From Mucilaginibacter tolerans (GTDB lineage Bacteria > Bacteroidota > Bacteroidia > Sphingobacteriales > Sphingobacteriaceae): DNA of 64,000 bases. How positions within the stretch are numbered: the stretch's first letter is position 1; the number at the start of each line of letters is the position of its first letter. The notes under the pieces were generated by a model that searched no databases, was not told the origin of the DNA, and worked only from the letters and a program-made list of their open reading frames with translations. Below, one piece after another: positions 1 to 64,000 of the stretch. The stretch spans positions 1-64,000 of the forward strand of contig NZ_JAUMKB010000006.1 in NCBI RefSeq assembly GCF_030519375.1, read 5' to 3'. Made by a program: the position numbers and the translations under genes.

Positions 1-1
1 A

Positions 2-103
2 AAAGACATAAAAGAATATATTGACTACTACAATAGAGAAAGAATCAAACTCAATTTAAACGGGATGAGCCCGATAAATTATCGGGCTCATCATTACAAT
101 TAA
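2..103 (+). CDS. IS3-family transposase OrfB, C-terminal fragment cut by window edge
   Basis: Reading from base 2 gives 33 residues up to the TAA at 101-103. They contain the pattern YIDYYNRERIKLNLNGMSP followed by YR, the usual C-terminal signature of IS3-group DDE transposases (Y-I-x-x-Y-N-x-x-R-x-x-x-x-L-x-G-x-S-P-x-x-Y-R). This tail follows the catalytic core, which lies upstream of the window. Whether the full gene is intact cannot be seen. Confidence 0.75.
   Translation, partial: KDIKEYIDYYNRERIKLNLNGMSPINYRAHHYN
64..92. repeat. Perfect 13-bp hairpin at the end of the transposase gene
   Basis: GATGAGCCCGATA (64-76) is followed by a 3-nt loop and its exact reverse complement (80-92). 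It lies inside the last codons of the transposase and just upstream of the IS end. It could act as a transcription stop or as protection from readthrough at the element border. The downstream run is only T-rich (TTAATTTTTAA), so terminator function is inferred. Confidence 0.55.
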
Positions 104-262
104 TTTTTAAATTCGTCCAACTTTTGGGGTTCAGTCCAAAATATAGGGCTCTTTTTATTGCGCCTGATTATTAGGTTGGTTTTCGTTTGAAATTAGCGTA
201 TGACTAAAAATAAAGCGAAATTTAAAAAGGCAAAGTAAGCAACCCATAATTCAATATTGCAT

Positions 263-694
263 ATGAACGTACAAGAGCAAATCGAAGAGTATATTACCGG
301 CCAGCCTGAACCAAAACGAAGTGATATGCAAGAGCTGCACCACCACATACTTCAAGTTTTACCGGATTGCAAATTATGGTTTGACAGTGGCAAAAACAGC
401 GAAAATAAAACGGTTAGCAACCCTAACATAGGCTATGGATTTTACACCATAAAATATGCTGATGGAAAGACCAGGGACTTTTTTCAAATTGGGTTGAGCG
501 CAAACACAACCGGAATCTCCGTTTATATCCTCGGCATCAAGGATAAGACCTATTTAGCCCGAACGTATGGAAAAGAACTGGGTAAGGCAAGCGTGACCGG
601 TTATTGCATTAAGTTCAAAAATTTAAATGATATAAACATTAATATACTTGAAGCGGCAATACGTTATGGGGTTGGGGTTACAAGTGAAAATTAA
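263..694 (+). CDS. DUF1801 domain protein
   Basis: A 143-residue cytosolic protein that reads as one DUF1801 (YdhG-like) domain. It has an N-terminal helix (VQEQIEEYITGQPEP), then the family core with KLWFDSGK, GYGFYTIKY, DFFQIGLSAN and ISVYILG. Proteins of this fold have no agreed function. I use the ATG at 263, six bases downstream of an in-frame TTG at 257, because ATG is the commoner start. It sits alone between the IS end and the desaturase and may be a single-gene transcript. No signal peptide or membrane segment is visible. Confidence 0.7.
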   Translation: MNVQEQIEEYITGQPEPKRSDMQELHHHILQVLPDCKLWFDSGKNSENKTVSNPNIGYGFYTIKYADGKTRDFFQIGLSANTTGISVYILGIKDKTYLARTYGKELGKASVTGYCIKFKNLNDININILEAAIRYGVGVTSEN

Positions 695-784
695 ATTTCA
701 AGCTGAGACACTACCGATTATTGAAAATTATCGAAATTTAATCCATAAACTTGCAGGCCCAATAATTACGCAAGCTAATAAATC

Positions 785-1513
785 ATGATCATCTTAGTTT
801 TTTTTCTGTGCCACTGGTTCCTGTCGCTTTTTTTCCAGACGTTCTTTCAGCACAGGTACGCATCGCACAAAATGTTTAAGATGGGTCACTTCTGGGAGAA
901 AACATTTTACTTCTGCACCTTTATTTTCCAGGGGTCTTCATTTCTAAATCCCCGCGCATATGCCATTATGCACCGTATGCATCACGCCTATAGTGATACA
1001 GAAAAAGACCCGCATTCGCCGCATTTCATTAAAGATGTGTTTGGCTTGATGATGAAAACCAAGAATATCTATCTCGAATACCAAAGATATAAAACGGAGC
1101 CCGAGCCGCAATTCCGCGACCGCTATCCTACATGGAGCTTTGTAGATAACATTGGCGACCATTGGCTGACCCGCATCTCATTCGGGGTATTATATACCTT
1201 ATTCTATGTAATTTATGCAACACATTGGTGGATGGTTCTGCTATTGCCTATACATTATCTGATGGGGCCGATACACGGCGCAATAGTTAACTGGTGCGGG
1301 CATAAATACGGTTACTCTAATTTTAACAATCACGACCACAGCAAAAATACCCTGCCGTTTGACTTCCTGATGATGGGAGAATTGTTCCAGAATAATCATC
1401 ACAAGAAACCAAATGATGCGAACTTTGCCAAGCGTTGGTTTGAATTTGATCCATCGTATCCGATCATCAAACTAATGCATGCTTTGAAAATTATTAAACT
1501 GAGAAAGACTTAA
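785..1513 (+). CDS. Acyl-CoA/acyl-lipid delta-9-type fatty acid desaturase
   Basis: A 242-residue membrane di-iron desaturase. The three histidine boxes are present: HRYASH (23-28), HRMHH (63-67) and QNNHHKK (about 202-208). A further conserved NWCGHKYGYSNF segment is present. Hydrophobic stretches at about 1-20, 40-52 and 130-155 would anchor it in the inner membrane. The enzyme family uses O2 and reductant to insert a double bond in saturated acyl chains, which tunes membrane fluidity. It is shorter than eukaryotic stearoyl-CoA desaturases and lacks a fused cytochrome b5 domain, as is usual in bacteria. Regiospecificity cannot be read from sequence. Confidence 0.88.
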   Translation: MIILVFFLCHWFLSLFFQTFFQHRYASHKMFKMGHFWEKTFYFCTFIFQGSSFLNPRAYAIMHRMHHAYSDTEKDPHSPHFIKDVFGLMMKTKNIYLEYQRYKTEPEPQFRDRYPTWSFVDNIGDHWLTRISFGVLYTLFYVIYATHWWMVLLLPIHYLMGPIHGAIVNWCGHKYGYSNFNNHDHSKNTLPFDFLMMGELFQNNHHKKPNDANFAKRWFEFDPSYPIIKLMHALKIIKLRKT

Positions 1514-1518
1514 GACCT

Positions 1519-3015
1519 CTATTTAATCAGGGATAATGCTTTTTGCAGGTCGCGATCTCTTTTGCTGATGATATCCTCAGGACTATAGTCAACCTCGCTA
1601 TCAGGTACAATACCTCGCCCGAAAGTTGATTTTTTTGCTGCAGAAACTACACGCATCCATGGGAAATCGATAACGATTTTTGTATTGGGTAAAGTTAGTT
1701 TTTGAATGGTCATCCCGTTGCAACCTTCCTCTGCACCGGCAGTTTCACGACCAATGAACTTTACATTCCTGCGCTGCGCTTTAAGAGCTGAGGTAAAAAG
1801 CGCTCCAGACGAAAAAGTAGCACCATCGATCAAAACGAATAGATTACCTTCAAAGTGGTCTGTTTTGGAAAGCGGCAACGACCCGTATACTTTTCCGAAA
1901 ACAGGCTTCGTATCGACATGATACCATGTTCCTTCCTTATTTCCCGCCTGAAAACCCTGGTTAAAGCCTCCTGTTCGGGACGTATCAAAATACTTTGCAA
2001 AATGATTCAGTGCCGGATTGGGAATCCTCGATTTCGCATCATTTATGATATTGTATGGGGCATCGGCCAGGTATGATAATAATTGGATAGCAATCCGGAT
2101 ATCGCCGCCGGTATTATGCCTGATGTCAATTATCAGATTTTTTATCACCTTGTGGCGAATTTGCCTAAATGCTTCTTTATAAATAAGCGTATCTCCGTAT
2201 TCAAATGTCTTCACTGTAAATAACGCTGTAGACGAATTATTCAGAAAACGCAGTGGTAAACGGCCGGTATTTTTCGCTTCGGTCCAATCAGCATAATTAT
2301 CAATTTGTTTGACGGCTTGAGTTTGTGAAGAGTTGCCGGTTATCGGATTTGCAGTGATCGCTTTTACTTCGCCTTGTTTTGTGCGCAATGTAATTTGATA
2401 AGGGCCGGTCCAATGGTAATATTTATTGCAGGCATCCTCAAAACCATCATACTCGCTCAAAAATAGCTCCTTAAAGGTTTCATTATATCCGTCGCCGCAA
2501 TACAAATCATACCCGTGGCTGATCACTTCTGAAACCGGAATATTATTTATCTTAACTATTTCATCACCTGTAACAAGCTCGGGTGTTTGGCTGGTTGTTA
2601 TCCATGCTCTGTGATGTTTTACCAGCACTTCAAATGGCAAGTGCGCAGCAGATACAGCCTTATAGCCGGCAGAGTGCTCTATTTGAGTATGCCCGCACCT
2701 GAGTTGACATAAGAAAGGATAAACATGATCAACAAATTCAGCCTCAGAAAGCGGAGCATTGATGGAGTTATAAGTTTTATTATAAACTTTTTGCAATGTG
2801 TCTGGCGGAGTATAAATGCCATATCCCGGATGCAGCTCTTTAATTGCCGACCAAAGGACAGAAAGGTCGTCGTGCATATCTTTAACAGCTATCTTTTGTG
2901 TAACTGTATCAGGATTTACTACTTTATTATCGATGGGAGTTTTGCAGCTCGTAATTAAAAAGGCGATCGGCGCATAAAGTGCGGCTTGAAAAATAATTCT
3001 CTTTTTTTGTTTCAT
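1519..3015 (-). CDS. S41-family peptidase, lipoprotein
   Basis: A 498-residue protein with an N-terminal hydrophobic stretch ending in the lipobox LITSC (Cys24), so probably an outer-membrane or periplasmic lipoprotein. The C-terminal half carries the tail-specific protease (S41) core: IIDIRHNTGGD, then VLIDGATFSSGAL with candidate catalytic Ser402, then GRETAG. A PDZ-like segment around TGDEIVKINNIPVSEV precedes it. Such proteins cleave peptides or unfolded protein tails in the envelope; the substrate is unknown. It lies 29 bp downstream of the symporter gene on the same strand, so the two may be cotranscribed. Confidence 0.85.
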   Translation of the reverse strand: MKQKKRIIFQAALYAPIAFLITSCKTPIDNKVVNPDTVTQKIAVKDMHDDLSVLWSAIKELHPGYGIYTPPDTLQKVYNKTYNSINAPLSEAEFVDHVYPFLCQLRCGHTQIEHSAGYKAVSAAHLPFEVLVKHHRAWITTSQTPELVTGDEIVKINNIPVSEVISHGYDLYCGDGYNETFKELFLSEYDGFEDACNKYYHWTGPYQITLRTKQGEVKAITANPITGNSSQTQAVKQIDNYADWTEAKNTGRLPLRFLNNSSTALFTVKTFEYGDTLIYKEAFRQIRHKVIKNLIIDIRHNTGGDIRIAIQLLSYLADAPYNIINDAKSRIPNPALNHFAKYFDTSRTGGFNQGFQAGNKEGTWYHVDTKPVFGKVYGSLPLSKTDHFEGNLFVLIDGATFSSGALFTSALKAQRRNVKFIGRETAGAEEGCNGMTIQKLTLPNTKIVIDFPWMRVVSAAKKSTFGRGIVPDSEVDYSPEDIISKRDRDLQKALSLIK

Positions 3016-3044
3016 TATGTATGTAATAAGATTTGAAGATTTAT

Positions 3045-4379
3045 CTATTGCTCCCTAAACCTGCTGAAGAAGACAAATGCGGTAAAGCATAATATAAATC
3101 CGCAAACACAGCTTAGACGCAACCCCTGGTCATGCCCGGGGTCTTTGCCATATATAGTGAGAAAAGCAAACGCTGCGATACCAAATGTTTGCCCCATCTT
3201 AACAAACAGGTATTTGACGGCAAAGAACATCCCTTCGCGATTCTCGCCCGTTTCCTTCGCATCGTTTTGAGCTATTTCGGCCAAAATTGCATTTGGCAGA
3301 ATGCCCAACGCCGCCAGTGGGAACGAGGTGCAAAGTACCAATGCATAGGCCTGCAAATAGGGTGATGCTGGAAATCTCCCTAAAAAATACATCGCAATAA
3401 AAATCAGGCTTTGCAAAGCGAATGCAAATAAGACCAAAGGCTTTTTTCCTATACGCCTTGACAAGTAATTGATAAGCGGATAAAAAACCAACGACAGAAC
3501 CACCATTGCACCCATTAACGCTCCACCAATAGATTCGGGCAGATTGAGCAGAACCGTAACAAAATAAAGCATGCCACTTGAAATAACACTCAGCGACATA
3601 TAAAATGAAAAATCTGAAATAAGATAATATTTAAAGTTGTCATTACTGAACGTCTTCCTGATCGCAGTTAAGATTGGAAGATGCGACGGCTTGCTGATAG
3701 AATATTTCTTCTCATCAATAGCTAAAACTGGTATCAACATCACTATACCTGCTAACCCAGCCAGACCCCAGATGGTGTATTGTACGGATTGGTCGCGGTT
3801 AGTTATATGGAAAACATGCTCTACTACATCTGCATAATTATTTACAGATGCTGCGATGATGATGCCCAATACAAAACCCGCCTGCTGGAAAGAGGCTAGC
3901 TTTACTTTTTCTTCGGCAGTGTCAGTTAATTCGGGCAGTAAAGCATTGTATGGGATAACATATGCCGTTACGCTCATGAAAAATAAGGTCATTGTGATAG
4001 TCAGCCATTCTGCATTTGTAATGCTCTGTTTCATCGCTAGCGGATAAAAAGTGAGACAACAGAATATTATCGCAGGGACAATGGCCCATTTCATAAACGG
4101 TATACGCCGTCCTTTAGGATTTTGGCTTTTATCGCTCAGCGAGGCAATAAGCGGGTCGAATACGGCGTCAATAAAACGCCCGGATGCTGCGATAACAGAA
4201 AGGATATTCACTACCCCGAAAAGCAACAGTTGCGGAACCAGTGGTACAAGCCCGGCATTGGAAGGAGGCAGGTAAAAATAGGGCAACATCACGATAATAA
4301 GGTTAGTCATGATACTCCAGCCCACCATTCCGCAGGCATAGGCTATCTGTTTGCTCAAAGGTAGTTTTGCAGCAGGCAT
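3045..4379 (-). CDS. MFS transporter of the glycoside-pentoside-hexuronide (MelB-like) group
   Basis: A 444-residue, very hydrophobic protein with about 12 predicted membrane helices. The motif DAVFDPLIASLSDKSQNPKG near residues 67-87 followed by RRIPF is typical of GPH cation symporters, where the acidic residues bind the coupling cation. Family members import sugars or glycosides with Na+ or H+. No carbohydrate enzyme is beside it, so the substrate cannot be assigned. It could form a short unit with the S41 peptidase (29 bp downstream) and the acetyltransferase (55 bp upstream). Confidence 0.83.
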   Translation of the reverse strand: MPAAKLPLSKQIAYACGMVGWSIMTNLIIVMLPYFYLPPSNAGLVPLVPQLLLFGVVNILSVIAASGRFIDAVFDPLIASLSDKSQNPKGRRIPFMKWAIVPAIIFCCLTFYPLAMKQSITNAEWLTITMTLFFMSVTAYVIPYNALLPELTDTAEEKVKLASFQQAGFVLGIIIAASVNNYADVVEHVFHITNRDQSVQYTIWGLAGLAGIVMLIPVLAIDEKKYSISKPSHLPILTAIRKTFSNDNFKYYLISDFSFYMSLSVISSGMLYFVTVLLNLPESIGGALMGAMVVLSLVFYPLINYLSRRIGKKPLVLFAFALQSLIFIAMYFLGRFPASPYLQAYALVLCTSFPLAALGILPNAILAEIAQNDAKETGENREGMFFAVKYLFVKMGQTFGIAAFAFLTIYGKDPGHDQGLRLSCVCGFILCFTAFVFFSRFREQ

Positions 4380-4434
4380 TTACTGCAAGATGCGAAATAT
4401 TTTTGGCTGAACGGTGGGGTTAACGCCCCAAAAA

Positions 4435-4896
4435 TCAAATGTTTTTGCGGTAAACCACAAAGCCGGATTTCTCGGCAACCTTGTCGTAAAGAGCCATCGC
4501 AGTTGAGTTTGTTTCGTGCGTTTGCCAGTATACACGGCTTGAGCCTGCTAACCGGGCTTGTTCGTATACTTCGGTGATCAATGCTCTTGCGACACCCTTT
4601 CCACGTGCTGATTCTGTTGTAAATAAATCCTGCAAATAGCAATTGGGGCCAATAGCAATAGTCGTCCTGTGAAAAATGTAATGCGTTAAACCGATTAGTT
4701 TCCCTTCACTTTCCGCAACTAAACAATGAACAGGTTCATAACCGTCAAAAAACCGGCCCCAGGTTATTTTGGTAATTTCTTCGGATAGTGCGGTTGGCCC
4801 GGAGCGGCCATAAAAGGAGTTATAGCCTTCCCATAGCGGGAGCCATTGATAGTAATCCTCGCGGGTTACAGGACGGATGGTGAAGTTGATTGACAT
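4435..4896 (-). CDS. GNAT-family N-acetyltransferase
   Basis: A 153-residue single-domain acetyltransferase. The acetyl-CoA binding loop is visible as ESARGKGVARALI (about residues 94-106), after the strand NCYLQDLFTT. The late segment QTHETNSTAMALYDKV is typical of the fourth GNAT motif. The family moves acetyl from acetyl-CoA to an amine; the acceptor is not predictable. It reads towards the symporter gene 55 bp away. Confidence 0.85.
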   Translation of the reverse strand: MSINFTIRPVTREDYYQWLPLWEGYNSFYGRSGPTALSEEITKITWGRFFDGYEPVHCLVAESEGKLIGLTHYIFHRTTIAIGPNCYLQDLFTTESARGKGVARALITEVYEQARLAGSSRVYWQTHETNSTAMALYDKVAEKSGFVVYRKNI

Positions 4897-5084
4897 TTTG
4901 CAAAGAAATTTAATGCAAAATGCGAATTCTGTTTGAAATAAATTCCCTGCTTGGAATGGGGTGCGGCTGAATCGTGAAGTGGCAGGGAGGGGTTTCTACG
5001 TCTGGTAAATTCATTAGCCCCTACCTTCCCTTCCCCTAGAAGGGAATCACACTTCCCATTCCACTTTAAAATTTTCAATGCAAC
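4897..5084. repeat. Intergenic spacer with CCTTCCC/GGGAAGG-type hairpin
   Basis: This 188-bp spacer holds no convincing gene. TTCCCTT (5026-5032) pairs with AAGGGAA (5040-5046) around a short C-rich loop. The block of CCCTACCTTCCC text resembles the pyrimidine-rich spacer at 17704-17815, so it may be a degraded copy of a dispersed element. It could also stop transcription from either side. Confidence 0.4.
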
Positions 5085-5864
5085 CTACAACCCCGAATAA
5101 TAATCATACCCCTGTTCGGCCCAGTAATCGCGCGGGCGGGAATTACTGAAGGTGATAGTACCAATGCGTTTTAAGTTTTTGATGCCATATTTCACCGGGA
5201 TGATTAGCCGGAGCGGTTGTCCGTGGTTGCCATTCAATAACTCATCGTTCATTTGGTATGCGAGCAAAGTTTGCGGGTGAATGGCGCTCGGCATATCAAT
5301 ACCGACATAGTATTGCTTGTCGGGAGTTTCAAGACCCACATAGCCCATATTCGCTTCCGCATCGAGCTGGTAATGTTTCATAAAATCGCGAAAACTCACT
5401 CCTTCCCAATGCGATATCTGGTCCCAGCCTTCCACGCATTTAAAATCGTAGGTGATCTCTGTTTTGGGCAATTTCATCAACTCATCCAGGGTGATCTGCA
5501 ACGTTTCGCCGTTAGCCTTTTTTACCTGTAATTTCCAGTTTTCAGGCGGCAGTTTCCCTTCAGAGCCAATATCACTGTTATGACGTATCTTTTTAGCTGC
5601 CATTTCACGCGGATAGGTTTTTACCAGGTGATTTTCATTAAACGTCAGCCGCCTGAAAAACAGCTCAGTTTTATTTAATGCCTTCCTTAAAGGCTGATGG
5701 GCTCCGGCTGTAATGCCGGGCGTTTCATCAGGTGATTTATACAGCCAGCGCCATCCGCCATAAGCGGCCGCGGCATAGGCGCCAAAAATGGTAAACGAGA
5801 TGAAATTTCTGCGCTTTATCTTTTGCTCTGTGGTCAATTCTGTCTTAGACTTTTTCATCTTCAT
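5085..5864 (-). CDS. Molybdopterin-dependent oxidoreductase, MsrP/YedY-like, Tat-exported
   Basis: A 259-residue sulfite-oxidase-fold protein. The N-terminus has a twin-arginine signal, KRRNFISF (17-24), before a hydrophobic stretch, so it should be exported folded with its cofactor. The molybdenum ligand is Cys143 in DFKCVEGW. The C-terminal block GQPLRLIIPVKYGIKNLKRI matches the MsrP family. MsrP reduces methionine sulfoxide in periplasmic proteins with electrons from a membrane haem protein. Its start overlaps the cytochrome b gene by 20 bp, which makes that cytochrome the likely electron donor. Substrate is inferred from the family and from the nearby methionine-rich peptide; it could also act on another S- or N-oxide. 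Confidence 0.85.
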   Translation of the reverse strand: MKMKKSKTELTTEQKIKRRNFISFTIFGAYAAAAYGGWRWLYKSPDETPGITAGAHQPLRKALNKTELFFRRLTFNENHLVKTYPREMAAKKIRHNSDIGSEGKLPPENWKLQVKKANGETLQITLDELMKLPKTEITYDFKCVEGWDQISHWEGVSFRDFMKHYQLDAEANMGYVGLETPDKQYYVGIDMPSAIHPQTLLAYQMNDELLNGNHGQPLRLIIPVKYGIKNLKRIGTITFSNSRPRDYWAEQGYDYYSGL

Positions 5865-6546
5865 TGCTATTATTTTCTACAACAGGTTGAGGTTGCTCAT
5901 TCACCACTTCAAAACCGGAAATAACCGACCGGAAATTGTTCCACCCAGCCAGGATTACCTGTACAACATGCACCAGGAAAAATAAAACATAACCAATGGT
6001 AAGCACAAAATGCCATATACGGGCTAAATGATAGCCCCCGCACAGCCAACACAACCAGTTGAATTGCACAGGTTTATAAATCGCCAGCCCTGTAATTAGT
6101 GAACCAACGCCCATGATGATAATAGCCGTATACGCAATGCGTTGAGCCGCATTATATTTATCCTGTGGTGGTGCGGTTTTGCGGATATGAAGATCGTGCA
6201 GCAATACCAGCCATGCTTCTTTAAATGAGTGCCGGTTGGGCACCAATTGCCTCCACTCGCCCGAGATAATGGTGTATAGCACATAGAAAAATCCGTTCAG
6301 CGCAAAAAACCACATAAACAGGAAATGAAAGGCCATTCCCTCAGCTAGTCGCTGTGGTATGTGCAGCCATTGGTAATACCAATCCGGGAAGAAACGCACA
6401 TAGGTATGCCCAAACAGGGTGATGCTGTACTCGTCATTTGCCCAGTAGATCAGCATACCGCTCCATATCATTATGGCCAGTATCGGGAAGTTGACCCAGT
6501 GGGTCCATCGCATTACCAAAGGGTGCTTTTCTTTGATGACTTTCAT
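5845..6546 (-). CDS. Cytochrome b/b561-type membrane protein
   Basis: A 233-residue integral membrane protein with about four to five helices and histidines suited to bind haem b: HPLVMRWTHWVN near the start, MAFHFLFMWF, and ARIWHFVLT with LVHVVQV near the end. It resembles thiosulfate reductase and formate dehydrogenase cytochrome b subunits rather than the MsrQ (YedZ) family. The gene lies 7 bp downstream of the DUF1223 gene and overlaps the oxidoreductase gene by 20 bp. It probably passes quinol electrons to that periplasmic enzyme. Confidence 0.82.
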   Translation of the reverse strand: MKVIKEKHPLVMRWTHWVNFPILAIMIWSGMLIYWANDEYSITLFGHTYVRFFPDWYYQWLHIPQRLAEGMAFHFLFMWFFALNGFFYVLYTIISGEWRQLVPNRHSFKEAWLVLLHDLHIRKTAPPQDKYNAAQRIAYTAIIIMGVGSLITGLAIYKPVQFNWLCWLCGGYHLARIWHFVLTIGYVLFFLVHVVQVILAGWNNFRSVISGFEVVNEQPQPVVENNSNEDEKV

Positions 6547-6553
6547 AATTTAT

Positions 6554-7351
6554 TTAGAGTTTAGCACTAACATTGGAAGGGAACTGCGCTTTCGTTGCTC
6601 CTGTAATCTCCCCATTCGATGTATATTGTACAAATCCGATTAACTCAAATTTCTGCGGATCAAAACCATGAGGCAAAGCTATAGTTTCGGTACCAATTCC
6701 ATTGTTTTTTAATGAAACGCTTTTTAGTAGGGTTACTATTTGAACATGCGCCAAAGTACGCCCGCCGTTCTCGCCGCCCTTAACTTTGCTGACCGCATTT
6801 TTTTCTATCAGGGCAATCAATAATGCGGAATTGTTGTTCGCTCCATTAGTGTGGTATTGTATAGTGGCTTTATCACCTTCAACTTTAACATTATTAAAGC
6901 TGAGCTCTGTTTTTGCAGATTTTTCTAATCCCGAGGCTATAGCATTGCGTAAACTCTTTTCATCCGACCCTAAAGATTCCGTCCGTCCGTTTACAATAAC
7001 CTGCGGCGTATACACCTCTGATTTCAGCCACCTGCTGTATTGGTATTGACGGCTGGAATAATCATGGTTGCTAAAAATATCCTTCCAACCCAAACGGTTC
7101 CAGTAATCTACATGGAATGCTAAAATGTAAACCGGCTTATCAGCGCTTTCTTTTTGCACCTTGGCTACCAGGGCATCGGCAGGGGGGCAACTTGAACAGC
7201 CTTCGGAAGTAAAGAGCTCAACTACAGCAAAACCCTTTCCCGTAGCTTCAGGTCTATTGATATCCTTGTTTGTTATGGCGATAAATGCTTCCGTTAATAA
7301 CCCTGTCAACCCGAGACAGATCAATGCGATAAATATTCTGAAAGATCTCAT
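6554..7351 (-). CDS. DUF1223 thioredoxin-fold protein, exported
   Basis: A 265-residue protein with an N-terminal hydrophobic signal or anchor (about 5-25). The DUF1223 hallmark follows: VVELFTSEGCSSCPPADAL, with a Cys52-x-x-Cys55 pair, then LAFHVDYWNRLGW and VYTPQVIVNG. The fold is thioredoxin-like and the cysteine pair suggests thiol redox work in the periplasm, but no member has a firmly known reaction. It is the first gene of the operon leading to the cytochrome and oxidoreductase. Its predicted promoter (7392-7420) is the same type as that of the ECF sigma gene facing it. Confidence 0.85.
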   Translation of the reverse strand: MRSFRIFIALICLGLTGLLTEAFIAITNKDINRPEATGKGFAVVELFTSEGCSSCPPADALVAKVQKESADKPVYILAFHVDYWNRLGWKDIFSNHDYSSRQYQYSRWLKSEVYTPQVIVNGRTESLGSDEKSLRNAIASGLEKSAKTELSFNNVKVEGDKATIQYHTNGANNNSALLIALIEKNAVSKVKGGENGGRTLAHVQIVTLLKSVSLKNNGIGTETIALPHGFDPQKFELIGFVQYTSNGEITGATKAQFPSNVSAKL

Positions 7352-7391
7352 TTTTTTGTTTTTAAATTAGACTGATATCTCATTTACGCAG

Positions 7392-7420
7392 TTAGTCGGC
7401 ATGTGATTTGGTTCCTTACA
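7392..7420 (-). promoter_or_regulatory. Predicted ECF-sigma promoter for the DUF1223 operon
   Basis: On the minus strand TGTAAGG (7420-7414) and CGACTAA (7398-7392) are separated by exactly 15 bases. Both hexamer-like boxes and the spacing are identical to the copies before the sigma gene and the methionine-rich peptide gene. A transcript would start near 7385, about 34 nt before the DUF1223 ATG. The assignment to the neighbouring sigma factor is inference. Confidence 0.75.
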
Positions 7421-7473
7421 ATAAATTTAAAGTTTTTTACACATACCCGACACAAAAATTTCTGCCGGACAAT

Positions 7474-7502
7474 TGTAAGGATATAAACAGACGCACGACT
7501 AA
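7474..7502 (+). promoter_or_regulatory. Predicted autoregulated ECF-sigma promoter
   Basis: TGTAAGG (7474-7480), 15-nt spacer, CGACTAA (7496-7502). It ends 22 bp before the ATG of the sigma gene, so the leader would be short. ECF sigma factors usually activate their own gene, and their -10 boxes often contain CG followed by a T/A-rich tail, which fits. Confidence 0.75.
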
Positions 7503-7524
7503 CCTGTAATAACCATCAGCATTA

Positions 7525-8100
7525 ATGACAACCAAAATACACCAGCTTGAACCCCGGCACTGGGTAGCAGCACACGCCGATTACCTGTTTACCTATGCAA
7601 TTGCCCGCATAAATGACGAGGAGCAAGCTAAAGACCTGGTGCAGGAAACCTTCTTAGCCGCACTACAAAAGGTGGCTAAATTTGAAGGGAAAAGCGCCGA
7701 ACGCACCTGGCTTACTGCGATATTGAAATATAAGATTATCGATCTTTACCGAAAAAAATCATCGGGCCTGGCTATAAATGTCGATGTGCAACAGGCAGAG
7801 CAGGAGCAATCTGACTTTTTTGAACCCGAATATGGCCATTGGAACCTGGAGCGTGCACCCCAGTCATTTGGCATTGATGATCACGACCCGGTTGTGAATA
7901 AGGAATTCAACAGCATCCTGCAAAAATGTATGCAAAAACTACCTGCGTTGTGGCTGTCTGTTTTTACGATGAAGCACATGGACGACGAAACGACGGATGT
8001 GATCTGTTCTGAACTAAAAGTAACCCCGTCGAATTTCTGGGTAATTATCCATCGCGCAAAACTTAACCTGAGGGCATGCCTTCAAAAAAACTGGATCTGA
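7525..8100 (+). CDS. ECF-type RNA polymerase sigma factor
   Basis: A 191-residue sigma-70 family protein of ECF size. Region 2 covers about 16-75 (YLFTYAIARINDEEQAKDLV, QETFLAAL, then RTWLTAILKYKIIDLYRKK). Region 4 covers about 135-190 (LPALWLSVFTMKHMDDETT, a helix-turn-helix, then NFWVIIHRAKLNLRACL). It should direct RNA polymerase to a stress regulon. Only 2 bp separate it from the anti-sigma gene. Three matching promoters nearby imply that it controls itself, the peptide gene and the divergent redox operon. In architecture it resembles the SigF type that senses reactive chlorine in Azospira. Confidence 0.9.
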   Translation: MTTKIHQLEPRHWVAAHADYLFTYAIARINDEEQAKDLVQETFLAALQKVAKFEGKSAERTWLTAILKYKIIDLYRKKSSGLAINVDVQQAEQEQSDFFEPEYGHWNLERAPQSFGIDDHDPVVNKEFNSILQKCMQKLPALWLSVFTMKHMDDETTDVICSELKVTPSNFWVIIHRAKLNLRACLQKNWI

Positions 8101-8102
8101 CT

Positions 8103-8378
8103 ATGGAAACCTTAAAGAAAATTCAAAACAATTGCCATAAGGCTACCTTTTTGATCGAGAAGAAACTGATTGGTCGTATCACCCTGCGCGAAAAGATCGA
8201 ATTAAAGATACACCTGTTTGGATGCGGAATATGCCGCACTTACCAAAAGCAAACTATTAAGATCAGCCAAATGGTACGCCGGCTGTTTAGTGACTCGGCA
8301 AATTCTGAAAAGCACCTGGACGATACCTTTAAAAAGGACCTGCAGGACAGGATTGAGAATGAACTGGATAAAAATTAA
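8103..8378 (+). CDS. Small zinc-finger anti-sigma factor, soluble
   Basis: A 91-residue protein starting at the ATG at 8103, 2 bp after the sigma stop; an upstream in-frame start at 8076 would overlap the sigma gene and is less likely. The zf-HC2 (ZAS) pattern is visible: Cys11, then His37-x3-Cys41-x2-Cys44. There is no membrane helix, so it should act in the cytosol, unlike most anti-sigmas. ZAS proteins hold their sigma factor and release it on thiol oxidation or metal change. A redox trigger fits the neighbouring genes but is inferred. Confidence 0.8.
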   Translation: METLKKIQNNCHKATFLIEKKLIGRITLREKIELKIHLFGCGICRTYQKQTIKISQMVRRLFSDSANSEKHLDDTFKKDLQDRIENELDKN

Positions 8379-8385
8379 AATTCCC

Positions 8386-8414
8386 TGTAAGGTTTGTTTT
8401 TAGTGCCCGACTAA
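8386..8414 (+). promoter_or_regulatory. Predicted ECF-sigma promoter for the Met-rich peptide gene
   Basis: TGTAAGG (8386-8392), 15-nt spacer, CGACTAA (8408-8414), the third exact copy in this locus. It begins 7 bp after the anti-sigma stop and lies 45 bp before the ATG of the peptide gene. This gives the peptide its own strong start in addition to any readthrough. Confidence 0.75.
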
Positions 8415-8459
8415 TGGGTAAAAGTATTAGAAACCATTATTAAAACTAAAAACAACAGT

Positions 8460-8678
8460 ATGAAAGCAATTTCGAAATTAGTTATGGCTGCGGCAGTTGC
8501 GGCTTGCTTTACCATCAGCGCTCAGGCATCAGTTAAGGGCTTACCAGTTGATACAGGTAAGATGGCCAAAATGGATCATAAAATGGACAAGAAAATGGGC
8601 AAGATGGACCACAAGATGGATAAGAAAATGGATAAGATGAAGAAGGGCAAAATGTCAAAAGATACAACCAAGATGTGA
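8460..8678 (+). CDS. Secreted methionine/lysine-rich peptide, MrpX-like
   Basis: A 72-residue protein with a clear signal peptide (MKAISKLVMAAAVAACFTIS, cleavage near AQAS at about 22-24). The mature part of about 49 residues has ten methionines, each preceded by lysine, in repeats of the form KMDHKMDKKM. It has no cysteine and almost no hydrophobic core, so it is likely unfolded. Azospira MrpX is a comparable periplasmic Met-rich peptide that is oxidised by hypochlorite and then repaired by YedY. The context here (ECF sigma, anti-sigma, MsrP-like enzyme) supports the same sacrificial role. Metal binding through Met, Asp and His is an alternative. Confidence 0.78.
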   Translation: MKAISKLVMAAAVAACFTISAQASVKGLPVDTGKMAKMDHKMDKKMGKMDHKMDKKMDKMKKGKMSKDTTKM

Positions 8679-8701
8679 GTTGTTTTTGTTTTTTGATGAA
8701 G

Positions 8702-8719
8702 AGGGGGATTTATCCCCCT
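8702..8719. terminator. Hairpin between convergent peptide and acetyltransferase genes
   Basis: AGGGGGA (8702-8708) pairs with TCCCCCT (8713-8719) across a TTTA loop, followed by TATTTG. It lies between two convergent genes and overlaps the last codon of the acetyltransferase, as bidirectional terminators often do. Confidence 0.65.
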
Positions 8720-9225
8720 TATTTGTTGACCATCATGCTGAAGAAAGCCAGTTCTTCCCCGTCCCTGTAAAAATCAGCCATCCGTATCAGTCCGGCCTTT
8801 TCCAGTACTTTTTGAGAACCGGTATTACCCAGTGTGGTTACCCCTACAATTTCTTTCGCGTCAGTATGCGTCAATGCATAGCTCACCATAATAATAGCCA
8901 TCTCGCTGGCAATACCTTTGCCCCAATAATTATGGCGCAGTGAATAGCCGAGTTCTATTCTCCCTTTTTCCTCGTAATAGTTCCTCAGCAGGCACATGCC
9001 GATAAAATCGCCATCAACATTGTTGAATATCCCCCAGCGGCCCAGGCTTGCATTTTGCCCGTACCCTTCAATCGCCTTTCTGAATATTTCAATCTGCTCC
9101 TTGCGGCTTCTTTTAGGCAGATGCAGGGTTACTCTCGGGTCGTCAAAAAGTGCGAGATAGGTAGCTTCTTCTTCGGGCTTAAAATCACGAATAACAAAAC
9201 GTGGCGTTTGGGCTATAATGTGCAT
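8719..9225 (-). CDS. GNAT-family N-acetyltransferase, RimJ/RimL-like
   Basis: A 168-residue acetyltransferase of the RimJ/RimL type: early TPRFVIRDFKPEEEATYLAL, the central GDFIGMCLLRNYYEEKGR then ELGYSL, and the acetyl-CoA loop NYWGKGIASEMA. Relatives acetylate ribosomal protein N-termini, polyamines or antibiotics, so the substrate is open. It is convergent with the Met-rich peptide gene and shares a terminator with it. Confidence 0.85.
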   Translation of the reverse strand: MHIIAQTPRFVIRDFKPEEEATYLALFDDPRVTLHLPKRSRKEQIEIFRKAIEGYGQNASLGRWGIFNNVDGDFIGMCLLRNYYEEKGRIELGYSLRHNYWGKGIASEMAIIMVSYALTHTDAKEIVGVTTLGNTGSQKVLEKAGLIRMADFYRDGEELAFFSMMVNK

Positions 9226-9316
9226 GTTCCAAATTTATAGCATTTGTCTGAACCCTGATTTCACAGATTAAAGGATTTACATGAGTATGATACATGATTG
9301 ATTTATTGCAAATATG

Positions 9317-9324
9317 TACTTTTG
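9317..9324 (+). promoter_or_regulatory. -7 promoter element of hisS, close to ATG
   Basis: TACTTTTG matches the Bacteroidota -7 consensus TAnnTTTG and ends only 4 nt before the ATG at 9329. Transcription would start at about the start codon, giving a leaderless mRNA. A good -33 TTTG was not found at the normal distance. Confidence 0.55.
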
Positions 9325-9328
9325 CCGA

Positions 9329-10792
9329 ATGGCATCCATCAAACCATCTGTACCCAAAGGCACCCGTGACTTCTCTCCGGCCGAAATGGCTAAGCGTAAC
9401 CATATTTTTGATACCATTAAAAGCGTATTCCGCAAATATGGCTATCAGCAGATAGAAACGCCTGCTATGGAGAATTTGAGCACGCTGATGGGTAAATATG
9501 GGGATGAAGGGGATAAGTTGATATTTAAGATACTAAATAGTGGAAATTTTATTGATCAACGACGAGTACTTGCACTAATAGCAGAAATCCATAAACATAT
9601 TGATCAGGGTTACTCCAATAGCGACGAGCTGGCAGAGGCGACGAAAAAAGCGCAGGAGAAACCAGAAGTTATTGAGTTAAACGCGCAAATAAGAAATCTC
9701 GTAGAGACAGAAAAAGCCCTTCGCTACGACCTCACCGTGCCTTTTGCCCGTTACGTGGTGATGCACCAGAACGAGATCACCTTCCCGTTTAAACGTTTCC
9801 AGGTGCAGCCTGTTTGGCGTGCGGACAGACCGCAGCGTGGCCGTTACCGTGAGTTTTACCAGTGCGATGCGGATGTCGTAGGTTCCGATTCATTGCTGAA
9901 TGAAGCTGAATTTGTGATGATCTACGACGAAGCTTTAGGCAAATTAGGGTTGAAAGATTTCGCCATAAAAATAAATAATAGAAAAATTCTATCTGGAATA
10001 GCAGAAATTATAGATAAAAGCGATCATATAATAGATTTAACAGTTGCGATAGATAAGCTCGATAAAATTGGGCTTGATGGTGTAACTAAAGAGCTGCTGG
10101 AGAGAGGATTTACGCAAGCAGATATTGAAAAAATAAAGCCGGTAATACTGCTGCAAGGCACAAATGAGGCCAAATTAGCCAGCTTGCGCGATACCCTTGC
10201 AAAATCGGAGACAGGCTTGAAAGGCTGCGACGAAATACAGACTGTATTAGATTACATTGCCGACTTCAAACTCAAAACTGCCAAACTGGAACTCGACATC
10301 ACCCTTGCACGAGGGTTGAATTATTACACCGGAGCGATCTTCGAAGTAAAGACCAACGAGGTTGCAATGGGCAGCATTGGCGGTGGTGGAAGATATGATG
10401 ACCTGACAGGTATGTTTGGTTTGAAAGGCTTAACAGGTGTAGGTATATCCTTTGGCGCCGACCGCATTTATGATGTAATGGAAGAGCTGAACTTGTTCCC
10501 GGGAGCCGCAAGCCAGGGTACTCAGGTGCTTATTTGTTGCTTTGATAAGGAAGGCGAACGGTATGCCTTGCCGCTATTGCAGCAACTGAGGGAGAAGGAT
10601 GTTTCTGCTGAATTGTACCCCGCAGGTGCCAAGATCAAAAAGCAGATGGAGTATGCCAACAACAAGCAGATCCCTTATACCATCCTGATCGGCAGCGAAG
10701 AAATGCAAAGCGGATTGTTAGCATTTAAAGATATGGCAAGTGGTGTCCAGGAAAAATTGCGTGCAGAAGAAATTATTAATCGCTTAAAATAA
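9329..10792 (+). CDS. hisS: Histidine-tRNA ligase
   Basis: A 487-residue class II synthetase that charges tRNA-His. Visible family blocks are PKGTRDFSP (9-17), [15 protein letters not shown] (130-144), [20 protein letters not shown] with the following [21 protein letters not shown], and GGGGRYDDL. The C-terminal anticodon domain follows. The start at MASIKPS is chosen because the -7 element ends 4 nt before it; an upstream ATG at 9314 lies before that element. Residues about 73-128 form a longer insertion than usual between motif 1 and the RYDLTVP block, and its DNA is more AT-rich than the flanks. Confidence 0.93.
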
Positions 10793-10793
10793 A

Positions 10794-10906
10794 TGTCATT
10801 GCGAGCGTAGCGTGGCAATCGCATGCTATAGGGGGCGGCTATGCATTTTCGCCCTGTAAAGTTCGCGATTGCTTCTTCACCACTCAGGCCGTTCATCGCA
10901 ATGACA
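10794..10906 (+). repeat. 113-bp palindromic repeat, copy A
   Basis: Begins TGTCATTGCGA and ends with its exact reverse complement TCGCAATGACA. An inner pair (GCAATCGC / GCGATTGC) makes it a long imperfect hairpin. A copy of the same length lies inverted at 14279-14391, with the conserved inner blocks TTCGCCCTGTA and GCGATTGCTTCTTCACC. It behaves like a REP or small MITE element and has no coding capacity. It starts one base after the hisS stop, so it may also shape the 3' end of that mRNA. Confidence 0.82.
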
Positions 10907-10972
10907 ATCTTTTTATTTTTTTTCCTTCCGAATCTACCCGGGAAAGCACGGAAAAATTTCTTCTCTGAGAGG

Positions 10973-11047
10973 GTGTCACACTGAGGTACTCAAAGTGCAG
11001 TGCGTAAAGCCGTTTGCCCGCATACTTCGAGAGCCTCAGTATGACAC
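10973..11047. repeat. 75-bp imperfect palindrome, second type
   Basis: GTGTCACACTGAGG at the left end pairs with CCTCAGTATGACAC at the right end with a few mismatches. The CTGAGG arms resemble dispersed palindromes found in many Bacteroidota genomes. Together with copy A it fills most of the 294-bp gap between hisS and the YceH gene. No open frame of note is present. Confidence 0.6.
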
Positions 11048-11086
11048 AGCCCACAAATAAATTTGCTATAACTTAAGTTTTCAGAT

Positions 11087-11740
11087 CTAACTCCACTCCT
11101 TCATCAGCTTATCAAAAGCCTCTCTTAACTCGGCAAGCTCCTGCTCCAGTTTTGCAACACGGGCTTCTAATCCGCCACCGGATGATGCTCTCGGCGATTC
11201 CTCAAAAGCACTTTCATCACTCCAATCGGTTGAGCCGCCAAGCAGGTGTACATAGCGTTGCTCCTTTTGTCCCGGGCGTCGTGGTAATTGTTTTATAAAA
11301 GGATGCTCTCCGGATGAAAGTTCAGTGAGTAGGTCCTGTACTTCCTCGATCGATTCAAATTCATATAGCCTGCCTGAGTTGGTGTTCAGCTCACCAGGGG
11401 TTTGAGCCCCGCGTAGTATCAGCAGACAAATAATAGCCACCTGCGATGGTATCACCGGGTAAACAATGGCGAAATTGTGTTTGTACTTTACCACACGGTC
11501 AGTACCGCCGGTTGCGGTAGACACCAGGCCGCGTCTTTTCAGCGTATTAAGCGCCAAGACCACTGTTTCTTCAGTATACTGAACGACCGGGTTGCGCGAT
11601 GTTTTTTGATTACACGCTGCTATCAGGCTATTAACGGTCATGGGGTAATAATCGGGCGTAGTGCGGCTTTTCTCCATTAGCGAACCGAGAACACGCAGCT
11701 CTGTATCATCCAGTGCGGGTAAGGTTTGTTGTAAATCCAT
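11087..11740 (-). CDS. YceH-family protein (DUF480/UPF0502)
   Basis: A 217-residue protein with two DUF480 winged-helix units. The first has LPALDDTELRVLGSLMEKSR, YYPMTVNSLIAACNQK and SRNPV. The second has PVIPSQVAIICLLILRGAQT and PGELN. A short C-terminal coiled coil (about 190-215, LEARVAKLEQELAELREA) is visible. The family is conserved but has no settled function; a regulatory or nucleic-acid role is suggested by the fold only. It is transcribed towards the repeat cluster after hisS. Confidence 0.88.
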   Translation of the reverse strand: MDLQQTLPALDDTELRVLGSLMEKSRTTPDYYPMTVNSLIAACNQKTSRNPVVQYTEETVVLALNTLKRRGLVSTATGGTDRVVKYKHNFAIVYPVIPSQVAIICLLILRGAQTPGELNTNSGRLYEFESIEEVQDLLTELSSGEHPFIKQLPRRPGQKEQRYVHLLGGSTDWSDESAFEESPRASSGGGLEARVAKLEQELAELREAFDKLMKEWS

Positions 11741-11776
11741 TGCTAAAGATAAAAACAGCTCAACCTTTTTTCAAAT

Positions 11777-11806
11777 AAAAAAAGCACCACCCTAACTGGA
11801 TGATGC
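11777..11806 (-). terminator. Intrinsic terminator after the 124-aa secreted protein gene
   Basis: On the minus strand GCATCATCC pairs with GGTGGTGC (with G-U pairs) and is followed by seven T. It lies 35 bp after the stop of the 124-residue gene. Confidence 0.75.
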
Positions 11807-11840
11807 CTCACTGTAAACCTAAACTAAACCCTAATTTAAA

Positions 11841-12215
11841 TTATTGATAGAAGAAGTATGATTTTGAAACCCCGTCTTCGTAAACGTGCATGTGTTTGGT
11901 AACTGATTGGCCTTTAGAAAATGCCTCAACGGTATAATCGCCAGCTTCAAGACTGGTGATCACATATCCTTTTTCGGCAGTGGCTTCTTTTGATACCATG
12001 TCTTTGTAAATTAAGTTGTGATCAGCATCGTAGATCATAATAAATGATTTTCCGGCTTCTTCTTTATCCACTCTTACACCGAAACCATTGTCTTTATTCA
12101 GTTGAACGAATGACAATTCTTCTGCTTTCTTATCTCCGCCTGTTTTTGGTGTTGCGGCGAAAACGCTTGTACCTAATACTACTAATAGTGCTCCTAATGC
12201 GATTGACTTTTTCAT
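11841..12215 (-). CDS. Small secreted protein of unknown function, paralog 1
   Basis: 124 residues with a signal peptide (MKKSIALGALLVVLGTSVFA, cut near residue 20). The mature part looks all-beta: FVQLNKDNGFGVRVDKEE, FIMIYDADHNLIYKDM, then LEAGDYTVEAFSKGQ with VTKHMHVY. It shares this layout with the protein at 12525-12905, so they are diverged duplicates. The closing strands resemble the immunoglobulin-like folds of Bacteroidota surface domains. I do not recognise a named family. It ends in its own terminator, so it is likely a single-gene unit. Confidence 0.7.
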   Translation of the reverse strand: MKKSIALGALLVVLGTSVFAATPKTGGDKKAEELSFVQLNKDNGFGVRVDKEEAGKSFIMIYDADHNLIYKDMVSKEATAEKGYVITSLEAGDYTVEAFSKGQSVTKHMHVYEDGVSKSYFFYQ

Positions 12216-12524
12216 GATCTTTTTATTTTTTTATTGTAACCCCCAATATGTTCTGTTAATTGAATGACCAAAACAACAACATCTTCAGGCACTAAAAAAA
12301 TGTATTAGACCATCGCCCTAAATGCATAGACCAACAGGCGCTTTAAGCAGAGGATGACATATAAATGACTAATAATTAGGCAAATACAGCGCTTATAGCG
12401 AAATTTCAGGCACTGGTAGAGCGGATTGTTCTGTTCGTCGATGATTTGAGGGGCAATTGCCGGCTCAAGGCACAAAAAAGCACCATCTTTTGACGGTGCT
12501 CAACAGGTAGCGGATCATAGCGCA
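12216..12524. other. Gap between the two secreted paralogs
   Basis: 309 bp with no supported gene. The right part holds the terminator of the next gene (12474-12499). The left part must contain the promoter for the 124-residue gene, but I see no clear TAnnTTTG element there. Confidence 0.5.
12474..12499 (-). terminator. Intrinsic terminator after secreted paralog 2
   Basis: On the minus strand GCACCGTC and GATGGTGC pair around an AAAA loop and are followed by six T. The stem resembles the terminator of paralog 1 (GCACC/GGTGC core), as if duplicated with the gene. Confidence 0.78.
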
Positions 12525-12905
12525 TTAATTAATATCTTCAATCCGTCTTGAACCGTTATTGTAGATGTAGAATCTGGTTTTTACATCATGATCCTTAGAA
12601 TAAACCTCAACGGTATACTGGCCATCATCCAATTGGGTAGTCAGATACTTGGTTTCATTGAGCATACCATTCTGCAATCTCTGTTTAAAAAATACGTCCC
12701 CATTAATGTCAGAAATCATGACCATCGAACTTCCGGGCATATTCTTATCTACCATTAAGGCAAAGCCCCGACTGTGTTTTAGTGGGATAAGACTCACCTG
12801 GCCGGTGTTGCGCCTGGCTTGGTGATAAGATCTGACATGGATTGATGCGAAAGCGCCCGTGCTCAGCAGCATAAACAGGGCCATTAATTTAATTGATGTT
12901 TTCAT
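12525..12905 (-). CDS. Small secreted protein of unknown function, paralog 2
   Basis: 126 residues from the ATG at 12905, which gives a normal signal peptide (MKTSIKLMALFMLLSTGAFA). The longer frame from 12962 would put charged residues before it and is less likely. The mature protein repeats the paralog 1 pattern: VSLIPLKHSRGFALMVDK, MVMISDINGDVFFKQ, LDDGQYTVEVYSKDHDV, then RFYIYNNG. Identity between the two is modest but strand order and spacing agree. A 13-bp palindrome (12929-12941) lies just upstream of the start. Confidence 0.68.
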   Translation of the reverse strand: MKTSIKLMALFMLLSTGAFASIHVRSYHQARRNTGQVSLIPLKHSRGFALMVDKNMPGSSMVMISDINGDVFFKQRLQNGMLNETKYLTTQLDDGQYTVEVYSKDHDVKTRFYIYNNGSRRIEDIN

Positions 12906-13123
12906 GGCATAAATCTTTGTACCTGGTCCGGATATTATCCGAATACTAAGTACCCGGATCAAAGTAGTTGTGGTTAATACAAAAGCAACAAGCTACAATT
13001 AAAAAAGTTTCTTCTTTTTTAATATAAATTACTCATAACCAACCAGATATGTGTATACCGTACACTCTGTGACAAAAATAATTTTATAAAATACCGCACA
13101 AATCCGGTTAATTTGTAAATCCA

Positions 13124-13954
13124 ATGGCTTTGTTTATCGCATCACTCAATTCGGGCAGCAACGGCAACTGCTATTACATCGGCAACGAGCGGGATGCGGT
13201 GTTGATCGATGCTGGCATCTCCTGCCGTGAAACCGAACGGAGGATGCTGCGGCTCGGACTATCCATGAAAAAAGTGCGGGCCATTTTTGTATCGCACGAA
13301 CATAGCGACCATATCAGCGGAATTACCGTTTTATCCAAAAAATACGACCTTCCCGTTTATATTACACCCGCCACCCTGCAAAGCAGCGGACTGCACCTGG
13401 CGCATCATCTGCCCATACCATTTTCCGCACACGAACCCGTGATGATCGGCGATATTGCTGTGCTGGCCTTCCCTAAATTTCATGATGCTGCCCATGCACA
13501 TAGTTTTATGGTGGAATATAATGACGTAAAGGTGGGTGTGCTTACCGACATTGGTGCCGCTTGTGAGCATGTCAAGAAACATTTCAGTCAGTGCCATGCA
13601 GCCTTTCTGGAAGCCAATTACGATGAGGAAATGCTTGAAAAAGGCAGGTACCCTTATCACCTGAAACGGCGGATACGAGGTGGGTTGGGCCACCTATCCA
13701 ACACCCAGGCGCTGGAGATATTCATCAATCACCGCTCTCCACACCTGAGCCATTTGCTGCTGTCGCATCTTTCGCGGGATAATAACCGCCCCGAATTGGT
13801 TCATGAGCTATTCAGTCAGCATGCCAATGGGACAGAGATCATCGTCGCATCGCGGTATGAGGAATCTGCTGTCTATCATATCAGCGGACTTCCATTAGCT
13901 GAACAAAAACCTGTTACCATTGAAAACGGGCAGATGCAGTATAGTTTATTTTGA
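13124..13954 (+). CDS. MBL-fold metallohydrolase, YycJ/WalJ-like
   Basis: A 276-residue metallo-beta-lactamase-fold protein. The metal motif is HEHSDH (about residues 56-61), with later ligands in FPKFHDAAHAHSF, LTDIG and LLLSHLSRDN. The opening FIASLNSGSNGNCYYIG is characteristic of the YycJ group, linked in Firmicutes to cell wall and DNA repair processes as a 5' exonuclease-like enzyme. Bacteroidota lack the WalKR context, so the role here is unknown. A near-consensus -7 (TTAATTTG) lies just before the gene. Confidence 0.83.
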   Translation: MALFIASLNSGSNGNCYYIGNERDAVLIDAGISCRETERRMLRLGLSMKKVRAIFVSHEHSDHISGITVLSKKYDLPVYITPATLQSSGLHLAHHLPIPFSAHEPVMIGDIAVLAFPKFHDAAHAHSFMVEYNDVKVGVLTDIGAACEHVKKHFSQCHAAFLEANYDEEMLEKGRYPYHLKRRIRGGLGHLSNTQALEIFINHRSPHLSHLLLSHLSRDNNRPELVHELFSQHANGTEIIVASRYEESAVYHISGLPLAEQKPVTIENGQMQYSLF

Positions 13955-13993
13955 TCCATACGCAAAAGTATTCTTCAAGAAAAGCACTTAATC

Positions 13994-14167
13994 TCATTGA
14001 TTCTGCTGAAACAGCTTTTCTGCTTCTTTCAGGCAGTCCTTCTCAAACTCTTTACAACAACAGGCGATTTTAATTCCATCCCAGTCTTCTTCAACAATTG
14101 GATGGACATCATGGAGGGGGCATAACATATTCCGGATATGCTGCTTCAGAAATTCAGGGGTACTCAT
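13994..14167 (-). CDS. 57-aa cysteine-containing protein of unknown function
   Basis: An ATG-to-TGA frame on the minus strand: starts MSTPEFLKQHIRNMLCPLHD, continues VHPIVEEDWDGIKIACCCKE, and ends FEKDCLKEAEKLFQQNQ. It has five cysteines, including a CCC run at 36-38. The composition is that of a real protein: charged helix ends and a metal-site-like C-x-x-H plus CCC plus C layout (Cys16, His19, Cys36-38, Cys45). It could be a small zinc-binding protein. Convergent with the YycJ-like gene, 39 bp apart. No family recognised. Confidence 0.55.
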   Translation of the reverse strand: MSTPEFLKQHIRNMLCPLHDVHPIVEEDWDGIKIACCCKEFEKDCLKEAEKLFQQNQ

Positions 14168-14278
14168 AACTTAGGAAATTATAACTCCGCAATATACTGA
14201 CTAAAACGTCAGTATTATTAAGATTACTTTAATATTAAGCTGAAGCCATTCATTTCATTTTGGGATTTTAAAGCCCCA

Positions 14279-14391
14279 TGTCATTACGACGAACGGCCAG
14301 CGCGGTGAAGAAGCAATCGCGAACTGTACAGGGCGAAGATGCTTGGCCGTTCTGTGCAGCATGCGATTGCCACACTACGATCGCAATGTCG
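14279..14391 (-). repeat. 113-bp palindromic repeat, copy B (inverted)
   Basis: The reverse complement of this stretch follows copy A (10794-10906) along its length, with shared blocks TGGCAATCGCATGCT, CTTCGCCCTGTA and GCGATTGCTTCTTCACC. The ends are less perfect (TGTCATTACGA against TCGCAATGTCG). It lies in the 306-bp space before the AsmA gene. The short open frame through it is a by-product of the repeat. Confidence 0.82.
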
Positions 14392-14473
14392 TGGAGGACA
14401 TCCCCCAATAATTTAACATACAACACGTTCTATTTATTTTTATCTTCATACACCTTTGATCTGCAATTGATTT

Positions 14474-17400
14474 ATGACGACGCCACTTAAGAAGATCCTA
14501 TTTAAAACACTGAAAATAAGCGGGATTGTCATCGGGAGTATTTTACTGCTGATGTTTTTACTGCCACTACTTTTCCCGACAACCATCACCAATAAGATAA
14601 AACAACTGGCCAATCAGAGCCTGAATGGCAAGGTGGAATTCTCCGGGACGAGCCTTTCCTTCTTCAAACGCTTTCCTGAACTGACGCTTACTCTGGAGGA
14701 TTTTTCGCTAAAAGGCAGTGCGCCGTTTCAGCAGGACACGCTGGTTTCGGCAAAGGACATTTCCTTCGCACTCGATCTTACTTCATTGTTGAAAACCAAA
14801 ATCCAGATCAGCAAAATATACCTGAGCAATGCCTTTATAAATATTGAGGTGGATAGTTCGGGCAAGGCTAATTACCTGGTTTATAAAGCGCCGGCACAAA
14901 CCGATAAATCGAAGGCGGATACAGCCAGCGCTTCCCTCGGCATAGAACAGATCATTATTGAAAAGAGCCACCTGGTATACGATGACCTTTCCATACCGAC
15001 ACTGATAGACGCCCGCGACTTTAATTACAAAGGAAGCGGCGACTTCACCAAGAACATATTTGACCTCTCATCGCATTTAGAAGTAGGGTCGACGGATTTT
15101 ATTTATGATAATCAAACGTATGTCAGTAATAAAGTGATCAATGCTGATCTGGTCACGAGCATCAACACTAAATCATTGGCCTTCGAGTTTCAAAAGAATG
15201 ATTTAAAGATCAACAAACTACCGGTGCAGTTCAAAGGGCGCTTTGCCTTTTTAAAGGACGGATATGATATGGATTTCAGGTTCACATCGCACCAAAGCGA
15301 CCTGAGCGACATTTTCACGGCGCTTCCACCTGGGTATAACAAGTGGGTGGATAACCTGGATGTGAACGGAACCGGCGTAATACAGGTTGCGCTTACTGGG
15401 CAATATATCGCCGAAAAAAACATTCATCCCGATTTTACCTTTAGCATGAAGGCAAAGAATGGCTATATCTCGAGCAACAAAACACCTTCACCGGTGCGCG
15501 ACCTATACCTGGATATGAACGCCAAGGTTCCTAACCTCGACCCAAACAAACTTTCATTCAGTATTGATTCGCTGCATTTCAGGATAGACCAGGACCATTT
15601 TGATTCGAAGTTGACCATCAATGGCTTGCAGGCCCCTAAGATATTTGCACGTATAAATACAGAGATCGACCTGGAGAAATGGAACAAGGCGTTTGGTGTA
15701 AGGACCGTCGACTTGAAAGGCCGTTACGCGCTTCATTTACTGGCGGATGGCATTTATTCTACCGGATTGCAAAAACGGGGTTTAAGACATGTGGATACGG
15801 TGGTGACCAGCATCCCGAAATTTAGTTTGAAGTCGTCGTTCAAAAATGGCTATGTAAAATATGCGAAGATGACAGGGGCCATAAGCAATATCGGGTTCAA
15901 TCTGGATGCCAGCTGCCCGGACAACAATATTAAGCACGCTACCATGGCACTCACTAACCTGAATGCCTCGGCATTGAGCAATTTTATTAAAGGCTATTTT
16001 AAACTGAGTAATGCTGACGGCCTGGCGATGGATGGCTCGATTCAATCTAAGTTTCATTTGGCTGATCTGAAACAATTGTACCCTATTGATAGCGCCGATG
16101 TGCGCGGCGACCTGAGCATCGACGTGAATACCAAAGGCCGCTACATTCCGGAACGGAAAATATACCCGGTTACCAAAGCCTCTATCAACCTGAGCAACGG
16201 CTATGTGCAAACCAAATATTACCCTCACCCAATAGAAGATTTGCAGATCAGCGCCAATATCATCAATACAACAGGCACATTGAATGGCATGAAGGTGTTT
16301 ATTAAACCGGTATCATTGAAGTTTGAAGGGCAGCCGTTCATGGTAAAAGCTGACCTGAAAAACTTTGCCGACCTGCAATACAATATCAGTTCGCACGGCA
16401 CACTGGATATTGGCAAAATTTACAAGGTATTTGCCCTGAAGGGTTATAATGTAAACGGGCTCATCACTACCAACTTTACCCTGAGAGGTAAGCAAAGCGA
16501 CGCTACCGCCGGAAGATACGACCAGCTATTTAATTCAGGCACGATGAAGGTGAAAGATCTGGCCTTAACTTCCGACCTGTTCCCGAAACCGTTTATTATC
16601 AAAAGTGGCCTATTCAGCTTTAAGCAGGATAAAATGAATTTTGATGCCTTTACAGCCAATTATGGCCAGTCGGTTATTGTAATGGATGGCGCATTATCCA
16701 ATGTGATCGATTATGCAATGAAACCTAACTCAGCCTTACAGGGCAACTTTAACCTCAAAAGCGGTTTGATTGTAGCAGATGATTTTATGGCTTTTGCAGA
16801 TGGACCTGCTCCTTCAACAACCGCTACTGCAACCGCCACTGCTAAGGGCTCTGCCTCAGGCGTCATCCTTGTACCAACGAATCTGAATTTGAATTTTACC
16901 GCAGATGTAAAGAAGGTGAAATACAGCGGCATGGATATTAACGACGTGAAGGGGCAGATGATCATCAACAAAGGACAGATACAATTAAAACAGGCCGGCT
17001 TCAACATCATTGGCGCACCTGTAGTGATGGATGCTACCTATGGCAGCGTGAATCCGCAGAAAGCTTATTTTGATTACCATATTAACGCCCAGGAGTTCGA
17101 CATCAGGAAGGCTTATAATCAGATCAAACTGTTTCATGATATGGCCTCTTCGGCTAAAAGCGCAGAAGGAGTTGTCGGGCTAGACTACCAACTGAGTGGT
17201 AAACTGAACAGTAATATGAAGCCCATCTACCCATCGTTAAAAGGCGGCGGGGTGCTGACCTTAAAGAAGATCAAAGTAAAAGGCTTCAAATTATTTGGGG
17301 CTGTAGGTAAGGAGACCGGGCACGATAGTCTGGCTAAACCATCCGATGTATCTAAAGTAGATATCAAAACCACCATCGCTAACAATATCATCACTATCCA

Positions 17401-17617
17401 GCGTACAAAAATGCGTATAGCCGGTTTCAGACCAAGATTTGAGGGCCAGGTAGACTTTAACGGAAACCTGAACCTCCAATTCAGGCTCGGCTTACCACCA
17501 TTTGGCATATTCGGTATTCCGATGACCATCACCGGCACACAGGAAAAGCCGAATATCCACCTCGGTCATGGTAAAAAGGAGGATGAGCTGAAAGAAGAAG
17601 CAGATGAGGGGCAGTAG
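14474..17617 (+). CDS. AsmA-family protein
   Basis: A 1047-residue protein with one N-terminal membrane helix (about 12-35, ISGIVIGSILLLMFLLPLLF) and a long, mostly beta periplasmic part. The AsmA N-terminal block is visible (NGKVEFSGTSLSFFKRFPEL then TLTLEDFSLKG) and the AsmA C-terminal block (LKIKVKGFKLFG region, about 920-1020) is present near the end. AsmA-like proteins form long grooves that bridge inner and outer membrane and are linked to lipid transport and outer membrane homeostasis. A short Ala/Thr-rich linker at about 777-795 splits the chain. It stands alone after the repeat copy B. Confidence 0.86.
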   Translation: MTTPLKKILFKTLKISGIVIGSILLLMFLLPLLFPTTITNKIKQLANQSLNGKVEFSGTSLSFFKRFPELTLTLEDFSLKGSAPFQQDTLVSAKDISFALDLTSLLKTKIQISKIYLSNAFINIEVDSSGKANYLVYKAPAQTDKSKADTASASLGIEQIIIEKSHLVYDDLSIPTLIDARDFNYKGSGDFTKNIFDLSSHLEVGSTDFIYDNQTYVSNKVINADLVTSINTKSLAFEFQKNDLKINKLPVQFKGRFAFLKDGYDMDFRFTSHQSDLSDIFTALPPGYNKWVDNLDVNGTGVIQVALTGQYIAEKNIHPDFTFSMKAKNGYISSNKTPSPVRDLYLDMNAKVPNLDPNKLSFSIDSLHFRIDQDHFDSKLTINGLQAPKIFARINTEIDLEKWNKAFGVRTVDLKGRYALHLLADGIYSTGLQKRGLRHVDTVVTSIPKFSLKSSFKNGYVKYAKMTGAISNIGFNLDASCPDNNIKHATMALTNLNASALSNFIKGYFKLSNADGLAMDGSIQSKFHLADLKQLYPIDSADVRGDLSIDVNTKGRYIPERKIYPVTKASINLSNGYVQTKYYPHPIEDLQISANIINTTGTLNGMKVFIKPVSLKFEGQPFMVKADLKNFADLQYNISSHGTLDIGKIYKVFALKGYNVNGLITTNFTLRGKQSDATAGRYDQLFNSGTMKVKDLALTSDLFPKPFIIKSGLFSFKQDKMNFDAFTANYGQSVIVMDGALSNVIDYAMKPNSALQGNFNLKSGLIVADDFMAFADGPAPSTTATATATAKGSASGVILVPTNLNLNFTADVKKVKYSGMDINDVKGQMIINKGQIQLKQAGFNIIGAPVVMDATYGSVNPQKAYFDYHINAQEFDIRKAYNQIKLFHDMASSAKSAEGVVGLDYQLSGKLNSNMKPIYPSLKGGGVLTLKKIKVKGFKLFGAVGKETGHDSLAKPSDVSKVDIKTTIANNIITIQRTKMRIAGFRPRFEGQVDFNGNLNLQFRLGLPPFGIFGIPMTITGTQEKPNIHLGHGKKEDELKEEADEGQ

Positions 17618-17703
17618 GGGCGTGTTGCCAATAAGCTCTTAGTTTTTTCCGAATATTCCGGGTACAAAGCGGAAGGAAGAATAAAATTCACAAAGCAGAT
17701 AGT

Positions 17704-17815
17704 TCACCCTACCCGGCCTCCCCTGTGTTCAAGGGAGGAGCTTTTATGAGTTTTATTTATAATTCTCTCCCTAAACTTAGGGAGAGATGTCGAGCGAAGC
17801 AAAGACAGGAAGGTA
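17704..17815. repeat. Pyrimidine-rich intergenic repeat with two hairpins
   Basis: This spacer between the AsmA gene and glpD has CCTCCC paired with GGGAGG around 17718-17741, and a perfect 11-bp hairpin (TCTCTCCCTAA at 17764-17774 with its complement at 17777-17787). The text CTACC(C)GGCCTCCCC and the tail GACAGGAAGGTAGA suggest an imperfect larger palindrome. It resembles the spacer at 4995-5046. The rest of the 298-bp gap shows no gene and no clear promoter. Confidence 0.5.
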
Positions 17816-17915
17816 GAAACAAGAGCATAATACTTACTTAACTTGTATTTGTATTTTACGCACAGTTTTTGATTTAGTATTTCACAATTAATATACTGAT
17901 GACTAAATTGCTGCG

Positions 17916-19490
17916 ATGACCCTAACTGACCGGACACGTCTTGTACAATCGATATCCGACCCTGGAAAGGTATGGGATATTATTGTGGTTGGGGGTGGAG
18001 CAACCGGTTTAGGCACCGCATTGGATGCCGCATCGCGTGGGTATCAAACACTTCTGTTAGAACAGGCTGATTTTGCCAAAGGCACTTCAAGCAGAAGCAC
18101 TAAGCTGGTGCATGGCGGTGTGCGTTATTTGGCTCAGGGGGATATAGGTTTAGTACGCGAGGCCTTGTATGAGAGGGGTTTATTACTCAAAAATGCGCCT
18201 CATCTTGTAAAAAATCTTTCGTTTGTTATTCCAAATTACCGTTGGTGGGAAGGTATGTTTTATACCATTGGCCTGGCTATTTATGACCTTTTAGCCGGAA
18301 AGCTGAGTTTAGGACGAACAAAACATATTTCGAAAAAACAAATGCTGACTGATCTGCCAGGCATCAACCCAAAAGGCTTGCATGGTGGTGTGGTTTATCA
18401 CGATGGTCAGTTTGATGATTCACGTCTGGCTGTCAATCTTGCCCAAACCTGCCTGGAGCAAGGAGCAACAGTATTGAACTATTTCCGGGTTATGGGGTTG
18501 ATCAAAAATGATCAGCAGAAAATAACAGGTGTTAACGCCGTCGATGCTGAAACCGGGGTAACTTATCACCTTAAAGCAAAAGCGGTAGTGAATGCTACAG
18601 GTGTGTTTGTTGACGATCTGCTGCAAATGGATAAGCCCGAGGATAAGCCATTGGTACGGCCAAGCCAGGGGGTTCACCTCGTAATCGACAAATCGTTTAT
18701 GCCATCGGATGAAGCATTAATGATCCCAAAAACATCCGATGGACGGGTATTATTTGTAGTTCCATGGCATGAAAAACTGGTGGTGGGTACTACGGATACA
18801 CCCATCGATTCGCACAGTCTTGAACCTGTAGCCCTTGAAACGGAGATAGATTTTATATTGAATACAGCGGCAAAATATCTAACCAAAGCTCCGACAAGAA
18901 AAGATGTGTTGAGTGTATTTGCAGGACTTCGGCCGTTAGCCGCACCGCAGGATGATTCATCCAAAACAAAAGAAATATCGCGTAGCCATAAACTGATCGT
19001 ATCACCTTCAGGTATGATTACCATGATTGGCGGCAAATGGACCACTTACCGCAAAATGGGTGAAGATGCGGTGGATAAAGCCATTGACGTTGGGAGTCTG
19101 AAGCCGGAAGTCAGCAAAACCAAAGATTTAGCTATTCACGGAAGTATCAGGGGCCTAAGCTGGGATGATCAACTTTATTTCTATGGCAGTGACAGGGATA
19201 AGCTGCTTTCCGCAGCGGAGGGGGCACCGGAAGGGAAGGAAAAACTTCATCCTAAATATGATTACCTGCAAGCTCAGATAATATGGGCAGTACGTAATGA
19301 GATGGCACGAACAGTGGAGGATGTGTTAGCCCGCAGGATTCGTTTATTGTTTCTGGATGCACAGGCTGCTATCGAAGCTGCACCTGTTACTGCCAGGTTA
19401 ATGGCTGAAGAACTGAAAAAGGATGCAGGATGGCAGGAAGAACAAGTAAGTGCATTTACCAAATTGGCACAGGCATATTTGTTACATTGA
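17916..19490 (+). CDS. glpD: Glycerol-3-phosphate dehydrogenase/oxidase
   Basis: A 524-residue FAD enzyme that oxidises sn-glycerol-3-phosphate to dihydroxyacetone phosphate and feeds electrons to the quinone pool at the inner membrane. The FAD motif IVVGGGATGLGTALDAASRG is at about 22-41, followed by GTSSRSTKLVHGGVRYL. Later DAO-family blocks are GVHLVIDKSF, PWHEKLVVGTTDTP and MITMIGGKWTTYRKM. The C-terminal helical domain is complete. It is the first gene of a glpD-glpK-glpF unit that takes up and catabolises glycerol. Confidence 0.93.
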   Translation: MTLTDRTRLVQSISDPGKVWDIIVVGGGATGLGTALDAASRGYQTLLLEQADFAKGTSSRSTKLVHGGVRYLAQGDIGLVREALYERGLLLKNAPHLVKNLSFVIPNYRWWEGMFYTIGLAIYDLLAGKLSLGRTKHISKKQMLTDLPGINPKGLHGGVVYHDGQFDDSRLAVNLAQTCLEQGATVLNYFRVMGLIKNDQQKITGVNAVDAETGVTYHLKAKAVVNATGVFVDDLLQMDKPEDKPLVRPSQGVHLVIDKSFMPSDEALMIPKTSDGRVLFVVPWHEKLVVGTTDTPIDSHSLEPVALETEIDFILNTAAKYLTKAPTRKDVLSVFAGLRPLAAPQDDSSKTKEISRSHKLIVSPSGMITMIGGKWTTYRKMGEDAVDKAIDVGSLKPEVSKTKDLAIHGSIRGLSWDDQLYFYGSDRDKLLSAAEGAPEGKEKLHPKYDYLQAQIIWAVRNEMARTVEDVLARRIRLLFLDAQAAIEAAPVTARLMAEELKKDAGWQEEQVSAFTKLAQAYLLH

Positions 19491-19536
19491 ATAGTACAAC
19501 GTAGATTTATAAACCGATTATTCTTATACAGCCTAA

Positions 19537-21033
19537 ATGGAACAATATATTCTGGCCCTTGATCAGGGCACAACCAGTTCGCGCGCTATTGTGTTTGACC
19601 ACCAGGGGCAGATCAGGTCCGTGGCCCAAAAAGAATTTACACAGATATTCCCTCAACCAGGATGGGTGGAACATGATCCGAATGAGATCTGGTCGACACA
19701 AGCCGGAGTAGCCGCTGAGGCCACGGTGAAAATGGGTATCAATGGTACCAATATCAAAGCCATCGGTATCACCAATCAGCGGGAAACTACCATTGTTTGG
19801 GATAGAACTACCGGCGAACCAATTTATAATGCCATAGTTTGGCAGGACAGGCGTACGGCGAGTTTTTGTGATCAATTGAAAATCGATGGCCATGCTGATA
19901 TGATCCGTTCAAAAACCGGGTTGGTTATTGATGCCTATTTTTCAGGTTCAAAAATCAGGTGGATACTGGATAATGTCCCGGGCGCAAGGGCTAAAGCCGA
20001 GGCTGGCGAAGTGGCATTTGGCACTGTAGATAGCTGGCTGGTTTGGAAGTTTACCCGGGGAAAGATTCATGCTACGGACGTAACCAATGCCAGCAGGACT
20101 ATGCTTTTCAATATCCGCACACTGGAATGGGATAAGGAATTGCTCGATCTGTTCAAAATACCGTTGAGCATGTTGCCTGAAGTGAAACAAAGCAGCGAAA
20201 TTTACGGAGAAACAGCTACTACCATTTTCGCATCAAAAATTCCCATTGCAGGTATAGCCGGCGATCAGCACGCGGCATTGTTTGGCCAAATGTGTATCGA
20301 TAATGCAATGGTAAAAAACACCTATGGCACGGGTTGTTTTATGCTGATGAATATCGGCAACCACTTCATCGAATCAAAAAATAATCTTTTAACCACGATA
20401 GCCTGGAAGATTGACGGGCAAACCCAGTATGCATTCGAAGGAAGTATATTTATTGGCGGTGCAGTAGTGCAATGGCTACGCGATGGGTTAGGAGTGATCA
20501 AAACATCATCTGAAGTAGAACAACTGGCGCTTAGCGTGCCGGATACCGGTGGAGTTTACTTTGTTCCTGCTTTTGCCGGTTTGGGCGCACCTTACTGGGA
20601 TCCGGAAGCTCGGGGAACGATTGTAGGGTTAACCCGTGGCTCCACATCAGGGCATATTGCACGGGCTGCATTGCAGTCCATCGCATATCAAACCATGGAT
20701 GTGTTGAAAGCGATGGAAGCCGATGCCGGCATGCCAATTAGGGAACTGCGGGTAGACGGTGGTGCTACGGCCAATAACCTGTTGATGCAGTTCCAGGCAA
20801 ATTTGTTGAATTGTAGAGTGATCAGGCCGAATGTAGTAGAAACTACAGCCCTTGGAGCTGCTTATTTAGCCGGATTGGCTGTAGGCTACTGGAAAAGCCG
20901 GGAAGAGATCCAACAGTTATGGAAAGCCGAGAAGGAGTTTGTTCCATCGGTTACGCCTGAAATTGAAAAAGGTATTAAAGGCTGGAAAAAAGCTGTCAAA
21001 GCGGCGCAAGCCTGGAGCGGGGATGGTGAATAG
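19537..21033 (+). CDS. glpK: Glycerol kinase
   Basis: A 498-residue FGGY-family kinase: [18 protein letters not shown] at the ATP site, [25 protein letters not shown], and the C-terminal signature with [12 protein letters not shown] and [19 protein letters not shown]. It phosphorylates glycerol to glycerol-3-phosphate and so traps it after entry through GlpF, providing substrate for GlpD. It starts 46 bp after glpD. Family length is normal and no key residue seems missing. Confidence 0.95.
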
Positions 21034-21062
21034 TGAGTGGTTGTATGGGTTGAAGACAAATA

Positions 21063-21133
21063 ATTCACTACTGACTATTCACTATTGACCATTGACTAAT
21101 GCCTTGATTCTTGTATCTTGACTCTTGATTCTC
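21063..21133 (+). repeat. Short degenerate tandem repeats between glpK and glpF
   Basis: Two runs follow each other. The first has units like TATTCACTA, TGACTATTCAC and TTGACCATTGACTAATG. The second has units like TTGATTCTTG, TATCTTGACTC and TTGATTCTC. Units are 7-11 nt and imperfect. The same first type recurs inside the thiamine riboswitch (60350-60430). The insertion widens the glpK-glpF gap to 119 bp. Confidence 0.7.
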
Positions 21134-21152
21134 AAAAATAAACCTATATACG

Positions 21153-21884
21153 ATGTCACCATTCATGGCCGAGCTGATCGGCACAATGCTGCTTATACTG
21201 TTAGGCGACGGTGTGGTAGCCAATGTTTTGTTAAATGATACCAAGGGCAACAATAGCGGCTGGATAGTGATCACCACCGCCTGGGGCCTGGCTGTTTTTG
21301 TAGGCGTAACCGTAGCCGGGCCGGTAAGCGGTGCCCATTTGAACCCGGCAGTTACCATTGGGTTGGCTATCACAGGCAAATTTGCATGGGCCAATGTCGG
21401 CTCTTATATTCTTGCTCAAATGTTGGGGGCCATGCTAGGCGCATTTTTAGTTTGGCTGATGTATTACGACCATTTTCAGAAAACAAATAATCCCGGGTTC
21501 GTTCTGGCGGTATTCTGTACCGGTCCGGCCGTGCGCAATTATCTGTCGAACATAATAAGTGAAATTATTGGCGCTTTTGTACTGATATTCGTCGTTTTTT
21601 ACATCACCGGGGCCGAGATAACGCCTTCTAAAACGCCAATCGGTTTAGGCTCTGTCGGAGCAATCCCTGTGGCGTTTTTGGTTTGGGTGATCGGTCTTTC
21701 TCTGGGAGGCACCACAGGTTATGCCATTAACCCTGCGCGCGACTTGGGGCCGCGTATCATGCATGCTATTCTACCCATCAAAAGCAAAGGCACCAGCGAT
21801 TGGGCTTATGCATGGATACCGGTTTTAGGACCGATCGCTGGAGCAGCAATAGCAGCCTTATTGTATATGAATCTGCATTATTAA
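21153..21884 (+). CDS. glpF: Glycerol facilitator (aquaglyceroporin)
   Basis: A 243-residue MIP-family channel with six membrane helices. The two pore loops carry HLNPAVT (Asn64-Pro-Ala) and INPARDLGPR (Asn193-Pro-Ala). The Asp after the second NPA-Arg is the mark of glycerol-conducting rather than water-only channels. It lets glycerol diffuse in for GlpK. It is last in the glp unit. The start MSPFMAELIG is taken because the upstream spacer is repeat DNA. Confidence 0.93.
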   Translation: MSPFMAELIGTMLLILLGDGVVANVLLNDTKGNNSGWIVITTAWGLAVFVGVTVAGPVSGAHLNPAVTIGLAITGKFAWANVGSYILAQMLGAMLGAFLVWLMYYDHFQKTNNPGFVLAVFCTGPAVRNYLSNIISEIIGAFVLIFVVFYITGAEITPSKTPIGLGSVGAIPVAFLVWVIGLSLGGTTGYAINPARDLGPRIMHAILPIKSKGTSDWAYAWIPVLGPIAGAAIAALLYMNLHY

Positions 21885-22150
21885 CTAAAGGACGTCAACG
21901 CAATTCTACAGTAATGAAAATCACTGGCTTTGAATAAAAATGGGCACCGTACCATTACTGTTTCTGATGCGTAAAAATACGCGATATTTAGCACGTGTTA
22001 ATCACAATTGTTCATAATTAATGCTGTAAATGAGCGCATTACACCAATACCTTATCCAACTTTTCTTTACAATGGCCGTATCACTTGTATTGCAAGTAAT
22101 CAATAAATCCTATTTTTAGTTCAAAAACCCAAAAAACCCTACTATTTATT

Positions 22151-22609
22151 ATGGAAACTCAAGAAAGAACAGCAGTATTAACCGGAAGAGAAGGCGCGGA
22201 GATTGATATTAAAGTTGCAACCGAATGGACAAGGAATCAGCGCGAACGTAATCCCGGCGGAGTGATATCACAATTCTTTGGCCGCGAGTTATTAACCAAA
22301 ATTCTTCAACAACCAGACTGTATAGGTCTTCGGTTCTATTACGCCAACAGTAAACCGGCAAGTGGCTGGCAACGTTTTGTAAATAAATGTTTCCCCAGAT
22401 CTGAAGGAGAAGTACACCTGATTATTTCCGGAGTAACAAAAGAAGGTATGGACCAGCTGCCTCAACCCGATACTCATATTGAAGCATTCTCATTAAAAAC
22501 AAGTTCGGCTACCTCAAGCAGCAGCTCCACTTCGGCCATCCTTGGTGAGCAGTCGGTTCCATGTCCCGGCGGCGCCGGTTGCCCTCAAAATACATTGACT
22601 GGCGCATAA
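22151..22609 (+). CDS. Conserved protein of unknown function with Cys-containing tail
   Basis: 152 residues with no signal peptide. It has the pattern EWTRNQRERNPGG, SQFFGRELLTKILQQPDCIG, then LRFYYA, and a strand VHLIISGVTKEGMDQL. The C-terminus is a Ser-rich linker (TSSATSSSSSTS) and a cysteine tail (VPCPGGAGCPQN). I recognise the W-T-x-x-x-R-x-x-N-P ... ILxQPxCxGxRxYYA ... VxxxGxD ... CP-x-x-x-CP layout from small Bacteroidota proteins of unknown function, often with a PCP-x-C end. It begins a tight unit with a membrane protein, a histidine kinase and a response regulator, 13 bp before the next gene, so it may be a signalling input or target. Confidence 0.65.
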   Translation: METQERTAVLTGREGAEIDIKVATEWTRNQRERNPGGVISQFFGRELLTKILQQPDCIGLRFYYANSKPASGWQRFVNKCFPRSEGEVHLIISGVTKEGMDQLPQPDTHIEAFSLKTSSATSSSSSTSAILGEQSVPCPGGAGCPQNTLTGA

Positions 22610-22622
22610 ATAAATTCAGGGA

Positions 22623-23276
22623 ATGTCCATCGCTGAACTGTTAACTAATATTACCGTTGCTTCAGACTTTTTGCCGGTAGCTGCAGCTTTGTATAATTAT
22701 CGTCGCCTTGATCCGATTTTAAGATTGATGGCCGTTTTTTGTATGCTTTCGGTTATCCCGGATGTCGTCGGGCTCGTTATTTCATATCTACAATTGCGCC
22801 ACTACAATAATCTGTTTTTGTTCCACCTTTTTGATATGATGGCGGCAATATTCTTTACACTGATCTACCATCGGGCATTCTATAAATCCCTATTCAAGAA
22901 AATGACATTGATATTTGGCATCACCAGCGTGGCTGCTATGATATTTAATGTCATTTTTGTAGAAAGTATATGGTCGTACCCCTCTGTTTCCAATACCCTG
23001 TTATCAGTATTGCTTATCATTTTATCCCTGGTTTATTTTTATCAGCTACTGAGCCGGCAGGAATTTACCTATATTGAAAAGCAGGGCATGTTTTGGATCA
23101 ACTCTGGGGTGCTTTTTTACTATGCCATCACTATTTTTTTGTTTATGCTATATAAGAAGATTAACGATGCCGACAGGTCGAATTATTATATGATGCAATC
23201 GGTGATGAATATTATAGCTAATTTACTTTATTCAATTGGATTACTTTGCAAGCCACAGAATCAGAAAACAACTTAA
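22623..23276 (+). CDS. Polytopic membrane protein of unknown function
   Basis: 217 residues with about six to seven hydrophobic helices (near 5-22, 32-55, 62-82, 88-110, 118-138, 148-172 and 185-210). It has no recognised enzymatic motif. The size and helix count resemble the sensory membrane modules found beside DesK/NarX-type kinases. Its end overlaps the kinase start by 31 bp, so the two are translationally linked. A likely role is sensing or anchoring for the kinase; this is context inference. Confidence 0.62.
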   Translation: MSIAELLTNITVASDFLPVAAALYNYRRLDPILRLMAVFCMLSVIPDVVGLVISYLQLRHYNNLFLFHLFDMMAAIFFTLIYHRAFYKSLFKKMTLIFGITSVAAMIFNVIFVESIWSYPSVSNTLLSVLLIILSLVYFYQLLSRQEFTYIEKQGMFWINSGVLFYYAITIFLFMLYKKINDADRSNYYMMQSVMNIIANLLYSIGLLCKPQNQKTT

Positions 23277-24034
23277 TACCTATACTGATAACAGGTACAA
23301 TTGTAGTTGTTATCCTAGTGGTCTTTTTATTCCTCTTTGTGATTATTTACCAAAGAAGAATGATAAGGAACCAGGTGGTATTGCGGCAACTGCACGACGA
23401 AAAACAAATTGACCTGTTAAATGCAGTTTTCGAAACCCAGGAGACTGAACGCAAGCGCCTGGCTGAGGACCTGCATGATAGCGTTGGCCAGGTATTGTCG
23501 GCTATAAAACTTAATCTTCACAGGCTGGACAAGATCATCGAAAACAATGACCCGAAAAGTTTGCTATCAGATACCCGTAAACTGACGGATGAGTGCATCC
23601 AGGAAATTCGCAACATCATTCATAATGTACTACCGCCGGTGCTGACTGATTTTGGATTATTAGACGCCTTGCAATCACTATGTGAGCGTTTGGAGCAAAA
23701 CACTGCCATAAAGATCACATTCACAAAAGACTTGCCCAATGAGCGTTTTTCTTCTGAAATTGAAGTAACTCTTTACCGCATTGCACAGGAATTATTTGGC
23801 AATGCCGTAAAACACTCAGGTGCATCGGCCATACAATTGCAGCTTACAAGGGAAAAGAACACTTTAATGATGTCGTTCAGCGATAATGGCGTTGGATTTG
23901 ACCCTGACAATGTGAAACATGGCTTCGGATTAAAAAATTTACAAAGCCGTGCGCAATTTATAAACGGCAAAATACATACTTATGCAAAACCTCATAACGG
24001 GACGCTCACTACTATTAAGGTGCCTTTACACTGA
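23246..24034 (+). CDS. Sensor histidine kinase, HisKA_3 (NarX/DesK) type, TTG start
   Basis: 262 residues with one membrane helix (about 11-35) and no periplasmic domain. A short coiled coil (36-70) leads to the dimerisation helix LAEDLHDSVGQVLSAIK with phospho-acceptor His77. The ATPase domain has ELFGNAVKHS, SDNGVGFDPD and FGLKNLQSRA. The first in-frame ATG lies after the membrane helix, so the TTG at 23246, overlapping the upstream gene by 31 bp, is the likely start. With no own sensor domain it probably reads its signal through the upstream membrane protein. It is paired with the response regulator 35 bp downstream. Confidence 0.85.
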   Translation: MQATESENNLIPILITGTIVVVILVVFLFLFVIIYQRRMIRNQVVLRQLHDEKQIDLLNAVFETQETERKRLAEDLHDSVGQVLSAIKLNLHRLDKIIENNDPKSLLSDTRKLTDECIQEIRNIIHNVLPPVLTDFGLLDALQSLCERLEQNTAIKITFTKDLPNERFSSEIEVTLYRIAQELFGNAVKHSGASAIQLQLTREKNTLMMSFSDNGVGFDPDNVKHGFGLKNLQSRAQFINGKIHTYAKPHNGTLTTIKVPLH

Positions 24035-24069
24035 TTATTAATAATATTTAACCTAATTTTAGCCTGTCT

Positions 24070-24726
24070 ATGAAACCGATAAATCTGGCAATAGCTGATG
24101 ATCACAAAATTTTCAGGAACGGCTTAAAAGCTACACTGGAAGATTGCCCCGACTTTAACCTGGTAATTGAAGCCTCTAACGGTAAAGAACTTATTGGCTT
24201 ATTGGCCGACCGAAAGCCCGATATAATATTAATGGATATAAAAATGCCCGAAATGGATGGTATGCAAACTACTGCCTATGTGCATGAGCATTTTAAAGAC
24301 ATTAAAGTACTCGCATTGTCTATGCACAACGAGGATAAATATATCGTAGATATGATGAAAGCCGGAGCTTCGGGCTATTTGTTGAAAAATGCGGAGCCGG
24401 AAGAGATCATAGATGCTATATCGACAGTTTACAATAAAGGCTTTTATTTTAACGAGCACCTATCTGTAACGCTCATTAAACAACTGGTAGGTCCGGGCAG
24501 CCATAGTGAAAGCGGCGGGCAGCATGCGGTCGACCTGAACGACAGGGAAATAGAAATACTACGTTTAGTTTGCCAGGAATACTCCAACCAGGAAATTGCC
24601 GATAAAATATTCCTGAGTGTTCGCACTGTGGAAGGTTACCGCGCCCGGTTATTTGAAAAAACAGGATCAAAAAACCTCGTTGGCTTAGTTATTTTTGCAA
24701 TCAAGAGGGGAATTATTACCGTTTGA
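24070..24726 (+). CDS. LuxR/NarL-family response regulator
   Basis: 218 residues: receiver domain 1-120 with acidic pocket Asp10/Asp11, phospho-acceptor Asp56 (LMDIKMPEMDG) and Lys near 106 (GYLLKN). The C-terminal GerE-type helix-turn-helix at about 150-215 contains LNDREIEILRLVCQEYSNQE and LSVRTVEGYRARL. It is the DNA-binding output of the kinase just upstream. No direct repeat that could be its operator is obvious before the operon. Confidence 0.9.
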   Translation: MKPINLAIADDHKIFRNGLKATLEDCPDFNLVIEASNGKELIGLLADRKPDIILMDIKMPEMDGMQTTAYVHEHFKDIKVLALSMHNEDKYIVDMMKAGASGYLLKNAEPEEIIDAISTVYNKGFYFNEHLSVTLIKQLVGPGSHSESGGQHAVDLNDREIEILRLVCQEYSNQEIADKIFLSVRTVEGYRARLFEKTGSKNLVGLVIFAIKRGIITV

Positions 24727-24794
24727 CCGATGTTTGAAGGTGGAGATCTGATGTCGGGAAAAAATATTTAGTGAAAAATCTTTAACCCTCTGGT

Positions 24795-24824
24795 TTCCGA
24801 CTTCCGACTTCAACAGTACCTTTG
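24795..24824 (+). promoter_or_regulatory. csaA promoter next to a TTCCGAC repeat; possible leaderless start
   Basis: TACCTTTG (24817-24824) matches the -7 element and ends 4 nt before the ATG of csaA. The -33 region falls in the tandem repeat TTCCGACTTCCGACTT (24795-24810), which gives TTT/TTC rather than the consensus TTTG. Confidence 0.55.
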
Positions 24825-24828
24825 CCTT

Positions 24829-25164
24829 ATGGAAACTATCACCTGGCACGATTTTGAGAAAGTAGAGCTACGCGTCGGCACGATACTCGAAGTAATTGAT
24901 TTTCCCGAAGCACGTAAACCAGCATTTAAAGTAAAGGCTGATTTCGGCCCTTTTGGTATAAAATGGTCGAGTGCACAAATCACCAAACATTATACAAAAG
25001 AGCAACTGGCGGGACAGCAGATTGTTGGCGTGATCAATTTTCCTAAAAAACAGATTGCTACTTTTATGTCCGAGTTCCTGGTTACCGGCTTTGCTGATGA
25101 AAATGGAGACATCGTTTTAACCGCCGTTAAGCACCCGGTGCCAAATGGCAGTAAATTAATATAA
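24829..25164 (+). CDS. csaA: CsaA-type tRNA-binding/chaperone-like protein
   Basis: 111 residues forming one OB fold of the tRNA-binding (Trbp111/CsaA) type. The signature KVELRVGTILEVIDFPEARK leads, followed by KVKADFGPFGIKWSSAQIT, QIVGVINFPKKQI and the end VKHPVPNGSKL. In Bacillus CsaA was linked to protein export, and related domains bind tRNA in trans. It overlaps tadA by one base (TAATG), so the two are translationally coupled, which favours a tRNA-related role. Confidence 0.87.
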   Translation: METITWHDFEKVELRVGTILEVIDFPEARKPAFKVKADFGPFGIKWSSAQITKHYTKEQLAGQQIVGVINFPKKQIATFMSEFLVTGFADENGDIVLTAVKHPVPNGSKLI

Positions 25165-25640
25165 TGCGTTATTATACATTTGACAAAGAAGAACCCGCTA
25201 TATCGCCTGATGATTTTTTCATGAACGAGGCGTTAAAAGAGGCTAAACTGGCCCTGGCTGAAGACGAGATCCCCATAGGTGCGGTTGTGGTTTGTAATGG
25301 AAAGATAATAGGTCGGGGGCATAACCTTACCGAACGGTTAAATGATGTTTCTGCCCATGCCGAAATGCAGGCACTTACTGCGGCAGCTAACTTTTTAGGA
25401 GGCAAATACCTGCGCGATTGTACGCTTTATGTAACTCTTGAGCCCTGCGTAATGTGCGCAGGTGCCTGTTATTGGTTTCAGCTGAGCAGGATCGTTTTCG
25501 GAGCCTACGATACCCGAATGGGGTTCGGGCGATTGAACCAGAAAGTAACCCACCCAAAAACGTTGATCACGGGCGGAATCCGAGAAAATGAATGTGCAGA
25601 ATTGGTGCGGTCCTTCTTTAAAAGCAAGCGGGCCAAATAG
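25164..25640 (+). CDS. tadA: tRNA adenosine deaminase-like nucleoside deaminase
   Basis: 158 residues of the cytidine/deoxycytidylate deaminase fold. The zinc site is His65-Ala-Glu67 (SAHAEMQAL) plus EPCVMCAGAC with Cys95 and Cys98. The N-terminal FFMNEALKEAKLALAEDEIP then IGAVVV is typical of TadA, which converts A34 to inosine in tRNA-Arg. A guanine deaminase role cannot be fully excluded but length and motifs favour TadA. Coupled with csaA. Confidence 0.85.
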   Translation: MRYYTFDKEEPAISPDDFFMNEALKEAKLALAEDEIPIGAVVVCNGKIIGRGHNLTERLNDVSAHAEMQALTAAANFLGGKYLRDCTLYVTLEPCVMCAGACYWFQLSRIVFGAYDTRMGFGRLNQKVTHPKTLITGGIRENECAELVRSFFKSKRAK

Positions 25641-25696
25641 CCAAAACTCAACCTAAAATTGACAATATTTTAGAACAATTATCATCCTTATACCTT

Positions 25697-25704
25697 TATA
25701 TTTG
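25697..25704 (+). promoter_or_regulatory. -7 element of the superoxide dismutase promoter
   Basis: TATATTTG matches TAnnTTTG and lies 36 bp before the ATG of the superoxide dismutase gene. The -33 is weak. Confidence 0.55.
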
Positions 25705-25740
25705 TACCTCAACGAACGTTAACCTTTAAAATAAAACATT

Positions 25741-26352
25741 ATGGCATTCACACTACCGGCATTGGCCTATGCAACTGATGCACTGGAACCTCACATTGAC
25801 AAAATGACAATGGAGATCCACCATGGAAAACACCACCAGGCTTATGTTACCAATTTGAACAAGGCACTTGAAGGAAAGCCCGAAGCAAACAGCAGTATCG
25901 ACGATATCATCAAAAACATTTCAAAATTCCCGCCGGCGGTACGCAACAATGGCGGTGGTCACTACAATCACAGCTTATTCTGGACCTGGTTGTCACCAAG
26001 CGGCGGCGGCGAGCCTGCAGGCGCTCTGGGCGATGCTATAAAAAGCACTTTCGGTTCATTTGCCGATTTCAAAACTAAACTATCTGAGGCTGGTGCTACC
26101 CGTTTCGGTTCAGGTTGGGCGTGGTTGATCGTTACTGCTGATAAAAAGTTAGCTATCACATCAACTCCTAACCAGGACAACCCGTTAATGGATATTGCAG
26201 AGGTAAAAGGCACCCCGATCTTAGGTATCGACGTTTGGGAGCATGCTTACTACCTGAAATATCAGAACCGCCGTCCTGATTACTTAGCTGCTATCTGGAA
26301 CGTGATCAACTGGAACCACGTATCTGAACTGTACACTAAAGCTATCGGTTAA
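25741..26352 (+). CDS. Superoxide dismutase, Fe/Mn family
   Basis: 203 residues with the four metal ligands of the family: His27 ([12 protein letters not shown]), His76 ([10 protein letters not shown]), Asp163 and His167 ([19 protein letters not shown]). It turns superoxide into peroxide and oxygen in the cytosol. There is no signal peptide. The metal (Mn, Fe or both) cannot be fixed from these ligands; GGHYNHS and the Gly-rich loop resemble the Mn/cambialistic forms of Bacteroidota. It is a single gene with its own promoter and terminator. Confidence 0.94.
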
Positions 26353-26374
26353 TTCCGGGCATTAAATAAATTTG

Positions 26375-26404
26375 AACGGCAGGATGATTATTCTGCCGTT
26401 TTTT
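26375..26404 (+). terminator. Intrinsic terminator of the superoxide dismutase gene
   Basis: AACGGCAG (26375-26382) pairs with CTGCCGTT (26393-26400), followed by a run of T. It starts 22 bp after the stop codon and ends before the start of the next gene. Confidence 0.87.
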
Positions 26405-26425
26405 GTTCACCCTAATTTTATTCCT

Positions 26426-27421
26426 ATGAAAGCCGTAGTCCTTGAAGCCGCTGATAAGCCGCTCGTATATAAAGAGGTTGATACACCAAAACTGGCAGCC
26501 GACGAAGTTTTGGTGCAAATAAAAGCTGCTGCCCTTAACCGCCGCGATTACTGGATCACCGTAGGAAAATATGCAGGTATAAAATACCCGTCGATATTAG
26601 GGTCTGACGGATCGGGTGTTGTAGCGCAGATCGGAGACGATGTTGACAAATCCTGGATGAAGCAGGAAGCAATCATTAACCCCTGCCATAACTGGGGACC
26701 AAATGCCGATTATCAGAACCGTGATTTTACTATACTGGGTCTCCCTGAGAATGGCACCTTTGCTGAATATGTGAAAGTAAAAGCTGAATATTTATATCAT
26801 AAACCCGCGCATCTTAACTGGGAACAAGCTGCCGCATTGCCACTTGCAGGATTGACCACATACCGGGCCTTATTCACCAAAGGGCAGGCAAAAAAGAGCG
26901 ATACCGTATTGATAACAGGAATTGGAGGTGGCACAGGCACTTTCGCGCTGCAGTGGGCTCTGGCAGCAGGCTGCAGAGTCCTTGTCACTTCCGGATCAGG
27001 CGAGAAAATACAACGTGCGAAAGAACTGGGGGCATCTGCTGGAGTATGCTATAAAGCGCAGGACTGGGCGCAGGAATTGCAGCATTTCTCTGGTGGCTTT
27101 GACGTCATCATCGACAGCGCTTTGGGAAATGGTTTTGAGAAATTATTGGATTTAGCCAAGCCAGGAGGTCGTATTGTATTTTTCGGAGGAACAGCCGGAA
27201 ATATTCCACCATTGAATGGCCGTAAAATATTTTGGAAACAGTTACAAATTTTAGGTACTACTATGGGTTCGCCGGATGATTTTAAGTGGATGGTTGACCT
27301 GGTTAACAAACACAAGATCGTACCAGTGATTGACGAGATATTTCCGTTGGCCAGCGCTCAAAAGGCAATTGACAAGATGGAAAATTCGTCTCAGTTTGGT
27401 AAATTGGTGTTGACTGTTTGA
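26426..27421 (+). CDS. Zinc-binding-type alcohol dehydrogenase/quinone oxidoreductase-like protein
   Basis: 331 residues from the ATG at 26426 (MKAVVLEAADKPLVY). An earlier TTG in frame lies inside the superoxide dismutase terminator and is rejected. The medium-chain reductase layout is clear: an N-terminal GroES-like part with SILGSDGSGVVAQIG and PCHNWGPN, and the NADPH-binding part VLITGIGGGTGTFALQWALA followed by a Rossmann fold. The structural zinc cysteines are mostly absent, as in quinone oxidoreductases. The substrate is unknown. Confidence 0.82.
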   Translation: MKAVVLEAADKPLVYKEVDTPKLAADEVLVQIKAAALNRRDYWITVGKYAGIKYPSILGSDGSGVVAQIGDDVDKSWMKQEAIINPCHNWGPNADYQNRDFTILGLPENGTFAEYVKVKAEYLYHKPAHLNWEQAAALPLAGLTTYRALFTKGQAKKSDTVLITGIGGGTGTFALQWALAAGCRVLVTSGSGEKIQRAKELGASAGVCYKAQDWAQELQHFSGGFDVIIDSALGNGFEKLLDLAKPGGRIVFFGGTAGNIPPLNGRKIFWKQLQILGTTMGSPDDFKWMVDLVNKHKIVPVIDEIFPLASAQKAIDKMENSSQFGKLVLTV

Positions 27422-27482
27422 ATCAATAATTAGTGCCTGGATTACCCCACAGGTATCAAATGCCTACAGGATAACCAGGACT

Positions 27483-28649
27483 TTAATTTGTTGCCAGTCG
27501 TGCGTGTGTTTTGTGATGAGCGATTTCCTTTAGTTTGGTGTTCTTTTTTGGTTTCTTACGTTTCCTTGTCCATATGATAAAGCCTGTTATGGGTAAGCTC
27601 GCACAAACCAGGCTTGCTAAAAAAGCAATGATCTTTCCCGGCAAGCCTAATATCTGCCCAACATGAATGTCGTAATTCATGTCATTTATTTTCATGCCAC
27701 TGCTCTTTGGGGAATGTGGTAGTTGCTTTAATAATTTTCCGGAATAGTGATCAAAATAATATTGGTCGCTTTTATAGAAATGAAGACTTTTGGCATAAGC
27801 AGTCACTCCTATTGACTCCTTTTTTCCTACCGGATCATAAATTAAAAACATTTGTGCCTGCGGCGAATGACGCTGCGCCTCGTCAAAAGCAATATCGGTC
27901 GGACTCCCAGTTTTGTTTGGTAACATCATCGTTGTATCCGATACAGGGATAGTTTTTTCATCGGGGTGAGGATTGCCCAGATTGGCTGCTTTATAAATAC
28001 CGTGTTGTACCCATTCAAATGCAATGGATAAGCCGGTTATGGCTAAAATGATTGCAATACTTGTTGCATAAAAACCAAGTACATTATGGAGGTCATAATT
28101 AACCCTTCTCCAGCGACCGTTCCATTTTATGGTAAAGCTGCGCTTGCGGTCACTTTTACGATTGGGCCACCAAAGAATGATTCCCGTGATCATCAAGGCA
28201 AGAAATATTAAAACGGATATACCCACTACCATCACCCCAATTTTTGGCGGCAGCAGCAGGTATAAATGGATATATTCTACCACCACAAAAAAATTAGACT
28301 GCAATGATTCCGAGTGAAGTTTCTTTCCATTGTATGGATTGACATAAATATATTTCAGGCCTTCTTTACCCAGGTTGGCAATTACCACCGCCGGGCGATC
28401 TTTTCCATAATAGTAAATGTAATTGGCAGTAGCTTTCGGATGATCTTGGAGTGCTATATTTTTTATTACGGAAGGTACGAGATAATCCTTTTGCTGCACT
28501 TCTACCTTACGATAGCTATAAATAGCATCTTGAATCTCATCCTGGAAACAAAAAATACAGCCTGTAATGCTCACAACAAACACTACCAGCCCGGATATAA
28601 ACCCAAGCCAGCGATGTACAAATAGTATAGTTTTCTTGAAGCTCTTCAC
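27483..28649 (-). CDS. PepSY-associated transmembrane protein (iron-regulated type), GTG start
   Basis: 388 residues with four membrane helices and PepSY domains. The N-terminal HRWLGFISGLVVFVVSITG and the central LIFLALMITGIILWWPNRK are typical of the family, as is VNYDLHNVLGFYATSIAIIL. Such proteins sit in the inner membrane beside siderophore receptors and are thought to reduce or release iron from imported siderophores. Its GTG start shares the G of the receptor stop codon TAG (TAGTG), so the pair is translationally coupled. Confidence 0.85.
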   Translation of the reverse strand: MKSFKKTILFVHRWLGFISGLVVFVVSITGCIFCFQDEIQDAIYSYRKVEVQQKDYLVPSVIKNIALQDHPKATANYIYYYGKDRPAVVIANLGKEGLKYIYVNPYNGKKLHSESLQSNFFVVVEYIHLYLLLPPKIGVMVVGISVLIFLALMITGIILWWPNRKSDRKRSFTIKWNGRWRRVNYDLHNVLGFYATSIAIILAITGLSIAFEWVQHGIYKAANLGNPHPDEKTIPVSDTTMMLPNKTGSPTDIAFDEAQRHSPQAQMFLIYDPVGKKESIGVTAYAKSLHFYKSDQYYFDHYSGKLLKQLPHSPKSSGMKINDMNYDIHVGQILGLPGKIIAFLASLVCASLPITGFIIWTRKRKKPKKNTKLKEIAHHKTHARLATN

Positions 28650-31084
28650 TAAAACTTATAAGTTAAGCTAAGCACTAATTGTCTCAGCATTTGCGGATTA
28701 ATCGTTGTATATCCTATCCAATATTCCTTGTTGGTAAGATTGTTTACAGCGAAATTGATGCGATATTTTGGCTGTTCGTAAAATGCTGTAGCATTGAAAA
28801 CTGTATATGACGGCAGGATAAATACTCCCTGCGATGCACTGTTGATGATCTTATTATCGCTGGCATAATTACCGCCAAAACCAAAGCCCAAACCTTTTAA
28901 AGAAGTTTCAGGCAAACGATAACTGGCATAAAAGTTAGCAGTATAAGGTGAAGCTGCGGTAGCAGGTCTTCTCCCTATAACATCTGCATCAGCCTGGGTA
29001 TATTTTGAATCATTGTATGAAAATCCTCCAATGATATTCAAACCTTTGGCCGGGTTGGCTATTACTTCCGCCTCAATTCCACGGCTCAGTTGGGTTCCAT
29101 CCTGTATCTGGGCATATTGTGCGGTATTTGTATTATCATAGCGAAGCACATTGGTTAACTGTATATCGTAGTAGCTTAGGGTGCTGCTAAGTTTGCCATC
29201 AAACAGATCCAGTTTTATACCGCCTTCAAACTGGCGGGCATTTTGCACTTTTGCGATTTGGGTAACAAAATTATTTGAATTGTTATCCCAGGCAGTGTAA
29301 GCCCCCGGATTGATGAAACCATTCTGATAGTTGGCAAATAGTGATACCTGCTTTTCAACTACCTGGTAAATCAAACCAAATTTTGGTGACAATGCAGTTT
29401 GGGAATAAGGCGCTGTTATGGCACCACCAATGTTCGATCCTTTGTTTTCAAAATGATCCACGCGTAAGGCTGCCAATGCCAGTAACTGATCAGTAATGTT
29501 CAGTTCATCGGCTGCATAGGCGCTATAGGTGTCTTTTTTAAATATATCAGGATAATTGAATAGAATACCACCCTGAGTATTATAAATAGCCTGTAAGTTC
29601 TGGTAATTGAAATTGCCATACGCATTCTTTCCAAGCGTAGTTGCTATGTTATCAAAATACCCTCCGAAGAAAAGCTGATTGGAGTTCTGATGCAGATAAT
29701 CCAGGCCACCTACAAAGCGGTTACGCATATTGTCGATCTTAAAATCGCCATTAAAGTTCTGTTGTACTTCCAATATGCTGTAGGTACTGTTTTTGGTCGA
29801 TTGGTCGTTTCTAGATATGGTGTCTCTCGCTAATAGGTAGAAGTAGGGATAGAAGCCATTTGAAAAACTAGAACTGTAGCTAAAATCAGTCTGGGAGGTC
29901 CATTTATCGCTGATCTTGTAATTTACACGGGCATAATAGTTATTGCTATGGGTGTTTTGGTTGAGGTTATCGTTGGAATAGGTCTGCCGATAGTCTAAAT
30001 CCAATCCGTCTGCACGATTGGTCCCCAGCGAGGAGACGTTGGTTCCCGGGAAGAAGAAAATGGGCTTACCTGAATTTTTGCCATAATTCAGCTCGGCATC
30101 AAATGAGATCGATAGATTATCGTTCACCTTGTACAGCAAACTCGGGTCAATAACCGCGCTTTGACTAAAGCCATTGTTCTGGAAACTTCCCTGGTAGTTT
30201 ACAGCAGCATTCAGACGGAACATTAGTTTCTTCGACCGATCAAGGGGGGTATTAATATCGGCACTCAGGCGGTTAAGGTCATAGCTGCCAACAGTATAGG
30301 TTACGCTGCCACCAAAATTATCATAAGGTTGTTTCGTGATACGATTGATAGCGCCACCGAATGAAGTTAGCGTACTGCCAAATAAGGTCGCCGACGGGCC
30401 TTTTAACACCTCAATACGGTCGATATTTACAGCATCTGTAGTATTTGTCTGCAAACCGGCCAATCCATTTCTAAGGGTGCTTTGCAGTATAAAACCACGT
30501 GAGTTATAATAACTCCCGCCATCACCACTACGACCAGTTGCATTCCACATGGTTTGCAAACCAGGGGCATTTTTCAGTGCATCATCCACTGTAAGTACCT
30601 GCTGCTCTGTAAGCAGACTGCCGGTGATGGTATTATAAACCTGCGGGTTTTCAAGATTATCCAATGGCATTTTGGCCACATCATTGCTTCTTTTCTTTGA
30701 AAATTTATTGGTTTTGTTACCCGTAATACTTACACCAGAGAGGGCGTTGGTATTAAGATGAAGAATGATCATCGGCACATCAACTGGTTTACCCTCCTTA
30801 ACCACAATAGCCGTTTCCAGGGTTTTGAATCCGGTAAAGGATATAATAAGTGTGTAATTCCCGGCCGGAGCCCTGAACAGGAATTCGCCGTCTTCATCGG
30901 TAATGGTACCATATTTAGTTCCCTTTAGAGTAACTGATACATTTTCGACAGGTTTATTGTCCTCTGTTAATACTTTACCGCGAATAGAGCCGCGCGGATT
31001 ATCGGTATCGGTAGCCCGGCTCACAATGGGCAGCAGGCAGATCAATAAGGGGATAAGATGTTTTAGCGATAGGATTTGTTTCAT
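28649..31084 (-). CDS. TonB-dependent siderophore receptor
   Basis: 811 residues: signal peptide (1-24), a carboxypeptidase-regulatory-like beta domain (about 32-115, GSIRGKVLTEDNKPVENVSV, EDGEFLFRAPAG), a plug (about 140-260, VDDALKNAPGLQTMWNATGR, IEVLKGPSATLFG) and a 22-strand barrel ending in LSLTYKF. It imports ferric siderophores across the outer membrane using TonB energy. It is the first gene of a two-gene unit with the PepSY protein. Two Fur-like operators flank its promoter (31088-31170), which supports iron control. Confidence 0.9.
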   Translation of the reverse strand: MKQILSLKHLIPLLICLLPIVSRATDTDNPRGSIRGKVLTEDNKPVENVSVTLKGTKYGTITDEDGEFLFRAPAGNYTLIISFTGFKTLETAIVVKEGKPVDVPMIILHLNTNALSGVSITGNKTNKFSKKRSNDVAKMPLDNLENPQVYNTITGSLLTEQQVLTVDDALKNAPGLQTMWNATGRSGDGGSYYNSRGFILQSTLRNGLAGLQTNTTDAVNIDRIEVLKGPSATLFGSTLTSFGGAINRITKQPYDNFGGSVTYTVGSYDLNRLSADINTPLDRSKKLMFRLNAAVNYQGSFQNNGFSQSAVIDPSLLYKVNDNLSISFDAELNYGKNSGKPIFFFPGTNVSSLGTNRADGLDLDYRQTYSNDNLNQNTHSNNYYARVNYKISDKWTSQTDFSYSSSFSNGFYPYFYLLARDTISRNDQSTKNSTYSILEVQQNFNGDFKIDNMRNRFVGGLDYLHQNSNQLFFGGYFDNIATTLGKNAYGNFNYQNLQAIYNTQGGILFNYPDIFKKDTYSAYAADELNITDQLLALAALRVDHFENKGSNIGGAITAPYSQTALSPKFGLIYQVVEKQVSLFANYQNGFINPGAYTAWDNNSNNFVTQIAKVQNARQFEGGIKLDLFDGKLSSTLSYYDIQLTNVLRYDNTNTAQYAQIQDGTQLSRGIEAEVIANPAKGLNIIGGFSYNDSKYTQADADVIGRRPATAASPYTANFYASYRLPETSLKGLGFGFGGNYASDNKIINSASQGVFILPSYTVFNATAFYEQPKYRINFAVNNLTNKEYWIGYTTINPQMLRQLVLSLTYKF

Positions 31085-31087
31085 TTT

Positions 31088-31110
31088 TTATTTAGACTAA
31101 TTATAAATAA
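31088..31110. promoter_or_regulatory. Fur-like operator 2 (imperfect palindrome)
   Basis: A 23-bp 11-1-11 palindrome with two mismatches (left arm TTATTTAGACT, right arm ATTATAAATAA). It overlaps the expected transcription start and the leader of the receptor gene, 3 bp from its ATG. It is a second copy of the perfect palindrome exactly 60 bp away. Confidence 0.65.
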
Positions 31111-31115
31111 CGCCG

Positions 31116-31146
31116 CAAAACTAAACTCCAGGTTTTAATATTGCAA
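31116..31146 (-). promoter_or_regulatory. Promoter of the siderophore receptor operon
   Basis: On the minus strand TTG (31146-31144) and TAGTTTTG (31123-31116) are 20 bases apart, matching the Bacteroidota -33/-7 pattern. It lies exactly between the two operator palindromes. Confidence 0.75.
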
Positions 31147-31147
31147 G

Positions 31148-31170
31148 TTATTTAGAATAATTCTAAATAA
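31148..31170. promoter_or_regulatory. Fur-like operator 1 (perfect palindrome)
   Basis: A perfect 11-1-11 palindrome: TTATTTAGAAT, A, ATTCTAAATAA. It abuts the -33 element. The inner TAGAATnATTCTA is of the Fur/PerR operator class. Which regulator binds is inferred from the siderophore gene it controls. Confidence 0.72.
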
Positions 31171-31269
31171 TATTCTATAAAAGGGTGGCTTACAGGGTTG
31201 TTATTATGCGTAGAAAGAGAAATTAACCATTATACTAAATCCGAAATAGCAGATCTGACTTCTGGAGTC

Positions 31270-32205
31270 TTAGATTTCCATCACTTCTTTCTTCTTTTTG
31301 GTCTTCATTCGTTTGGGTACGAACTCCAGTATTTCATTCTTAAGTGCCTCGATCATCCGGCGTTTCAGGAAATTTTTTTGAATAACGATACTCACCTCAC
31401 GTGCAGGTTCGGGCGATTTGAAGTAGCGCACTTTATCCAGTTGCTTATCGCTCAGCTCAGCCAAAGCCAGTTCAGGTAAGATGGTAGCGCCGTTGTTCTG
31501 ATCCACCATTCGTTTCAAGGTCTCGACGCTGCCGGTATTATATTCAAAGTGAAGGAAGCCTTTGGTTGATTTGCGGCGTTGGCAAATGTTCAGTACTTGC
31601 TCGCGCATGCAATGACCCTCGTTCAACACCCATATCTCTTCCATGTCAATATCATCAGGGCTAATGTTTTTCTTTTTAGACAGTTTGCTATTTTTCGAGA
31701 CATAAGCCACAAAATTCTCGTAGAAAACAGGGATCTCGGTCAAAGCAGCCTCACGCAGCGGCGTCGAAAGAATACCGCAATCAAGCGTGCCAAGCTTTAG
31801 CTGTTGGATGATTTCTTCTGTGGTTTCCTCCCACACAATCAGTTTTACCTGAGGGTATTTTTGAATAAAGCCGCTAATGATCTTGGGTAGAATATAAGGT
31901 GATACCGTTGGAATTATACCTACCTTCAGTTCTCCGGATAATTCCTTCTGCCTGTCAGTAATAATTTCCCTGATCTTTTCACTTTCAGCAAGCAACACTC
32001 TGGCCTGCTCAATAATCTCGGTTCCTATCTCAGTAGGGGTTACCGGCTGTTTACTACGGTCGAATATTTTTACACCAAGTGTATCTTCCAACTTTTGCAC
32101 CTGCATGCTCAGTGTAGGCTGCGTAACAAAGCACTTTTCGGCAGCCACTACAAAACTCCGATAGGTATCAACTGCCACGATATATTCAAGCTGGGTAATA
32201 GTCAT
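31270..32205 (-). CDS. oxyR: OxyR-type LysR peroxide regulator
   Basis: 311 residues from MTITQLEYIVAV, the normal LysR start; an in-frame ATG 21 bp upstream is less likely. The helix-turn-helix spans about 15-50 (FVVAAEKCFVTQPTLSMQVQ). The effector domain has redox cysteines Cys199 and Cys208 (GHCMREQVLNIC), at the same numbers as in E. coli OxyR. Peroxide should form a disulfide between them and turn on antioxidant genes. The end is Lys-rich. It is 185 bp from the siderophore receptor gene and on the same strand. Confidence 0.92.
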   Translation of the reverse strand: MTITQLEYIVAVDTYRSFVVAAEKCFVTQPTLSMQVQKLEDTLGVKIFDRSKQPVTPTEIGTEIIEQARVLLAESEKIREIITDRQKELSGELKVGIIPTVSPYILPKIISGFIQKYPQVKLIVWEETTEEIIQQLKLGTLDCGILSTPLREAALTEIPVFYENFVAYVSKNSKLSKKKNISPDDIDMEEIWVLNEGHCMREQVLNICQRRKSTKGFLHFEYNTGSVETLKRMVDQNNGATILPELALAELSDKQLDKVRYFKSPEPAREVSIVIQKNFLKRRMIEALKNEILEFVPKRMKTKKKKEVMEI

Positions 32206-32220
32206 ATAGGTAGTATTAAG

Positions 32221-32248
32221 CACCAAGAATCAAGAGTCAGGAACCAAG
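32221..32248. repeat. Short degenerate repeats upstream of oxyR
   Basis: Units like ACCAAGAATCAAGAGTCAGG followed by AACCAAG, the reverse complement of the TTGATTCTTG type seen at 21100-21130. It lies 15-45 bp upstream of the oxyR ATG, where the promoter would be. No TAnnTTTG was found there. Confidence 0.5.
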
Positions 32249-32341
32249 CGTTTTATTACTGGCTCGAGGCATATAGATCAAATCTATTCAAATATAACAA
32301 AATAATTGATTTTTTCTATTCCGTCAATTGTACGCTAGTAA

Positions 32342-32372
32342 AAAGGTCAATAGCGTTGAACTATTGACCTTT
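32342..32372. terminator. Bidirectional terminator after glmS
   Basis: AAAGGTCAATAG (32342-32353) pairs perfectly with CTATTGACCTTT (32361-32372) around a 7-nt loop, with T-rich flanks on both strands. It ends glmS transcription, which runs leftwards. The 55 bp between it and the glmS stop include a CTCACTATTCACTGCC repeat remnant. Confidence 0.85.
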
Positions 32373-32428
32373 ATTTTTTCTGAAATTCTTCCAAGTTTGC
32401 CACTTCCTACTCACTATTCACTGCCTCG

Positions 32429-34264
32429 CTATTCCACCGTTACCGATTTAGCCAGGTTTCTTGGCTGATCGACATTACAGCCGCGCATTACAGCAATATG
32501 GTAGGATATCAATTGTAGCGGAATAGTTGCGAGCAGCGGAACAAAAGCCTCATCTGTTTGTGGTATCTCGATCACGTAATCAGCCATTGCTTTTACGTCG
32601 GTATCGCCTTCTGTAACAATAGCAATTACTTTCCCTCCCCGCGCTTTCACTTCTTGTATGTTACTGATCACTTTTTCGTAGGATGAATGCTTTGTTGCTA
32701 TAAACACCACCGGCATTTCTTCATCTATCAACGCAATTGGACCATGCTTCATTTCAGCGGCCGGATACCCTTCGGCATGGATATAAGAAATCTCTTTTAA
32801 CTTTAATGCACCTTCCAGCGCTACTGGAAACGAACTTCCGCGACCCAGGAAAAGGCAGTTACGTGAATCCTTAAATTTAGCTGCAATTTCCTTTACGTGA
32901 TCATTTGATTGCAGTGCTTTCTCAACCAATTCGGGTATTTCATTTAATTGGGTCAGCAGTTCAATCAGTTTGCTTTGCGTTATTGTTCCACGTTGTTGGG
33001 CAATATAGAAAGCGATCAGCGTAAGAACGGTTACCTGAGCAGTAAATGCTTTAGTTGAAGCCACGCCAATTTCTGGTCCGGCGTGAGTATACACACCTGC
33101 GTGGGTAATCCGCGGAATGGAGGCACCAACCACATTGCATACGCCAAAAATAGTTGCGCCCTTTTCCTTAGCCAATTCAATGGCCGCCATAGTATCGGCG
33201 GTCTCTCCTGATTGCGATATAGCAATCACCAGGTCCCTTTCGGTTATTATAGGGTTTCTGTATCTGAATTCCGACGCATACTCTACCTCAACCGGTACAC
33301 GCGCATATTCTTCTATAAGGTATTCACCAACCAAACCGGCATGCCAAGATGTTCCGCAAGCTACTATCAAAATACGATCTACATTTTTCAGCTTGTCAGT
33401 ATATTCTTTTATCCCCCCCAATTGAACTTTCCCGATTTTGGGGTAAATACGGCCCCTCATGCAATCCCTGATAGAACGCGGCTGCTCATATATCTCCTTC
33501 AGCATGAAGTGATCGTAGCCTCCTTTTTCGAGCATCTCCAGCTTCAGGTCAAGTTCATGGATGTACGGGGTTTGTACGGTATTGTCAATGTTCTTTATCA
33601 GCAGGTCATCCCGGCGTATATATGCTATCTCGTTATCATTAAGATAGATTACATTTTTTGTATATTCCACTATGGGGGTTGCATCCGACGCAACAAAATA
33701 TTCCCCCTCTCCAACACCAATCACCAGGGGGCTACCTTTTCTTGCCGCTATCAATTGGTCGGGTTCATCTGAACTCATAATAACAATTGCGTAAGCACCT
33801 ATTACCTTGTTCAGCGCTACACGTACAGCCTCGCGAATATCAAGGCCTGTTTCTTTTTGAATATCTTCAACCAAATGAATCAGCACCTCGGTATCTGTAT
33901 CGCTCAGAAAAACATGACCTTTTGCTAACAAAGCTTCTTTGATCACCGCATAATTCTCGATAATTCCGTTATGTATGATAGTAAGCCTACGATCACCGGA
34001 AGAGTGCGGGTGAGAATTACGATCGCTGGGAGCACCATGTGTGGCCCAGCGTGTGTGGCCCATACCAATTGTGCCATGCAGATTAACTCCTTTGACAAAT
34101 TCCTCAAGGTCGCTAACCTTGCCAGCCTTTTTATAAACTTTAATATCTTTATCAATTAGCGCGACACCTGCGCTATCGTATCCACGGTATTCTAAACGAT
34201 GTAAACCCTTGATTACTATAGGATATGCATCTCTATAGCCAATATAACCAACAATACCACACAT
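32429..34264 (-). CDS. glmS: Glutamine-fructose-6-phosphate aminotransferase (isomerizing)
   Basis: 611 residues. The glutaminase domain begins MCGIVGYIGYRDAYPIV with the catalytic Cys2 exposed after Met removal, and has GMGHTRWATHGAPSDRNSHP. Two SIS sugar-isomerase domains follow (ILIVACGTSWHAGLVGEYLI, ISQSGETADTMAA, LGRGSSFPVALEGALKLKEI). The end KSVTVE is typical. It makes glucosamine-6-phosphate for peptidoglycan and lipid A. No GlmS ribozyme-like leader is seen; the leader is about 25 nt. Confidence 0.96.
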   Translation of the reverse strand: MCGIVGYIGYRDAYPIVIKGLHRLEYRGYDSAGVALIDKDIKVYKKAGKVSDLEEFVKGVNLHGTIGMGHTRWATHGAPSDRNSHPHSSGDRRLTIIHNGIIENYAVIKEALLAKGHVFLSDTDTEVLIHLVEDIQKETGLDIREAVRVALNKVIGAYAIVIMSSDEPDQLIAARKGSPLVIGVGEGEYFVASDATPIVEYTKNVIYLNDNEIAYIRRDDLLIKNIDNTVQTPYIHELDLKLEMLEKGGYDHFMLKEIYEQPRSIRDCMRGRIYPKIGKVQLGGIKEYTDKLKNVDRILIVACGTSWHAGLVGEYLIEEYARVPVEVEYASEFRYRNPIITERDLVIAISQSGETADTMAAIELAKEKGATIFGVCNVVGASIPRITHAGVYTHAGPEIGVASTKAFTAQVTVLTLIAFYIAQQRGTITQSKLIELLTQLNEIPELVEKALQSNDHVKEIAAKFKDSRNCLFLGRGSSFPVALEGALKLKEISYIHAEGYPAAEMKHGPIALIDEEMPVVFIATKHSSYEKVISNIQEVKARGGKVIAIVTEGDTDVKAMADYVIEIPQTDEAFVPLLATIPLQLISYHIAVMRGCNVDQPRNLAKSVTVE

Positions 34265-34293
34265 AAGTAGAAGTTTTTAAATTTAAAAAGAAA

Positions 34294-34323
34294 CAAAAAT
34301 AACCAGCTATTCGATATAATCAA
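34294..34323 (-). promoter_or_regulatory. glmS promoter
   Basis: Minus strand: TTG (34323-34321), 19-nt spacer, TATTTTTG (34301-34294). This is a consensus Bacteroidota promoter, about 30 nt upstream of the ATG. Confidence 0.82.
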
Positions 34324-34353
34324 CACCGATCGTCATTATTAGTTGTAGTAAAT

Positions 34354-34382
34354 AAAAAAAGGCCTCCGTGAGGCCTTTTTTT
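34354..34382. terminator. Bidirectional terminator with AAAAAAAGGCCTC/GAGGCCTTTTTTT stem
   Basis: A perfect 13-bp stem with a CGT loop and long A and T tracts on its flanks. It touches the stop codon of the DUF4270 gene, whose transcript it ends before glmS. Confidence 0.9.
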
Positions 34383-35820
34383 ATTTGTTTACCTTGGTAT
34401 ATATGATATTCAACTTTATACGGGAGTCGTAAAGTGCGGAATTTTTCGCCTGAGTGCCTACTGCAATTAACCTGGCAGCTGTTTGTGTTGTGGGGGCGAC
34501 ATCGATAGATGATTTATTTATTGTATCAACAGGCGCCAAAAAAGTGCCGTAATCTTTTACCCGGCCATCAATCAGATCTTGTATATAACCTGTTATAACA
34601 AAATGGTATGCATTACCTTTACTTGTCTTAGCATAGTAACCGCCGAATACACCCGGTGAAATGTAACGGGGATCAGCCGTGCTTGCATCTTGTAATTCTA
34701 TTATTTGCTTTGACAAATCATACCTATACATTGTTATTTTGGGCAACGGGTTTGCATAAATAGGCACAGGAAATTTCTCGCTGGGCGTAATAACCAATTC
34801 TGCTCTGTTCACAATAATTTTCCCCAGGGAGGCAGTAAGATTCTTAAGATAGGGAAACTTGATTCTGACTTTTGTCCCGGCCATACCTTGAAGGTATATG
34901 AGATTTCTTGAGCTGATGGTATCCGAAAACTCTGACCTAAGAGTCTGCGACGATGTGTTTTTTATCTGAGACGCATGTGTAGTTATCGGAAGTGTCACCA
35001 TCGCAGTATCGATCGTTGTACCATTGGTTGTATGATAGTATACGTTTAGTGAGTCCGCTGAACCAAACATAATAGTGCCCCCGGCACCTGTTGATCCCGT
35101 TTTATCTAACGTGAGGTAAAGTCCCTTTACATTATTTAGAAATACTACATTAGAAGCCAGCTGTGCACTTGGCGCATTAAAGAGAATATTGTTAATAAAG
35201 TTATTATTGATACGTATCCTCAGCTCGGGCGGGACCTTTTTTACCGAATCCGGTTTTCCACGAATGATAGCAGCTATTTTGACGCTATCATGGGTAAGTG
35301 CAAGAAATGAATGAGTACCAAGAATACTACTACTTTGATAAGCAAAGGTGTTAGTGTTGTAATAAAACGCACCGCTTTTCAAACGGTTCGATAGTTGATA
35401 TACATTTATTTTATACTTTGAAGTTACTGAATCTCCGTAAAAACCGTCAGCATATGGCATAACCAAAACTGCAGAATCAACTACAACAGAACCCGTCGGA
35501 AGTGAATAAGCTCCCTGGCCTGGCAAGTTTAAGGTTAGCGCCACATTAGATTCGACCGTGCCAAATACCGGATCATTAAAAAACCCGAATGGCATTTTGG
35601 TAATCCCGGACGTAACAATCGAATCCTGAGATAACGGGTTGCCTATATCGGGCAAGGTATTTACTACGATTGTACACGTATCGATCAGGGAACCATTTAG
35701 TTGTGTAGACGAATCCACTCCCAACCCAATCGTATCCTTGTTTTTGCAGCTATTCAAAATAAAAAGACTTATTAACAGGGTCAATAAGTCTAATCGGAAA
35801 AATTTCATATATGATCTCAA
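34381..35820 (-). CDS. DUF4270 lipoprotein
   Basis: 479 residues with a lipobox (FILNSC, Cys25) after a hydrophobic signal, so a lipoprotein of the cell envelope. An internal Met5 is an alternative start. The rest is all-beta. DUF4270 traits are visible: GSLIDTCTIVVNTLPD, SGITKMPFGFFNDPVFGTVE, and the later LNTFLAPVD-like FLAPVDTINK region. The family is widespread in Bacteroidota and of unknown function. It lies 3 bp downstream of the glycosyltransferase-5 domain gene, an arrangement that suggests cotranslation. Confidence 0.85.
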   Translation of the reverse strand: MRSYMKFFRLDLLTLLISLFILNSCKNKDTIGLGVDSSTQLNGSLIDTCTIVVNTLPDIGNPLSQDSIVTSGITKMPFGFFNDPVFGTVESNVALTLNLPGQGAYSLPTGSVVVDSAVLVMPYADGFYGDSVTSKYKINVYQLSNRLKSGAFYYNTNTFAYQSSSILGTHSFLALTHDSVKIAAIIRGKPDSVKKVPPELRIRINNNFINNILFNAPSAQLASNVVFLNNVKGLYLTLDKTGSTGAGGTIMFGSADSLNVYYHTTNGTTIDTAMVTLPITTHASQIKNTSSQTLRSEFSDTISSRNLIYLQGMAGTKVRIKFPYLKNLTASLGKIIVNRAELVITPSEKFPVPIYANPLPKITMYRYDLSKQIIELQDASTADPRYISPGVFGGYYAKTSKGNAYHFVITGYIQDLIDGRVKDYGTFLAPVDTINKSSIDVAPTTQTAARLIAVGTQAKNSALYDSRIKLNIIYTKVNK

Positions 35821-35823
35821 AAC

Positions 35824-36648
35824 TTATGCAACATGTACCAATTCCTCATTGGTAATTTCGTCGTAAAAATTGTAATAATTTTCGAAATCAGAAGTGGAAT
35901 TAAACTCTAAAACCGATTTATTGCTGTTTTTAACATTATTTAACACTTCATCGTCAATATTTTCGCTGCCCAAAACTATTCCGTCCGAATAGTGAATGGC
36001 GCCCGCATACAACGCTGAATTGGAACCTGGTTTATAAACGTCGGTGTGTTGTTCGGTCATATCGGCCATAACCGCCTTGTGTGTAAAATCAGGATTCAAC
36101 TGACCATTAAAATCATTCTCATAAATAGAATAAACTATTTTCGAATTTTTAAAGGTCGGGTCGTCCTTGTAGGTAGTTTTTAAATAAGCCGGCACTAATG
36201 CGCTCATCCAGCCGTGGCAATGAATGATGTCAGGCGCCCAGCCCAATTTTTTTACTGTTTCTAATGCGCCCTTGCAAAAGAAAATAGTTCTCTCATCATT
36301 GTCAGCATAAAATTTCCCATCCTTATCAGCAAACACATGCTTACGCTGAAAATATTCTTCGTTATCTAAAAAATATACCTGCATACGCGCTGCCGGGATG
36401 GACGCAACTTTGATGATCAAAGGATTATCATTATCATTAATAATGATATTCATACCCGATAAACGTATCACCTCATGAAGCCTGTTCCTGCGCTCATTAA
36501 TATTTCCGAAACGTGGCATCAGGATACGTATTTCGTAGCCTTTTTCCTGCATAGCCTGAGGCAGTTGACGCGTTATTTCGGAAATTTTAGAGAGTTCGAG
36601 GAAAGGTGACATTTCATGTGTAATGAACAGAAGCTTAGATTTACCCAT
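35824..36648 (-). CDS. Stand-alone starch/glycogen synthase catalytic domain (GT5-like)
   Basis: 274 residues matching only the N-terminal GT5 half of glycogen synthase: KLLFITHEMSPFLELSKISE with the following ITRQLPQAM, YEIRILMPRFG, DIIHCHGWMSALVPAYLK, and SIYENDFNGQL. The nucleotide-sugar-binding C-terminal GT1 half is absent. The canonical K-x-G-G-L is replaced by LSKISEITRQL, so it may not be catalytic. There is no frameshift and the frame ends cleanly, so it is a real short form. Its promoter faces that of panC. Confidence 0.8.
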   Translation of the reverse strand: MGKSKLLFITHEMSPFLELSKISEITRQLPQAMQEKGYEIRILMPRFGNINERRNRLHEVIRLSGMNIIINDNDNPLIIKVASIPAARMQVYFLDNEEYFQRKHVFADKDGKFYADNDERTIFFCKGALETVKKLGWAPDIIHCHGWMSALVPAYLKTTYKDDPTFKNSKIVYSIYENDFNGQLNPDFTHKAVMADMTEQHTDVYKPGSNSALYAGAIHYSDGIVLGSENIDDEVLNNVKNSNKSVLEFNSTSDFENYYNFYDEITNEELVHVA

Positions 36649-36697
36649 CTCTAATCAGTATTAAAATTATGTAAAGAAGTCAAAAAATTTGAGTCTG

Positions 36698-36728
36698 CAA
36701 ATATAAGCATTATCTTATGAATTATCAA
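36698..36728 (-). promoter_or_regulatory. Promoter of the GT5-like/DUF4270 operon
   Basis: Minus strand: TTG (36728-36726), 20-nt spacer, TATATTTG (36705-36698), about 50 nt before the ATG. Confidence 0.8.
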
Positions 36729-36745
36729 TCTATTATGCAAGTAAG

Positions 36746-36778
36746 TTTTGGTTATTTTTAATCAATTGCACAACTTTG
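36746..36778 (+). promoter_or_regulatory. panC promoter
   Basis: TTTTG (36746-36750), 20-nt spacer, CAACTTTG (36771-36778), one mismatch to TAnnTTTG. It ends 26 nt before the TTG start of panC and supports that downstream start. Confidence 0.65.
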
Positions 36779-36804
36779 CCCGTTTTTCACTAAATCCCCG
36801 CCAA

Positions 36805-37644
36805 TTGAAGATTTTCACCACCAAGGAAAGCCTGACCAAATATTTGGAAGATTTGCGCAACAATGGCAAAAGCATAGGCTTTGTGCCAACTATGGGCGCT
36901 TTACACCAGGGACATTTGTCTCTGCTGGCTCAGTCACAGCAACAAACGGATCTATCTGTATGCAGCATTTTTGTGAACCCAACACAGTTTAATGATCCCA
37001 GGGACCTGGAGAAATATCCACGTCCCATTGAATCAGACATAAAAAAACTGGAACAGGCGGGGTGCGATGTTCTGTTCAATCCGGAAGTAAGTGAAATGTA
37101 TGCCGGCAATGAGCAATGGCATTTGGATCTGGGCGAACTTGAACATTTGCTTGAAGGAAAATTCAGGCCGGGGCATTACCAGGGAGTAACGCAGGTGGTA
37201 TTTAAACTCTTTAATATTGTAAAACCGGATATGGCATTTTTTGGCCAAAAGGATTATCAGCAGTTTATGGTAATACAAAAAATGGTCGATTTGCTGCATT
37301 TGCCGGTAAAACTGGTAATGTGTCCTATTTTGCGGGAAACGGATGGTCTGGCTATGAGCTCGAGGAATATTCATTTATCACCGGATGACCGACAGCATGC
37401 CCTTATATTATCAAAGACCCTTAACTGGCTGAAACAAAATTTTAATGCAGATGAGATAGCTTCACTATCAAAACATTGTGAGGATATGATCAAGGCTGAA
37501 GCCGACATACAACTGGAATATTTTGAAATTGCAAATGGCGAAACCTTGCATAATGCAGATCAGAAGAGCAAACAAATAGTAGCATTGGTTGCTGCTAAAG
37601 TAGGCAAGACCCGGTTGATAGATAATATGATTATTCGTTCATAG
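36805..37644 (+). CDS. panC: Pantothenate synthetase, TTG start
   Basis: 279 residues that join pantoate and beta-alanine with ATP. The TTG at 36805 is chosen because it gives the family start MKIFTTKESL and lies just after the promoter. ATP-binding histidines are in PTMGALHQGHLSLL (His34, His37). Also present are FVNPTQFNDPRDLEKYPRP, KLFNIVKPDMAFFGQKDYQQ and the KMSKS-like AMSSRN. It heads a panC-panD pair of vitamin B5 synthesis. Confidence 0.92.
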   Translation: MKIFTTKESLTKYLEDLRNNGKSIGFVPTMGALHQGHLSLLAQSQQQTDLSVCSIFVNPTQFNDPRDLEKYPRPIESDIKKLEQAGCDVLFNPEVSEMYAGNEQWHLDLGELEHLLEGKFRPGHYQGVTQVVFKLFNIVKPDMAFFGQKDYQQFMVIQKMVDLLHLPVKLVMCPILRETDGLAMSSRNIHLSPDDRQHALILSKTLNWLKQNFNADEIASLSKHCEDMIKAEADIQLEYFEIANGETLHNADQKSKQIVALVAAKVGKTRLIDNMIIRS

Positions 37645-37727
37645 ATCATCGGTAATAGTTCATAGCGATTAACTATCGGGAAACATTTTACATGGCTATG
37701 AACCATGAACTATCGACTATGATCTAA
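37645..37727. repeat. ATAGTTCATAG-type degenerate repeats between panC and panD
   Basis: Units ATAGATCATC, TAGTTCATAG, then CTATGAACCATGAACTATCG and ACTATGATC. The two halves are inverted and can fold into an imperfect hairpin. The repeat ends next to the -7 element of panD. Confidence 0.6.
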
Positions 37728-37734
37728 GAAACAC

Positions 37735-37742
37735 TAACTTTG
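37735..37742 (+). promoter_or_regulatory. panD -7 element 4 nt before ATG
   Basis: TAACTTTG matches TAnnTTTG and ends 4 nt before the panD ATG, implying a leaderless transcript in addition to readthrough from panC. Confidence 0.55.
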
Positions 37743-37746
37743 CACC

Positions 37747-38097
37747 ATGATTATAGAGGTATTAAAATCCAAGCTTCACCGCTGTAAGGTAACACAGGCT
37801 GAACTGAATTACGTTGGCAGCATAACGATAGACGAGGATTTGATGGATGCAGCTAATATTATAGCTAACGAGAAGGTACAAATCGTAAATAATAATAACG
37901 GTGCCCGCTTTGAGACCTACGTAATAAAAGGCGAGCGCGGCACAGGTACAATATGTCTAAATGGCGCAACGGCACGCCTGGCCCAGGTTGGTGACATCGT
38001 GATTATTATGTCATACGCCTATATGGAAATGGATGAAGCGCGTAATTACAAGCCAATATTAGTATTCCCGGATGCGGATAATAAATTGATAAAATAA
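37747..38097 (+). CDS. panD: Aspartate 1-decarboxylase
   Basis: 116 residues of the pyruvoyl enzyme that makes beta-alanine for PanC. The self-cleavage site Gly24-Ser25 is in [18 protein letters not shown], and LHRCKVTQ precedes it. [10 protein letters not shown] and [17 protein letters not shown] follow. Length is normal. It follows panC after a repeat-filled 102-bp gap. Confidence 0.95.
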
Positions 38098-38102
38098 AAT
38101 TT

Positions 38103-38633
38103 CTATTTGGGTGCCGGGTAAGCTGCAAGTCCCAATACCACATGTACACTTGCATCCGTTTTCGAGGCGTTGCGTACTTTATAAGTCATTCGTACCCGTA
38201 TCTGCGGCTCGCGGACCAACTCATCAAGCATGTTTGAATTATCGATGTCCAGCACTACATCATTACCTACATTAGCGCCGATATCGCTGCGCGATGCTAC
38301 CATAACCTCATCCTGACCTTCATGATTAGAAAGATATATTCTAACTTCAGACAGGTTGCCAAGATTGTAATCCGAAGGTTCAGTCGACATAAGCCTGGCT
38401 GAAACAATCCTCACCATTTTGATGCGGTCGGCGTTATTTTTCCCAAAGTTTTGATCAAAGCTCGTTGCCGTGCTGATTGCCGACCCTATGCTTCCCGGTT
38501 TTGATGATGCCGGTACCACAAGTGTGGAAGTGTATGGGAAAGACGATTTAACGGCAGACTGGAACATAGCGCAGCCGCTAAGGGCAATAAATACCCCTGC
38601 GAAAATCAGCAGTCGTTTATTCGTAAAATACAT
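38103..38633 (-). CDS. Lipoprotein of unknown function
   Basis: 176 residues with a lipobox (IALSGC, Cys21). The mature part is predicted all-beta, with DRIKMVRIVSARLMSTEPSD, LSEVRIYLSNHEGQDEVMVA and QIRVRMTYKVRNASKTDASV. I do not recognise a named family. It is convergent with panD (5 bp apart). Confidence 0.7.
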   Translation of the reverse strand: MYFTNKRLLIFAGVFIALSGCAMFQSAVKSSFPYTSTLVVPASSKPGSIGSAISTATSFDQNFGKNNADRIKMVRIVSARLMSTEPSDYNLGNLSEVRIYLSNHEGQDEVMVASRSDIGANVGNDVVLDIDNSNMLDELVREPQIRVRMTYKVRNASKTDASVHVVLGLAAYPAPK

Positions 38634-38852
38634 GGCGTTGGTTTATGTAAAGCAATTTAATAAATTTTATTGTTAGTTGTCACTATTTATATCCATTACA
38701 ACGCAACCATATTAAAGTTTTTCGATATCAAAAGCTGCCAAATATTTACAATGAAAAAATGCTTTAAAGCCATCTAAATATTGCGTTTTGACCCCGTCCA
38801 CAAGGCTTAGATACTATTTTAAAATAATCAAAAAAAAATCCTTTTCAAACTC

Positions 38853-38987
38853 TATCTTTGCATCCCGACACTGAGGTCGGGATTTCCACTTTCAGTGCAT
38901 AGTTTTCAAGTCCTTAGCCGACAGATTTAGCCGTTTAAAGGGTGCGGTCAAGACGTGGGACTCAACATTTAAGATTCAAAAAAGACT
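38853..38987 (+). promoter_or_regulatory. carB promoter -7 and long leader with hairpin
   Basis: TATCTTTG (38853-38860) matches the -7 consensus. The leader to the carB ATG is then about 120 nt. It begins with a hairpin, CCCGAC (38864-38869) pairing with GTCGGG (38876-38881), right at the expected transcript start. The long leader may carry a control element, but no known riboswitch or PyrR site was recognised. The rest of the 354-bp gap (38634-38852) shows no gene. Confidence 0.5.
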
Positions 38988-41804
38988 ATGCCCAAAAATA
39001 CTTCCATCAAATCCGTTCTAATTATTGGTTCAGGCCCTATTATTATTGGCCAGGCGTGTGAATTTGATTACTCTGGTTCGCAGGCTGCCCTGTCTTTAAA
39101 AGAAGAAGGGATCACCGTTTCAATTATCAACAGCAATCCGGCTACCATCATGACGGATAAAGTGATCGCAGATCATGTTTATCTGTGGCCCTTGGATTGT
39201 GACAGTATAGAGAAAATACTTCAGGAGCAGAATATTGATGCTGTGTTGCCTACAATGGGCGGCCAAACTGCGCTGAACCTGTGCAAGGAGGCTGAAGAAC
39301 GCGGAATTTGGGAGAAATACAATGTGCGCGTAATAGGTGTAGATACTGCTGCTATTGAAAAGACCGAGAACCGCGAGGCTTTCCGCCAGTTGATGGTGGA
39401 TATTGGTGTTGACGTGGCAAAATCAAAGATCGCTAATTCTTTCCTTGAAGGAAAAGAGGCTGCGCAAGACATCGGTTTCCCGTTGGTTATCCGCCCCAGC
39501 TACACCTTAGGCGGTAAAGGTGCTGGCTTTGTACATAAAAAAGAAGATTTTGACCAGGCATTAAGCCGCGGTTTGCAAGCCTCGCCAACACATGAGGTTT
39601 TGGTAGAGCAGGCTGTATTTGGTTGGAAGGAATATGAGCTGGAGTTGCTGCGCGACAACCGGGACAATGTGATCATCATTTGCTCGATAGAGAATTTCGA
39701 TCCGATGGGTATCCATACCGGCGACTCGATCACCGTAGCGCCGATGATGACGCTGAGTGACCGTTGCTACCAGGAAATGCGTAACCAGGCCATTAAGATG
39801 ATGCGCGCCATAGGCAACTTTGCCGGCGGTTGTAATGTGCAGTTTGCGGTAAACCCGGCGGACGAACAGATCATCGCAATTGAGATTAACCCTCGCGTAT
39901 CGCGTTCATCAGCACTGGCATCCAAAGCAACCGGGTATCCAATCGCAAAAATAGCCGCCAAACTGGCTATAGGATATAATCTTGACGAAATAGAAAACCA
40001 GATCACCAAAACCACCTCGGCTTATTTTGAGCCAACGCTGGATTACGTGATCGTAAAAGTACCGCGCTGGAACTTTGATAAGTTCAAGGGCGCAAATAAA
40101 CAGCTCGGCCTGCAGATGAAATCAGTAGGCGAGGTGATGGCCATTGGCCGCAGCTTTATTGAGGCTTTGCAGAAGGCCTGCCAGAGCCTGGAAATTGGCC
40201 GCGCCGGCTTAGGTGCCGACGGCCGCCAGAGCCGCAACCTCGACGAGATCATGAACAGCCTGGAAAACCCAAGCTGGGACAGGTTGTTCCACATTTACGA
40301 TGCGTTAAGCCTGGGCGTTCCGATCGAATCAGTAAGAAAAGCTACAAAAATTGATCGCTGGTTCCTTAATCAAATACAGGAAATAGTGAATCTGGAAACA
40401 GAGCTGCGTCGTTACTCGTTAAATAACATTCCCGAAGAGTTCCTTTACACTCTCAAACAAAAAGGGTTCTCGGATGTGCAGATTGCACACGTGCTGGGTA
40501 ATGTGAGTGAGGAAGATGTATATCAGCGTCGTCAGCGCCTGGGCATTCGCCGGGTATACAAGATGGTGGACACTTGTGCAGCTGAGTTCCCTGCTAAAAC
40601 GCCTTACTATTACTCTACTTACGAAGGAGAGAACGAATCAAAAGTATCGGACAAGAAAAAGATTATTGTATTAGGCTCTGGCCCTAATCGTATCGGACAA
40701 GGCATTGAGTTCGACTATAGCTGTGTTCACGGCTTATTGGCCGCAAAAGAAGCCGGATACGAAGCGATTATGATCAATTGCAATCCGGAAACAGTATCCA
40801 CTGACTTCAACATGGCCGATAAGCTTTACTTCGAGCCGGTATTCTGGGAGCATGTTCGCGAAATCATAGACCTGGAACAACCCGAAGGGGTTATCGTTCA
40901 GTTAGGCGGTCAAACCGCCTTGAAGATGGCTGAAAAACTGAATGAACATGGTATCAGGATCATCGGAACCTCTTTCGATGACATGGACATCGCTGAAGAC
41001 CGTGGCCGTTTCTCAGATCTGCTGAAAGATTTAGATATTCCATATCCAAAATATGGCGTAGCTGAAAATGCGGAAGAAGCTATTGAAGTAGCACATAAGG
41101 TAGGTTATCCGGTACTTGTTCGTCCAAGTTATGTATTAGGTGGACAAGGCATGAGTATCGTAATCAATGATGAGGACCTGGAAAAAGCAGTAGTGAGCCT
41201 GTTGCGTAACCTTCCAGGTAACAGGGTGTTGATCGACCACTTCCTCGACCGCGCTGAAGAAGCCGAGTCAGATTCAATCCATGATGGTGAAGATGTTCAT
41301 ATCATTGGCTTGATGGAACACATCGAACCTGCAGGTATCCACTCAGGGGATTCAAGCGCTGTATTGCCACCATTCAACCTATCGGCGAACGTGATCAAAC
41401 AGATGGAAGATCATACCATAAAGATTGCCAGAGCCCTGAACGTGCGTGGTTTGCTGAATATCCAGTTCGCAATCAAAGACGAAAAGGTATATGTCATCGA
41501 AGCTAACCCGCGTGCGTCACGTACAGTTCCGTTCATTGCTAAAGCTTATGACGTACCTTACATCAACATCGCGGCCAAAGTGATGCTGGGTGTAAATAAA
41601 CTGAAAGACTTTAAAATCGAGCGCAAGTTATCAGGATATGCCATCAAAGAACCGGTGTTCTCATTCGATAAATTCCCTGAAGTAAACAAGGAGCTTGGCC
41701 CGGAAATGAAATCAACAGGCGAAGCTATCCGCTTTATACCAAACCTGGAAGATCCATACTTCAGGCACCTGTATAAAGAGAAATCAATGTATTTGAGCAA
41801 GTAA
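38988..41804 (+). CDS. carB: Carbamoyl-phosphate synthase large subunit, short form
   Basis: 938 residues with the two ATP-grasp halves: the first begins KSVLIIGSGPIIIGQACEFD and the second IIVLGSGPNRIGQGIEFDYS. It makes carbamoyl phosphate from bicarbonate, ATP and ammonia supplied by CarA, for pyrimidines and arginine. It stops at HLYKEKSMYLSK, right after the second ATP-grasp module, so the C-terminal MGS-like allosteric domain (about 140 residues in the 1073-residue E. coli protein) is missing. The frame ends cleanly, so this is a native short form. carA is not in this window. Confidence 0.94.
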   Translation: MPKNTSIKSVLIIGSGPIIIGQACEFDYSGSQAALSLKEEGITVSIINSNPATIMTDKVIADHVYLWPLDCDSIEKILQEQNIDAVLPTMGGQTALNLCKEAEERGIWEKYNVRVIGVDTAAIEKTENREAFRQLMVDIGVDVAKSKIANSFLEGKEAAQDIGFPLVIRPSYTLGGKGAGFVHKKEDFDQALSRGLQASPTHEVLVEQAVFGWKEYELELLRDNRDNVIIICSIENFDPMGIHTGDSITVAPMMTLSDRCYQEMRNQAIKMMRAIGNFAGGCNVQFAVNPADEQIIAIEINPRVSRSSALASKATGYPIAKIAAKLAIGYNLDEIENQITKTTSAYFEPTLDYVIVKVPRWNFDKFKGANKQLGLQMKSVGEVMAIGRSFIEALQKACQSLEIGRAGLGADGRQSRNLDEIMNSLENPSWDRLFHIYDALSLGVPIESVRKATKIDRWFLNQIQEIVNLETELRRYSLNNIPEEFLYTLKQKGFSDVQIAHVLGNVSEEDVYQRRQRLGIRRVYKMVDTCAAEFPAKTPYYYSTYEGENESKVSDKKKIIVLGSGPNRIGQGIEFDYSCVHGLLAAKEAGYEAIMINCNPETVSTDFNMADKLYFEPVFWEHVREIIDLEQPEGVIVQLGGQTALKMAEKLNEHGIRIIGTSFDDMDIAEDRGRFSDLLKDLDIPYPKYGVAENAEEAIEVAHKVGYPVLVRPSYVLGGQGMSIVINDEDLEKAVVSLLRNLPGNRVLIDHFLDRAEEAESDSIHDGEDVHIIGLMEHIEPAGIHSGDSSAVLPPFNLSANVIKQMEDHTIKIARALNVRGLLNIQFAIKDEKVYVIEANPRASRTVPFIAKAYDVPYINIAAKVMLGVNKLKDFKIERKLSGYAIKEPVFSFDKFPEVNKELGPEMKSTGEAIRFIPNLEDPYFRHLYKEKSMYLSK

Positions 41805-41850
41805 ATTCGGAATTGGCATAGAAAGTGCCTTATTACAGGCACAAAGCGAC

Positions 41851-42522
41851 ATGGATAAGGAATTTATTAATTTCAGAAACGTTGATTTATCGGATATATG
41901 CGACGTTTTAACAAAAATTGAAAAATCTTTCAATATCAAACTAGATAACCAGGGCCTGGAAAAAGCAAATACTTTTAAGGGTCTGTGTGAATTGGTTATC
42001 AGCAAAATTGACCTTGAGCATGAAGAAACCTGCACCACGCAGCACGCTTTTTACATGTTGCGTAACGCTATCGCCAATGCGAGTGGCATTAACAAATACG
42101 ATATTTCAACCCATACTAAGCTTTGTAAGCTATTTCCAAAAGAAGGTCGTTTAGAGGCAATTTCAAAGGTTGAAGATGAACTTGGGTTCAGAATCAACTT
42201 GCTTAAACCCAGGCAATGGGTCGTAACTATTTTTTCACTTACGCTTATCGCATCCGGTATCGTTTGTTTCTTTAATTTATTTGCCGGTCTGGCAGGGCTT
42301 TTGTCATCGGCTATCGCCCTAAAACTAGCGGGGAAATTTGGGAAAGAAATGCATCTGAAAACTGTTGGCGATCTGGCCTGCAAAATTTCGCGTGAAAGTT
42401 ATTTAAAAGTACGCCGTAACAATACTATAAATAAAACGGAGGTGGAACAAAAACTACGTGAGTTGTTTGTGAACGATTTGGAATTGGAACCTGTCACGTT
42501 AACCCGCAGAACGAGCTTCTGA
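41851..42522 (+). CDS. Membrane protein of unknown function with carrier-protein-like flanks
   Basis: 223 residues. The N-terminal part (about 10-60: ICDVLTKIEKSFNIKLDNQG then LEKANTFKGLCELVISKI) has the helix pattern of an acyl carrier protein but lacks the D-S-L attachment serine. A membrane hairpin follows at about 128-165 (TIFSLTLIASGIVCFFNLFA). After it MHLKTVGDLACKISRESYLK has the same carrier-like ending. So it may be a split or doubled ACP-like fold around a membrane anchor. This is only pattern similarity. It follows carB by 46 bp and could be cotranscribed. No named family. Confidence 0.55.
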   Translation: MDKEFINFRNVDLSDICDVLTKIEKSFNIKLDNQGLEKANTFKGLCELVISKIDLEHEETCTTQHAFYMLRNAIANASGINKYDISTHTKLCKLFPKEGRLEAISKVEDELGFRINLLKPRQWVVTIFSLTLIASGIVCFFNLFAGLAGLLSSAIALKLAGKFGKEMHLKTVGDLACKISRESYLKVRRNNTINKTEVEQKLRELFVNDLELEPVTLTRRTSF

Positions 42523-42530
42523 TCTTACAC

Positions 42531-42965
42531 CTACTCCACCATTAAGCCGGTCACTTCGATGCTCAGTTTGTTGGTGGTTTTATCACTGGCTTGTTTCTCT
42601 CCGGCAAGAGGCTGTTGACTGGTCAATGCTGATTGCCTTTGCACAATGCCTTCAACAACAACAGTACACCCCTTAAGGCCAGCTGGTATTTCTACATCAT
42701 ATTTTGCAAAGTGTGCAGCTATGGTTTTCCCGTTGCCCGCATCAATCGTAAACCATCCTCCTTTTTCCTTTACCACATTGAGTACTTTTCCTTTTATGGT
42801 CGTTTCTTTGCGTGACCTCTCTCCGAGATAAGATTCGAGCTTATCGGCATCTACAATGGCAGCGCCCGGCTTGTTTCCATATACTTTTCCATGCAAAGGT
42901 TTATCCTGTGCAGACAGCGAAAAAGAAAATAAAAATAGCAACAGTAATAAATAGATCGTTTTCAT
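42531..42965 (-). CDS. DUF4920 secreted protein
   Basis: 144 residues with a signal peptide (MKTIYLLLLLFLFSFSLSA). The mature part fits DUF4920: LHGKVYGNKPGAAIVDADKL, TTIKGKVLNVVKEKGGWFTI and EIPAGLKGCTVVVEGIVQ, a small OB-like beta fold. The function is unknown. It is convergent with the unknown membrane protein gene (8 bp apart). Confidence 0.85.
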   Translation of the reverse strand: MKTIYLLLLLFLFSFSLSAQDKPLHGKVYGNKPGAAIVDADKLESYLGERSRKETTIKGKVLNVVKEKGGWFTIDAGNGKTIAAHFAKYDVEIPAGLKGCTVVVEGIVQRQSALTSQQPLAGEKQASDKTTNKLSIEVTGLMVE

Positions 42966-43108
42966 CGTAATGGCTATTATATCTGTAACAACCTTTTTTT
43001 TGTAATGGTTTTACCCATGCCTGGTTTGTTAATATTTGTTAAATCCGTTTAGAAAGTAACTTTTTTGAATTACTATTGAAATCTGTTAGACATTAGGCTG
43101 ATTTAAAC

Positions 43109-43116
43109 TAAGTTTG
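43109..43116 (+). promoter_or_regulatory. -7 element of the NHL lipoprotein gene
   Basis: TAAGTTTG matches TAnnTTTG, about 75 bp upstream of the ATG; the -33 position reads TTA. Confidence 0.5.
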
Positions 43117-43190
43117 CAGAAAATATAAAATCGGAATCCATGGATAGTGAAGGAGGTTTCGGTTGCATTAAAAAAAACAAAAATTATTAA

Positions 43191-44588
43191 ATGAAAACAC
43201 CCCTACTTGCTGTAATTCTTTTTCTATCTGTTGCTGTTTTAAATACGGGATGTAAAAAAACCCACACCGACACCAATAATTCAGCTCCCACGGTTACAAC
43301 CAATGATGTAATATTGGATGTGACCTCTACTACAGCGCAAAGCGGAGGCACTATTACTTCTATCGGCACATCAGTTATTACAGAAAATGGCGTATGCTAC
43401 AGCACATCGAACCAAACCCCCACTATAAGCGATACGAAGAAAGCTTCAGCTCTTATTTCCACTTCATATTCGTTTACAAATGATTTAACTGGTTTAACGC
43501 CAAACACAACATACTATTTGAGAGCCTATGCAACCAATCAATATGGAACGAGTTACGGAAGTGTAGTGACATTTACAACGAGCTCAACTTTGTCATCAGT
43601 AAATGGTTCAGTTACTACGTTTGCAGGAAGCACCAATGGTGGTTATGGTGATGGCCTGGGAACAGCCGCACTTTTCAGTAATCCTGCGGGTATAGCTTCT
43701 GATGCAAGTGGCAATCTTTATATATCGGATTCATTTAACAACAGGATTCGCAAAATAGCTCCCGATGGCACGGTAACTACTGTTGCAGGTAACGGCAACG
43801 CAGGATATAATACCACAGACACGCCGGCAGCGGATGCAGAGTTCTATGGCCCACAAGGTTTAGCTGTGGATGCGCAGGGAAATATTTTCGTAGCAGACTT
43901 TGGTAACAATGTTATCAGGGAAATCACTACCGCAGGTGTCGTAAAAACTGTTGCGGGTAGCGGAATTGCTGGCTATGCCGACGGTGCCGCCCTTACAGCT
44001 GCTAAATTCAGAAGTCCGGTGGCTGTTGCCGTTGATCAGAGCGGAAACCTATTTGTGGCCGACCGTGATAACAATATGATACGCAAAATCACTTCAGCGG
44101 GAGTGGTTAGCACGATTGCCGGCACCAAAACGCCGGGGTACGTAAATGGCACGGTAAATACAACAAACGGAACTTATGCATCATTCAGAGATCCAAGCGG
44201 ATTAGTAGTAGATGCCCAGGGTAATATTTATGTTGCCGATTTGGGCAACAGCGCAATCAGAAAAATCACTCCGGCAGCGGTAGTTACTACCATAGCTGGC
44301 GGCCCGGGCCAAGCCAGCCTGGTAGGTAGTCCTACAGGAATATCGATGGATTCGCAAGGTAATTTCTTTATCACAGACGAGTCGGGCAGAATCATCGAAC
44401 TGACCTCAGCTAAGGTTCTTTACGACCTGGCGGGTTCAGCAAATGTGACAGGCTTCGCAGATGGATCTGGCACAGCAGCCAAGTTTAACACGCCGCTAGG
44501 TATTTGTGTTACTCCGGCGGGCGGTATCTTTGTAGCTGACTTTAATAATAACAGCATAAGAAAGGTAGTTGTTGTTAGTACCAACTGA
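43191..44588 (+). CDS. NHL-repeat lipoprotein with fibronectin-like domain
   Basis: 465 residues with a lipobox (VLNTGC, Cys21). Residues about 32-130 form a fibronectin III-like domain (TSTTAQSGGTITSIGTSVIT, LTPNTTYYLRAYATNQYGTS). The rest is a beta-propeller of about six NHL repeats with the recurrent phrase DAQGNIFVADFGNNVIREI. Such propellers bind proteins or sugars at the cell surface. The repeats are regular at DNA level too. It has its own promoter and terminator, so it is a single unit. Confidence 0.85.
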   Translation: MKTPLLAVILFLSVAVLNTGCKKTHTDTNNSAPTVTTNDVILDVTSTTAQSGGTITSIGTSVITENGVCYSTSNQTPTISDTKKASALISTSYSFTNDLTGLTPNTTYYLRAYATNQYGTSYGSVVTFTTSSTLSSVNGSVTTFAGSTNGGYGDGLGTAALFSNPAGIASDASGNLYISDSFNNRIRKIAPDGTVTTVAGNGNAGYNTTDTPAADAEFYGPQGLAVDAQGNIFVADFGNNVIREITTAGVVKTVAGSGIAGYADGAALTAAKFRSPVAVAVDQSGNLFVADRDNNMIRKITSAGVVSTIAGTKTPGYVNGTVNTTNGTYASFRDPSGLVVDAQGNIYVADLGNSAIRKITPAAVVTTIAGGPGQASLVGSPTGISMDSQGNFFITDESGRIIELTSAKVLYDLAGSANVTGFADGSGTAAKFNTPLGICVTPAGGIFVADFNNNSIRKVVVVSTN

Positions 44589-44609
44589 TTGTAAAATCAA
44601 ATAACTAAC

Positions 44610-44646
44610 AAAAATCCCTGTAGAATAATATTCTGCAGGGATTTTT
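44610..44646. terminator. Bidirectional terminator between NHL gene and radA
   Basis: AAAAATCCCTGTAGAAT (44610-44626) pairs with ATTCTGCAGGGATTTTT (44630-44646) with one G-T position. The A and T tracts serve both convergent genes. Confidence 0.9.
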
Positions 44647-44649
44647 ACT

Positions 44650-46068
44650 TTAACCGAATAACATACTAAATACTTCTTCGATGCTTCCTACCGTTTTTAT
44701 CTCGATTTTATAACGGGACAGGTCTATACGCTTTTTATCCTTTCCGCCCGATGCCAGGTTGTACTTGGAAATAAAAATTTGTTCAAATCCTAATTTCTGT
44801 GCTTCGGCTATGCGTTGTTCAATGCGATTTACCGCCCGTACTTCACCTGATAACCCTAATTCCCCTGCAAAACAGGTTTTGAAAGGTATGGGTATATCCT
44901 CGTGCGATGAAATAATGGCAGCAGCCAGGCCAAGATCGATAGCCGGGTCTTCTACCCGTATACCGCCGGTAATATTCAGGAATACATCTTTTGCTCCAAG
45001 TCTGAAACCACAACGTTTTTCGAGTACAGCCAGCAGCATGTTCATACGACGTGTATCAAAGCCAGTAGCTGTACGTTGAGGTGTCCCGTAGGCTGATGTA
45101 CTTACCAGAGCCTGTGTCTCAATCAGCATAGGGCGCAGACCTTCTAACGTGGCCGATATTGTAACGCCACTCAAGGGTTCGTCCCGTTGTGAAAGTAATA
45201 TTTCAGAAGGATTGGATACTTCTCTTAAGCCTTCGCCCATCATTTCATAGATGCCTAATTCGGATGCTGAGCCAAACCGGTTCTTCACTGCCCTTAGAAT
45301 ACGGTAAACGTGGTGCCTGTCGCCTTCAAACTGCAAAACAGTATCAACCATATGTTCCAGTATCTTGGGGCCTGCAATCATGCCGTCTTTGGTTATATGA
45401 CCGATCAGGAATACCGGCGTAGATGATTCCTTGGCAAAGCGCAGCAATTCGGCCGTGCACTCCCTCACCTGGGATACACTACCAGGCGTAGATTCTATAT
45501 GAGAAGAATAAAGCGTTTGTATCGAATCGATCACCACCAAATTAGGCTCCAGTTGTTCAATTTGCTTAAAAATGTTTTGTGTCGAAGTTTCCGTCAAAAT
45601 AAAACATCCGCTTCCGACTTCCGACTTCTGACCTCCGATTTCCGAAAGTCGCTCCGCTCTCATTTTGATCTGCCGCTCACTTTCTTCACCCGAGACATAC
45701 AGCACCTTCATTTGAGGCATGTTTAACGCTAATTGCAACATCAAGGTCGATTTGCCTATACCCGGCTCACCACCAATCAATACTAGTGATCCTGCTACAA
45801 TACCGCCGCCTAAGACGCGGTTAAATTCCTTATCAGGAGTGAGCGTGCGTTGCTCTTCATCAAAAGTAATTTCTGATACCTGTACCGGCTTGTTGGAACG
45901 CTGTGTTGAGGTTGAATTACTTTTCCAGGTCGGAACGGCAACATTTACCTTCTCGATGATCTCCTCAACAAACGTATTCCATTGCTGGCACGACGGGCAT
46001 TTACCCAGCCACTTAGGAGATTCGAAGCCACAGCTCTGGCAGAAATATGCAACTTTAGATTTAGCCAA
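44650..46068 (-). CDS. radA: DNA repair protein RadA
   Basis: 472 residues. An N-terminal C4 zinc finger (Cys10, Cys13, Cys24, Cys27) is followed by the RecA-like ATPase with Walker A GGEPGIGKST (99-108) and the RadA motif KNRFG, and a C-terminal Lon-protease-like domain (GGIRVEDPAIDLGLAAAI). RadA drives branch migration in recombination. Residues 142-153 (SEIGGQKSEVGS) are encoded by an in-frame tandem repeat of the TTCCGAC type, an insertion relative to the usual family sequence. Confidence 0.93.
   Translation of the reverse strand: MAKSKVAYFCQSCGFESPKWLGKCPSCQQWNTFVEEIIEKVNVAVPTWKSNSTSTQRSNKPVQVSEITFDEEQRTLTPDKEFNRVLGGGIVAGSLVLIGGEPGIGKSTLMLQLALNMPQMKVLYVSGEESERQIKMRAERLSEIGGQKSEVGSGCFILTETSTQNIFKQIEQLEPNLVVIDSIQTLYSSHIESTPGSVSQVRECTAELLRFAKESSTPVFLIGHITKDGMIAGPKILEHMVDTVLQFEGDRHHVYRILRAVKNRFGSASELGIYEMMGEGLREVSNPSEILLSQRDEPLSGVTISATLEGLRPMLIETQALVSTSAYGTPQRTATGFDTRRMNMLLAVLEKRCGFRLGAKDVFLNITGGIRVEDPAIDLGLAAAIISSHEDIPIPFKTCFAGELGLSGEVRAVNRIEQRIAEAQKLGFEQIFISKYNLASGGKDKKRIDLSRYKIEIKTVGSIEEVFSMLFG
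45610..45645. repeat. TTCCGAC-type tandem repeat inside radA
   Basis: On the plus strand the text is TTCCGACTTCCGACTTCTG, then ACCTCCGATTTCCGA. It is the same unit found before csaA and aspS. It encodes residues 142-153 of RadA and keeps the frame. Confidence 0.82.
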
Positions 46069-46197
46069 TTTAATTTACGATTTATGAGGTACGATTTACG
46101 ATTTTTTTACCAAATGCTAAAATTAATAGCAAAATAAAACAGATTTACGACTGACCCATAAGTGAATCAATCGTAAATCTAAATTCGTAAATCGTAA
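46069..46197. repeat. CGATTTACGA-type inverted tandem repeats
   Basis: The gap between radA and the RNase gene has units TTTACGATTTATGAGG and TACGATTTACGA at the left, and the inverted units AATCGTAAATCTAAATTCG and TAAATCGTAA at the right. The two arms can fold back on each other. No gene is seen. Confidence 0.68.
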
Positions 46198-47748
46198 TTA
46201 AAGTTTTATTTCTTCGTCTTTAGATGAGAAGAAGTGGAATTCGGTAATCTGGTAGGATGGGTTGGTTTTCACCTTTATCCACTGGCCGTATTTAAAATAC
46301 CATTTCCATTGACGGTTAACTAACCCTTTTTTGATATAGGCCTCTATGTAGGGGTGTACTATTAGGGTAATGTTTTTTTCGTTCTGTTCAACCAGGATAT
46401 AGTTGAAGTTGTTTTCGATATCATCCAGCAAAAGGATAGTCGGCCTTATGGTTCCTGTACCGTGGCAGGTAGGGCACACTTCGCTGGTTACAATGTTCAT
46501 CTCAGGGCGCACACGCTGACGGGTAATCTGCACCAAACCAAACTTACTAGGTGGTAATATGGTATGCTTCGCCCTGTCGTGCGACATCTCATTTCTCAGA
46601 AAATCAAAGAGATCCTTACGATTGTTCGGCTTGTGCATATCAATAAAATCGATCACCACAATACCGCCCATATCGCGTAAGCGCAATTGCCTTGCAATCT
46701 CGCGTGCAGCCTCTTTATTTACCTGGAAGGCGTTCTCCTCCTGGTTTTCTTTATTGGCTGTACGGTTACCACTGTTTACGTCTATTACGTGCAGCGCTTC
46801 GGTGTGTTCAATGACCAGGTAAGCGCCGCCGGCAAGATTGACTGTCTTTCCAAAGGCCCCTTTTATCTGCTTATCTACACCATAGTGTTCGAAAATAGGG
46901 TCCTTATGCTTATGCAGGCGAACTATATTTTCCAGGTCAGGTGATATCTGGTGCACATAACTGCGTATCTCTTCGTAAATGGAATTGTCATTTACATAGA
47001 TATGCTGAAAATCAGGGTTAAGGATGTCACGCAATAACGTCGAGGTACGATCAATCTCGCCTAAGGCTTTTTTTGAAGGCTCGATAGCTGGCAAACGGGT
47101 AATAAAAGTTTCCCATTTCGAGATCAGGTCAAGCAGATCCTGCTGCATTTCGATAACGCCCTTACCTTCTGAAACGGTACGGATGATTACACCAAAATGC
47201 TTCGGCTTAATGCTCTCAACAATTTTACGAAGACGGTTGCGCTCGGTATTGCTCTTGATCTTTTTAGATATAGAGATGGCCTCTGAGAAAGGCACCAAAA
47301 CAACATACCGGCCTGCAATCGACAGGTCGGAACTCAGGCGTGGTCCTTTTGTTGATATCGGTTCTTTGGCAATTTGTACCGGTATAAGCTGATTTTTGGT
47401 TAATACTTCCGATATCTTACCGGATTTATTAATATCAGCCTCCAGTTTAAAATTGTCCAACAACTTCGACTGGTAACCACCGCTGCGCACTTGTTTGGTC
47501 AGCTTCAGCAGGCTCTGCACCTGCGGACCAAGGTCCAGGTAATGCAAAAATGCATCCTTCTCGTATCCCACATCAACAAATGCAGCATTTAAACCAGGCA
47601 TAATCTTTTTGATCCGGCCCAAATAAATGTCACCAACAGTATAATTGTTAGTCGCCTGCTCTTTATGAAGTTCTACAAGTTGTTTATCCTGTAATAACGC
47701 AATGGTAGCCCCGTTCGGGGTTGAATCGATAATTAATTCTTTTATCAA
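46198..47748 (-). CDS. rng: Ribonuclease E/G family protein, TTG start
   Basis: 516 residues. The S1 RNA-binding domain is at about 36-125 (VGDIYLGRIKKIMPGLNAAF then VDVGYEKDAFL). The catalytic DNase-I-like domain has LVIEHTEALHVIDVNSGNRT (metal site) and DFIDM. The zinc-link CPTCHGTG follows near 425. It cuts single-stranded AU-rich RNA, including rRNA precursors. The start is TTG at 47748; an upstream ATG runs at once into a stop. Length fits RNase G more than full RNase E, as it lacks the long C-terminal scaffold. Confidence 0.9.
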   Translation of the reverse strand: MIKELIIDSTPNGATIALLQDKQLVELHKEQATNNYTVGDIYLGRIKKIMPGLNAAFVDVGYEKDAFLHYLDLGPQVQSLLKLTKQVRSGGYQSKLLDNFKLEADINKSGKISEVLTKNQLIPVQIAKEPISTKGPRLSSDLSIAGRYVVLVPFSEAISISKKIKSNTERNRLRKIVESIKPKHFGVIIRTVSEGKGVIEMQQDLLDLISKWETFITRLPAIEPSKKALGEIDRTSTLLRDILNPDFQHIYVNDNSIYEEIRSYVHQISPDLENIVRLHKHKDPIFEHYGVDKQIKGAFGKTVNLAGGAYLVIEHTEALHVIDVNSGNRTANKENQEENAFQVNKEAAREIARQLRLRDMGGIVVIDFIDMHKPNNRKDLFDFLRNEMSHDRAKHTILPPSKFGLVQITRQRVRPEMNIVTSEVCPTCHGTGTIRPTILLLDDIENNFNYILVEQNEKNITLIVHPYIEAYIKKGLVNRQWKWYFKYGQWIKVKTNPSYQITEFHFFSSKDEEIKL

Positions 47749-47766
47749 CTGCTACTCCATTTCTTA

Positions 47767-47788
47767 AAGCGGCATATAAAAGCCGCTT
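47767..47788 (-). terminator. Hairpin after the 29-aa basic protein gene
   Basis: AAGCGGC (47767-47773) pairs with GCCGCTT (47782-47788), 18 bp before the RNase gene start and downstream of the small basic protein gene. The T tract is weak, so attenuation rather than full termination is possible. Confidence 0.5.
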
Positions 47789-47823
47789 ATCATAAGAGGT
47801 AAAACAATAACTAAGTATAGTTA

Positions 47824-47898
47824 AATGGTTGATTACGTCAGAATAGGCCGATTGGTTATCTAAAAACAATAACTTAATCAACCATTCACATAATCAAC
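47824..47898. repeat. Inverted AATGGTTGATTA-type repeats
   Basis: AATGGTTGATTA (47824-47835) has an exact inverted copy TAATCAACCATT (47875-47886), and a second partial unit TAATCAACCA follows. It is a further variety of the short degenerate repeats in this window. Confidence 0.6.
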
Positions 47899-47906
47899 CA
47901 AATCAC

Positions 47907-47996
47907 TTACTTCTTCTTATGTCTGTTTTTTCTCAAACGTTTTTTACGTTTGTGGGTAGCCATTTTGTGTCTTTTACGTTTCTTACCGCTTGGCAT
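47907..47996 (-). CDS. 29-aa highly basic protein, AURKAIP1/COX24-domain type
   Basis: The frame reads MPSGKKRKRHKMATHKRKK followed by RLRKNRHKKK and TAA. More than half of the residues are Lys or Arg. This matches the very small Bacteroidota proteins annotated as AURKAIP1/COX24 domain proteins, related to the mitochondrial ribosomal protein mS38. So a ribosome-associated role is likely. It lies 28 bp after the TPR gene, in a run with HU and TPR genes. It is easily missed because of its length. Confidence 0.8.
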   Translation of the reverse strand: MPSGKKRKRHKMATHKRKKRLRKNRHKKK

Positions 47997-48024
47997 AATG
48001 ATAATTTTTTAAATGTGCGTTTAC

Positions 48025-48903
48025 TTAATTCTGTAATTCCTTAATATATTGGTCCATCTTCTGTTGCACGACAGGCTCAGAAACCATGTTTTTGCATTTT
48101 TGATAAGCTGCAATTGCTTCCTTTTTCATACCCAACTGGCGGTAACATTCTGCCAAATAAAAGTTTGGCTCAAGTTCGTCCTTTTGGGCTATCATGTTTT
48201 TAAACCTGGCAACCGCTTTCTCAAACTGTCCGGATTTCATCGCGAACATGCCGAGATTCAGGTTTGCGTTCCAGTTTTTGGGGTCTTGTTTCACCACATC
48301 AAGCAGCAGCATAATACCTTGCATCGGCGAACCGCCGTTAGGGTCGGTAATGCCCAGACTTGTCTGGTTAACGTAAGCTACACCTAAACCTGTTTTTGCA
48401 TCCAGGTCCTCTGGTTTCAGTTTGACCGCGTTCTTGTACGCATCAATCGCATTTTCAACAAAAGTGGGCTGCACCGCCGTGTCAGTGGCGCTTTTGTAAG
48501 CTTCATTGAAATGATTACCTGCATTCATCCAGTTTTCAAAAGTATTCTCTTTTTGAGCTACTGCCTGGTAGTAGAATGCTGATGGAGCGGGCTGATTGTC
48601 ATCGTCCCATTGTTTTGCCAGTTGCTTTTGCAAGCTTAGCTTAGCTGCATCGGAACCGGCGGTTTTTAACTGGCCTTCCAGATCGTTTATTCTTGCAGCT
48701 AATGCCGCTCCGATTGCTGTTTTAGCCGGGACGGATACATCTTCAACAGTTACATTATTTGCAACTGCGGGTCGCGATCCTGAAACAACACCCGAGGTAG
48801 CTTTCGCCACCTTGGGCTTTATTAAACCTTTAACAGGCAAGGAATACAAATAACCGGAAATAGCCAAAACTATCAGAATAACGATTATCTGCTTCCCCTT
48901 CAT
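48025..48903 (-). CDS. Tetratricopeptide-repeat protein with N-terminal membrane anchor
   Basis: 292 residues. A single hydrophobic helix (5-24, QIIVILIVLAISGYLYSLPV) anchors it, then a linker and about four TPR units from residue 100 on (FYYQAVAQKENTFENWMNAG, AIDAYKNAVKLKPEDLDAKT, NWNANLNLGMFAMKSGQFEK, FYLAECYRQLGMKKEAIAAY). TPRs bind partner proteins. The gene is 9 bp downstream of the HU gene, so the two are cotranscribed. No known complex is implied. Confidence 0.82.
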   Translation of the reverse strand: MKGKQIIVILIVLAISGYLYSLPVKGLIKPKVAKATSGVVSGSRPAVANNVTVEDVSVPAKTAIGAALAARINDLEGQLKTAGSDAAKLSLQKQLAKQWDDDNQPAPSAFYYQAVAQKENTFENWMNAGNHFNEAYKSATDTAVQPTFVENAIDAYKNAVKLKPEDLDAKTGLGVAYVNQTSLGITDPNGGSPMQGIMLLLDVVKQDPKNWNANLNLGMFAMKSGQFEKAVARFKNMIAQKDELEPNFYLAECYRQLGMKKEAIAAYQKCKNMVSEPVVQQKMDQYIKELQN

Positions 48904-48912
48904 GTTATAAAA

Positions 48913-49215
48913 TTATTTTACGGCTTTTGTCGCTTTGTTACCAGTTTTAACTTTCTCAACAAAAGTTTTAGCTGGTTTAAAGCTTGGTACAAAGTGCTCA
49001 GGGATAATTATAGCGGTATTCTTTGAAATGTTACGCGCCGTTTTTTTCGCTCTCTTTTTAACAACGAAGCTACCGAAGCCTCTTACGTAAACATTCTCGC
49101 CACTAACCATTGAGGTTTTCACAACCTTGAAGAATGCCTCTACAGTTTCTTGAACGTCAACTTTCTCGATACCTGTTTTAGATGAGATCTCAGCTATAAT
49201 TTCTGCCTTAGTCAT
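48913..49215 (-). CDS. HU/IHF-family DNA-binding protein
   Basis: 100 residues with the full HU fold: MTKAEIIAEISSKTGIEKVD with the following VQETVEAFF, VRGFGSFVVKKRAKKTARNI (the DNA-binding arm), and SFKPAKTFVEKV. The end is Lys-rich. It bends DNA and organises the nucleoid. It is first in a run with the TPR and small basic protein genes. Confidence 0.93.
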   Translation of the reverse strand: MTKAEIIAEISSKTGIEKVDVQETVEAFFKVVKTSMVSGENVYVRGFGSFVVKKRAKKTARNISKNTAIIIPEHFVPSFKPAKTFVEKVKTGNKATKAVK

Positions 49216-49265
49216 ATCAGATTTTATTTATTTTTTTTTGTAAATACTTAACTGTTTTGGGGTTG

Positions 49266-49273
49266 CAAAAGTA
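49266..49273 (-). promoter_or_regulatory. -7 element of the HU operon
   Basis: Minus strand TACTTTTG, about 50 bp upstream of the HU ATG. The -33 position is only T-rich. Confidence 0.55.
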
Positions 49274-49377
49274 TTTGTTTCTAACCAAAGATTAAAATAA
49301 TTGGCCGATTTTTTTTTGTTAACCCATAATTAATACATAAACGTTACAAATCTCATGTAATTGCACACGCTTAAAAC

Positions 49378-49385
49378 TACATTTG
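49378..49385 (+). promoter_or_regulatory. mutY -7 element close to ATG
   Basis: TACATTTG matches TAnnTTTG and ends 6 nt before the mutY ATG (49392), consistent with a very short leader or none. Confidence 0.5.
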
Positions 49386-49391
49386 AGGCAC

Positions 49392-50438
49392 ATGAACTTT
49401 TCTGACGAACTGATACAGTGGTACTTTAAAAACAAACGCGACCTGCCCTGGCGCAATACAACCAACGCCTACACTATTTGGCTTTCGGAGATCATTTTAC
49501 AACAAACAAGGGTAGAGCAGGGCATGCCTTATTTTCACCGCTTTCTTGAAAAATACCCTAACGTAAGGGCTTTTGCCGCTGCTGACGAGGATGATATACT
49601 AAACCTTTGGCAAGGACTTGGTTATTACTCCCGCGGACGTAACATGCTGAAAACAGCACGTCAGGTAGTAAAAGAGTTTAATGGAGAATTTCCGGCGGTG
49701 TATGACCAATTGATCCACTTGAAGGGCATAGGCGAGTATACCGCTTCAGCAATCTCTTCTTTTTCAACCAATCAGGCTAAGGCCGTTGTAGACGGGAACG
49801 TTTTCAGGGTCCTGGCGCGATATTTTGGCATCAGCGAACCCATCAATATCACCAAAGGGAAAAAGTTGTTCCAGGACATTGCTAATGACATCCTGAACAA
49901 AGATAACCCAGGGTTGCACAACCAGGCTATGATGGAATTTGGTGCGATGCTTTGCAAGCCCAAAAATCCCGATTGTGAAATATGCCCGGTAAGATCGGGC
50001 TGCTATGCCTTCAACAATGATGCAATTGCCGATCTGCCTAAAAAACTTAAAAAGACCAAAATAAGAGAGCGTTTTTTAAACTATATCGTGGTGACTGATG
50101 GTGATACTATACTAATGAATAAGCGGGATGATAAAGATATCTGGGCCAATATGTACGATTTTCCATTATTTGAAAGTACGCACAGACTAACCACGGAACA
50201 GGTCTTATCACTTCCTGAATTCAAAAGTTATTTTGGAGAAAACAGCCGGGTTATCAATACTTACCCTATAAAAAAGCATGTATTAACCCACCAGCATTTG
50301 CATGCGCAGTTTATTCATATCAGCAACAAGCCAATTAAATTAGAACAAAAATGGTTTTACAATTATGTAAATAACTTAGAAAAAATAGCTATGCCAAAAA
50401 TCATTTTTATATTTATAAATAATTTATTTAATTTGTAA
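49392..50438 (+). CDS. mutY: A/G-specific adenine glycosylase
   Basis: 348 residues from MNFSDELIQWYF; an in-frame TTG nine bases earlier overlaps the -7 element and is rejected. MutY removes adenine paired with 8-oxoguanine. Visible are the catalytic Glu in WLSEIILQQTRVEQG, the helix-hairpin-helix HLKGIGEYTASAI, the catalytic Asp in VVDGNVFRVLARYFG and the [4Fe-4S] cysteines C-x6-C-x2-C-x5-C (CKPKNPDCEICPVRSGC). A NUDIX-like 8-oxoG recognition domain follows to the end. ssb lies 25 bp downstream. Confidence 0.95.
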   Translation: MNFSDELIQWYFKNKRDLPWRNTTNAYTIWLSEIILQQTRVEQGMPYFHRFLEKYPNVRAFAAADEDDILNLWQGLGYYSRGRNMLKTARQVVKEFNGEFPAVYDQLIHLKGIGEYTASAISSFSTNQAKAVVDGNVFRVLARYFGISEPINITKGKKLFQDIANDILNKDNPGLHNQAMMEFGAMLCKPKNPDCEICPVRSGCYAFNNDAIADLPKKLKKTKIRERFLNYIVVTDGDTILMNKRDDKDIWANMYDFPLFESTHRLTTEQVLSLPEFKSYFGENSRVINTYPIKKHVLTHQHLHAQFIHISNKPIKLEQKWFYNYVNNLEKIAMPKIIFIFINNLFNL

Positions 50439-50463
50439 ATAAAAATCTGTTTTAGTTTAAACT

Positions 50464-50889
50464 ATGTCTGGTATTAATAAAGTGATTTTGATCGGCCACT
50501 TAGGCAAGGATCCCGAGATGCGTTATTTGGAGGGTGGCGTATCTGTAACGAGCTTCCCTTTGGCAACCTCGGAAACATTTAATAAAGATGGTCAGAAGAT
50601 GGAGCAAACCGAGTGGCACAACATTGTAATGTGGCGCGGTCTGGCCGATGTGGCCGGGAAATTTTTGCAAAAAGGGAAACTGGTATATATCGAGGGTAAA
50701 TTAAGAACCAGATCCTTCGAAGACAAAGAGGGTATAAAAAAATATACGACCGAAGTAGTGGCCGAAAACTTTACCATGCTTGGTCGGAAAAGTGACTTTG
50801 AAGAAAATGGAAACCGTCAGCCGGGGAAAAGTGCTCAGGCCAATAATACTATTGGCGGTGAAAGCACCGCTGACGATCTTCCTTTCTAA
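50464..50889 (+). CDS. ssb: Single-stranded DNA-binding protein
   Basis: 141 residues: OB fold to about 108 (MSGINKVILIGHLGKDPEMR, TEWHNIVMWRGLADVAGKFL, RTRSFEDKEGIKKYTTEV), a short flexible linker, and the acidic tip DDLPF that recruits repair and replication partners. It protects ssDNA in replication and repair. Linked with mutY. Confidence 0.95.
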   Translation: MSGINKVILIGHLGKDPEMRYLEGGVSVTSFPLATSETFNKDGQKMEQTEWHNIVMWRGLADVAGKFLQKGKLVYIEGKLRTRSFEDKEGIKKYTTEVVAENFTMLGRKSDFEENGNRQPGKSAQANNTIGGESTADDLPF

Positions 50890-50900
50890 AACCTAAGTCT

Positions 50901-50950
50901 TATAAAGATGAAAGCCTCCTGATCGTTAATCGGAGGCTTTCATCTTTATA
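50901..50950. terminator. Perfect 19-bp hairpin between ssb and the S9 peptidase gene
   Basis: Positions 50901-50919 and 50932-50950 are exact reverse complements (TATAAAGATGAAAGCCTCC), with a 12-nt loop that itself can pair GAT with ATC. It sits between convergent genes and should stop both transcripts. Confidence 0.85.
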
Positions 50951-50964
50951 ATCGAAACCGAATC

Positions 50965-53160
50965 TTATCTGCCCCCGGGTGGACAATGCTCCTTCAGGTA
51001 TTTGGTAAACAATGTACGCAGGTGTAAGGTGGTACCCTCGCCTTCATATATGCCGTGCGAGCGGTTTGGATATGACATCAGTTGGAACTGTCTATTGTAT
51101 TTTATCAGTTCGTTGATCAGCAATTCTGCATTCCTGTAATGTACATTATCATCGCCTGTACCGTGGATGTATAATAAATTACCACGCAGATTTTTTGCAT
51201 AAGTAACCGGCGATCCTTTGATGAAAGGCTCTCTGCCCGCTTCATCTGTAGGCACACCCATATAACGTTCCTGGTAGATGTTGTCATAGGATAACTGCCA
51301 TCCCACCGCTGCTACGGCAATACCGGTTTTATAAATATCAGGATATTGGAACAGCAGGTTAAGGGTCGTTGAACCGCCGCCACTCCAGCCATGCACCGCT
51401 ATGCGGGTCGAATCGACAAATGGCCATTTCAGTATTTCTTTGGCAGCCATTGCCTGGTCACGGATGTTGATGATACCGATATTCTTGTAAATTGCCTTGC
51501 GCCATGCAGCACCTTTTGGAGCCGGTGCGCCACGCCCCTCAACCGCCATGTAGATGTAACCATCATCAGCCATACTGCCTACATATAAGCCGTTGTGGCC
51601 TGCACCATAGCTATCTACTACAGTCTGTCCGGCAGGTTCAGCATAAACAGTAAATACTACCGGGTATTTCTTGTTCGGATCAAAATTGGTTGGTTTTACC
51701 ATCCATCCGTCCATTTCTATCCCATCGGCAGTTTTAACTTTAAAGAATTCAGGTTTGTTCTTGACCTCCTTATTGATAGCCAGGGTTACACCGCTAATGT
51801 GCTTATTATCGGGCAAAGTGATTGTTTCGGTTTGTGGCTGTGTATAGCTGTTTGAGAAATTATGAATCGCAATTTTAGCGCTTGGAGAAATATCATAATT
51901 ATGTGTACCCGGAAGATCATTTGGTGTTAAACGCTCAGGCACTTTACTCGATCCGTTCAGCTTTACACGAAAAAGATATTTTTGAGTAGCATTATCAGGT
52001 GATGCAGTAAAATAAACGTAACCCCCCACTTCGTCAATACAATTCAATTTAATGATGTCATACTTGCCCCTGGTGATCAAGGTTTCCTTACCATTTTCCC
52101 CTATGCGGTAAATGTGGCGCCATCCGTCTTTCTCGCTTACCCAGATAAACTCCTTACCATTTTTAAGCCAATCCCATCCAACAGGATTGCCATCGTTCCA
52201 ACGCGCTTTGCCGTCTATCCAGGCGTTATCCGTTTCGGTGTGAATCACACGAGTAGTGCCGTTAGACGCATTCCCCACAAATATTTTGCTCTCGTTCTGT
52301 GCACGGTTCAGTTGCTCCAGAATAATCTCATTTGAATTGGTGGTCCATTCCATACGCGGTATATAATGCTGAACATTATCGCCCGGTATATCTATCCAGG
52401 TAGTTTTTGCATCACCAATGTTTACTACACCTATTTTACATGAGCTTGGGTCTTCGCCTGCAACAGGATATTCAACCGGAATGGTGTATGGATAAATAGA
52501 ATCTGTAGTGTTCAGCATCAGATAGTTCTTGATCTTGCGGGCATCGATCTGCCAGTAAGCGATAAGCTTGCTATCCGGCGACCAGCGGAAACCGTCGCGG
52601 CAATCAAATTCTTCCTCGTAGGCCCAGTCAAAAGTACCATTGATCAGCCTGGTAGTGCCATCAGTTGTCATCGGTTTGATTTCACCGCTTGCCAGGTCTT
52701 CTACATAAATATTGTGGCCGCTTACATAGGCTGCTTTGGTGCCATCCGGAGATATTTTTGCAAACATCAGGGATGATTCAGGTTTACCACGGCCCAGTTG
52801 TTTCAAAGTTTTAGCGGTTATGTCATACACCCAATAATCGCCCCGGGTATTGTAACGCCATACACGTTTGGTATTGGTAAAGATCAATACCTTATTACCA
52901 TCATCCGAAAAAGAAAAACCTCTTATTGCCAGCGGGGCCTTGCCCTGTGGTGTAAGCATGTCTTTGGTTACGATGATTGTCTTTTTGCTGGCGTCACGGG
53001 CATCCAGCTCGTCGATACCGCTCCCGTCTACTTTGTAATATTGATAGCCGTCTTTGGCCCAAATGGTTCCGCTGCGTTGCGCATATACTTTTCCCTGGAA
53101 AGAAAGCAATAAAAAAATGGTCAGGATAGCAAACCCTGAGTGGTAAAACCTGGTTTTCAT
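50965..53160 (-). CDS. S9 family peptidase (dipeptidyl peptidase IV-like)
   Basis: 731 residues with a signal peptide (ends near KVYA, about 27). An eight-bladed propeller fills about 40-480 (TFDWAYEEEFDCRDGFRWSP is the DPP IV Glu motif). The alpha/beta-hydrolase part has the catalytic Ser in HGWSGGGS, the Asp in GTGDDNVHY and the His in SHGIYEG. It releases X-Pro or X-Ala dipeptides in the periplasm, part of peptide nutrition in Bacteroidota. The full triad is present. Confidence 0.92.
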   Translation of the reverse strand: MKTRFYHSGFAILTIFLLLSFQGKVYAQRSGTIWAKDGYQYYKVDGSGIDELDARDASKKTIIVTKDMLTPQGKAPLAIRGFSFSDDGNKVLIFTNTKRVWRYNTRGDYWVYDITAKTLKQLGRGKPESSLMFAKISPDGTKAAYVSGHNIYVEDLASGEIKPMTTDGTTRLINGTFDWAYEEEFDCRDGFRWSPDSKLIAYWQIDARKIKNYLMLNTTDSIYPYTIPVEYPVAGEDPSSCKIGVVNIGDAKTTWIDIPGDNVQHYIPRMEWTTNSNEIILEQLNRAQNESKIFVGNASNGTTRVIHTETDNAWIDGKARWNDGNPVGWDWLKNGKEFIWVSEKDGWRHIYRIGENGKETLITRGKYDIIKLNCIDEVGGYVYFTASPDNATQKYLFRVKLNGSSKVPERLTPNDLPGTHNYDISPSAKIAIHNFSNSYTQPQTETITLPDNKHISGVTLAINKEVKNKPEFFKVKTADGIEMDGWMVKPTNFDPNKKYPVVFTVYAEPAGQTVVDSYGAGHNGLYVGSMADDGYIYMAVEGRGAPAPKGAAWRKAIYKNIGIINIRDQAMAAKEILKWPFVDSTRIAVHGWSGGGSTTLNLLFQYPDIYKTGIAVAAVGWQLSYDNIYQERYMGVPTDEAGREPFIKGSPVTYAKNLRGNLLYIHGTGDDNVHYRNAELLINELIKYNRQFQLMSYPNRSHGIYEGEGTTLHLRTLFTKYLKEHCPPGGR

Positions 53161-53261
53161 TTAATCAATTTTAGTGTTCAGTAATTTGAGATTTTGCACT
53201 CAATCGTTAACTTTTGCGTTATTTTAGCACGAGATAATGCCCCGCAAATTAATAATTCCTT

Positions 53262-54794
53262 ATGAAAAAGCTATATCTGCTACTAACTGGTCTCATAATC
53301 GTTACGTCTGTTGCCCGGGCGCAAAAAACAGACCGCAGCAAGTTTATTTCTGACAGCCTGGATATCTATATCAACCGGGCCCTGACTAACTGGCGCATAC
53401 CGGGGGCTGCAGTTTGTATCGTTAAAGACAACAAAATTGTTTTGATGAAAGGCTATGGCATTAAGGAACTAGGGCTGAACAACAAGGTGGACGAAAATAC
53501 CCTGTTTATGATAGGCAGCAATACCAAGGCCTTTACGGCCACCGCGTTGGCTATGCTGCAAACACAAGGGAAGCTTGCATTAGATGATAAGGTAACCAAA
53601 TATCTGCCTGAGTTTAAGCTGGAAAATAGGTTTGCGGGAGAGGAGGCTGTTATCCGCGACTTGCTGTGTCACCGCATTGGCTTCCGCACTTTCCAGGGCG
53701 ATTTTACATTTTATAATACTGATCTGACCCGCGAGCAGGTGATCCAGAAAATGAGCCTGGTCAAAGCGGCATACCCGTTCCGGACCAAATGGGGATATAC
53801 GAACTCGGCATTTTTAACAGCCGGGCAGATCATTCCAAAGGTTACGGGCAAGCCGTGGGAGGTTTATTTAAGGGAAAACATCTTTGCACCACTTGGTATG
53901 ATGAATACCCTGGCATTAAGCGCCGACATTCCTAAGTCATTGAACCGCTCCGTTCCGCATACTCTTGTTAATGGCCAGCTTACTGCTATCCCTTATTGCC
54001 AGATAGATGGCATCGCTCCGTGTGGTTCTATCAGCTCATCGGTAAATGATATGAGCAAATGGGTGCTTGCCCAGTTAAATGATGGTAAGGTTGGCCAAAG
54101 ACAGATAATACCGTCCTCCGCTATTGAAATAACCCGTCAACCCCAGGATTATGTGGGTAGCATAACCTACCTGAGTGGCGAAATGAGCTATGAGTTATAC
54201 GGACTAGGCTGGTTTTTGCAGACTTATGATAACCGGCAGATCGTGTCGCACACCGGCGGCGTAAACGGTTATGTATCATCGGTGACTTTGGTGCCAAAAG
54301 AACATTTGGGCATCGTCATCCTAACCAATACTGACGCGAATAACTTTTATGAGGCGATGAAGTGGGACATCATTGATGTTTATTTAAAGCAGCCTTTCAG
54401 AGATTACAACCAGAGATATCTGAACTATTTTAAAGCCAATCAGCAAAAAGAAGGCTCCGATGATAAAAAACTTCGCGATAGCGTAGCATTAAACCGTCTG
54501 CCTGCATTACCTGCGGCACAGTATACCGGTAAATACGCAAATGAATTGTATGGCACTATGACAGTTACGCAAGGCATGGGCAACGATCTGGAAATGCGTT
54601 TTGAACATCACCCCAAAATGTATGCGCACTTGCAACCGCTTGGCGGCAACCGCTTTTATGTGACTTTTTCAGACCCGGTATTGGGTAAGGCTATTTTCCC
54701 TTTTGCAGTGATTAATGGTAAGGTCACAGGAGTGCGTGTAAAGGTGGCTGATTTTGTAGAATATGACCCATATGACTTCAAAAAGGTGGAATAA
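53262..54794 (+). CDS. Serine hydrolase, beta-lactamase (class C) fold
   Basis: 510 residues with a signal peptide (1-20). The catalytic Ser-x-x-Lys is Ser86-Asn-Thr-Lys89 (MIGSNTKAFTATALAML), the Tyr-x-Asn is in WGYTNSAFL, and the third motif HTGG is in VSHTGGVNGYV. The C-terminal about 100 residues look like a DUF3471 lipocalin-like domain (YTGKYANELYGTMTV). These proteins are often esterases or D-aminopeptidases rather than true lactamases. The substrate is open. Confidence 0.87.
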   Translation: MKKLYLLLTGLIIVTSVARAQKTDRSKFISDSLDIYINRALTNWRIPGAAVCIVKDNKIVLMKGYGIKELGLNNKVDENTLFMIGSNTKAFTATALAMLQTQGKLALDDKVTKYLPEFKLENRFAGEEAVIRDLLCHRIGFRTFQGDFTFYNTDLTREQVIQKMSLVKAAYPFRTKWGYTNSAFLTAGQIIPKVTGKPWEVYLRENIFAPLGMMNTLALSADIPKSLNRSVPHTLVNGQLTAIPYCQIDGIAPCGSISSSVNDMSKWVLAQLNDGKVGQRQIIPSSAIEITRQPQDYVGSITYLSGEMSYELYGLGWFLQTYDNRQIVSHTGGVNGYVSSVTLVPKEHLGIVILTNTDANNFYEAMKWDIIDVYLKQPFRDYNQRYLNYFKANQQKEGSDDKKLRDSVALNRLPALPAAQYTGKYANELYGTMTVTQGMGNDLEMRFEHHPKMYAHLQPLGGNRFYVTFSDPVLGKAIFPFAVINGKVTGVRVKVADFVEYDPYDFKKVE

Positions 54795-54957
54795 AAAAAG
54801 CCCCCTCTCACTCGCTGATTGGGGACTTTTACCTAAACCTTATCACATTGTAACAATGATGTTACTTTGTAAAAGCAAATATACAAAAAATATTAATTTT
54901 TCAAGCCATTGCGTGCATCAGACACAAATATTTTTTTTATTTCTTACTAATAATAAA

Positions 54958-55341
54958 TTAGTTATGAATAATTTCCCGCTTTTCAGGGGTAATAGGGCGG
55001 TTTATTATTTTATAAAAAAATATTCCACCGGTCAGATACAGAATTACATCCAACCCATCCCCTGTGTAGGTCCTAGAGTAATTAGGCAGAGCTAGTTCAA
55101 ATAATACGGAAACATAGACAACAATAAATGCTACATGCCAGGGTGATAATACATAATAATTATTCCGGATAACGAATGTTCTTTGGAACCATAAACCCAG
55201 GTTGGCAATCACCGGTATGGCTACCAAATCGTCGATATATCCGTTTAATACAGGTAAGGGGTGCCCACTTCTTCGCATAATGGCCACTACAAACCATATT
55301 AAACACCCGCCAATAAACCATTTGTTGAGCAACGTTTTCAT
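54958..55341 (-). CDS. Small polytopic membrane protein of unknown function
   Basis: 127 residues with about four hydrophobic segments (5-22, 40-56, 68-90, 98-112). GYIDDLVAIPVIANLGLWFQ is a distinctive block and NYSRTYTGDGLDVILYLTGG another. I do not recognise a named family. It starts directly after the stop of the zinc-ribbon protein gene (no gap), so it is the last gene of that small operon. The 163-bp gap to the hydrolase gene upstream is AT-rich, without a gene. Confidence 0.68.
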   Translation of the reverse strand: MKTLLNKWFIGGCLIWFVVAIMRRSGHPLPVLNGYIDDLVAIPVIANLGLWFQRTFVIRNNYYVLSPWHVAFIVVYVSVLFELALPNYSRTYTGDGLDVILYLTGGIFFYKIINRPITPEKREIIHN

Positions 55342-55656
55342 TTATGCGGCCATAAAGGCGAGTAAGACCAATAATGTGGTGATGAAAATAAAAAATGCTA
55401 TCTCGAAATAATAAACCAGCCAGCGGAATGAATTGAAAAAAATTTTGACTTCACGCTTAAAACGCCCATCTGTTGGTTTTAAAGCGAAGTAATCGTTTTC
55501 CCTTTTTACCTGCGTAACAATTTTCTTTTCTATATCGCGCGAAAAGCGCTGTGGCTCCAGGAAGGAATCGCAATAAAGGCACCGATCGTCCATCTCACCT
55601 TTCCAAAGGGTCCAGTTGCCGCAATTCGGGCACTTTATTTCGCAAACCTGGCTCAT
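55342..55656 (-). CDS. Zinc-ribbon protein with one membrane hairpin, tandem copy 1
   Basis: 104 residues. The N-terminal zinc ribbon has CPNCGNW and RCLYCDSF (Cys9, Cys12, Cys26, Cys29), followed by an amphipathic middle (FSRDIEKKIVTQVKRENDYF) and a long C-terminal hydrophobic stretch (about 76-103). It is similar in plan to the protein at 55734-56045, so a tandem duplication is likely. It may anchor a zinc ribbon at the inner membrane. No family is recognised. Confidence 0.68.
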   Translation of the reverse strand: MSQVCEIKCPNCGNWTLWKGEMDDRCLYCDSFLEPQRFSRDIEKKIVTQVKRENDYFALKPTDGRFKREVKIFFNSFRWLVYYFEIAFFIFITTLLVLLAFMAA

Positions 55657-55733
55657 TTCTAAACAATAATATATCTATCCGCCATCCTGAGAGGCTGCAG
55701 AGAACCGCGACATATGTTTTTGAAACAGGGGAA

Positions 55734-56045
55734 TTACAGGGCTATCAGGCCAATTATAAAAATTATAGCTGCCATGATCAGGAAAAACAACATCACCGAA
55801 TAATACGCACTCCAGCGTATTGCGTTTGCAAAGATCTTATAGATCTGGGTGAGCTGTTCATCATTTTCACTTATCGTTAAGTAATAACCTTGATTTCGGG
55901 ATTCTGCAAGCTTTACTTCTTCATAATGTGCTACACGTTCCGGTTCAAGCAGAGCGCCACATTTCACACACTTCGCGTCAACCATTCCAGTCGACGGACT
56001 CCATGCCCCGCAGTGAGGGCATTTAATTTCACTAACTAGACTCAT
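55734..56045 (-). CDS. Zinc-ribbon protein with one membrane hairpin, tandem copy 2
   Basis: 103 residues with the same plan: EIKCPHCGAW, KCVKCGALLEPERV, a charged middle (HYEEVKLAESRNQGYYLTIS) and a hydrophobic tail (about 72-103). Shared positions with copy 1 include S-x-V-x-EIKCPxCGxW, LEP-x-R, and IRW/FRW-x-x-YY before the tail. The 77 bp between the copies hold no gene. Confidence 0.68.
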   Translation of the reverse strand: MSLVSEIKCPHCGAWSPSTGMVDAKCVKCGALLEPERVAHYEEVKLAESRNQGYYLTISENDEQLTQIYKIFANAIRWSAYYSVMLFFLIMAAIIFIIGLIAL

Positions 56046-56112
56046 AATAGACGGTTTATACCCAAATTTAATTAAAAAAGAGCGGATATTATCAAACTAA
56101 CAAATGTTTATT

Positions 56113-56427
56113 TTAAAGGTAGTCTGCTAAACTGATTCTCAATATTTCTATTAATTCAGGGTCCTCAAACTGGTAATCATCGGGGACTTCCAACACAACG
56201 ACCGGCTGATTTGAAATGATATAACGTTCTCTGATGATATCGCGGTGCTTGCGCTCCATCACGAACAGCACATCTGCCCAGTCGATCATTTTCTGGTTAA
56301 CACGAACACGGGCATTGTTGTTTGTTCCGGCAGAGCGAGCCGAATGAAGAGGATGATTTTTAAACAGCAACTCAGCAGTGGGACTGCGCCATTGATTTTT
56401 ACTACAAATGAAAAGGAGGTTAGGCAA
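56113..56427 (-). CDS. Low-molecular-weight protein tyrosine phosphatase-like protein
   Basis: 104 residues, short for the family. The P-loop C-x5-R-S is visible as CSKNQWRSPTAE (Cys8, Arg14), and HSARSAGTN and DWADVLFVMERKHRDII follow in the expected places. The Asp near the end may be the general acid. Members remove phosphate from tyrosine or from arsenate adducts. The gene lies 3 bp downstream of the NTF2-like gene. Confidence 0.8.
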   Translation of the reverse strand: MPNLLFICSKNQWRSPTAELLFKNHPLHSARSAGTNNNARVRVNQKMIDWADVLFVMERKHRDIIRERYIISNQPVVVLEVPDDYQFEDPELIEILRISLADYL

Positions 56428-56430
56428 TAC

Positions 56431-56952
56431 TTACATTCCTTTCCTGGCCACCCACACCTGGCTTTTGATGAGCCAATGACCGTTTACTAAACGGAATATA
56501 AAAGTAAATGCGCCTTCTTCATCAAAACGGTCGCCTTTGATCTCGCCGGTATAATCAACGGGTACTACCACATATATGCTTTCATCGGTTTGCAGGTAAA
56601 CGCTGATATCCCGTATTTTGGCGTTGAAGTTCTTCATCTTGTAATCTTTGCAGGTCTTTTCAACGGTGCTGATCCATTGCACACCGGCCGTCGGACCGTT
56701 CCATGAGAACGGCGGCTCCTCGTCGGCGACTACTGCATTGGGTGTATAAAGATCGGTTACCGCATTCACATCAAAAGTACTCGAGGCTTTTATAACAGTG
56801 TTGATGATTTTTACCACCTCATTCCGGTTAGAAGCCGAGTCAGCAATTTGTTTTCCGTGAATATGCAGTACAATGCTATTGCCGTATGCGACTTGCACCA
56901 TCAATACGGACCCCAAGCATGATATGAAAAAGGCAAGAATTTGTTTGTTCAT
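56431..56952 (-). CDS. Secreted NTF2/SnoaL-like protein (DUF4440 type)
   Basis: 173 residues with a signal peptide (1-24). The mature part has the cone-shaped NTF2 fold: FDVNAVTDLYTPNAVVADEE, WISTVEKTCKDYKMKNFNAK, and EGAFTFIFRLVNGHWLIKSQ. Such proteins bind small ligands or act as isomerases; the role is unknown. It is between the M20 amidohydrolase (34 bp) and the phosphatase (3 bp), probably one transcript. Confidence 0.8.
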   Translation of the reverse strand: MNKQILAFFISCLGSVLMVQVAYGNSIVLHIHGKQIADSASNRNEVVKIINTVIKASSTFDVNAVTDLYTPNAVVADEEPPFSWNGPTAGVQWISTVEKTCKDYKMKNFNAKIRDISVYLQTDESIYVVVPVDYTGEIKGDRFDEEGAFTFIFRLVNGHWLIKSQVWVARKGM

Positions 56953-56986
56953 AATCGGTTGATTCGCAAATGTATCAATATTTTAT

Positions 56987-58291
56987 TTACTGTTTTGCAG
57001 CCATATAATCTAAAGTTAAATTACAAAGGGTTTTAACCCCGAGCGGAAAGGCGCCCTCGTCAATATAAAAATCAGGCGTATGGTTTGGCGCGACTGTTTT
57101 CGGATCAGCGCCTTTCGGCATGCCGCCCAGGAACACAAAAAGCCCGGGTACCTTTTCCTGGTAAAAACTGAAATCCTCTCCACCAGTAACAGCAGGACCA
57201 GCAATAACGTTTGACGCTCCCGCGGTTTCCTGTAAAACGGGTAACATTTTTGCTGTCAATTCAGGATCATTATAAGTAACCGGATAATGCACGCTGTACG
57301 GGATCTTCACATCGGCCTCGGCTCCATTGGCCTCAGCAATTTTGGTGACGATCTGTTTCACTCTGGTAATCAGTAATTGCTCGTCTTCATTACTCAAAGC
57401 ACGAAGCGTCCCTACCATCTCGACTTTTTCGGGGATGATATTGTGCCTGGTGCCACCGTTTATTGCCCCAATAGTTACTACAGCAGGGTTTTCAGTAATG
57501 TTGACATTGCGGCTTACTATGGTTTGCAAATCGGTGATGATCTGCGCAGACGTAACAATCGGGTCCACACTGAACCACGGGTAAGCTCCGTGTGCCGATT
57601 TTCCCTTTATCACTATTTTCATATCATTCACGCTGGCCATTACCCCGCCGGAATGATACCTGAGCGTCCCGACAGGAATATAAGAAAATATATGTAAACC
57701 GAATATCACATCTACTTTAGGGCTCTCCAATACGCCTTCTTTGACCATTTCTTCGCCACCACCAGTCTCACCCGCCTGAACGCCTTCTTCGGCTGGCTGA
57801 AAAATGAATTTCACTGTGCCATGCAGCTCGCTTTTCATGGCCGTAAGTATTTTGGCGGCAGTCATCAGCATCGCCATATGCGAATCGTGCCCGCAGGCAT
57901 GCATTACACCTACCGGCTGACCATTATATGTTGACGTAACCTTTGAAGCAAACTCAACAGGAGTACGTTCGGTAACCGGCAACGCATCCATATCGGCACG
58001 CAGGGCAACTACCGGACCAGGTTTGCCTCCTTTTAATATCCCTACCACTCCCGTTGTGGCGATACCTGTTTTTACCTCTAAACCAAGCGACTTTAAATAA
58101 GCAGCGATAATACCAGAGGTACGCGTCTCGTGATTACCCAACTCCGGATGCTCGTGAAAATCGCGGCGCCAGGTTACCGTCTGGTTAAACAGGGAATCGG
58201 CTTTTTTTGCCGCAACCTTTTTCAGATCGTTGGTTTGAGCAAATGCCTGAGTAACAATCAGTGAAAACAAAAGCAGGTAAATTTTTTTCAT
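56987..58291 (-). CDS. M20 family amidohydrolase, secreted
   Basis: 434 residues with a signal peptide (1-18). The M20 metal site is visible in VMHACGHDSHMAMLM and PAEEGVQAGETGGGEEMV, with HIF/SYIPV and TGGEDFSFYQEKVPG later. The lid domain KGKSAHGAYPWFSVDP is also present. Relatives remove acyl groups from N-acyl amino acids or hippurate. The substrate is open. First gene of a minus-strand run with the NTF2-like and phosphatase genes. Confidence 0.88.
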   Translation of the reverse strand: MKKIYLLLFSLIVTQAFAQTNDLKKVAAKKADSLFNQTVTWRRDFHEHPELGNHETRTSGIIAAYLKSLGLEVKTGIATTGVVGILKGGKPGPVVALRADMDALPVTERTPVEFASKVTSTYNGQPVGVMHACGHDSHMAMLMTAAKILTAMKSELHGTVKFIFQPAEEGVQAGETGGGEEMVKEGVLESPKVDVIFGLHIFSYIPVGTLRYHSGGVMASVNDMKIVIKGKSAHGAYPWFSVDPIVTSAQIITDLQTIVSRNVNITENPAVVTIGAINGGTRHNIIPEKVEMVGTLRALSNEDEQLLITRVKQIVTKIAEANGAEADVKIPYSVHYPVTYNDPELTAKMLPVLQETAGASNVIAGPAVTGGEDFSFYQEKVPGLFVFLGGMPKGADPKTVAPNHTPDFYIDEGAFPLGVKTLCNLTLDYMAAKQ

Positions 58292-58381
58292 CCCAATAAG
58301 ATTCGTTTATCGAAATAAATATAAATAATAAAGGACGAATTGAATAATCCGTCCTTTACAGCTTAACCTTTGTAATATGAT

Positions 58382-60127
58382 TTATACAGTAGTCTTTATT
58401 TTCAGCTCATTCAACTGCTCATCAGCAATAGTTGAAGGCGAATCGATCATGATATCGCGGCCCGAGTTGTTTTTAGGGAACGCGATCACATCACGGATTG
58501 AATCCAGTCCGGCAAAGATGGAGCACAAACGGTCAAACCCGAAAGCGATGCCGCCATGCGGAGGAGCGCCATACTCAAAAGCATCCATCAGGAAGCCGAA
58601 TTGTTTTTGTGCCTCTTCCTTGCTGAAGCCAAGATGTTTGAACATCAGGGCCTGCAATGCACGGTCGTGGATACGGATAGAACCGCCGCCTATTTCGGTA
58701 CCGTTGATCACCAAATCGTATGCATTAGCACGCACATTTTTAGGATCGGTATCCAATAATGGAATATCTTCAGGTTTTGGCGAAGTGAACGGATGGTGCA
58801 TAGCGTGGTAACGTCCGGTTTCTTCGTCCCACTCCAGTAATGGGAAGTCAAGCACCCAAAGTGTAGCAAACTCGTCTTTTTTACGAAGACCCAATTGGTT
58901 GCCCATTTCCAGGCGAAGCTCGTTCATTTGCTTGCGAACTTTGTCGGTTTGCCCGGCAAGAATCAGCATTAAGTCGCCTTGTTCTGCTTCAAATGCAGCC
59001 GCCCAGTTGGTCAGCTCATCTTCGCTGTAGAATTTATCTACTGATGATTTTAACGTACCATCGGTATTATAACGGCAATAAATCAAACCCGTAGCGCCAA
59101 TTTGCGGGCGTTTAAGCCATTCAGTTAGCTCGTCTATTTGCTTACGGGTATAGCCAGCACAGCCTTTGGCGTTGATGCCAACAACCAATTCAGCGTTATC
59201 AAATATGCCGAAGCCCTTGCCTTTTACAATATCATTCAGCTCCACAAACTGCATTCCGAAACGGATATCCGGTTTGTCAGAACCATACAAACGCATTGCA
59301 TCTGCATATTGCATGCGAGGGAATTTATCAAGGTTGATGTTCTTTACCGTTTTAAACAGGTGACGGGTCAACCCCTCAAAAATATGCAGGATGTCTTCCT
59401 GTGTGATGAACGATAACTCGCAGTCTATTTGGGTAAACTCAGGCTGACGGTCCGCTCGCAAGTCCTCGTCCCTGAAACATTTTACGATCTGGAAGTAACG
59501 GTCGAACCCGCTCACCATCAGCAATTGCTTAAATGTCTGCGGCGACTGCGGCAGGGCATAAAACTCGCCCGGGTTCATACGGCTTGGTACCACAAAGTCG
59601 CGCGCACCTTCTGGGGTTGATTTGATCAGTACCGGAGTTTCCACCTCGATAAAGTTCAATCCATCTAAATATCTACGTACTTCCTGTGCCATTTTGTGGC
59701 GGAGCACCATGTTATTGCGGATTGGGTTACGGCGCAAGTCAAGATAGCGGTATTTAGCACGTAGTTCCTCACCACCGTCGGTTTCATCCTCGATCTGGAA
59801 CGGAGGAGTTTTGGCCTCATTTAATATTTGCAGTTCAACTACCTCTATCTCAATCTCACCGGTAGGTATCCTTGTGTTTTTGCTTGCGCGTTCAATCACT
59901 TTTCCATTTACCTGGATCACAAATTCACGGCCAAGCGAGCGGCTTTTATCGCGTAATGCTCCGTCACTATCTGCATTAAATACCAATTGTGTTAAACCAT
60001 AACGGTCGCGCATATCAATAAAAGTTAGTGCGCCAAGATCGCGTGATTTTTGTACCCATCCGCATAAAGTAACCTGTTCACCTAAATGGCTGATATTTAA
60101 TTCGCCGCAAGTATGTGTCCGTAGCAT
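58382..60127 (-). CDS. aspS: Aspartate-tRNA ligase
   Basis: 581 residues. OB-fold anticodon domain 1-110 ([20 protein letters not shown]), catalytic core with motif 2 [20 protein letters not shown], the bacterial GAD insertion (about 285-420) and motif 3 [19 protein letters not shown] near the C-terminus. It charges tRNA-Asp. The full bacterial domain order is present. Its promoter faces the thiamine riboswitch operon. Confidence 0.96.
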
Positions 60128-60149
60128 AACGTGTATTTATAAAAGTTTG

Positions 60150-60180
60150 CAAACTTAGGGTTTTAGTCCGAAAGTCCGAA
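60150..60180 (-). promoter_or_regulatory. aspS promoter
   Basis: Minus strand TAAGTTTG (60157-60150) matches the -7; 20 bases upstream is TTC (60180-60178) in the repeat arm. It lies about 25 bp before the ATG. Confidence 0.65.
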
Positions 60181-60263
60181 AGACGGGAAGTCGGAAAGTG
60201 TAAAAGAAGTCCGTAAAAATGAAAAATAATCTAACGGGCTTTCGGACTTTTCCGACTTCCGGA
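60164..60263. repeat. GTCCGAAAG-type repeats in inverted arms
   Basis: Left arm: AGTCCGAAAGTCCGAAAGACGG then GAAGTCGG. Right arm: CGGGCTTTCGGACTTTTCCG then ACTTCCGGAC. The arms are largely complementary around an AT-rich middle. They occupy the space between the two divergent promoters. Confidence 0.72.
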
Positions 60264-60281
60264 CAAAAAAGCGTATGTTTG
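60251..60281 (+). promoter_or_regulatory. Promoter of the thiamine operon
   Basis: TATGTTTG (60274-60281) matches the -7. The -33 position at 60251-60253 reads TCC, inside the repeat arm. Transcription would start near 60288-60290, directly before the riboswitch. Confidence 0.6.
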
Positions 60282-60290
60282 CCTCATAAT

Positions 60291-60464
60291 TCTCAAGGGG
60301 TGCCTTGCTTTGAGCGATCAAACTGAAAGACAGGCTGAGATCAAACCCATTGTTGTGAGTTGTGAATAGTGAATGGTGAATTAAGTTTTACAAAACTAAT
60401 GACCATTGACTACTGACCAATGACCAACATACACCTGATCCGGGTAATGCCGGCGTAGGGAGAG
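60291..60464 (+). ncRNA. TPP (thiamine pyrophosphate) riboswitch with enlarged P3 arm
   Basis: The conserved TPP aptamer pieces are in order: GGGGTGCC (60297-60304), CTGAGA (60335-60340), ACCTGATC (60433-60440), then GGGTAATGCCGGCGTAGGGA (60442-60461). TCTC at the 5' end pairs with GAGA at the 3' end as P1. The segment between CTGAGA and ACCTGATC (P3 region) is 92 nt, much longer than the usual few tens of nt, because tandem repeats fill it. A stem (60481-60506) downstream may be the expression platform. Confidence 0.95.
60354..60430 (+). repeat. TGAATAGTGAATGG / TGACCATTGACTACTG repeats inside the riboswitch P3
   Basis: Units TTGTGAATAGTGAATGGTG then AATGACCATTGACTACTGA, CCAATGACCA. The two sides are near reverse complements (TAGTGAATGGTGAATT against AATGACCATTGACTA), so the repeat forms a hairpin on top of P3. 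The unit is that of the glpK-glpF repeat. Confidence 0.8.
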
Positions 60465-60480
60465 GTAAAAGTTAAGTGTA

Positions 60481-60506
60481 CTGCGCATTCCAACCCTGGT
60501 GTGCAG
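60481..60506 (+). promoter_or_regulatory. Possible expression-platform hairpin
   Basis: CTGCGCA (60481-60487) pairs with TGTGCAG (60500-60506), between the aptamer and the start codon. It lacks a long T tract, so control of translation is more likely than termination. Confidence 0.4.
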
Positions 60507-60536
60507 ATGGTTTAACAAGTTTTATTTATTCACATT

Positions 60537-62924
60537 TTGAAAAATTTATTTGCGGCGTTATTCGCCCTGTTGTTGCCTGTCCTGGCAACGGCCCAGTTTT
60601 CCATTTCAGGAAAAATCACCGATCTGCAAACCGGAGCTACTTTGCCCGGAGCCACCATTTCCATTAATCCTGCATTAACTACCGTTTCAGATGCGCAGGG
60701 TGTTTACAAGTTCGGCAACGTTCCAAACGGCAACTATGTGCTTAAAGTTAGCTATATCGGGTATCAGACAGTCGAGAAGCAGATTGCATTAAGTGCCAAT
60801 CTTACACTGAATATCACGTTAACTACCAGCAGCCAAATGACCGAAGAAGTTACGGTAAGCGCAACACGCGCGTCAAACAATTCCCCGACTGCCTTTACCA
60901 ATCTGAACAAGAAGGATATCGAGAAAAACAACTCAGGCAGAGGCTTCGAGTATTTGCTGGAACAAACGCCATCAACCGTAGTTACATCAAATGCAGGTGC
61001 CGGGGTTGGTTATACCAGTATCCGCATACGAGGGTCAGACGCTACCCGGACAAATGTTACATTGAATGGCATACCACTGAATGATGCAGAAGATCAAGGT
61101 GTATACTTTGTCGATCTGCCTGATTTGGCATCGTCAGTTGATAATATACAAGTACAACGTGGTGTAGGCACATCTACCAACGGTGCAGGCGCATTCGGGG
61201 CCAGTATCAACATTCAGACCACAACCCGCCATGATACTGCTTATGCTGAACTGAATAATTCTGCCGGATCATATGGTACAATTAGAAATGCCGTTAATGT
61301 GGGCACAGGCTTGCTTGGCGGCCATTTCAGTTTTGACGGGCGCTTGTCGAGAATGAATTCAGATGGTTATATCGACAGGGCGTTTTCTCATCTTAAATCC
61401 TATTTCCTGAGTGGCGCCTATTACGGTAAGAATAGTGTTGTTCGCCTAAACGTCTTCTCAGGTTATGAGCAAACTTACCAGGCCTGGGATGGTGTAGCAG
61501 AAGATATTCTAAAGGCTGGAGACCGCAGATACAATGAACTGGGTGCCATTAACTCAAGCAATAGCTTTTATAAAAATCAAACCGATAACTACACCCAAAA
61601 CTATTACCAGTTGCTTTACGACCAGCAGCTCGGCAGCAAGTTTTCATTTAGCGGAGCTTTGCACTATACCAAAGGCTCCGGTTATTACGAGGAATATAAA
61701 AATGCCGATTCGCTGAAAAATTATGGCATAACCCCGGTTACCATTGGCGGTACTACCATTGAGACTACCGACTTGGTGCGTCGTTTATGGCTGAATAACG
61801 ATTTTTATGGGCTCACCTATAATTTAAATTACAAGCCTGACGACAAGTTAAAAATGACACTTGGCGGCGCTTATAATGAGTACAAAGGGGCACATTATAA
61901 CAATCTTGAATGGACCCAGGAAAGCACCAACGTTCCGCCCGATTATGAATATGAGCGTGATAATGCTAAAAAAACCGACTTTAATATTTTTGGCCGTGCA
62001 GAGTATCATGTTGGCAAAGTGCTGTTTTATGGCGATCTTCAATACAGGCATATCTATTACTCTTTCTTAGGCTTTGATGCGACCTTGAACAGTGCGCAGC
62101 AATCAGTCCAGCTTAATTTCTTCAACCCGAAGGCGGGTATTACTTATGAAATCGATCAGCATAGTAACGTTTATGCCTCAATCGCAGTCGGGAACCACGA
62201 ACCTAACCGCAGCGACTATACTGGCTCATCGCCACAAGACCGCCCTAAGCCGGAGAACCTGAAAGATCTGGAGATAGGATACCGCTACAGCGAGCCAACC
62301 TTCAGCGCCAGCATCAACGGTTTTTATATGCTTTATAAAAATCAACTGGTACTGACTGGTAAACTTGATACTGTTGGGGAAGCTATCCGCACCAATATAA
62401 AAGACAGCTACCGGGCAGGTATTGAAGCCAGCGCCAGAATAAAAATTGCTGAGCCCCTAAGCTGGTCGGTAAATGCGACCATAAGCACTAATAAGGTAAA
62501 GAATTTCCCGCAGTATCTTCAAAACGATGCCGGAACAATTGATCTTATACAGTACAAAAAGACTGATATCGCCTATTCACCTGATTTTGTAGGATCAAGC
62601 GTGATCAGCTACCGGCCCGTAAAAAACGCCGAGATCGCTTTTATCAGCAAATATGTAAGCAGGCAATACCTGGATAATACTTCAACGTTGAGCCGTTCAT
62701 TAGATGCATACTTTGTAAACGATGTCCGCCTTAATTATAACTTCAGTATTAAAGGCATTAAGAATGTTGGCGTGGGATTGTTGATTAATAATATATTCAG
62801 CAAAAAATACGAGTCGGACGGCGCAACCTATCCTGATATAGAAGGCGGCAAGGTAGTGAACTATAATTACTTTTTCCCGCAAGCGCCGATCAACTTACTG
62901 GCTTCGCTGAATCTTAAATTTTAA
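60537..62924 (+). CDS. TonB-dependent receptor under TPP riboswitch control, TTG start
   Basis: 795 residues. The start is TTG at 60537: it gives a signal peptide (MKNLFAALFALLLPVLATAQ), and no in-frame ATG precedes it. A carboxypeptidase-like domain (about 22-105, SISGKITDLQTGATLPGATI) precedes the plug (about 115-230, SIRIRGSDATRTNVTLNGIP, VQRGVGTSTNGAGAFGASIN) and a 22-strand barrel ending in LLASLNLKF. The riboswitch and the PnuT-type gene 4 bp downstream point to thiamine or a precursor as the ligand. Similar receptors with TPP elements are known in Bacteroidota. Confidence 0.9.
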   Translation: MKNLFAALFALLLPVLATAQFSISGKITDLQTGATLPGATISINPALTTVSDAQGVYKFGNVPNGNYVLKVSYIGYQTVEKQIALSANLTLNITLTTSSQMTEEVTVSATRASNNSPTAFTNLNKKDIEKNNSGRGFEYLLEQTPSTVVTSNAGAGVGYTSIRIRGSDATRTNVTLNGIPLNDAEDQGVYFVDLPDLASSVDNIQVQRGVGTSTNGAGAFGASINIQTTTRHDTAYAELNNSAGSYGTIRNAVNVGTGLLGGHFSFDGRLSRMNSDGYIDRAFSHLKSYFLSGAYYGKNSVVRLNVFSGYEQTYQAWDGVAEDILKAGDRRYNELGAINSSNSFYKNQTDNYTQNYYQLLYDQQLGSKFSFSGALHYTKGSGYYEEYKNADSLKNYGITPVTIGGTTIETTDLVRRLWLNNDFYGLTYNLNYKPDDKLKMTLGGAYNEYKGAHYNNLEWTQESTNVPPDYEYERDNAKKTDFNIFGRAEYHVGKVLFYGDLQYRHIYYSFLGFDATLNSAQQSVQLNFFNPKAGITYEIDQHSNVYASIAVGNHEPNRSDYTGSSPQDRPKPENLKDLEIGYRYSEPTFSASINGFYMLYKNQLVLTGKLDTVGEAIRTNIKDSYRAGIEASARIKIAEPLSWSVNATISTNKVKNFPQYLQNDAGTIDLIQYKKTDIAYSPDFVGSSVISYRPVKNAEIAFISKYVSRQYLDNTSTLSRSLDAYFVNDVRLNYNFSIKGIKNVGVGLLINNIFSKKYESDGATYPDIEGGKVVNYNYFFPQAPINLLASLNLKF

Positions 62925-62928
62925 GGTT

Positions 62929-63564
62929 ATGCATCACTGGATAACACTTTTTGAAGAACAAATAAAGGAGACCACCTGGCTGCAGTGGGCAGCGGTTGTG
63001 CTTGGTGTAGCCGAAGTGTTGTTTGCCCGCGTGAACAATATCTGGTTGTATCCAACGGGTATTGCGGGTACAGTAATCTCCATTTACCTGTTACTGGCAG
63101 TACAATTATATGCCGAGTCTGCGCTCAATTTGTACTACCTGCTGATGAGTATTTATGGCTGGATCCATTGGATAAATAAGAGAAACGAACCACCGGTAAA
63201 AATTACCTGGTGCAAGGGTAGGGAATGGACAATCAGTCTCGCTATAACATTTGTTGGCTGGCTGGTATTGTATCTGCTGCTTAAAAACTTTACACCATCA
63301 AACGTTCCGGTTTGGGATGCATGGGTTTCATCAACTGCCTGGGCAGGGATGTGGCTGCTAGCTCGCCGAAAAATAGAGAATTGGATATTTTTAAACATCT
63401 CTAATCTGTTCGCAATCCCTTTATTGTTTTATAAGGGGCTGCCGATGTTCGCCGTCCTTACCTTGTTCCTGTTTATTGTTGCTTTTTGGGGATTCTTTGA
63501 ATGGAAGGGCATCCTTAAGAAAGAGAAATCAACTTTATCTGTTAATCCGGTAATAGCAGCGTAA
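62929..63564 (+). CDS. pnuT: PnuC-family transporter, thiamine type (PnuT)
   Basis: 211 residues with about seven membrane helices and PnuC-family features (ITLFEEQIKETTWLQWAAVV then LGVAEVLFARVNNIWLYPTG, then SALNLYYLLMSIYGWIHW). PnuC proteins pass nicotinamide riboside; the PnuT branch moves thiamine by facilitated diffusion and is marked by linkage to TPP riboswitches, as here. It follows the receptor by 4 bp. The specificity rests on context. Confidence 0.85.
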   Translation: MHHWITLFEEQIKETTWLQWAAVVLGVAEVLFARVNNIWLYPTGIAGTVISIYLLLAVQLYAESALNLYYLLMSIYGWIHWINKRNEPPVKITWCKGREWTISLAITFVGWLVLYLLLKNFTPSNVPVWDAWVSSTAWAGMWLLARRKIENWIFLNISNLFAIPLLFYKGLPMFAVLTLFLFIVAFWGFFEWKGILKKEKSTLSVNPVIAA

Positions 63565-63565
63565 A

Positions 63566-64000
63566 ATGGAAATCAAACACCCTTCATTTTATTTAGAGCC
63601 TGATTGGGTAAAGATTATCCGTGACAGAGCCTCCGAAGCAGAAAGCATGGCCATGCTCCATCCCGATCAATTAGCTATCATCTATGATCAAGCTTGGTTT
63701 AAGATATTAGTACCCGCCGTGTATTCAGGCCGTGAGCTATCTATTCCCGAACTTGTCCGTCTCGAAGAAAGTATCAGTTGGGCAGATGGCAGTGTGGGTT
63801 GGGTAGTTACGCTTTGCTGCGGTGCAGGTTGGTTCGGCGGTTTTTTACACCCAGACAAAGCTAAGGCTATTTTTAATAACCCGCTGGTTTGCTTGGCTGG
63901 AAGTGGCGCAGCAACCGGCACCGCCACTATCGCAGATAACGGCTATGTCATCAATGGCACCTGGAAATATGCCAGCGGTGCACATCACGCTACTCATTTT
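63566..64000 (+). CDS. Acyl-CoA dehydrogenase-like flavoenzyme, cut by window end
   Basis: 145 residues are seen, from the ATG at 63566 (1 bp after the PnuT stop) to the window edge. Features fit the acyl-CoA dehydrogenase/group D flavin monooxygenase fold: an N-terminal helical part (DQLAIIYDQAWFKILVPAVY then SGRELSIPELVRLEESIS), WADGSVGWVVTLCCGAGWFG, and the beta part ATIADNGYVINGTWKYASGA. The position in a TPP-controlled operon suggests thiamine precursor chemistry, but this is unknown. The last part with the flavin site is missing. Confidence 0.72.
   Translation, partial: MEIKHPSFYLEPDWVKIIRDRASEAESMAMLHPDQLAIIYDQAWFKILVPAVYSGRELSIPELVRLEESISWADGSVGWVVTLCCGAGWFGGFLHPDKAKAIFNNPLVCLAGSGAATGTATIADNGYVINGTWKYASGAHHATHF

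Follow-up and report, generated by a model that had tools for sequence, protein, structure and literature searches.

A candidate methionine-oxidation defence regulon under a sigmaE/MseR-type switch in Sphingobacteriaceae and related Bacteroidota

A six-gene locus of Mucilaginibacter tolerans is best explained as part of a methionine-oxidation defence regulon of the Sphingobacteriaceae and related Bacteroidota, a reading to which we give a probability of roughly 0.8. The gene set probably shields against bleach-like oxidants. Judged from promoter matches, the regulon appears to reach past the 64,000 nucleotides of contig NZ_JAUMKB010000006.1 that were analysed (the window) and to take in msrA and msrB at other genomic positions.

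Open reading frames and profile searches place the six genes at 5085-8678 of the window, three per strand (Table 1). Gene calls and family searches confirm the gene set and coordinates that had been proposed in an earlier annotation made from the letters alone (the sequence-only reading).

Table 1. Genes, key motifs and promoter sites of the locus (positions in the window)
Feature	Position	Strand	Basis
MsrP-like (YedY-type) Moco enzyme	5085..5864	-	PF00174, E 1.9e-30; Tat-like RRNFIS motif
Active-site C-V-E-G-W of Moco enzyme	5424..5438	-	alignment to 1xdq; kept in relatives
b561-type cytochrome b	5845..6546	-	PF01292, E 7.4e-17
DUF1223 protein, first gene of divergent operon	6554..7351	-	PF06764, E 2.7e-54
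CSSC (CxxC) of DUF1223	7187..7198	-	sequence; kept in relatives
Promoter TGTAAGG-N15-CGACTAA, 5' of DUF1223-cytochrome-MsrP operon	7392..7420	-	exact match
Promoter TGTAAGG-N15-CGACTAA, 5' of sigma gene (autoregulation)	7474..7502	+	exact match
ECF sigma factor (TIGR02943-like, Neisseria sigmaE-type)	7525..8100	+	TIGR02937 71 bits, cut-off 42.9
Zinc anti-sigma (ZAS), cytoplasmic; gene overlaps 3' end of sigma gene	8076..8378	+	zinc motif, sub-cut-off family matches
ZAS motif C-X25-H-X3-C-X2-C inside anti-sigma	8133..8234	+	sequence; spacing kept in relatives
Promoter TGTAAGG-N15-CGACTAA, 5' of Met-rich peptide gene	8386..8414	+	exact match
Met-rich peptide, 72 aa	8460..8678	+	ORF; signal peptide by eye, export judged from that

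The sigma factor scores 153.9 bits with its best specific model, TIGR02943, below the cut-off of 162.2. Both family matches of the protein encoded at 8076-8378 also stay below cut-off (NF052368, 41.8 of 50 bits; zf-HC2, 16.8 of 22.2 bits); its zinc motif nevertheless supports its assignment as a zinc anti-sigma. The C-X25-H-X3-C-X2-C spacing recurs in 77 of 80 relatives, and Cys20, His46, Cys50 and Cys53 are present in all 78 aligned rows. SigF/NrsF had been put forward as the closest regulator, which the comparisons do not support: the sigma factor aligns with a gonococcal sigmaE-type sigma at 36% identity over 160 aa (91.7 bits) versus just 26.9 bits over 57 aa with one NrsF-linked SigF, and the anti-sigma has the zinc spacing of MseR. 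In a sigma tree of 24 rows with weak inner support, a very long branch separates the single SigF from all other rows. The switch matches sigmaE/MseR of Neisseria and RpoE2/HrsE of Haemophilus, not SigF/NrsF.

One promoter type had been suggested ahead of each unit, and the window indeed holds three exact TGTAAGG-N15-CGACTAA sites, one per unit and each with a 15-nt spacer, versus a mean of 0.00 in 100 shuffles. A genome-wide pattern search of the 5.2 Mb genome revealed only three further sites, each with one mismatch: 67 nt ahead of a secreted MsrA gene, 32 nt ahead of a secreted MsrB gene and 172 nt ahead of a DsbD_N-type gene whose next gene is DsbD-like by eye. The sites in common and the extra ones at secreted MsrA and MsrB agree with the proposal of one regulon with a methionine-oxidation theme; together with the genus-wide survey, we regard the sites outside the window as the strongest evidence for the predicted regulon. 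The promoter was not found at the cytosolic MsrA or cytosolic MsrB paralogues of this genome, nor at its third, apparently secreted MsrB, and this last result counts against the regulon reading. Flanks of 216 sites are T-rich upstream, carry TTT after TGTAAGG and are A-rich 6-9 nt past CGAC(T/A)AA; the core itself is fixed by the search pattern. TGTAAGG-N15-CGACWAA offers a nearly exact promoter rule by which the regulon may be identified from sequence in Bacteroidota.

Conservation of the gene set in related genomes, on which the sequence-only reading had made itself depend, was examined and found. Among 37 genomes of the same genus (own genome included), 104 sites are distributed over 28 of the 28 genomes with a sigma of at least 50% identity and none of the nine others; this identity line was set after the list had been seen, the search's own cut-off being E 1e-20. 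A wider sample comprised 60 genomes. Of the 35 in which a sigma match of any kind reached E 1e-20, 29 carry sites; the 25 lacking such a match carry none. The backwards pattern gave 4 matches over all 60. The exact site was not found in six genomes whose sigma relative is 33-44% identical (G035, G043, G045, G047, G048, G057), a point against the regulon reading. Looser promoter matches inside distant sigma genes were rejected as coding sequence of conserved region-4 codons. One looser match 3' of the anti-sigma gene at locus L118 (5810), with a Neisseria-type -10 CGTCTAA, may be real.

Outside the own genome, the first gene 3' of 103 sites encodes sigma (24), DUF1223 (17), Met-rich peptide (16), MsrB (11), MsrA (9) or anti-sigma (1), 78 in all; four sites have no ORF inside 300 nt and were scored as none and kept in the total. 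The remaining 21 stand ahead of genes of other kinds (TonB receptor, MATE, SMR, ABM-like, YHS-type etc.), which speaks against the regulon reading. Sites before MsrA and/or MsrB are present in 15 of the 27 other sigma-bearing genomes of the genus. We also inspected named loci, the best 80 of at least 553, which overlap with the 60-genome sample; some genomes contribute two, so that counts from loci and genomes are not independent. All of these best 80 have an anti-sigma match after sigma; divergent cytochrome and MsrP genes are found in 51 of 75 (the operon being absent from the expected place in 24 of 75, which speaks against the regulon reading), a Met-rich ORF lies at most 1600 nt 3' of sigma in 43 of the 76 with enough DNA (background 0.011), and promoter sites number 145 versus 0 backwards. 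Both Dyadobacter loci have MsrB in line with MsrP and cytochrome.

DUF1223 has a thioredoxin-like fold (2axo; passages of PMC3091736), and its N-terminus, inspected by eye, suggests export; both Cys of CSSC occur in 54 of 54 aligned rows. In the cytochrome, which is presumed to be the quinol-to-Moco electron donor, His16, His74, His179 and His193 are invariant (57/57 rows). The Moco enzyme has FKC(V/I)EGW in 56 of 56 relatives and a Tat-like motif in 52 of 56; it scores 89.6 bits with the NCBIfam MsrP equivalog (cut-off 207), and its partner by Pfam is of PF01292 b561 type, not the MsrQ heme subunit. In Moco-enzyme trees the Bacteroidota clade fits with the peptide-linked proteobacterial clade or with canonical MsrP, neither being favoured, and constraining the short b561-linked enzymes as one group gives p-AU 0.461, by which the grouping is neither rejected nor shown. 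The enzyme is also encoded in seven of nine same-genus genomes without the sigma; neither these nor the sigma-bearing G026, G029 and G007 showed the promoter in its vicinity. Its presence in sigma-less genomes without promoter implies that it has work outside the regulon.

The cytochrome and DUF1223 had been thought to make this locus a distinct version built from different parts, which was not supported. A tblastn search with the cytochrome recovers the cytochrome b from proteobacterial modules that combine a Moco enzyme with a Met-rich peptide (H44, H46, H60), and on one R. rhizogenes plasmid DUF1223 adjoins the cytochrome-Moco pair. Proteobacterial plasmids share the cytochrome-Moco-Met-rich-peptide module, and neither the b561-type cytochrome nor DUF1223 seems distinctive.

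The Met-rich peptide has no Pfam match, and NCBIfam gave just a sub-threshold BhsA match (E 0.091). In a profile search it did not match the MXKDX family TIGR02953 (the first-90-residue pieces of two relatives' peptides reach 34.1 and 15.3 bits, cut-off 41), a result that may count against the regulon reading. Met-rich peptides are able to bind Cu(I), and the locus could serve copper defence: copper would be the signal, the peptide would bind Cu(I) beyond the inner membrane and the enzymes would mend copper-driven oxidation. The several MxxM patterns of the peptide (MAKM, MGKM, MDKM), with His beside Met, led us to weigh this explanation somewhat higher and the main reading lower. It also draws on the Neisseria sigma locus, which we take to contain a Cys-rich small protein, DUF692 and DoxX, a set presumably linked to copper, on a b561-Moco pair of one Rhizobium plasmid, which has cueR and a heavy-metal ATPase roughly 3 kb away, and on a DoxX_2 gene and YHS-type genes 3' of some sites. 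Against it, none of the first genes after the 103 sites (78 assigned to the classes above, 21 judged by eye or Pfam, four sites without gene) encodes a copper ATPase, Cus pump or copper chaperone, and the presence of MsrA, MsrB and the MsrP-like enzyme among the targets suggests methionine sulfoxide. We consider copper defence unlikely.

Still less likely is a general envelope or thiol-stress ECF regulon with no special link to methionine. AhpC-like, DsbD_N and Omp28-like genes 3' of some sites, and TonB, MATE and SMR genes after a few, would suit it; a general thiol response would not predict 20 of 103 sites at MsrA or MsrB and 16 at Met-rich peptides. That the operon serves sulfur oxidation, with a sulfite-type dehydrogenase as its Moco enzyme and only the promoter in common, is improbable. 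The PF00174 superfamily is indeed common to both, and YedY of Caulobacter SigF was annotated as sulfite oxidase, as the consulted part of PMC3511200 has it. The enzyme, however, reads CVEGW at the position of CAGNR in the aligned sulfite oxidase, and Pfam found only PF00174 in it and no dimerisation domain. Among solved structures it matches 1xdq best (E 3.8e-14), with sulfite oxidases following at 1.4e-09 or weaker, and its closest non-Bacteroidota relatives among those compared are Met-rich-peptide-linked, at 102-115 bits versus 57 bits for the one sulfite oxidase compared. Kinship or chance instead of regulation is hardly credible as the origin of the sites: the compared genomes are related and their counts not independent, but the sites stand ahead of unlinked genes, at distances of 1-162 nt to the ATG (medians by class 17-47) and with a free spacer, they are missing from the 25 genomes without a sigma match, and the backwards pattern gave almost no matches.

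In the methionine-oxidation defence regulon, the zinc anti-sigma would hold the ECF sigma in the cytoplasm until oxidation of its Cys/His zinc site, as in MseR, HrsE and RsrA, sets it free. Free sigma is predicted from the comparative evidence to read TGTAAGG-N15-CGACTAA promoters and to turn on its own gene pair, the exported Met-rich peptide and the DUF1223-cytochrome b561-MsrP-like operon, as well as unlinked chromosomal genes for secreted MsrA, secreted MsrB and perhaps DsbD. The peptide may capture hypochlorite-like oxidants as methionine sulfoxide outside the inner membrane. To judge by their families, the Moco enzyme, with quinol electrons via the cytochrome, and MsrA/MsrB, with thiol electrons, would restore the peptide and damaged proteins. 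More tentatively, Bacteroidota might operate a two-armed recycling of methionine sulfoxide outside the inner membrane under a sigmaE/MseR-type switch, in which one arm runs on quinol (b561-MsrP) and the other on thiols (DsbD, DUF1223, secreted MsrA, MsrB), both recharge one sacrificial Met-rich peptide and DUF1223 is the thioredoxin reducing secreted MsrA/MsrB. If true, the long uncharacterised DUF1223 does the job of the built-in thioredoxin in Neisseria Trx-MsrAB. DUF1223 hereby gains a first testable role.

Among known systems, the switch resembles those of Neisseria and Haemophilus. One Haemophilus target, MtsZ, is a Moco methionine-sulfoxide reductase of a family other than MsrP. The available portions of the literature describe that Neisseria sigmaE/MseR controls msrA/msrB, that the sigma is autoregulated and that MseR has the zinc spacing Cys4-His30-Cys34-Cys37 (PMC2893595, PMC3240639, PMC7907618), and that Haemophilus RpoE2 is induced by HOCl and controls MsrAB, the periplasmic repair enzyme MtsZ and a DMT transporter (PMC7907618). 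Shared with sigmaE-MseR and H. influenzae RpoE2-HrsE are, on these portions, sigma homology and a small cytoplasmic anti-sigma with identical C-X25-H-X3-C-X2-C. The Neisseria promoter, as given there, is GTAAGGTT / CGTCTAA, here TGTAAGGTTT / CGACTAA, with like spacing and one differing -10 base; a conserved A about 6 nt downstream compares with our A-rich 6-9 nt past the -10. Control of MsrA/MsrB is likewise predicted here, from promoter sites ahead of msrA and msrB, and a small multidrug-type transporter follows one site (L152) where the cited part gives RpoE2 a DMT transporter. Unlike here, no Met-rich peptide, MsrP/b561 operon or DUF1223 is seen among Neisseria and Haemophilus targets in these portions ('methionine-rich' occurs 0 times in PMC7907618), and MsrA/MsrB, two separate secreted proteins here, are described as encoded together in a single gene, which in Neisseria includes a thioredoxin domain. 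The Neisseria sigma operon has DoxX and three further genes, none of them at the window locus.

The effectors resemble another line. In Azospira suillum, MrpX-YedY1-YedZ1 reportedly stand under SigF/NrsF, from work by Melnyk in 2015. For Brucella melitensis BcrS/AbcS-BcrXQP, HOCl induction and resistance have been shown, as the accessible part of PMC8315932 states. Like our locus, both combine, on the same source, a secreted Met-rich peptide, an MsrP-type Moco enzyme and a heme partner in the membrane, all controlled by a single ECF sigma that is autoregulated; their regulator is ECF16 with a membrane anti-sigma (NrsF/DUF1109) and promoter TGTAAC / GCGAAT (PMC8315932), whereas here the zinc anti-sigma is soluble, the promoter is another, and DUF1223 and secreted MsrA/MsrB are added. 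Plasmid modules of E. coli (L257), Rahnella (L259), Methylobacterium (L263) and R. rhizogenes (L258), composed of cytochrome b/b6, molybdopterin oxidoreductase and Met-rich (MXKDX) peptide, have the effector set and the CVEGW enzyme in common with it; L263 also has MsrB and MsrA, and L258 DUF1223 and Met-rich peptide. Their regulators are of two-component type (L257, L259) or SigF/NrsF (L263), none being adjacent in the L258 stretch seen. Canonical enterobacterial MsrPQ (L264, L265) share an MsrP-type Moco enzyme with a CVE-x-W site, of 335 and 330 aa and with MsrQ, versus 259 aa and a PF01292 cytochrome here. Full-text searches, which covered few subscription papers, found, among the matches listed, no description of this Bacteroidota system in the text available. 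As far as these searches show, a Neisseria-type switch with an Azospira-type scavenge-and-repair set, in several Bacteroidota families, is a new combination. It would join sigmaE/zinc-anti-sigma control of MsrA/MsrB (Neisseria, Haemophilus) with Met-rich-peptide/MsrP hypochlorite scavenging (Azospira, Brucella), two lines that the literature, in the portions seen, handles apart.

Gene calls and family searches confirmed the six-gene layout that the sequence-only reading had described. Each of the three transcription units of this locus is preceded by an exact TGTAAGG-N15-CGACTAA element, a predicted promoter for which 100 dinucleotide shuffles gave no match.

Genes of the predicted regulon locus in the window
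Feature	Position	Strand	Remarks
Moco enzyme	5085-5864	minus	PF00174, 259 aa
Cytochrome b561	5845-6546	minus	PF01292
DUF1223 protein	6554-7351	minus	
ECF sigma	7525-8100	plus	
Anti-sigma	8076-8378	plus	100 aa; overlaps end of sigma gene; family matches below cut-off
Met-rich peptide	8460-8678	plus	72 aa; signal peptide by eye

Judging from genes and promoters together, the putative regulon is real and conserved. Among 60 genomes, 37 of them from the same genus (M. tolerans included), 35 have a sigma match at E 1e-20, and TGTAAGG-N15-CGACWAA is present in 29 of these 35 versus none of the 25 others; the reversed pattern, searched as a chance control, matched four times across all 60. The expectation that the gene set is kept in related genomes was borne out within the genus, where 28 of the 37 genomes encode a sigma of at least 50% identity and exactly those 28 carry sites (104 in total), and likewise at the named loci (the best 80 of 553 found). 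A genome of another family (G049) has four sites, and no site was found in the six genomes with a sigma relative of 33-44% only (G035, G043, G045, G047, G048, G057). Directly after the anti-sigma gene of the distant relative in G057 (locus L118, 5810) stands GTAAGG-N15-CGTCTAA, with the Neisseria form of the -10. Since the genomes are related, all these counts are descriptive.

Outside M. tolerans, the first gene downstream of 103 sites is sigma (24), DUF1223 (17), the Met-rich peptide (16), MsrB (11), MsrA (9), anti-sigma (1), another gene (21) or none (4), at 1-162 nt from site to ATG with medians per class of 17-47 nt. The other genes, several of them labelled by eye, include AhpC-like, YHS-type, ABM-like, DoxX_2, DUF417, DsbD_N, TonB receptor, small multidrug-type transporter, MATE and Omp28-like genes. 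At loci L127, L130 and L141 (genomes G031, G017 and G013) an exact promoter lies 30-31 nt ahead of a TonB-dependent-receptor-like gene (by eye), and at L136 (G025) a DUF417 membrane protein gene follows the promoter. E. coli RclC, which takes part in the HOCl response, presumably belongs to DUF417. The RclC passages of PMC7464077 do not name that family. In two same-genus genomes (L107 in G013, L108 in G031) a second copy of sigma and anti-sigma and an MsrB-MsrA pair with this type of promoter are arranged divergently. A single stretch of genome G001 (L110, 3400-9800) holds two sigma genes and seven exact sites, together with ABM-like and AhpC-like genes and one for a cupin-like protein (by eye); despite these sites, the protein search found no MsrP enzyme match in that genome.

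Within the 5.2 Mb genome of M. tolerans there are three exact sites, those of the window, and three with one mismatch; up to two mismatches give 25 sites versus 52 (19 + 33) for the reversed pattern, and two-mismatch sites are therefore noise. Two of the sites with one mismatch precede an MsrA gene (67 nt away) and an MsrB gene (32 nt away), whose products each begin, by eye, like a lipoprotein. The third stands 172 nt upstream of a DsbD_N gene (Pfam) followed by a DsbD-like gene (by eye); it falls within the 3' end of the preceding gene and is the weakest. The genome has two MsrA and three MsrB genes, and the promoter is absent at both cytosolic paralogues, one MsrA and one MsrB, and at the third, apparently secreted MsrB. 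The predicted promoter connects the window locus to methionine sulfoxide repair genes elsewhere on the genome.

Among the best 80 of 553 loci, from Mucilaginibacter, Pedobacter, Chitinophaga, Dyadobacter, Xanthocytophaga, Arcticibacter, Puia and other genera, all 80 have an anti-sigma match downstream of sigma, and promoter sites number 145 versus none for the reversed pattern. A divergent cytochrome-MsrP pair is found in 51 and DUF1223 in 46 of the 75 loci with enough DNA, and 43 of 76 have a Met-rich ORF no more than 1600 nt downstream (background 0.011 per stretch); both Dyadobacter loci have MsrB in line with MsrP and cytochrome. When the phylum was sampled evenly (296 genomes), 19 genomes had a sigma at E 1e-45 or better. 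Of the 16 loci newly fetched from these, three have exact sites, all in the family of M. tolerans, and two of the three (L279, L281) have a Met-rich peptide besides the cytochrome-MsrP pair. Two deep relatives in distant families (L287, L288; sigma 44-47%) encode, within about 5 kb, MsrB and secreted-looking, very Met-rich proteins with 20 and 33 Met, which suggests an old association; the remaining 11 have anti-sigma alone or nothing recognisable nearby.

The best solved relative of the Moco enzyme is 1xdq (E 3.8e-14; PDB label bacterial sulfite oxidase), which we take to be E. coli YedY/MsrP and with which its Cys-Val-Glu-x-Trp site aligns. FKC(V/I)EGW is conserved in 56 of 56 relatives and a Tat-like RR motif in 52. 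The enzyme is MsrP-like rather than canonical MsrP, because its NCBIfam MsrP score (89.6) is below the cut-off of 207. Nearest among ten enzymes from outside the phylum were Met-rich-peptide-linked, b561-coupled enzymes with shared CVEGW (Methylobacterium 115 bits, B. contaminans 109, E. coli plasmid 108, Rahnella 102), versus 74-76 bits for canonical MsrP, which has CVEAW, and 57 for one sulfite oxidase. The enzyme is also found in seven of nine same-genus genomes without the sigma, with no promoter near it there; G026, G029 and G007 have the sigma, yet no exact site near the enzyme. Four His of the cytochrome (57 of 57 aligned rows) and the CxxC of DUF1223 (54 of 54) are invariant, the DUF1223 fold being known through 2axo (PMC3091736).

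The purpose of the regulon is most likely defence against methionine oxidation. By analogy, the Met-rich peptide would be a scavenger and not a copper binder, an alternative for which the MxxM patterns in its sequence speak, and DUF1223 might hand electrons to MsrA/MsrB.

The regulatory switch resembles that of Neisseria. The anti-sigma motif C-X25-H-X3-C-X2-C, whose spacing recurs in 77 of 80 relatives, is spaced like Cys4, His30, Cys34 and Cys37 of MseR, and the Neisseria promoter has -35 GTAAGGTT, -10 CGTCTAA and a conserved A six nt further (PMC2893595). The 216 Bacteroidota sites, their core fixed by the search pattern, are T-rich before TGTAAGG, TTT-rich after it and A-rich 6-9 nt past CGAC(T/A)AA. 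The sigma shares 36% identity with a sigmaE-type protein of the gonococcus and has hardly any similarity to a NrsF-linked SigF; a 24-row tree with weak inner support is consistent with Neisseria-side placement. Neisseria msrA/msrB rise 81-fold on MseR removal (PMC3240639). In Haemophilus, HOCl and H2O2 induce RpoE2, whose targets include msrAB and mtsZ, the latter encoding a further repair enzyme of the periplasm (PMC7907618). Hypochlorite may, by analogy, be the signal here too; against this, meningococcal sigmaE expression is unchanged by oxidants (PMC2893595), and a Haemophilus rpoE2 mutant keeps wild-type oxidant resistance in vitro, with lower survival in mice (PMC7907618).

The proposed likeness to the Azospira-type system holds for the effector idea, and fails for a SigF/NrsF-like regulator, given the barely SigF-like sigma and the MseR zinc spacing. 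The same division applies to Brucella BcrS/AbcS (PMC8315932), which comprises an ECF16 sigma, a membrane anti-sigma, the promoter TGTAAC/GCGAAT and, as targets, a Met-rich MXKDX peptide with MsrQP in HOCl-induced operons that add to HOCl resistance: the effector idea is alike, the regulator differs. The different parts that had been considered distinctive are not unusual, as the same cytochrome-Moco-Met-rich-peptide modules occur on proteobacterial plasmids, once with DUF1223 (R. rhizogenes: DUF1223, cytochrome b/b6, Moco enzyme, Met-rich peptide). On plasmids of E. coli (L257; NZ_CP146683.1, 926-4899) and Rahnella (L259, 1601-5705), genes for cytochrome b/b6, the Moco enzyme and an MXKDX peptide adjoin two-component-type regulator genes, and a Methylobacterium plasmid has the row MXKDX, sigma, NrsF, MsrB, MsrA, cytochrome b/b6, Moco enzyme. 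The cytochrome search matched 57 Escherichia plasmid records. On a Klebsiella quasipneumoniae plasmid (L264; NZ_AP026411.1, 1-5048), a sigma/zf-HC2 pair is convergent with genes for DUF692, a DNA-binding-domain protein, DoxX, carboxymuconolactone decarboxylase, MsrP and MsrQ, apparently a Neisseria-type switch adjoining MsrPQ on a conjugative plasmid. The Bacteroidota regulon is best filed as a new version in which a Neisseria-type switch is combined with Azospira-type effectors, to which DUF1223 and secreted MsrA/MsrB are added.
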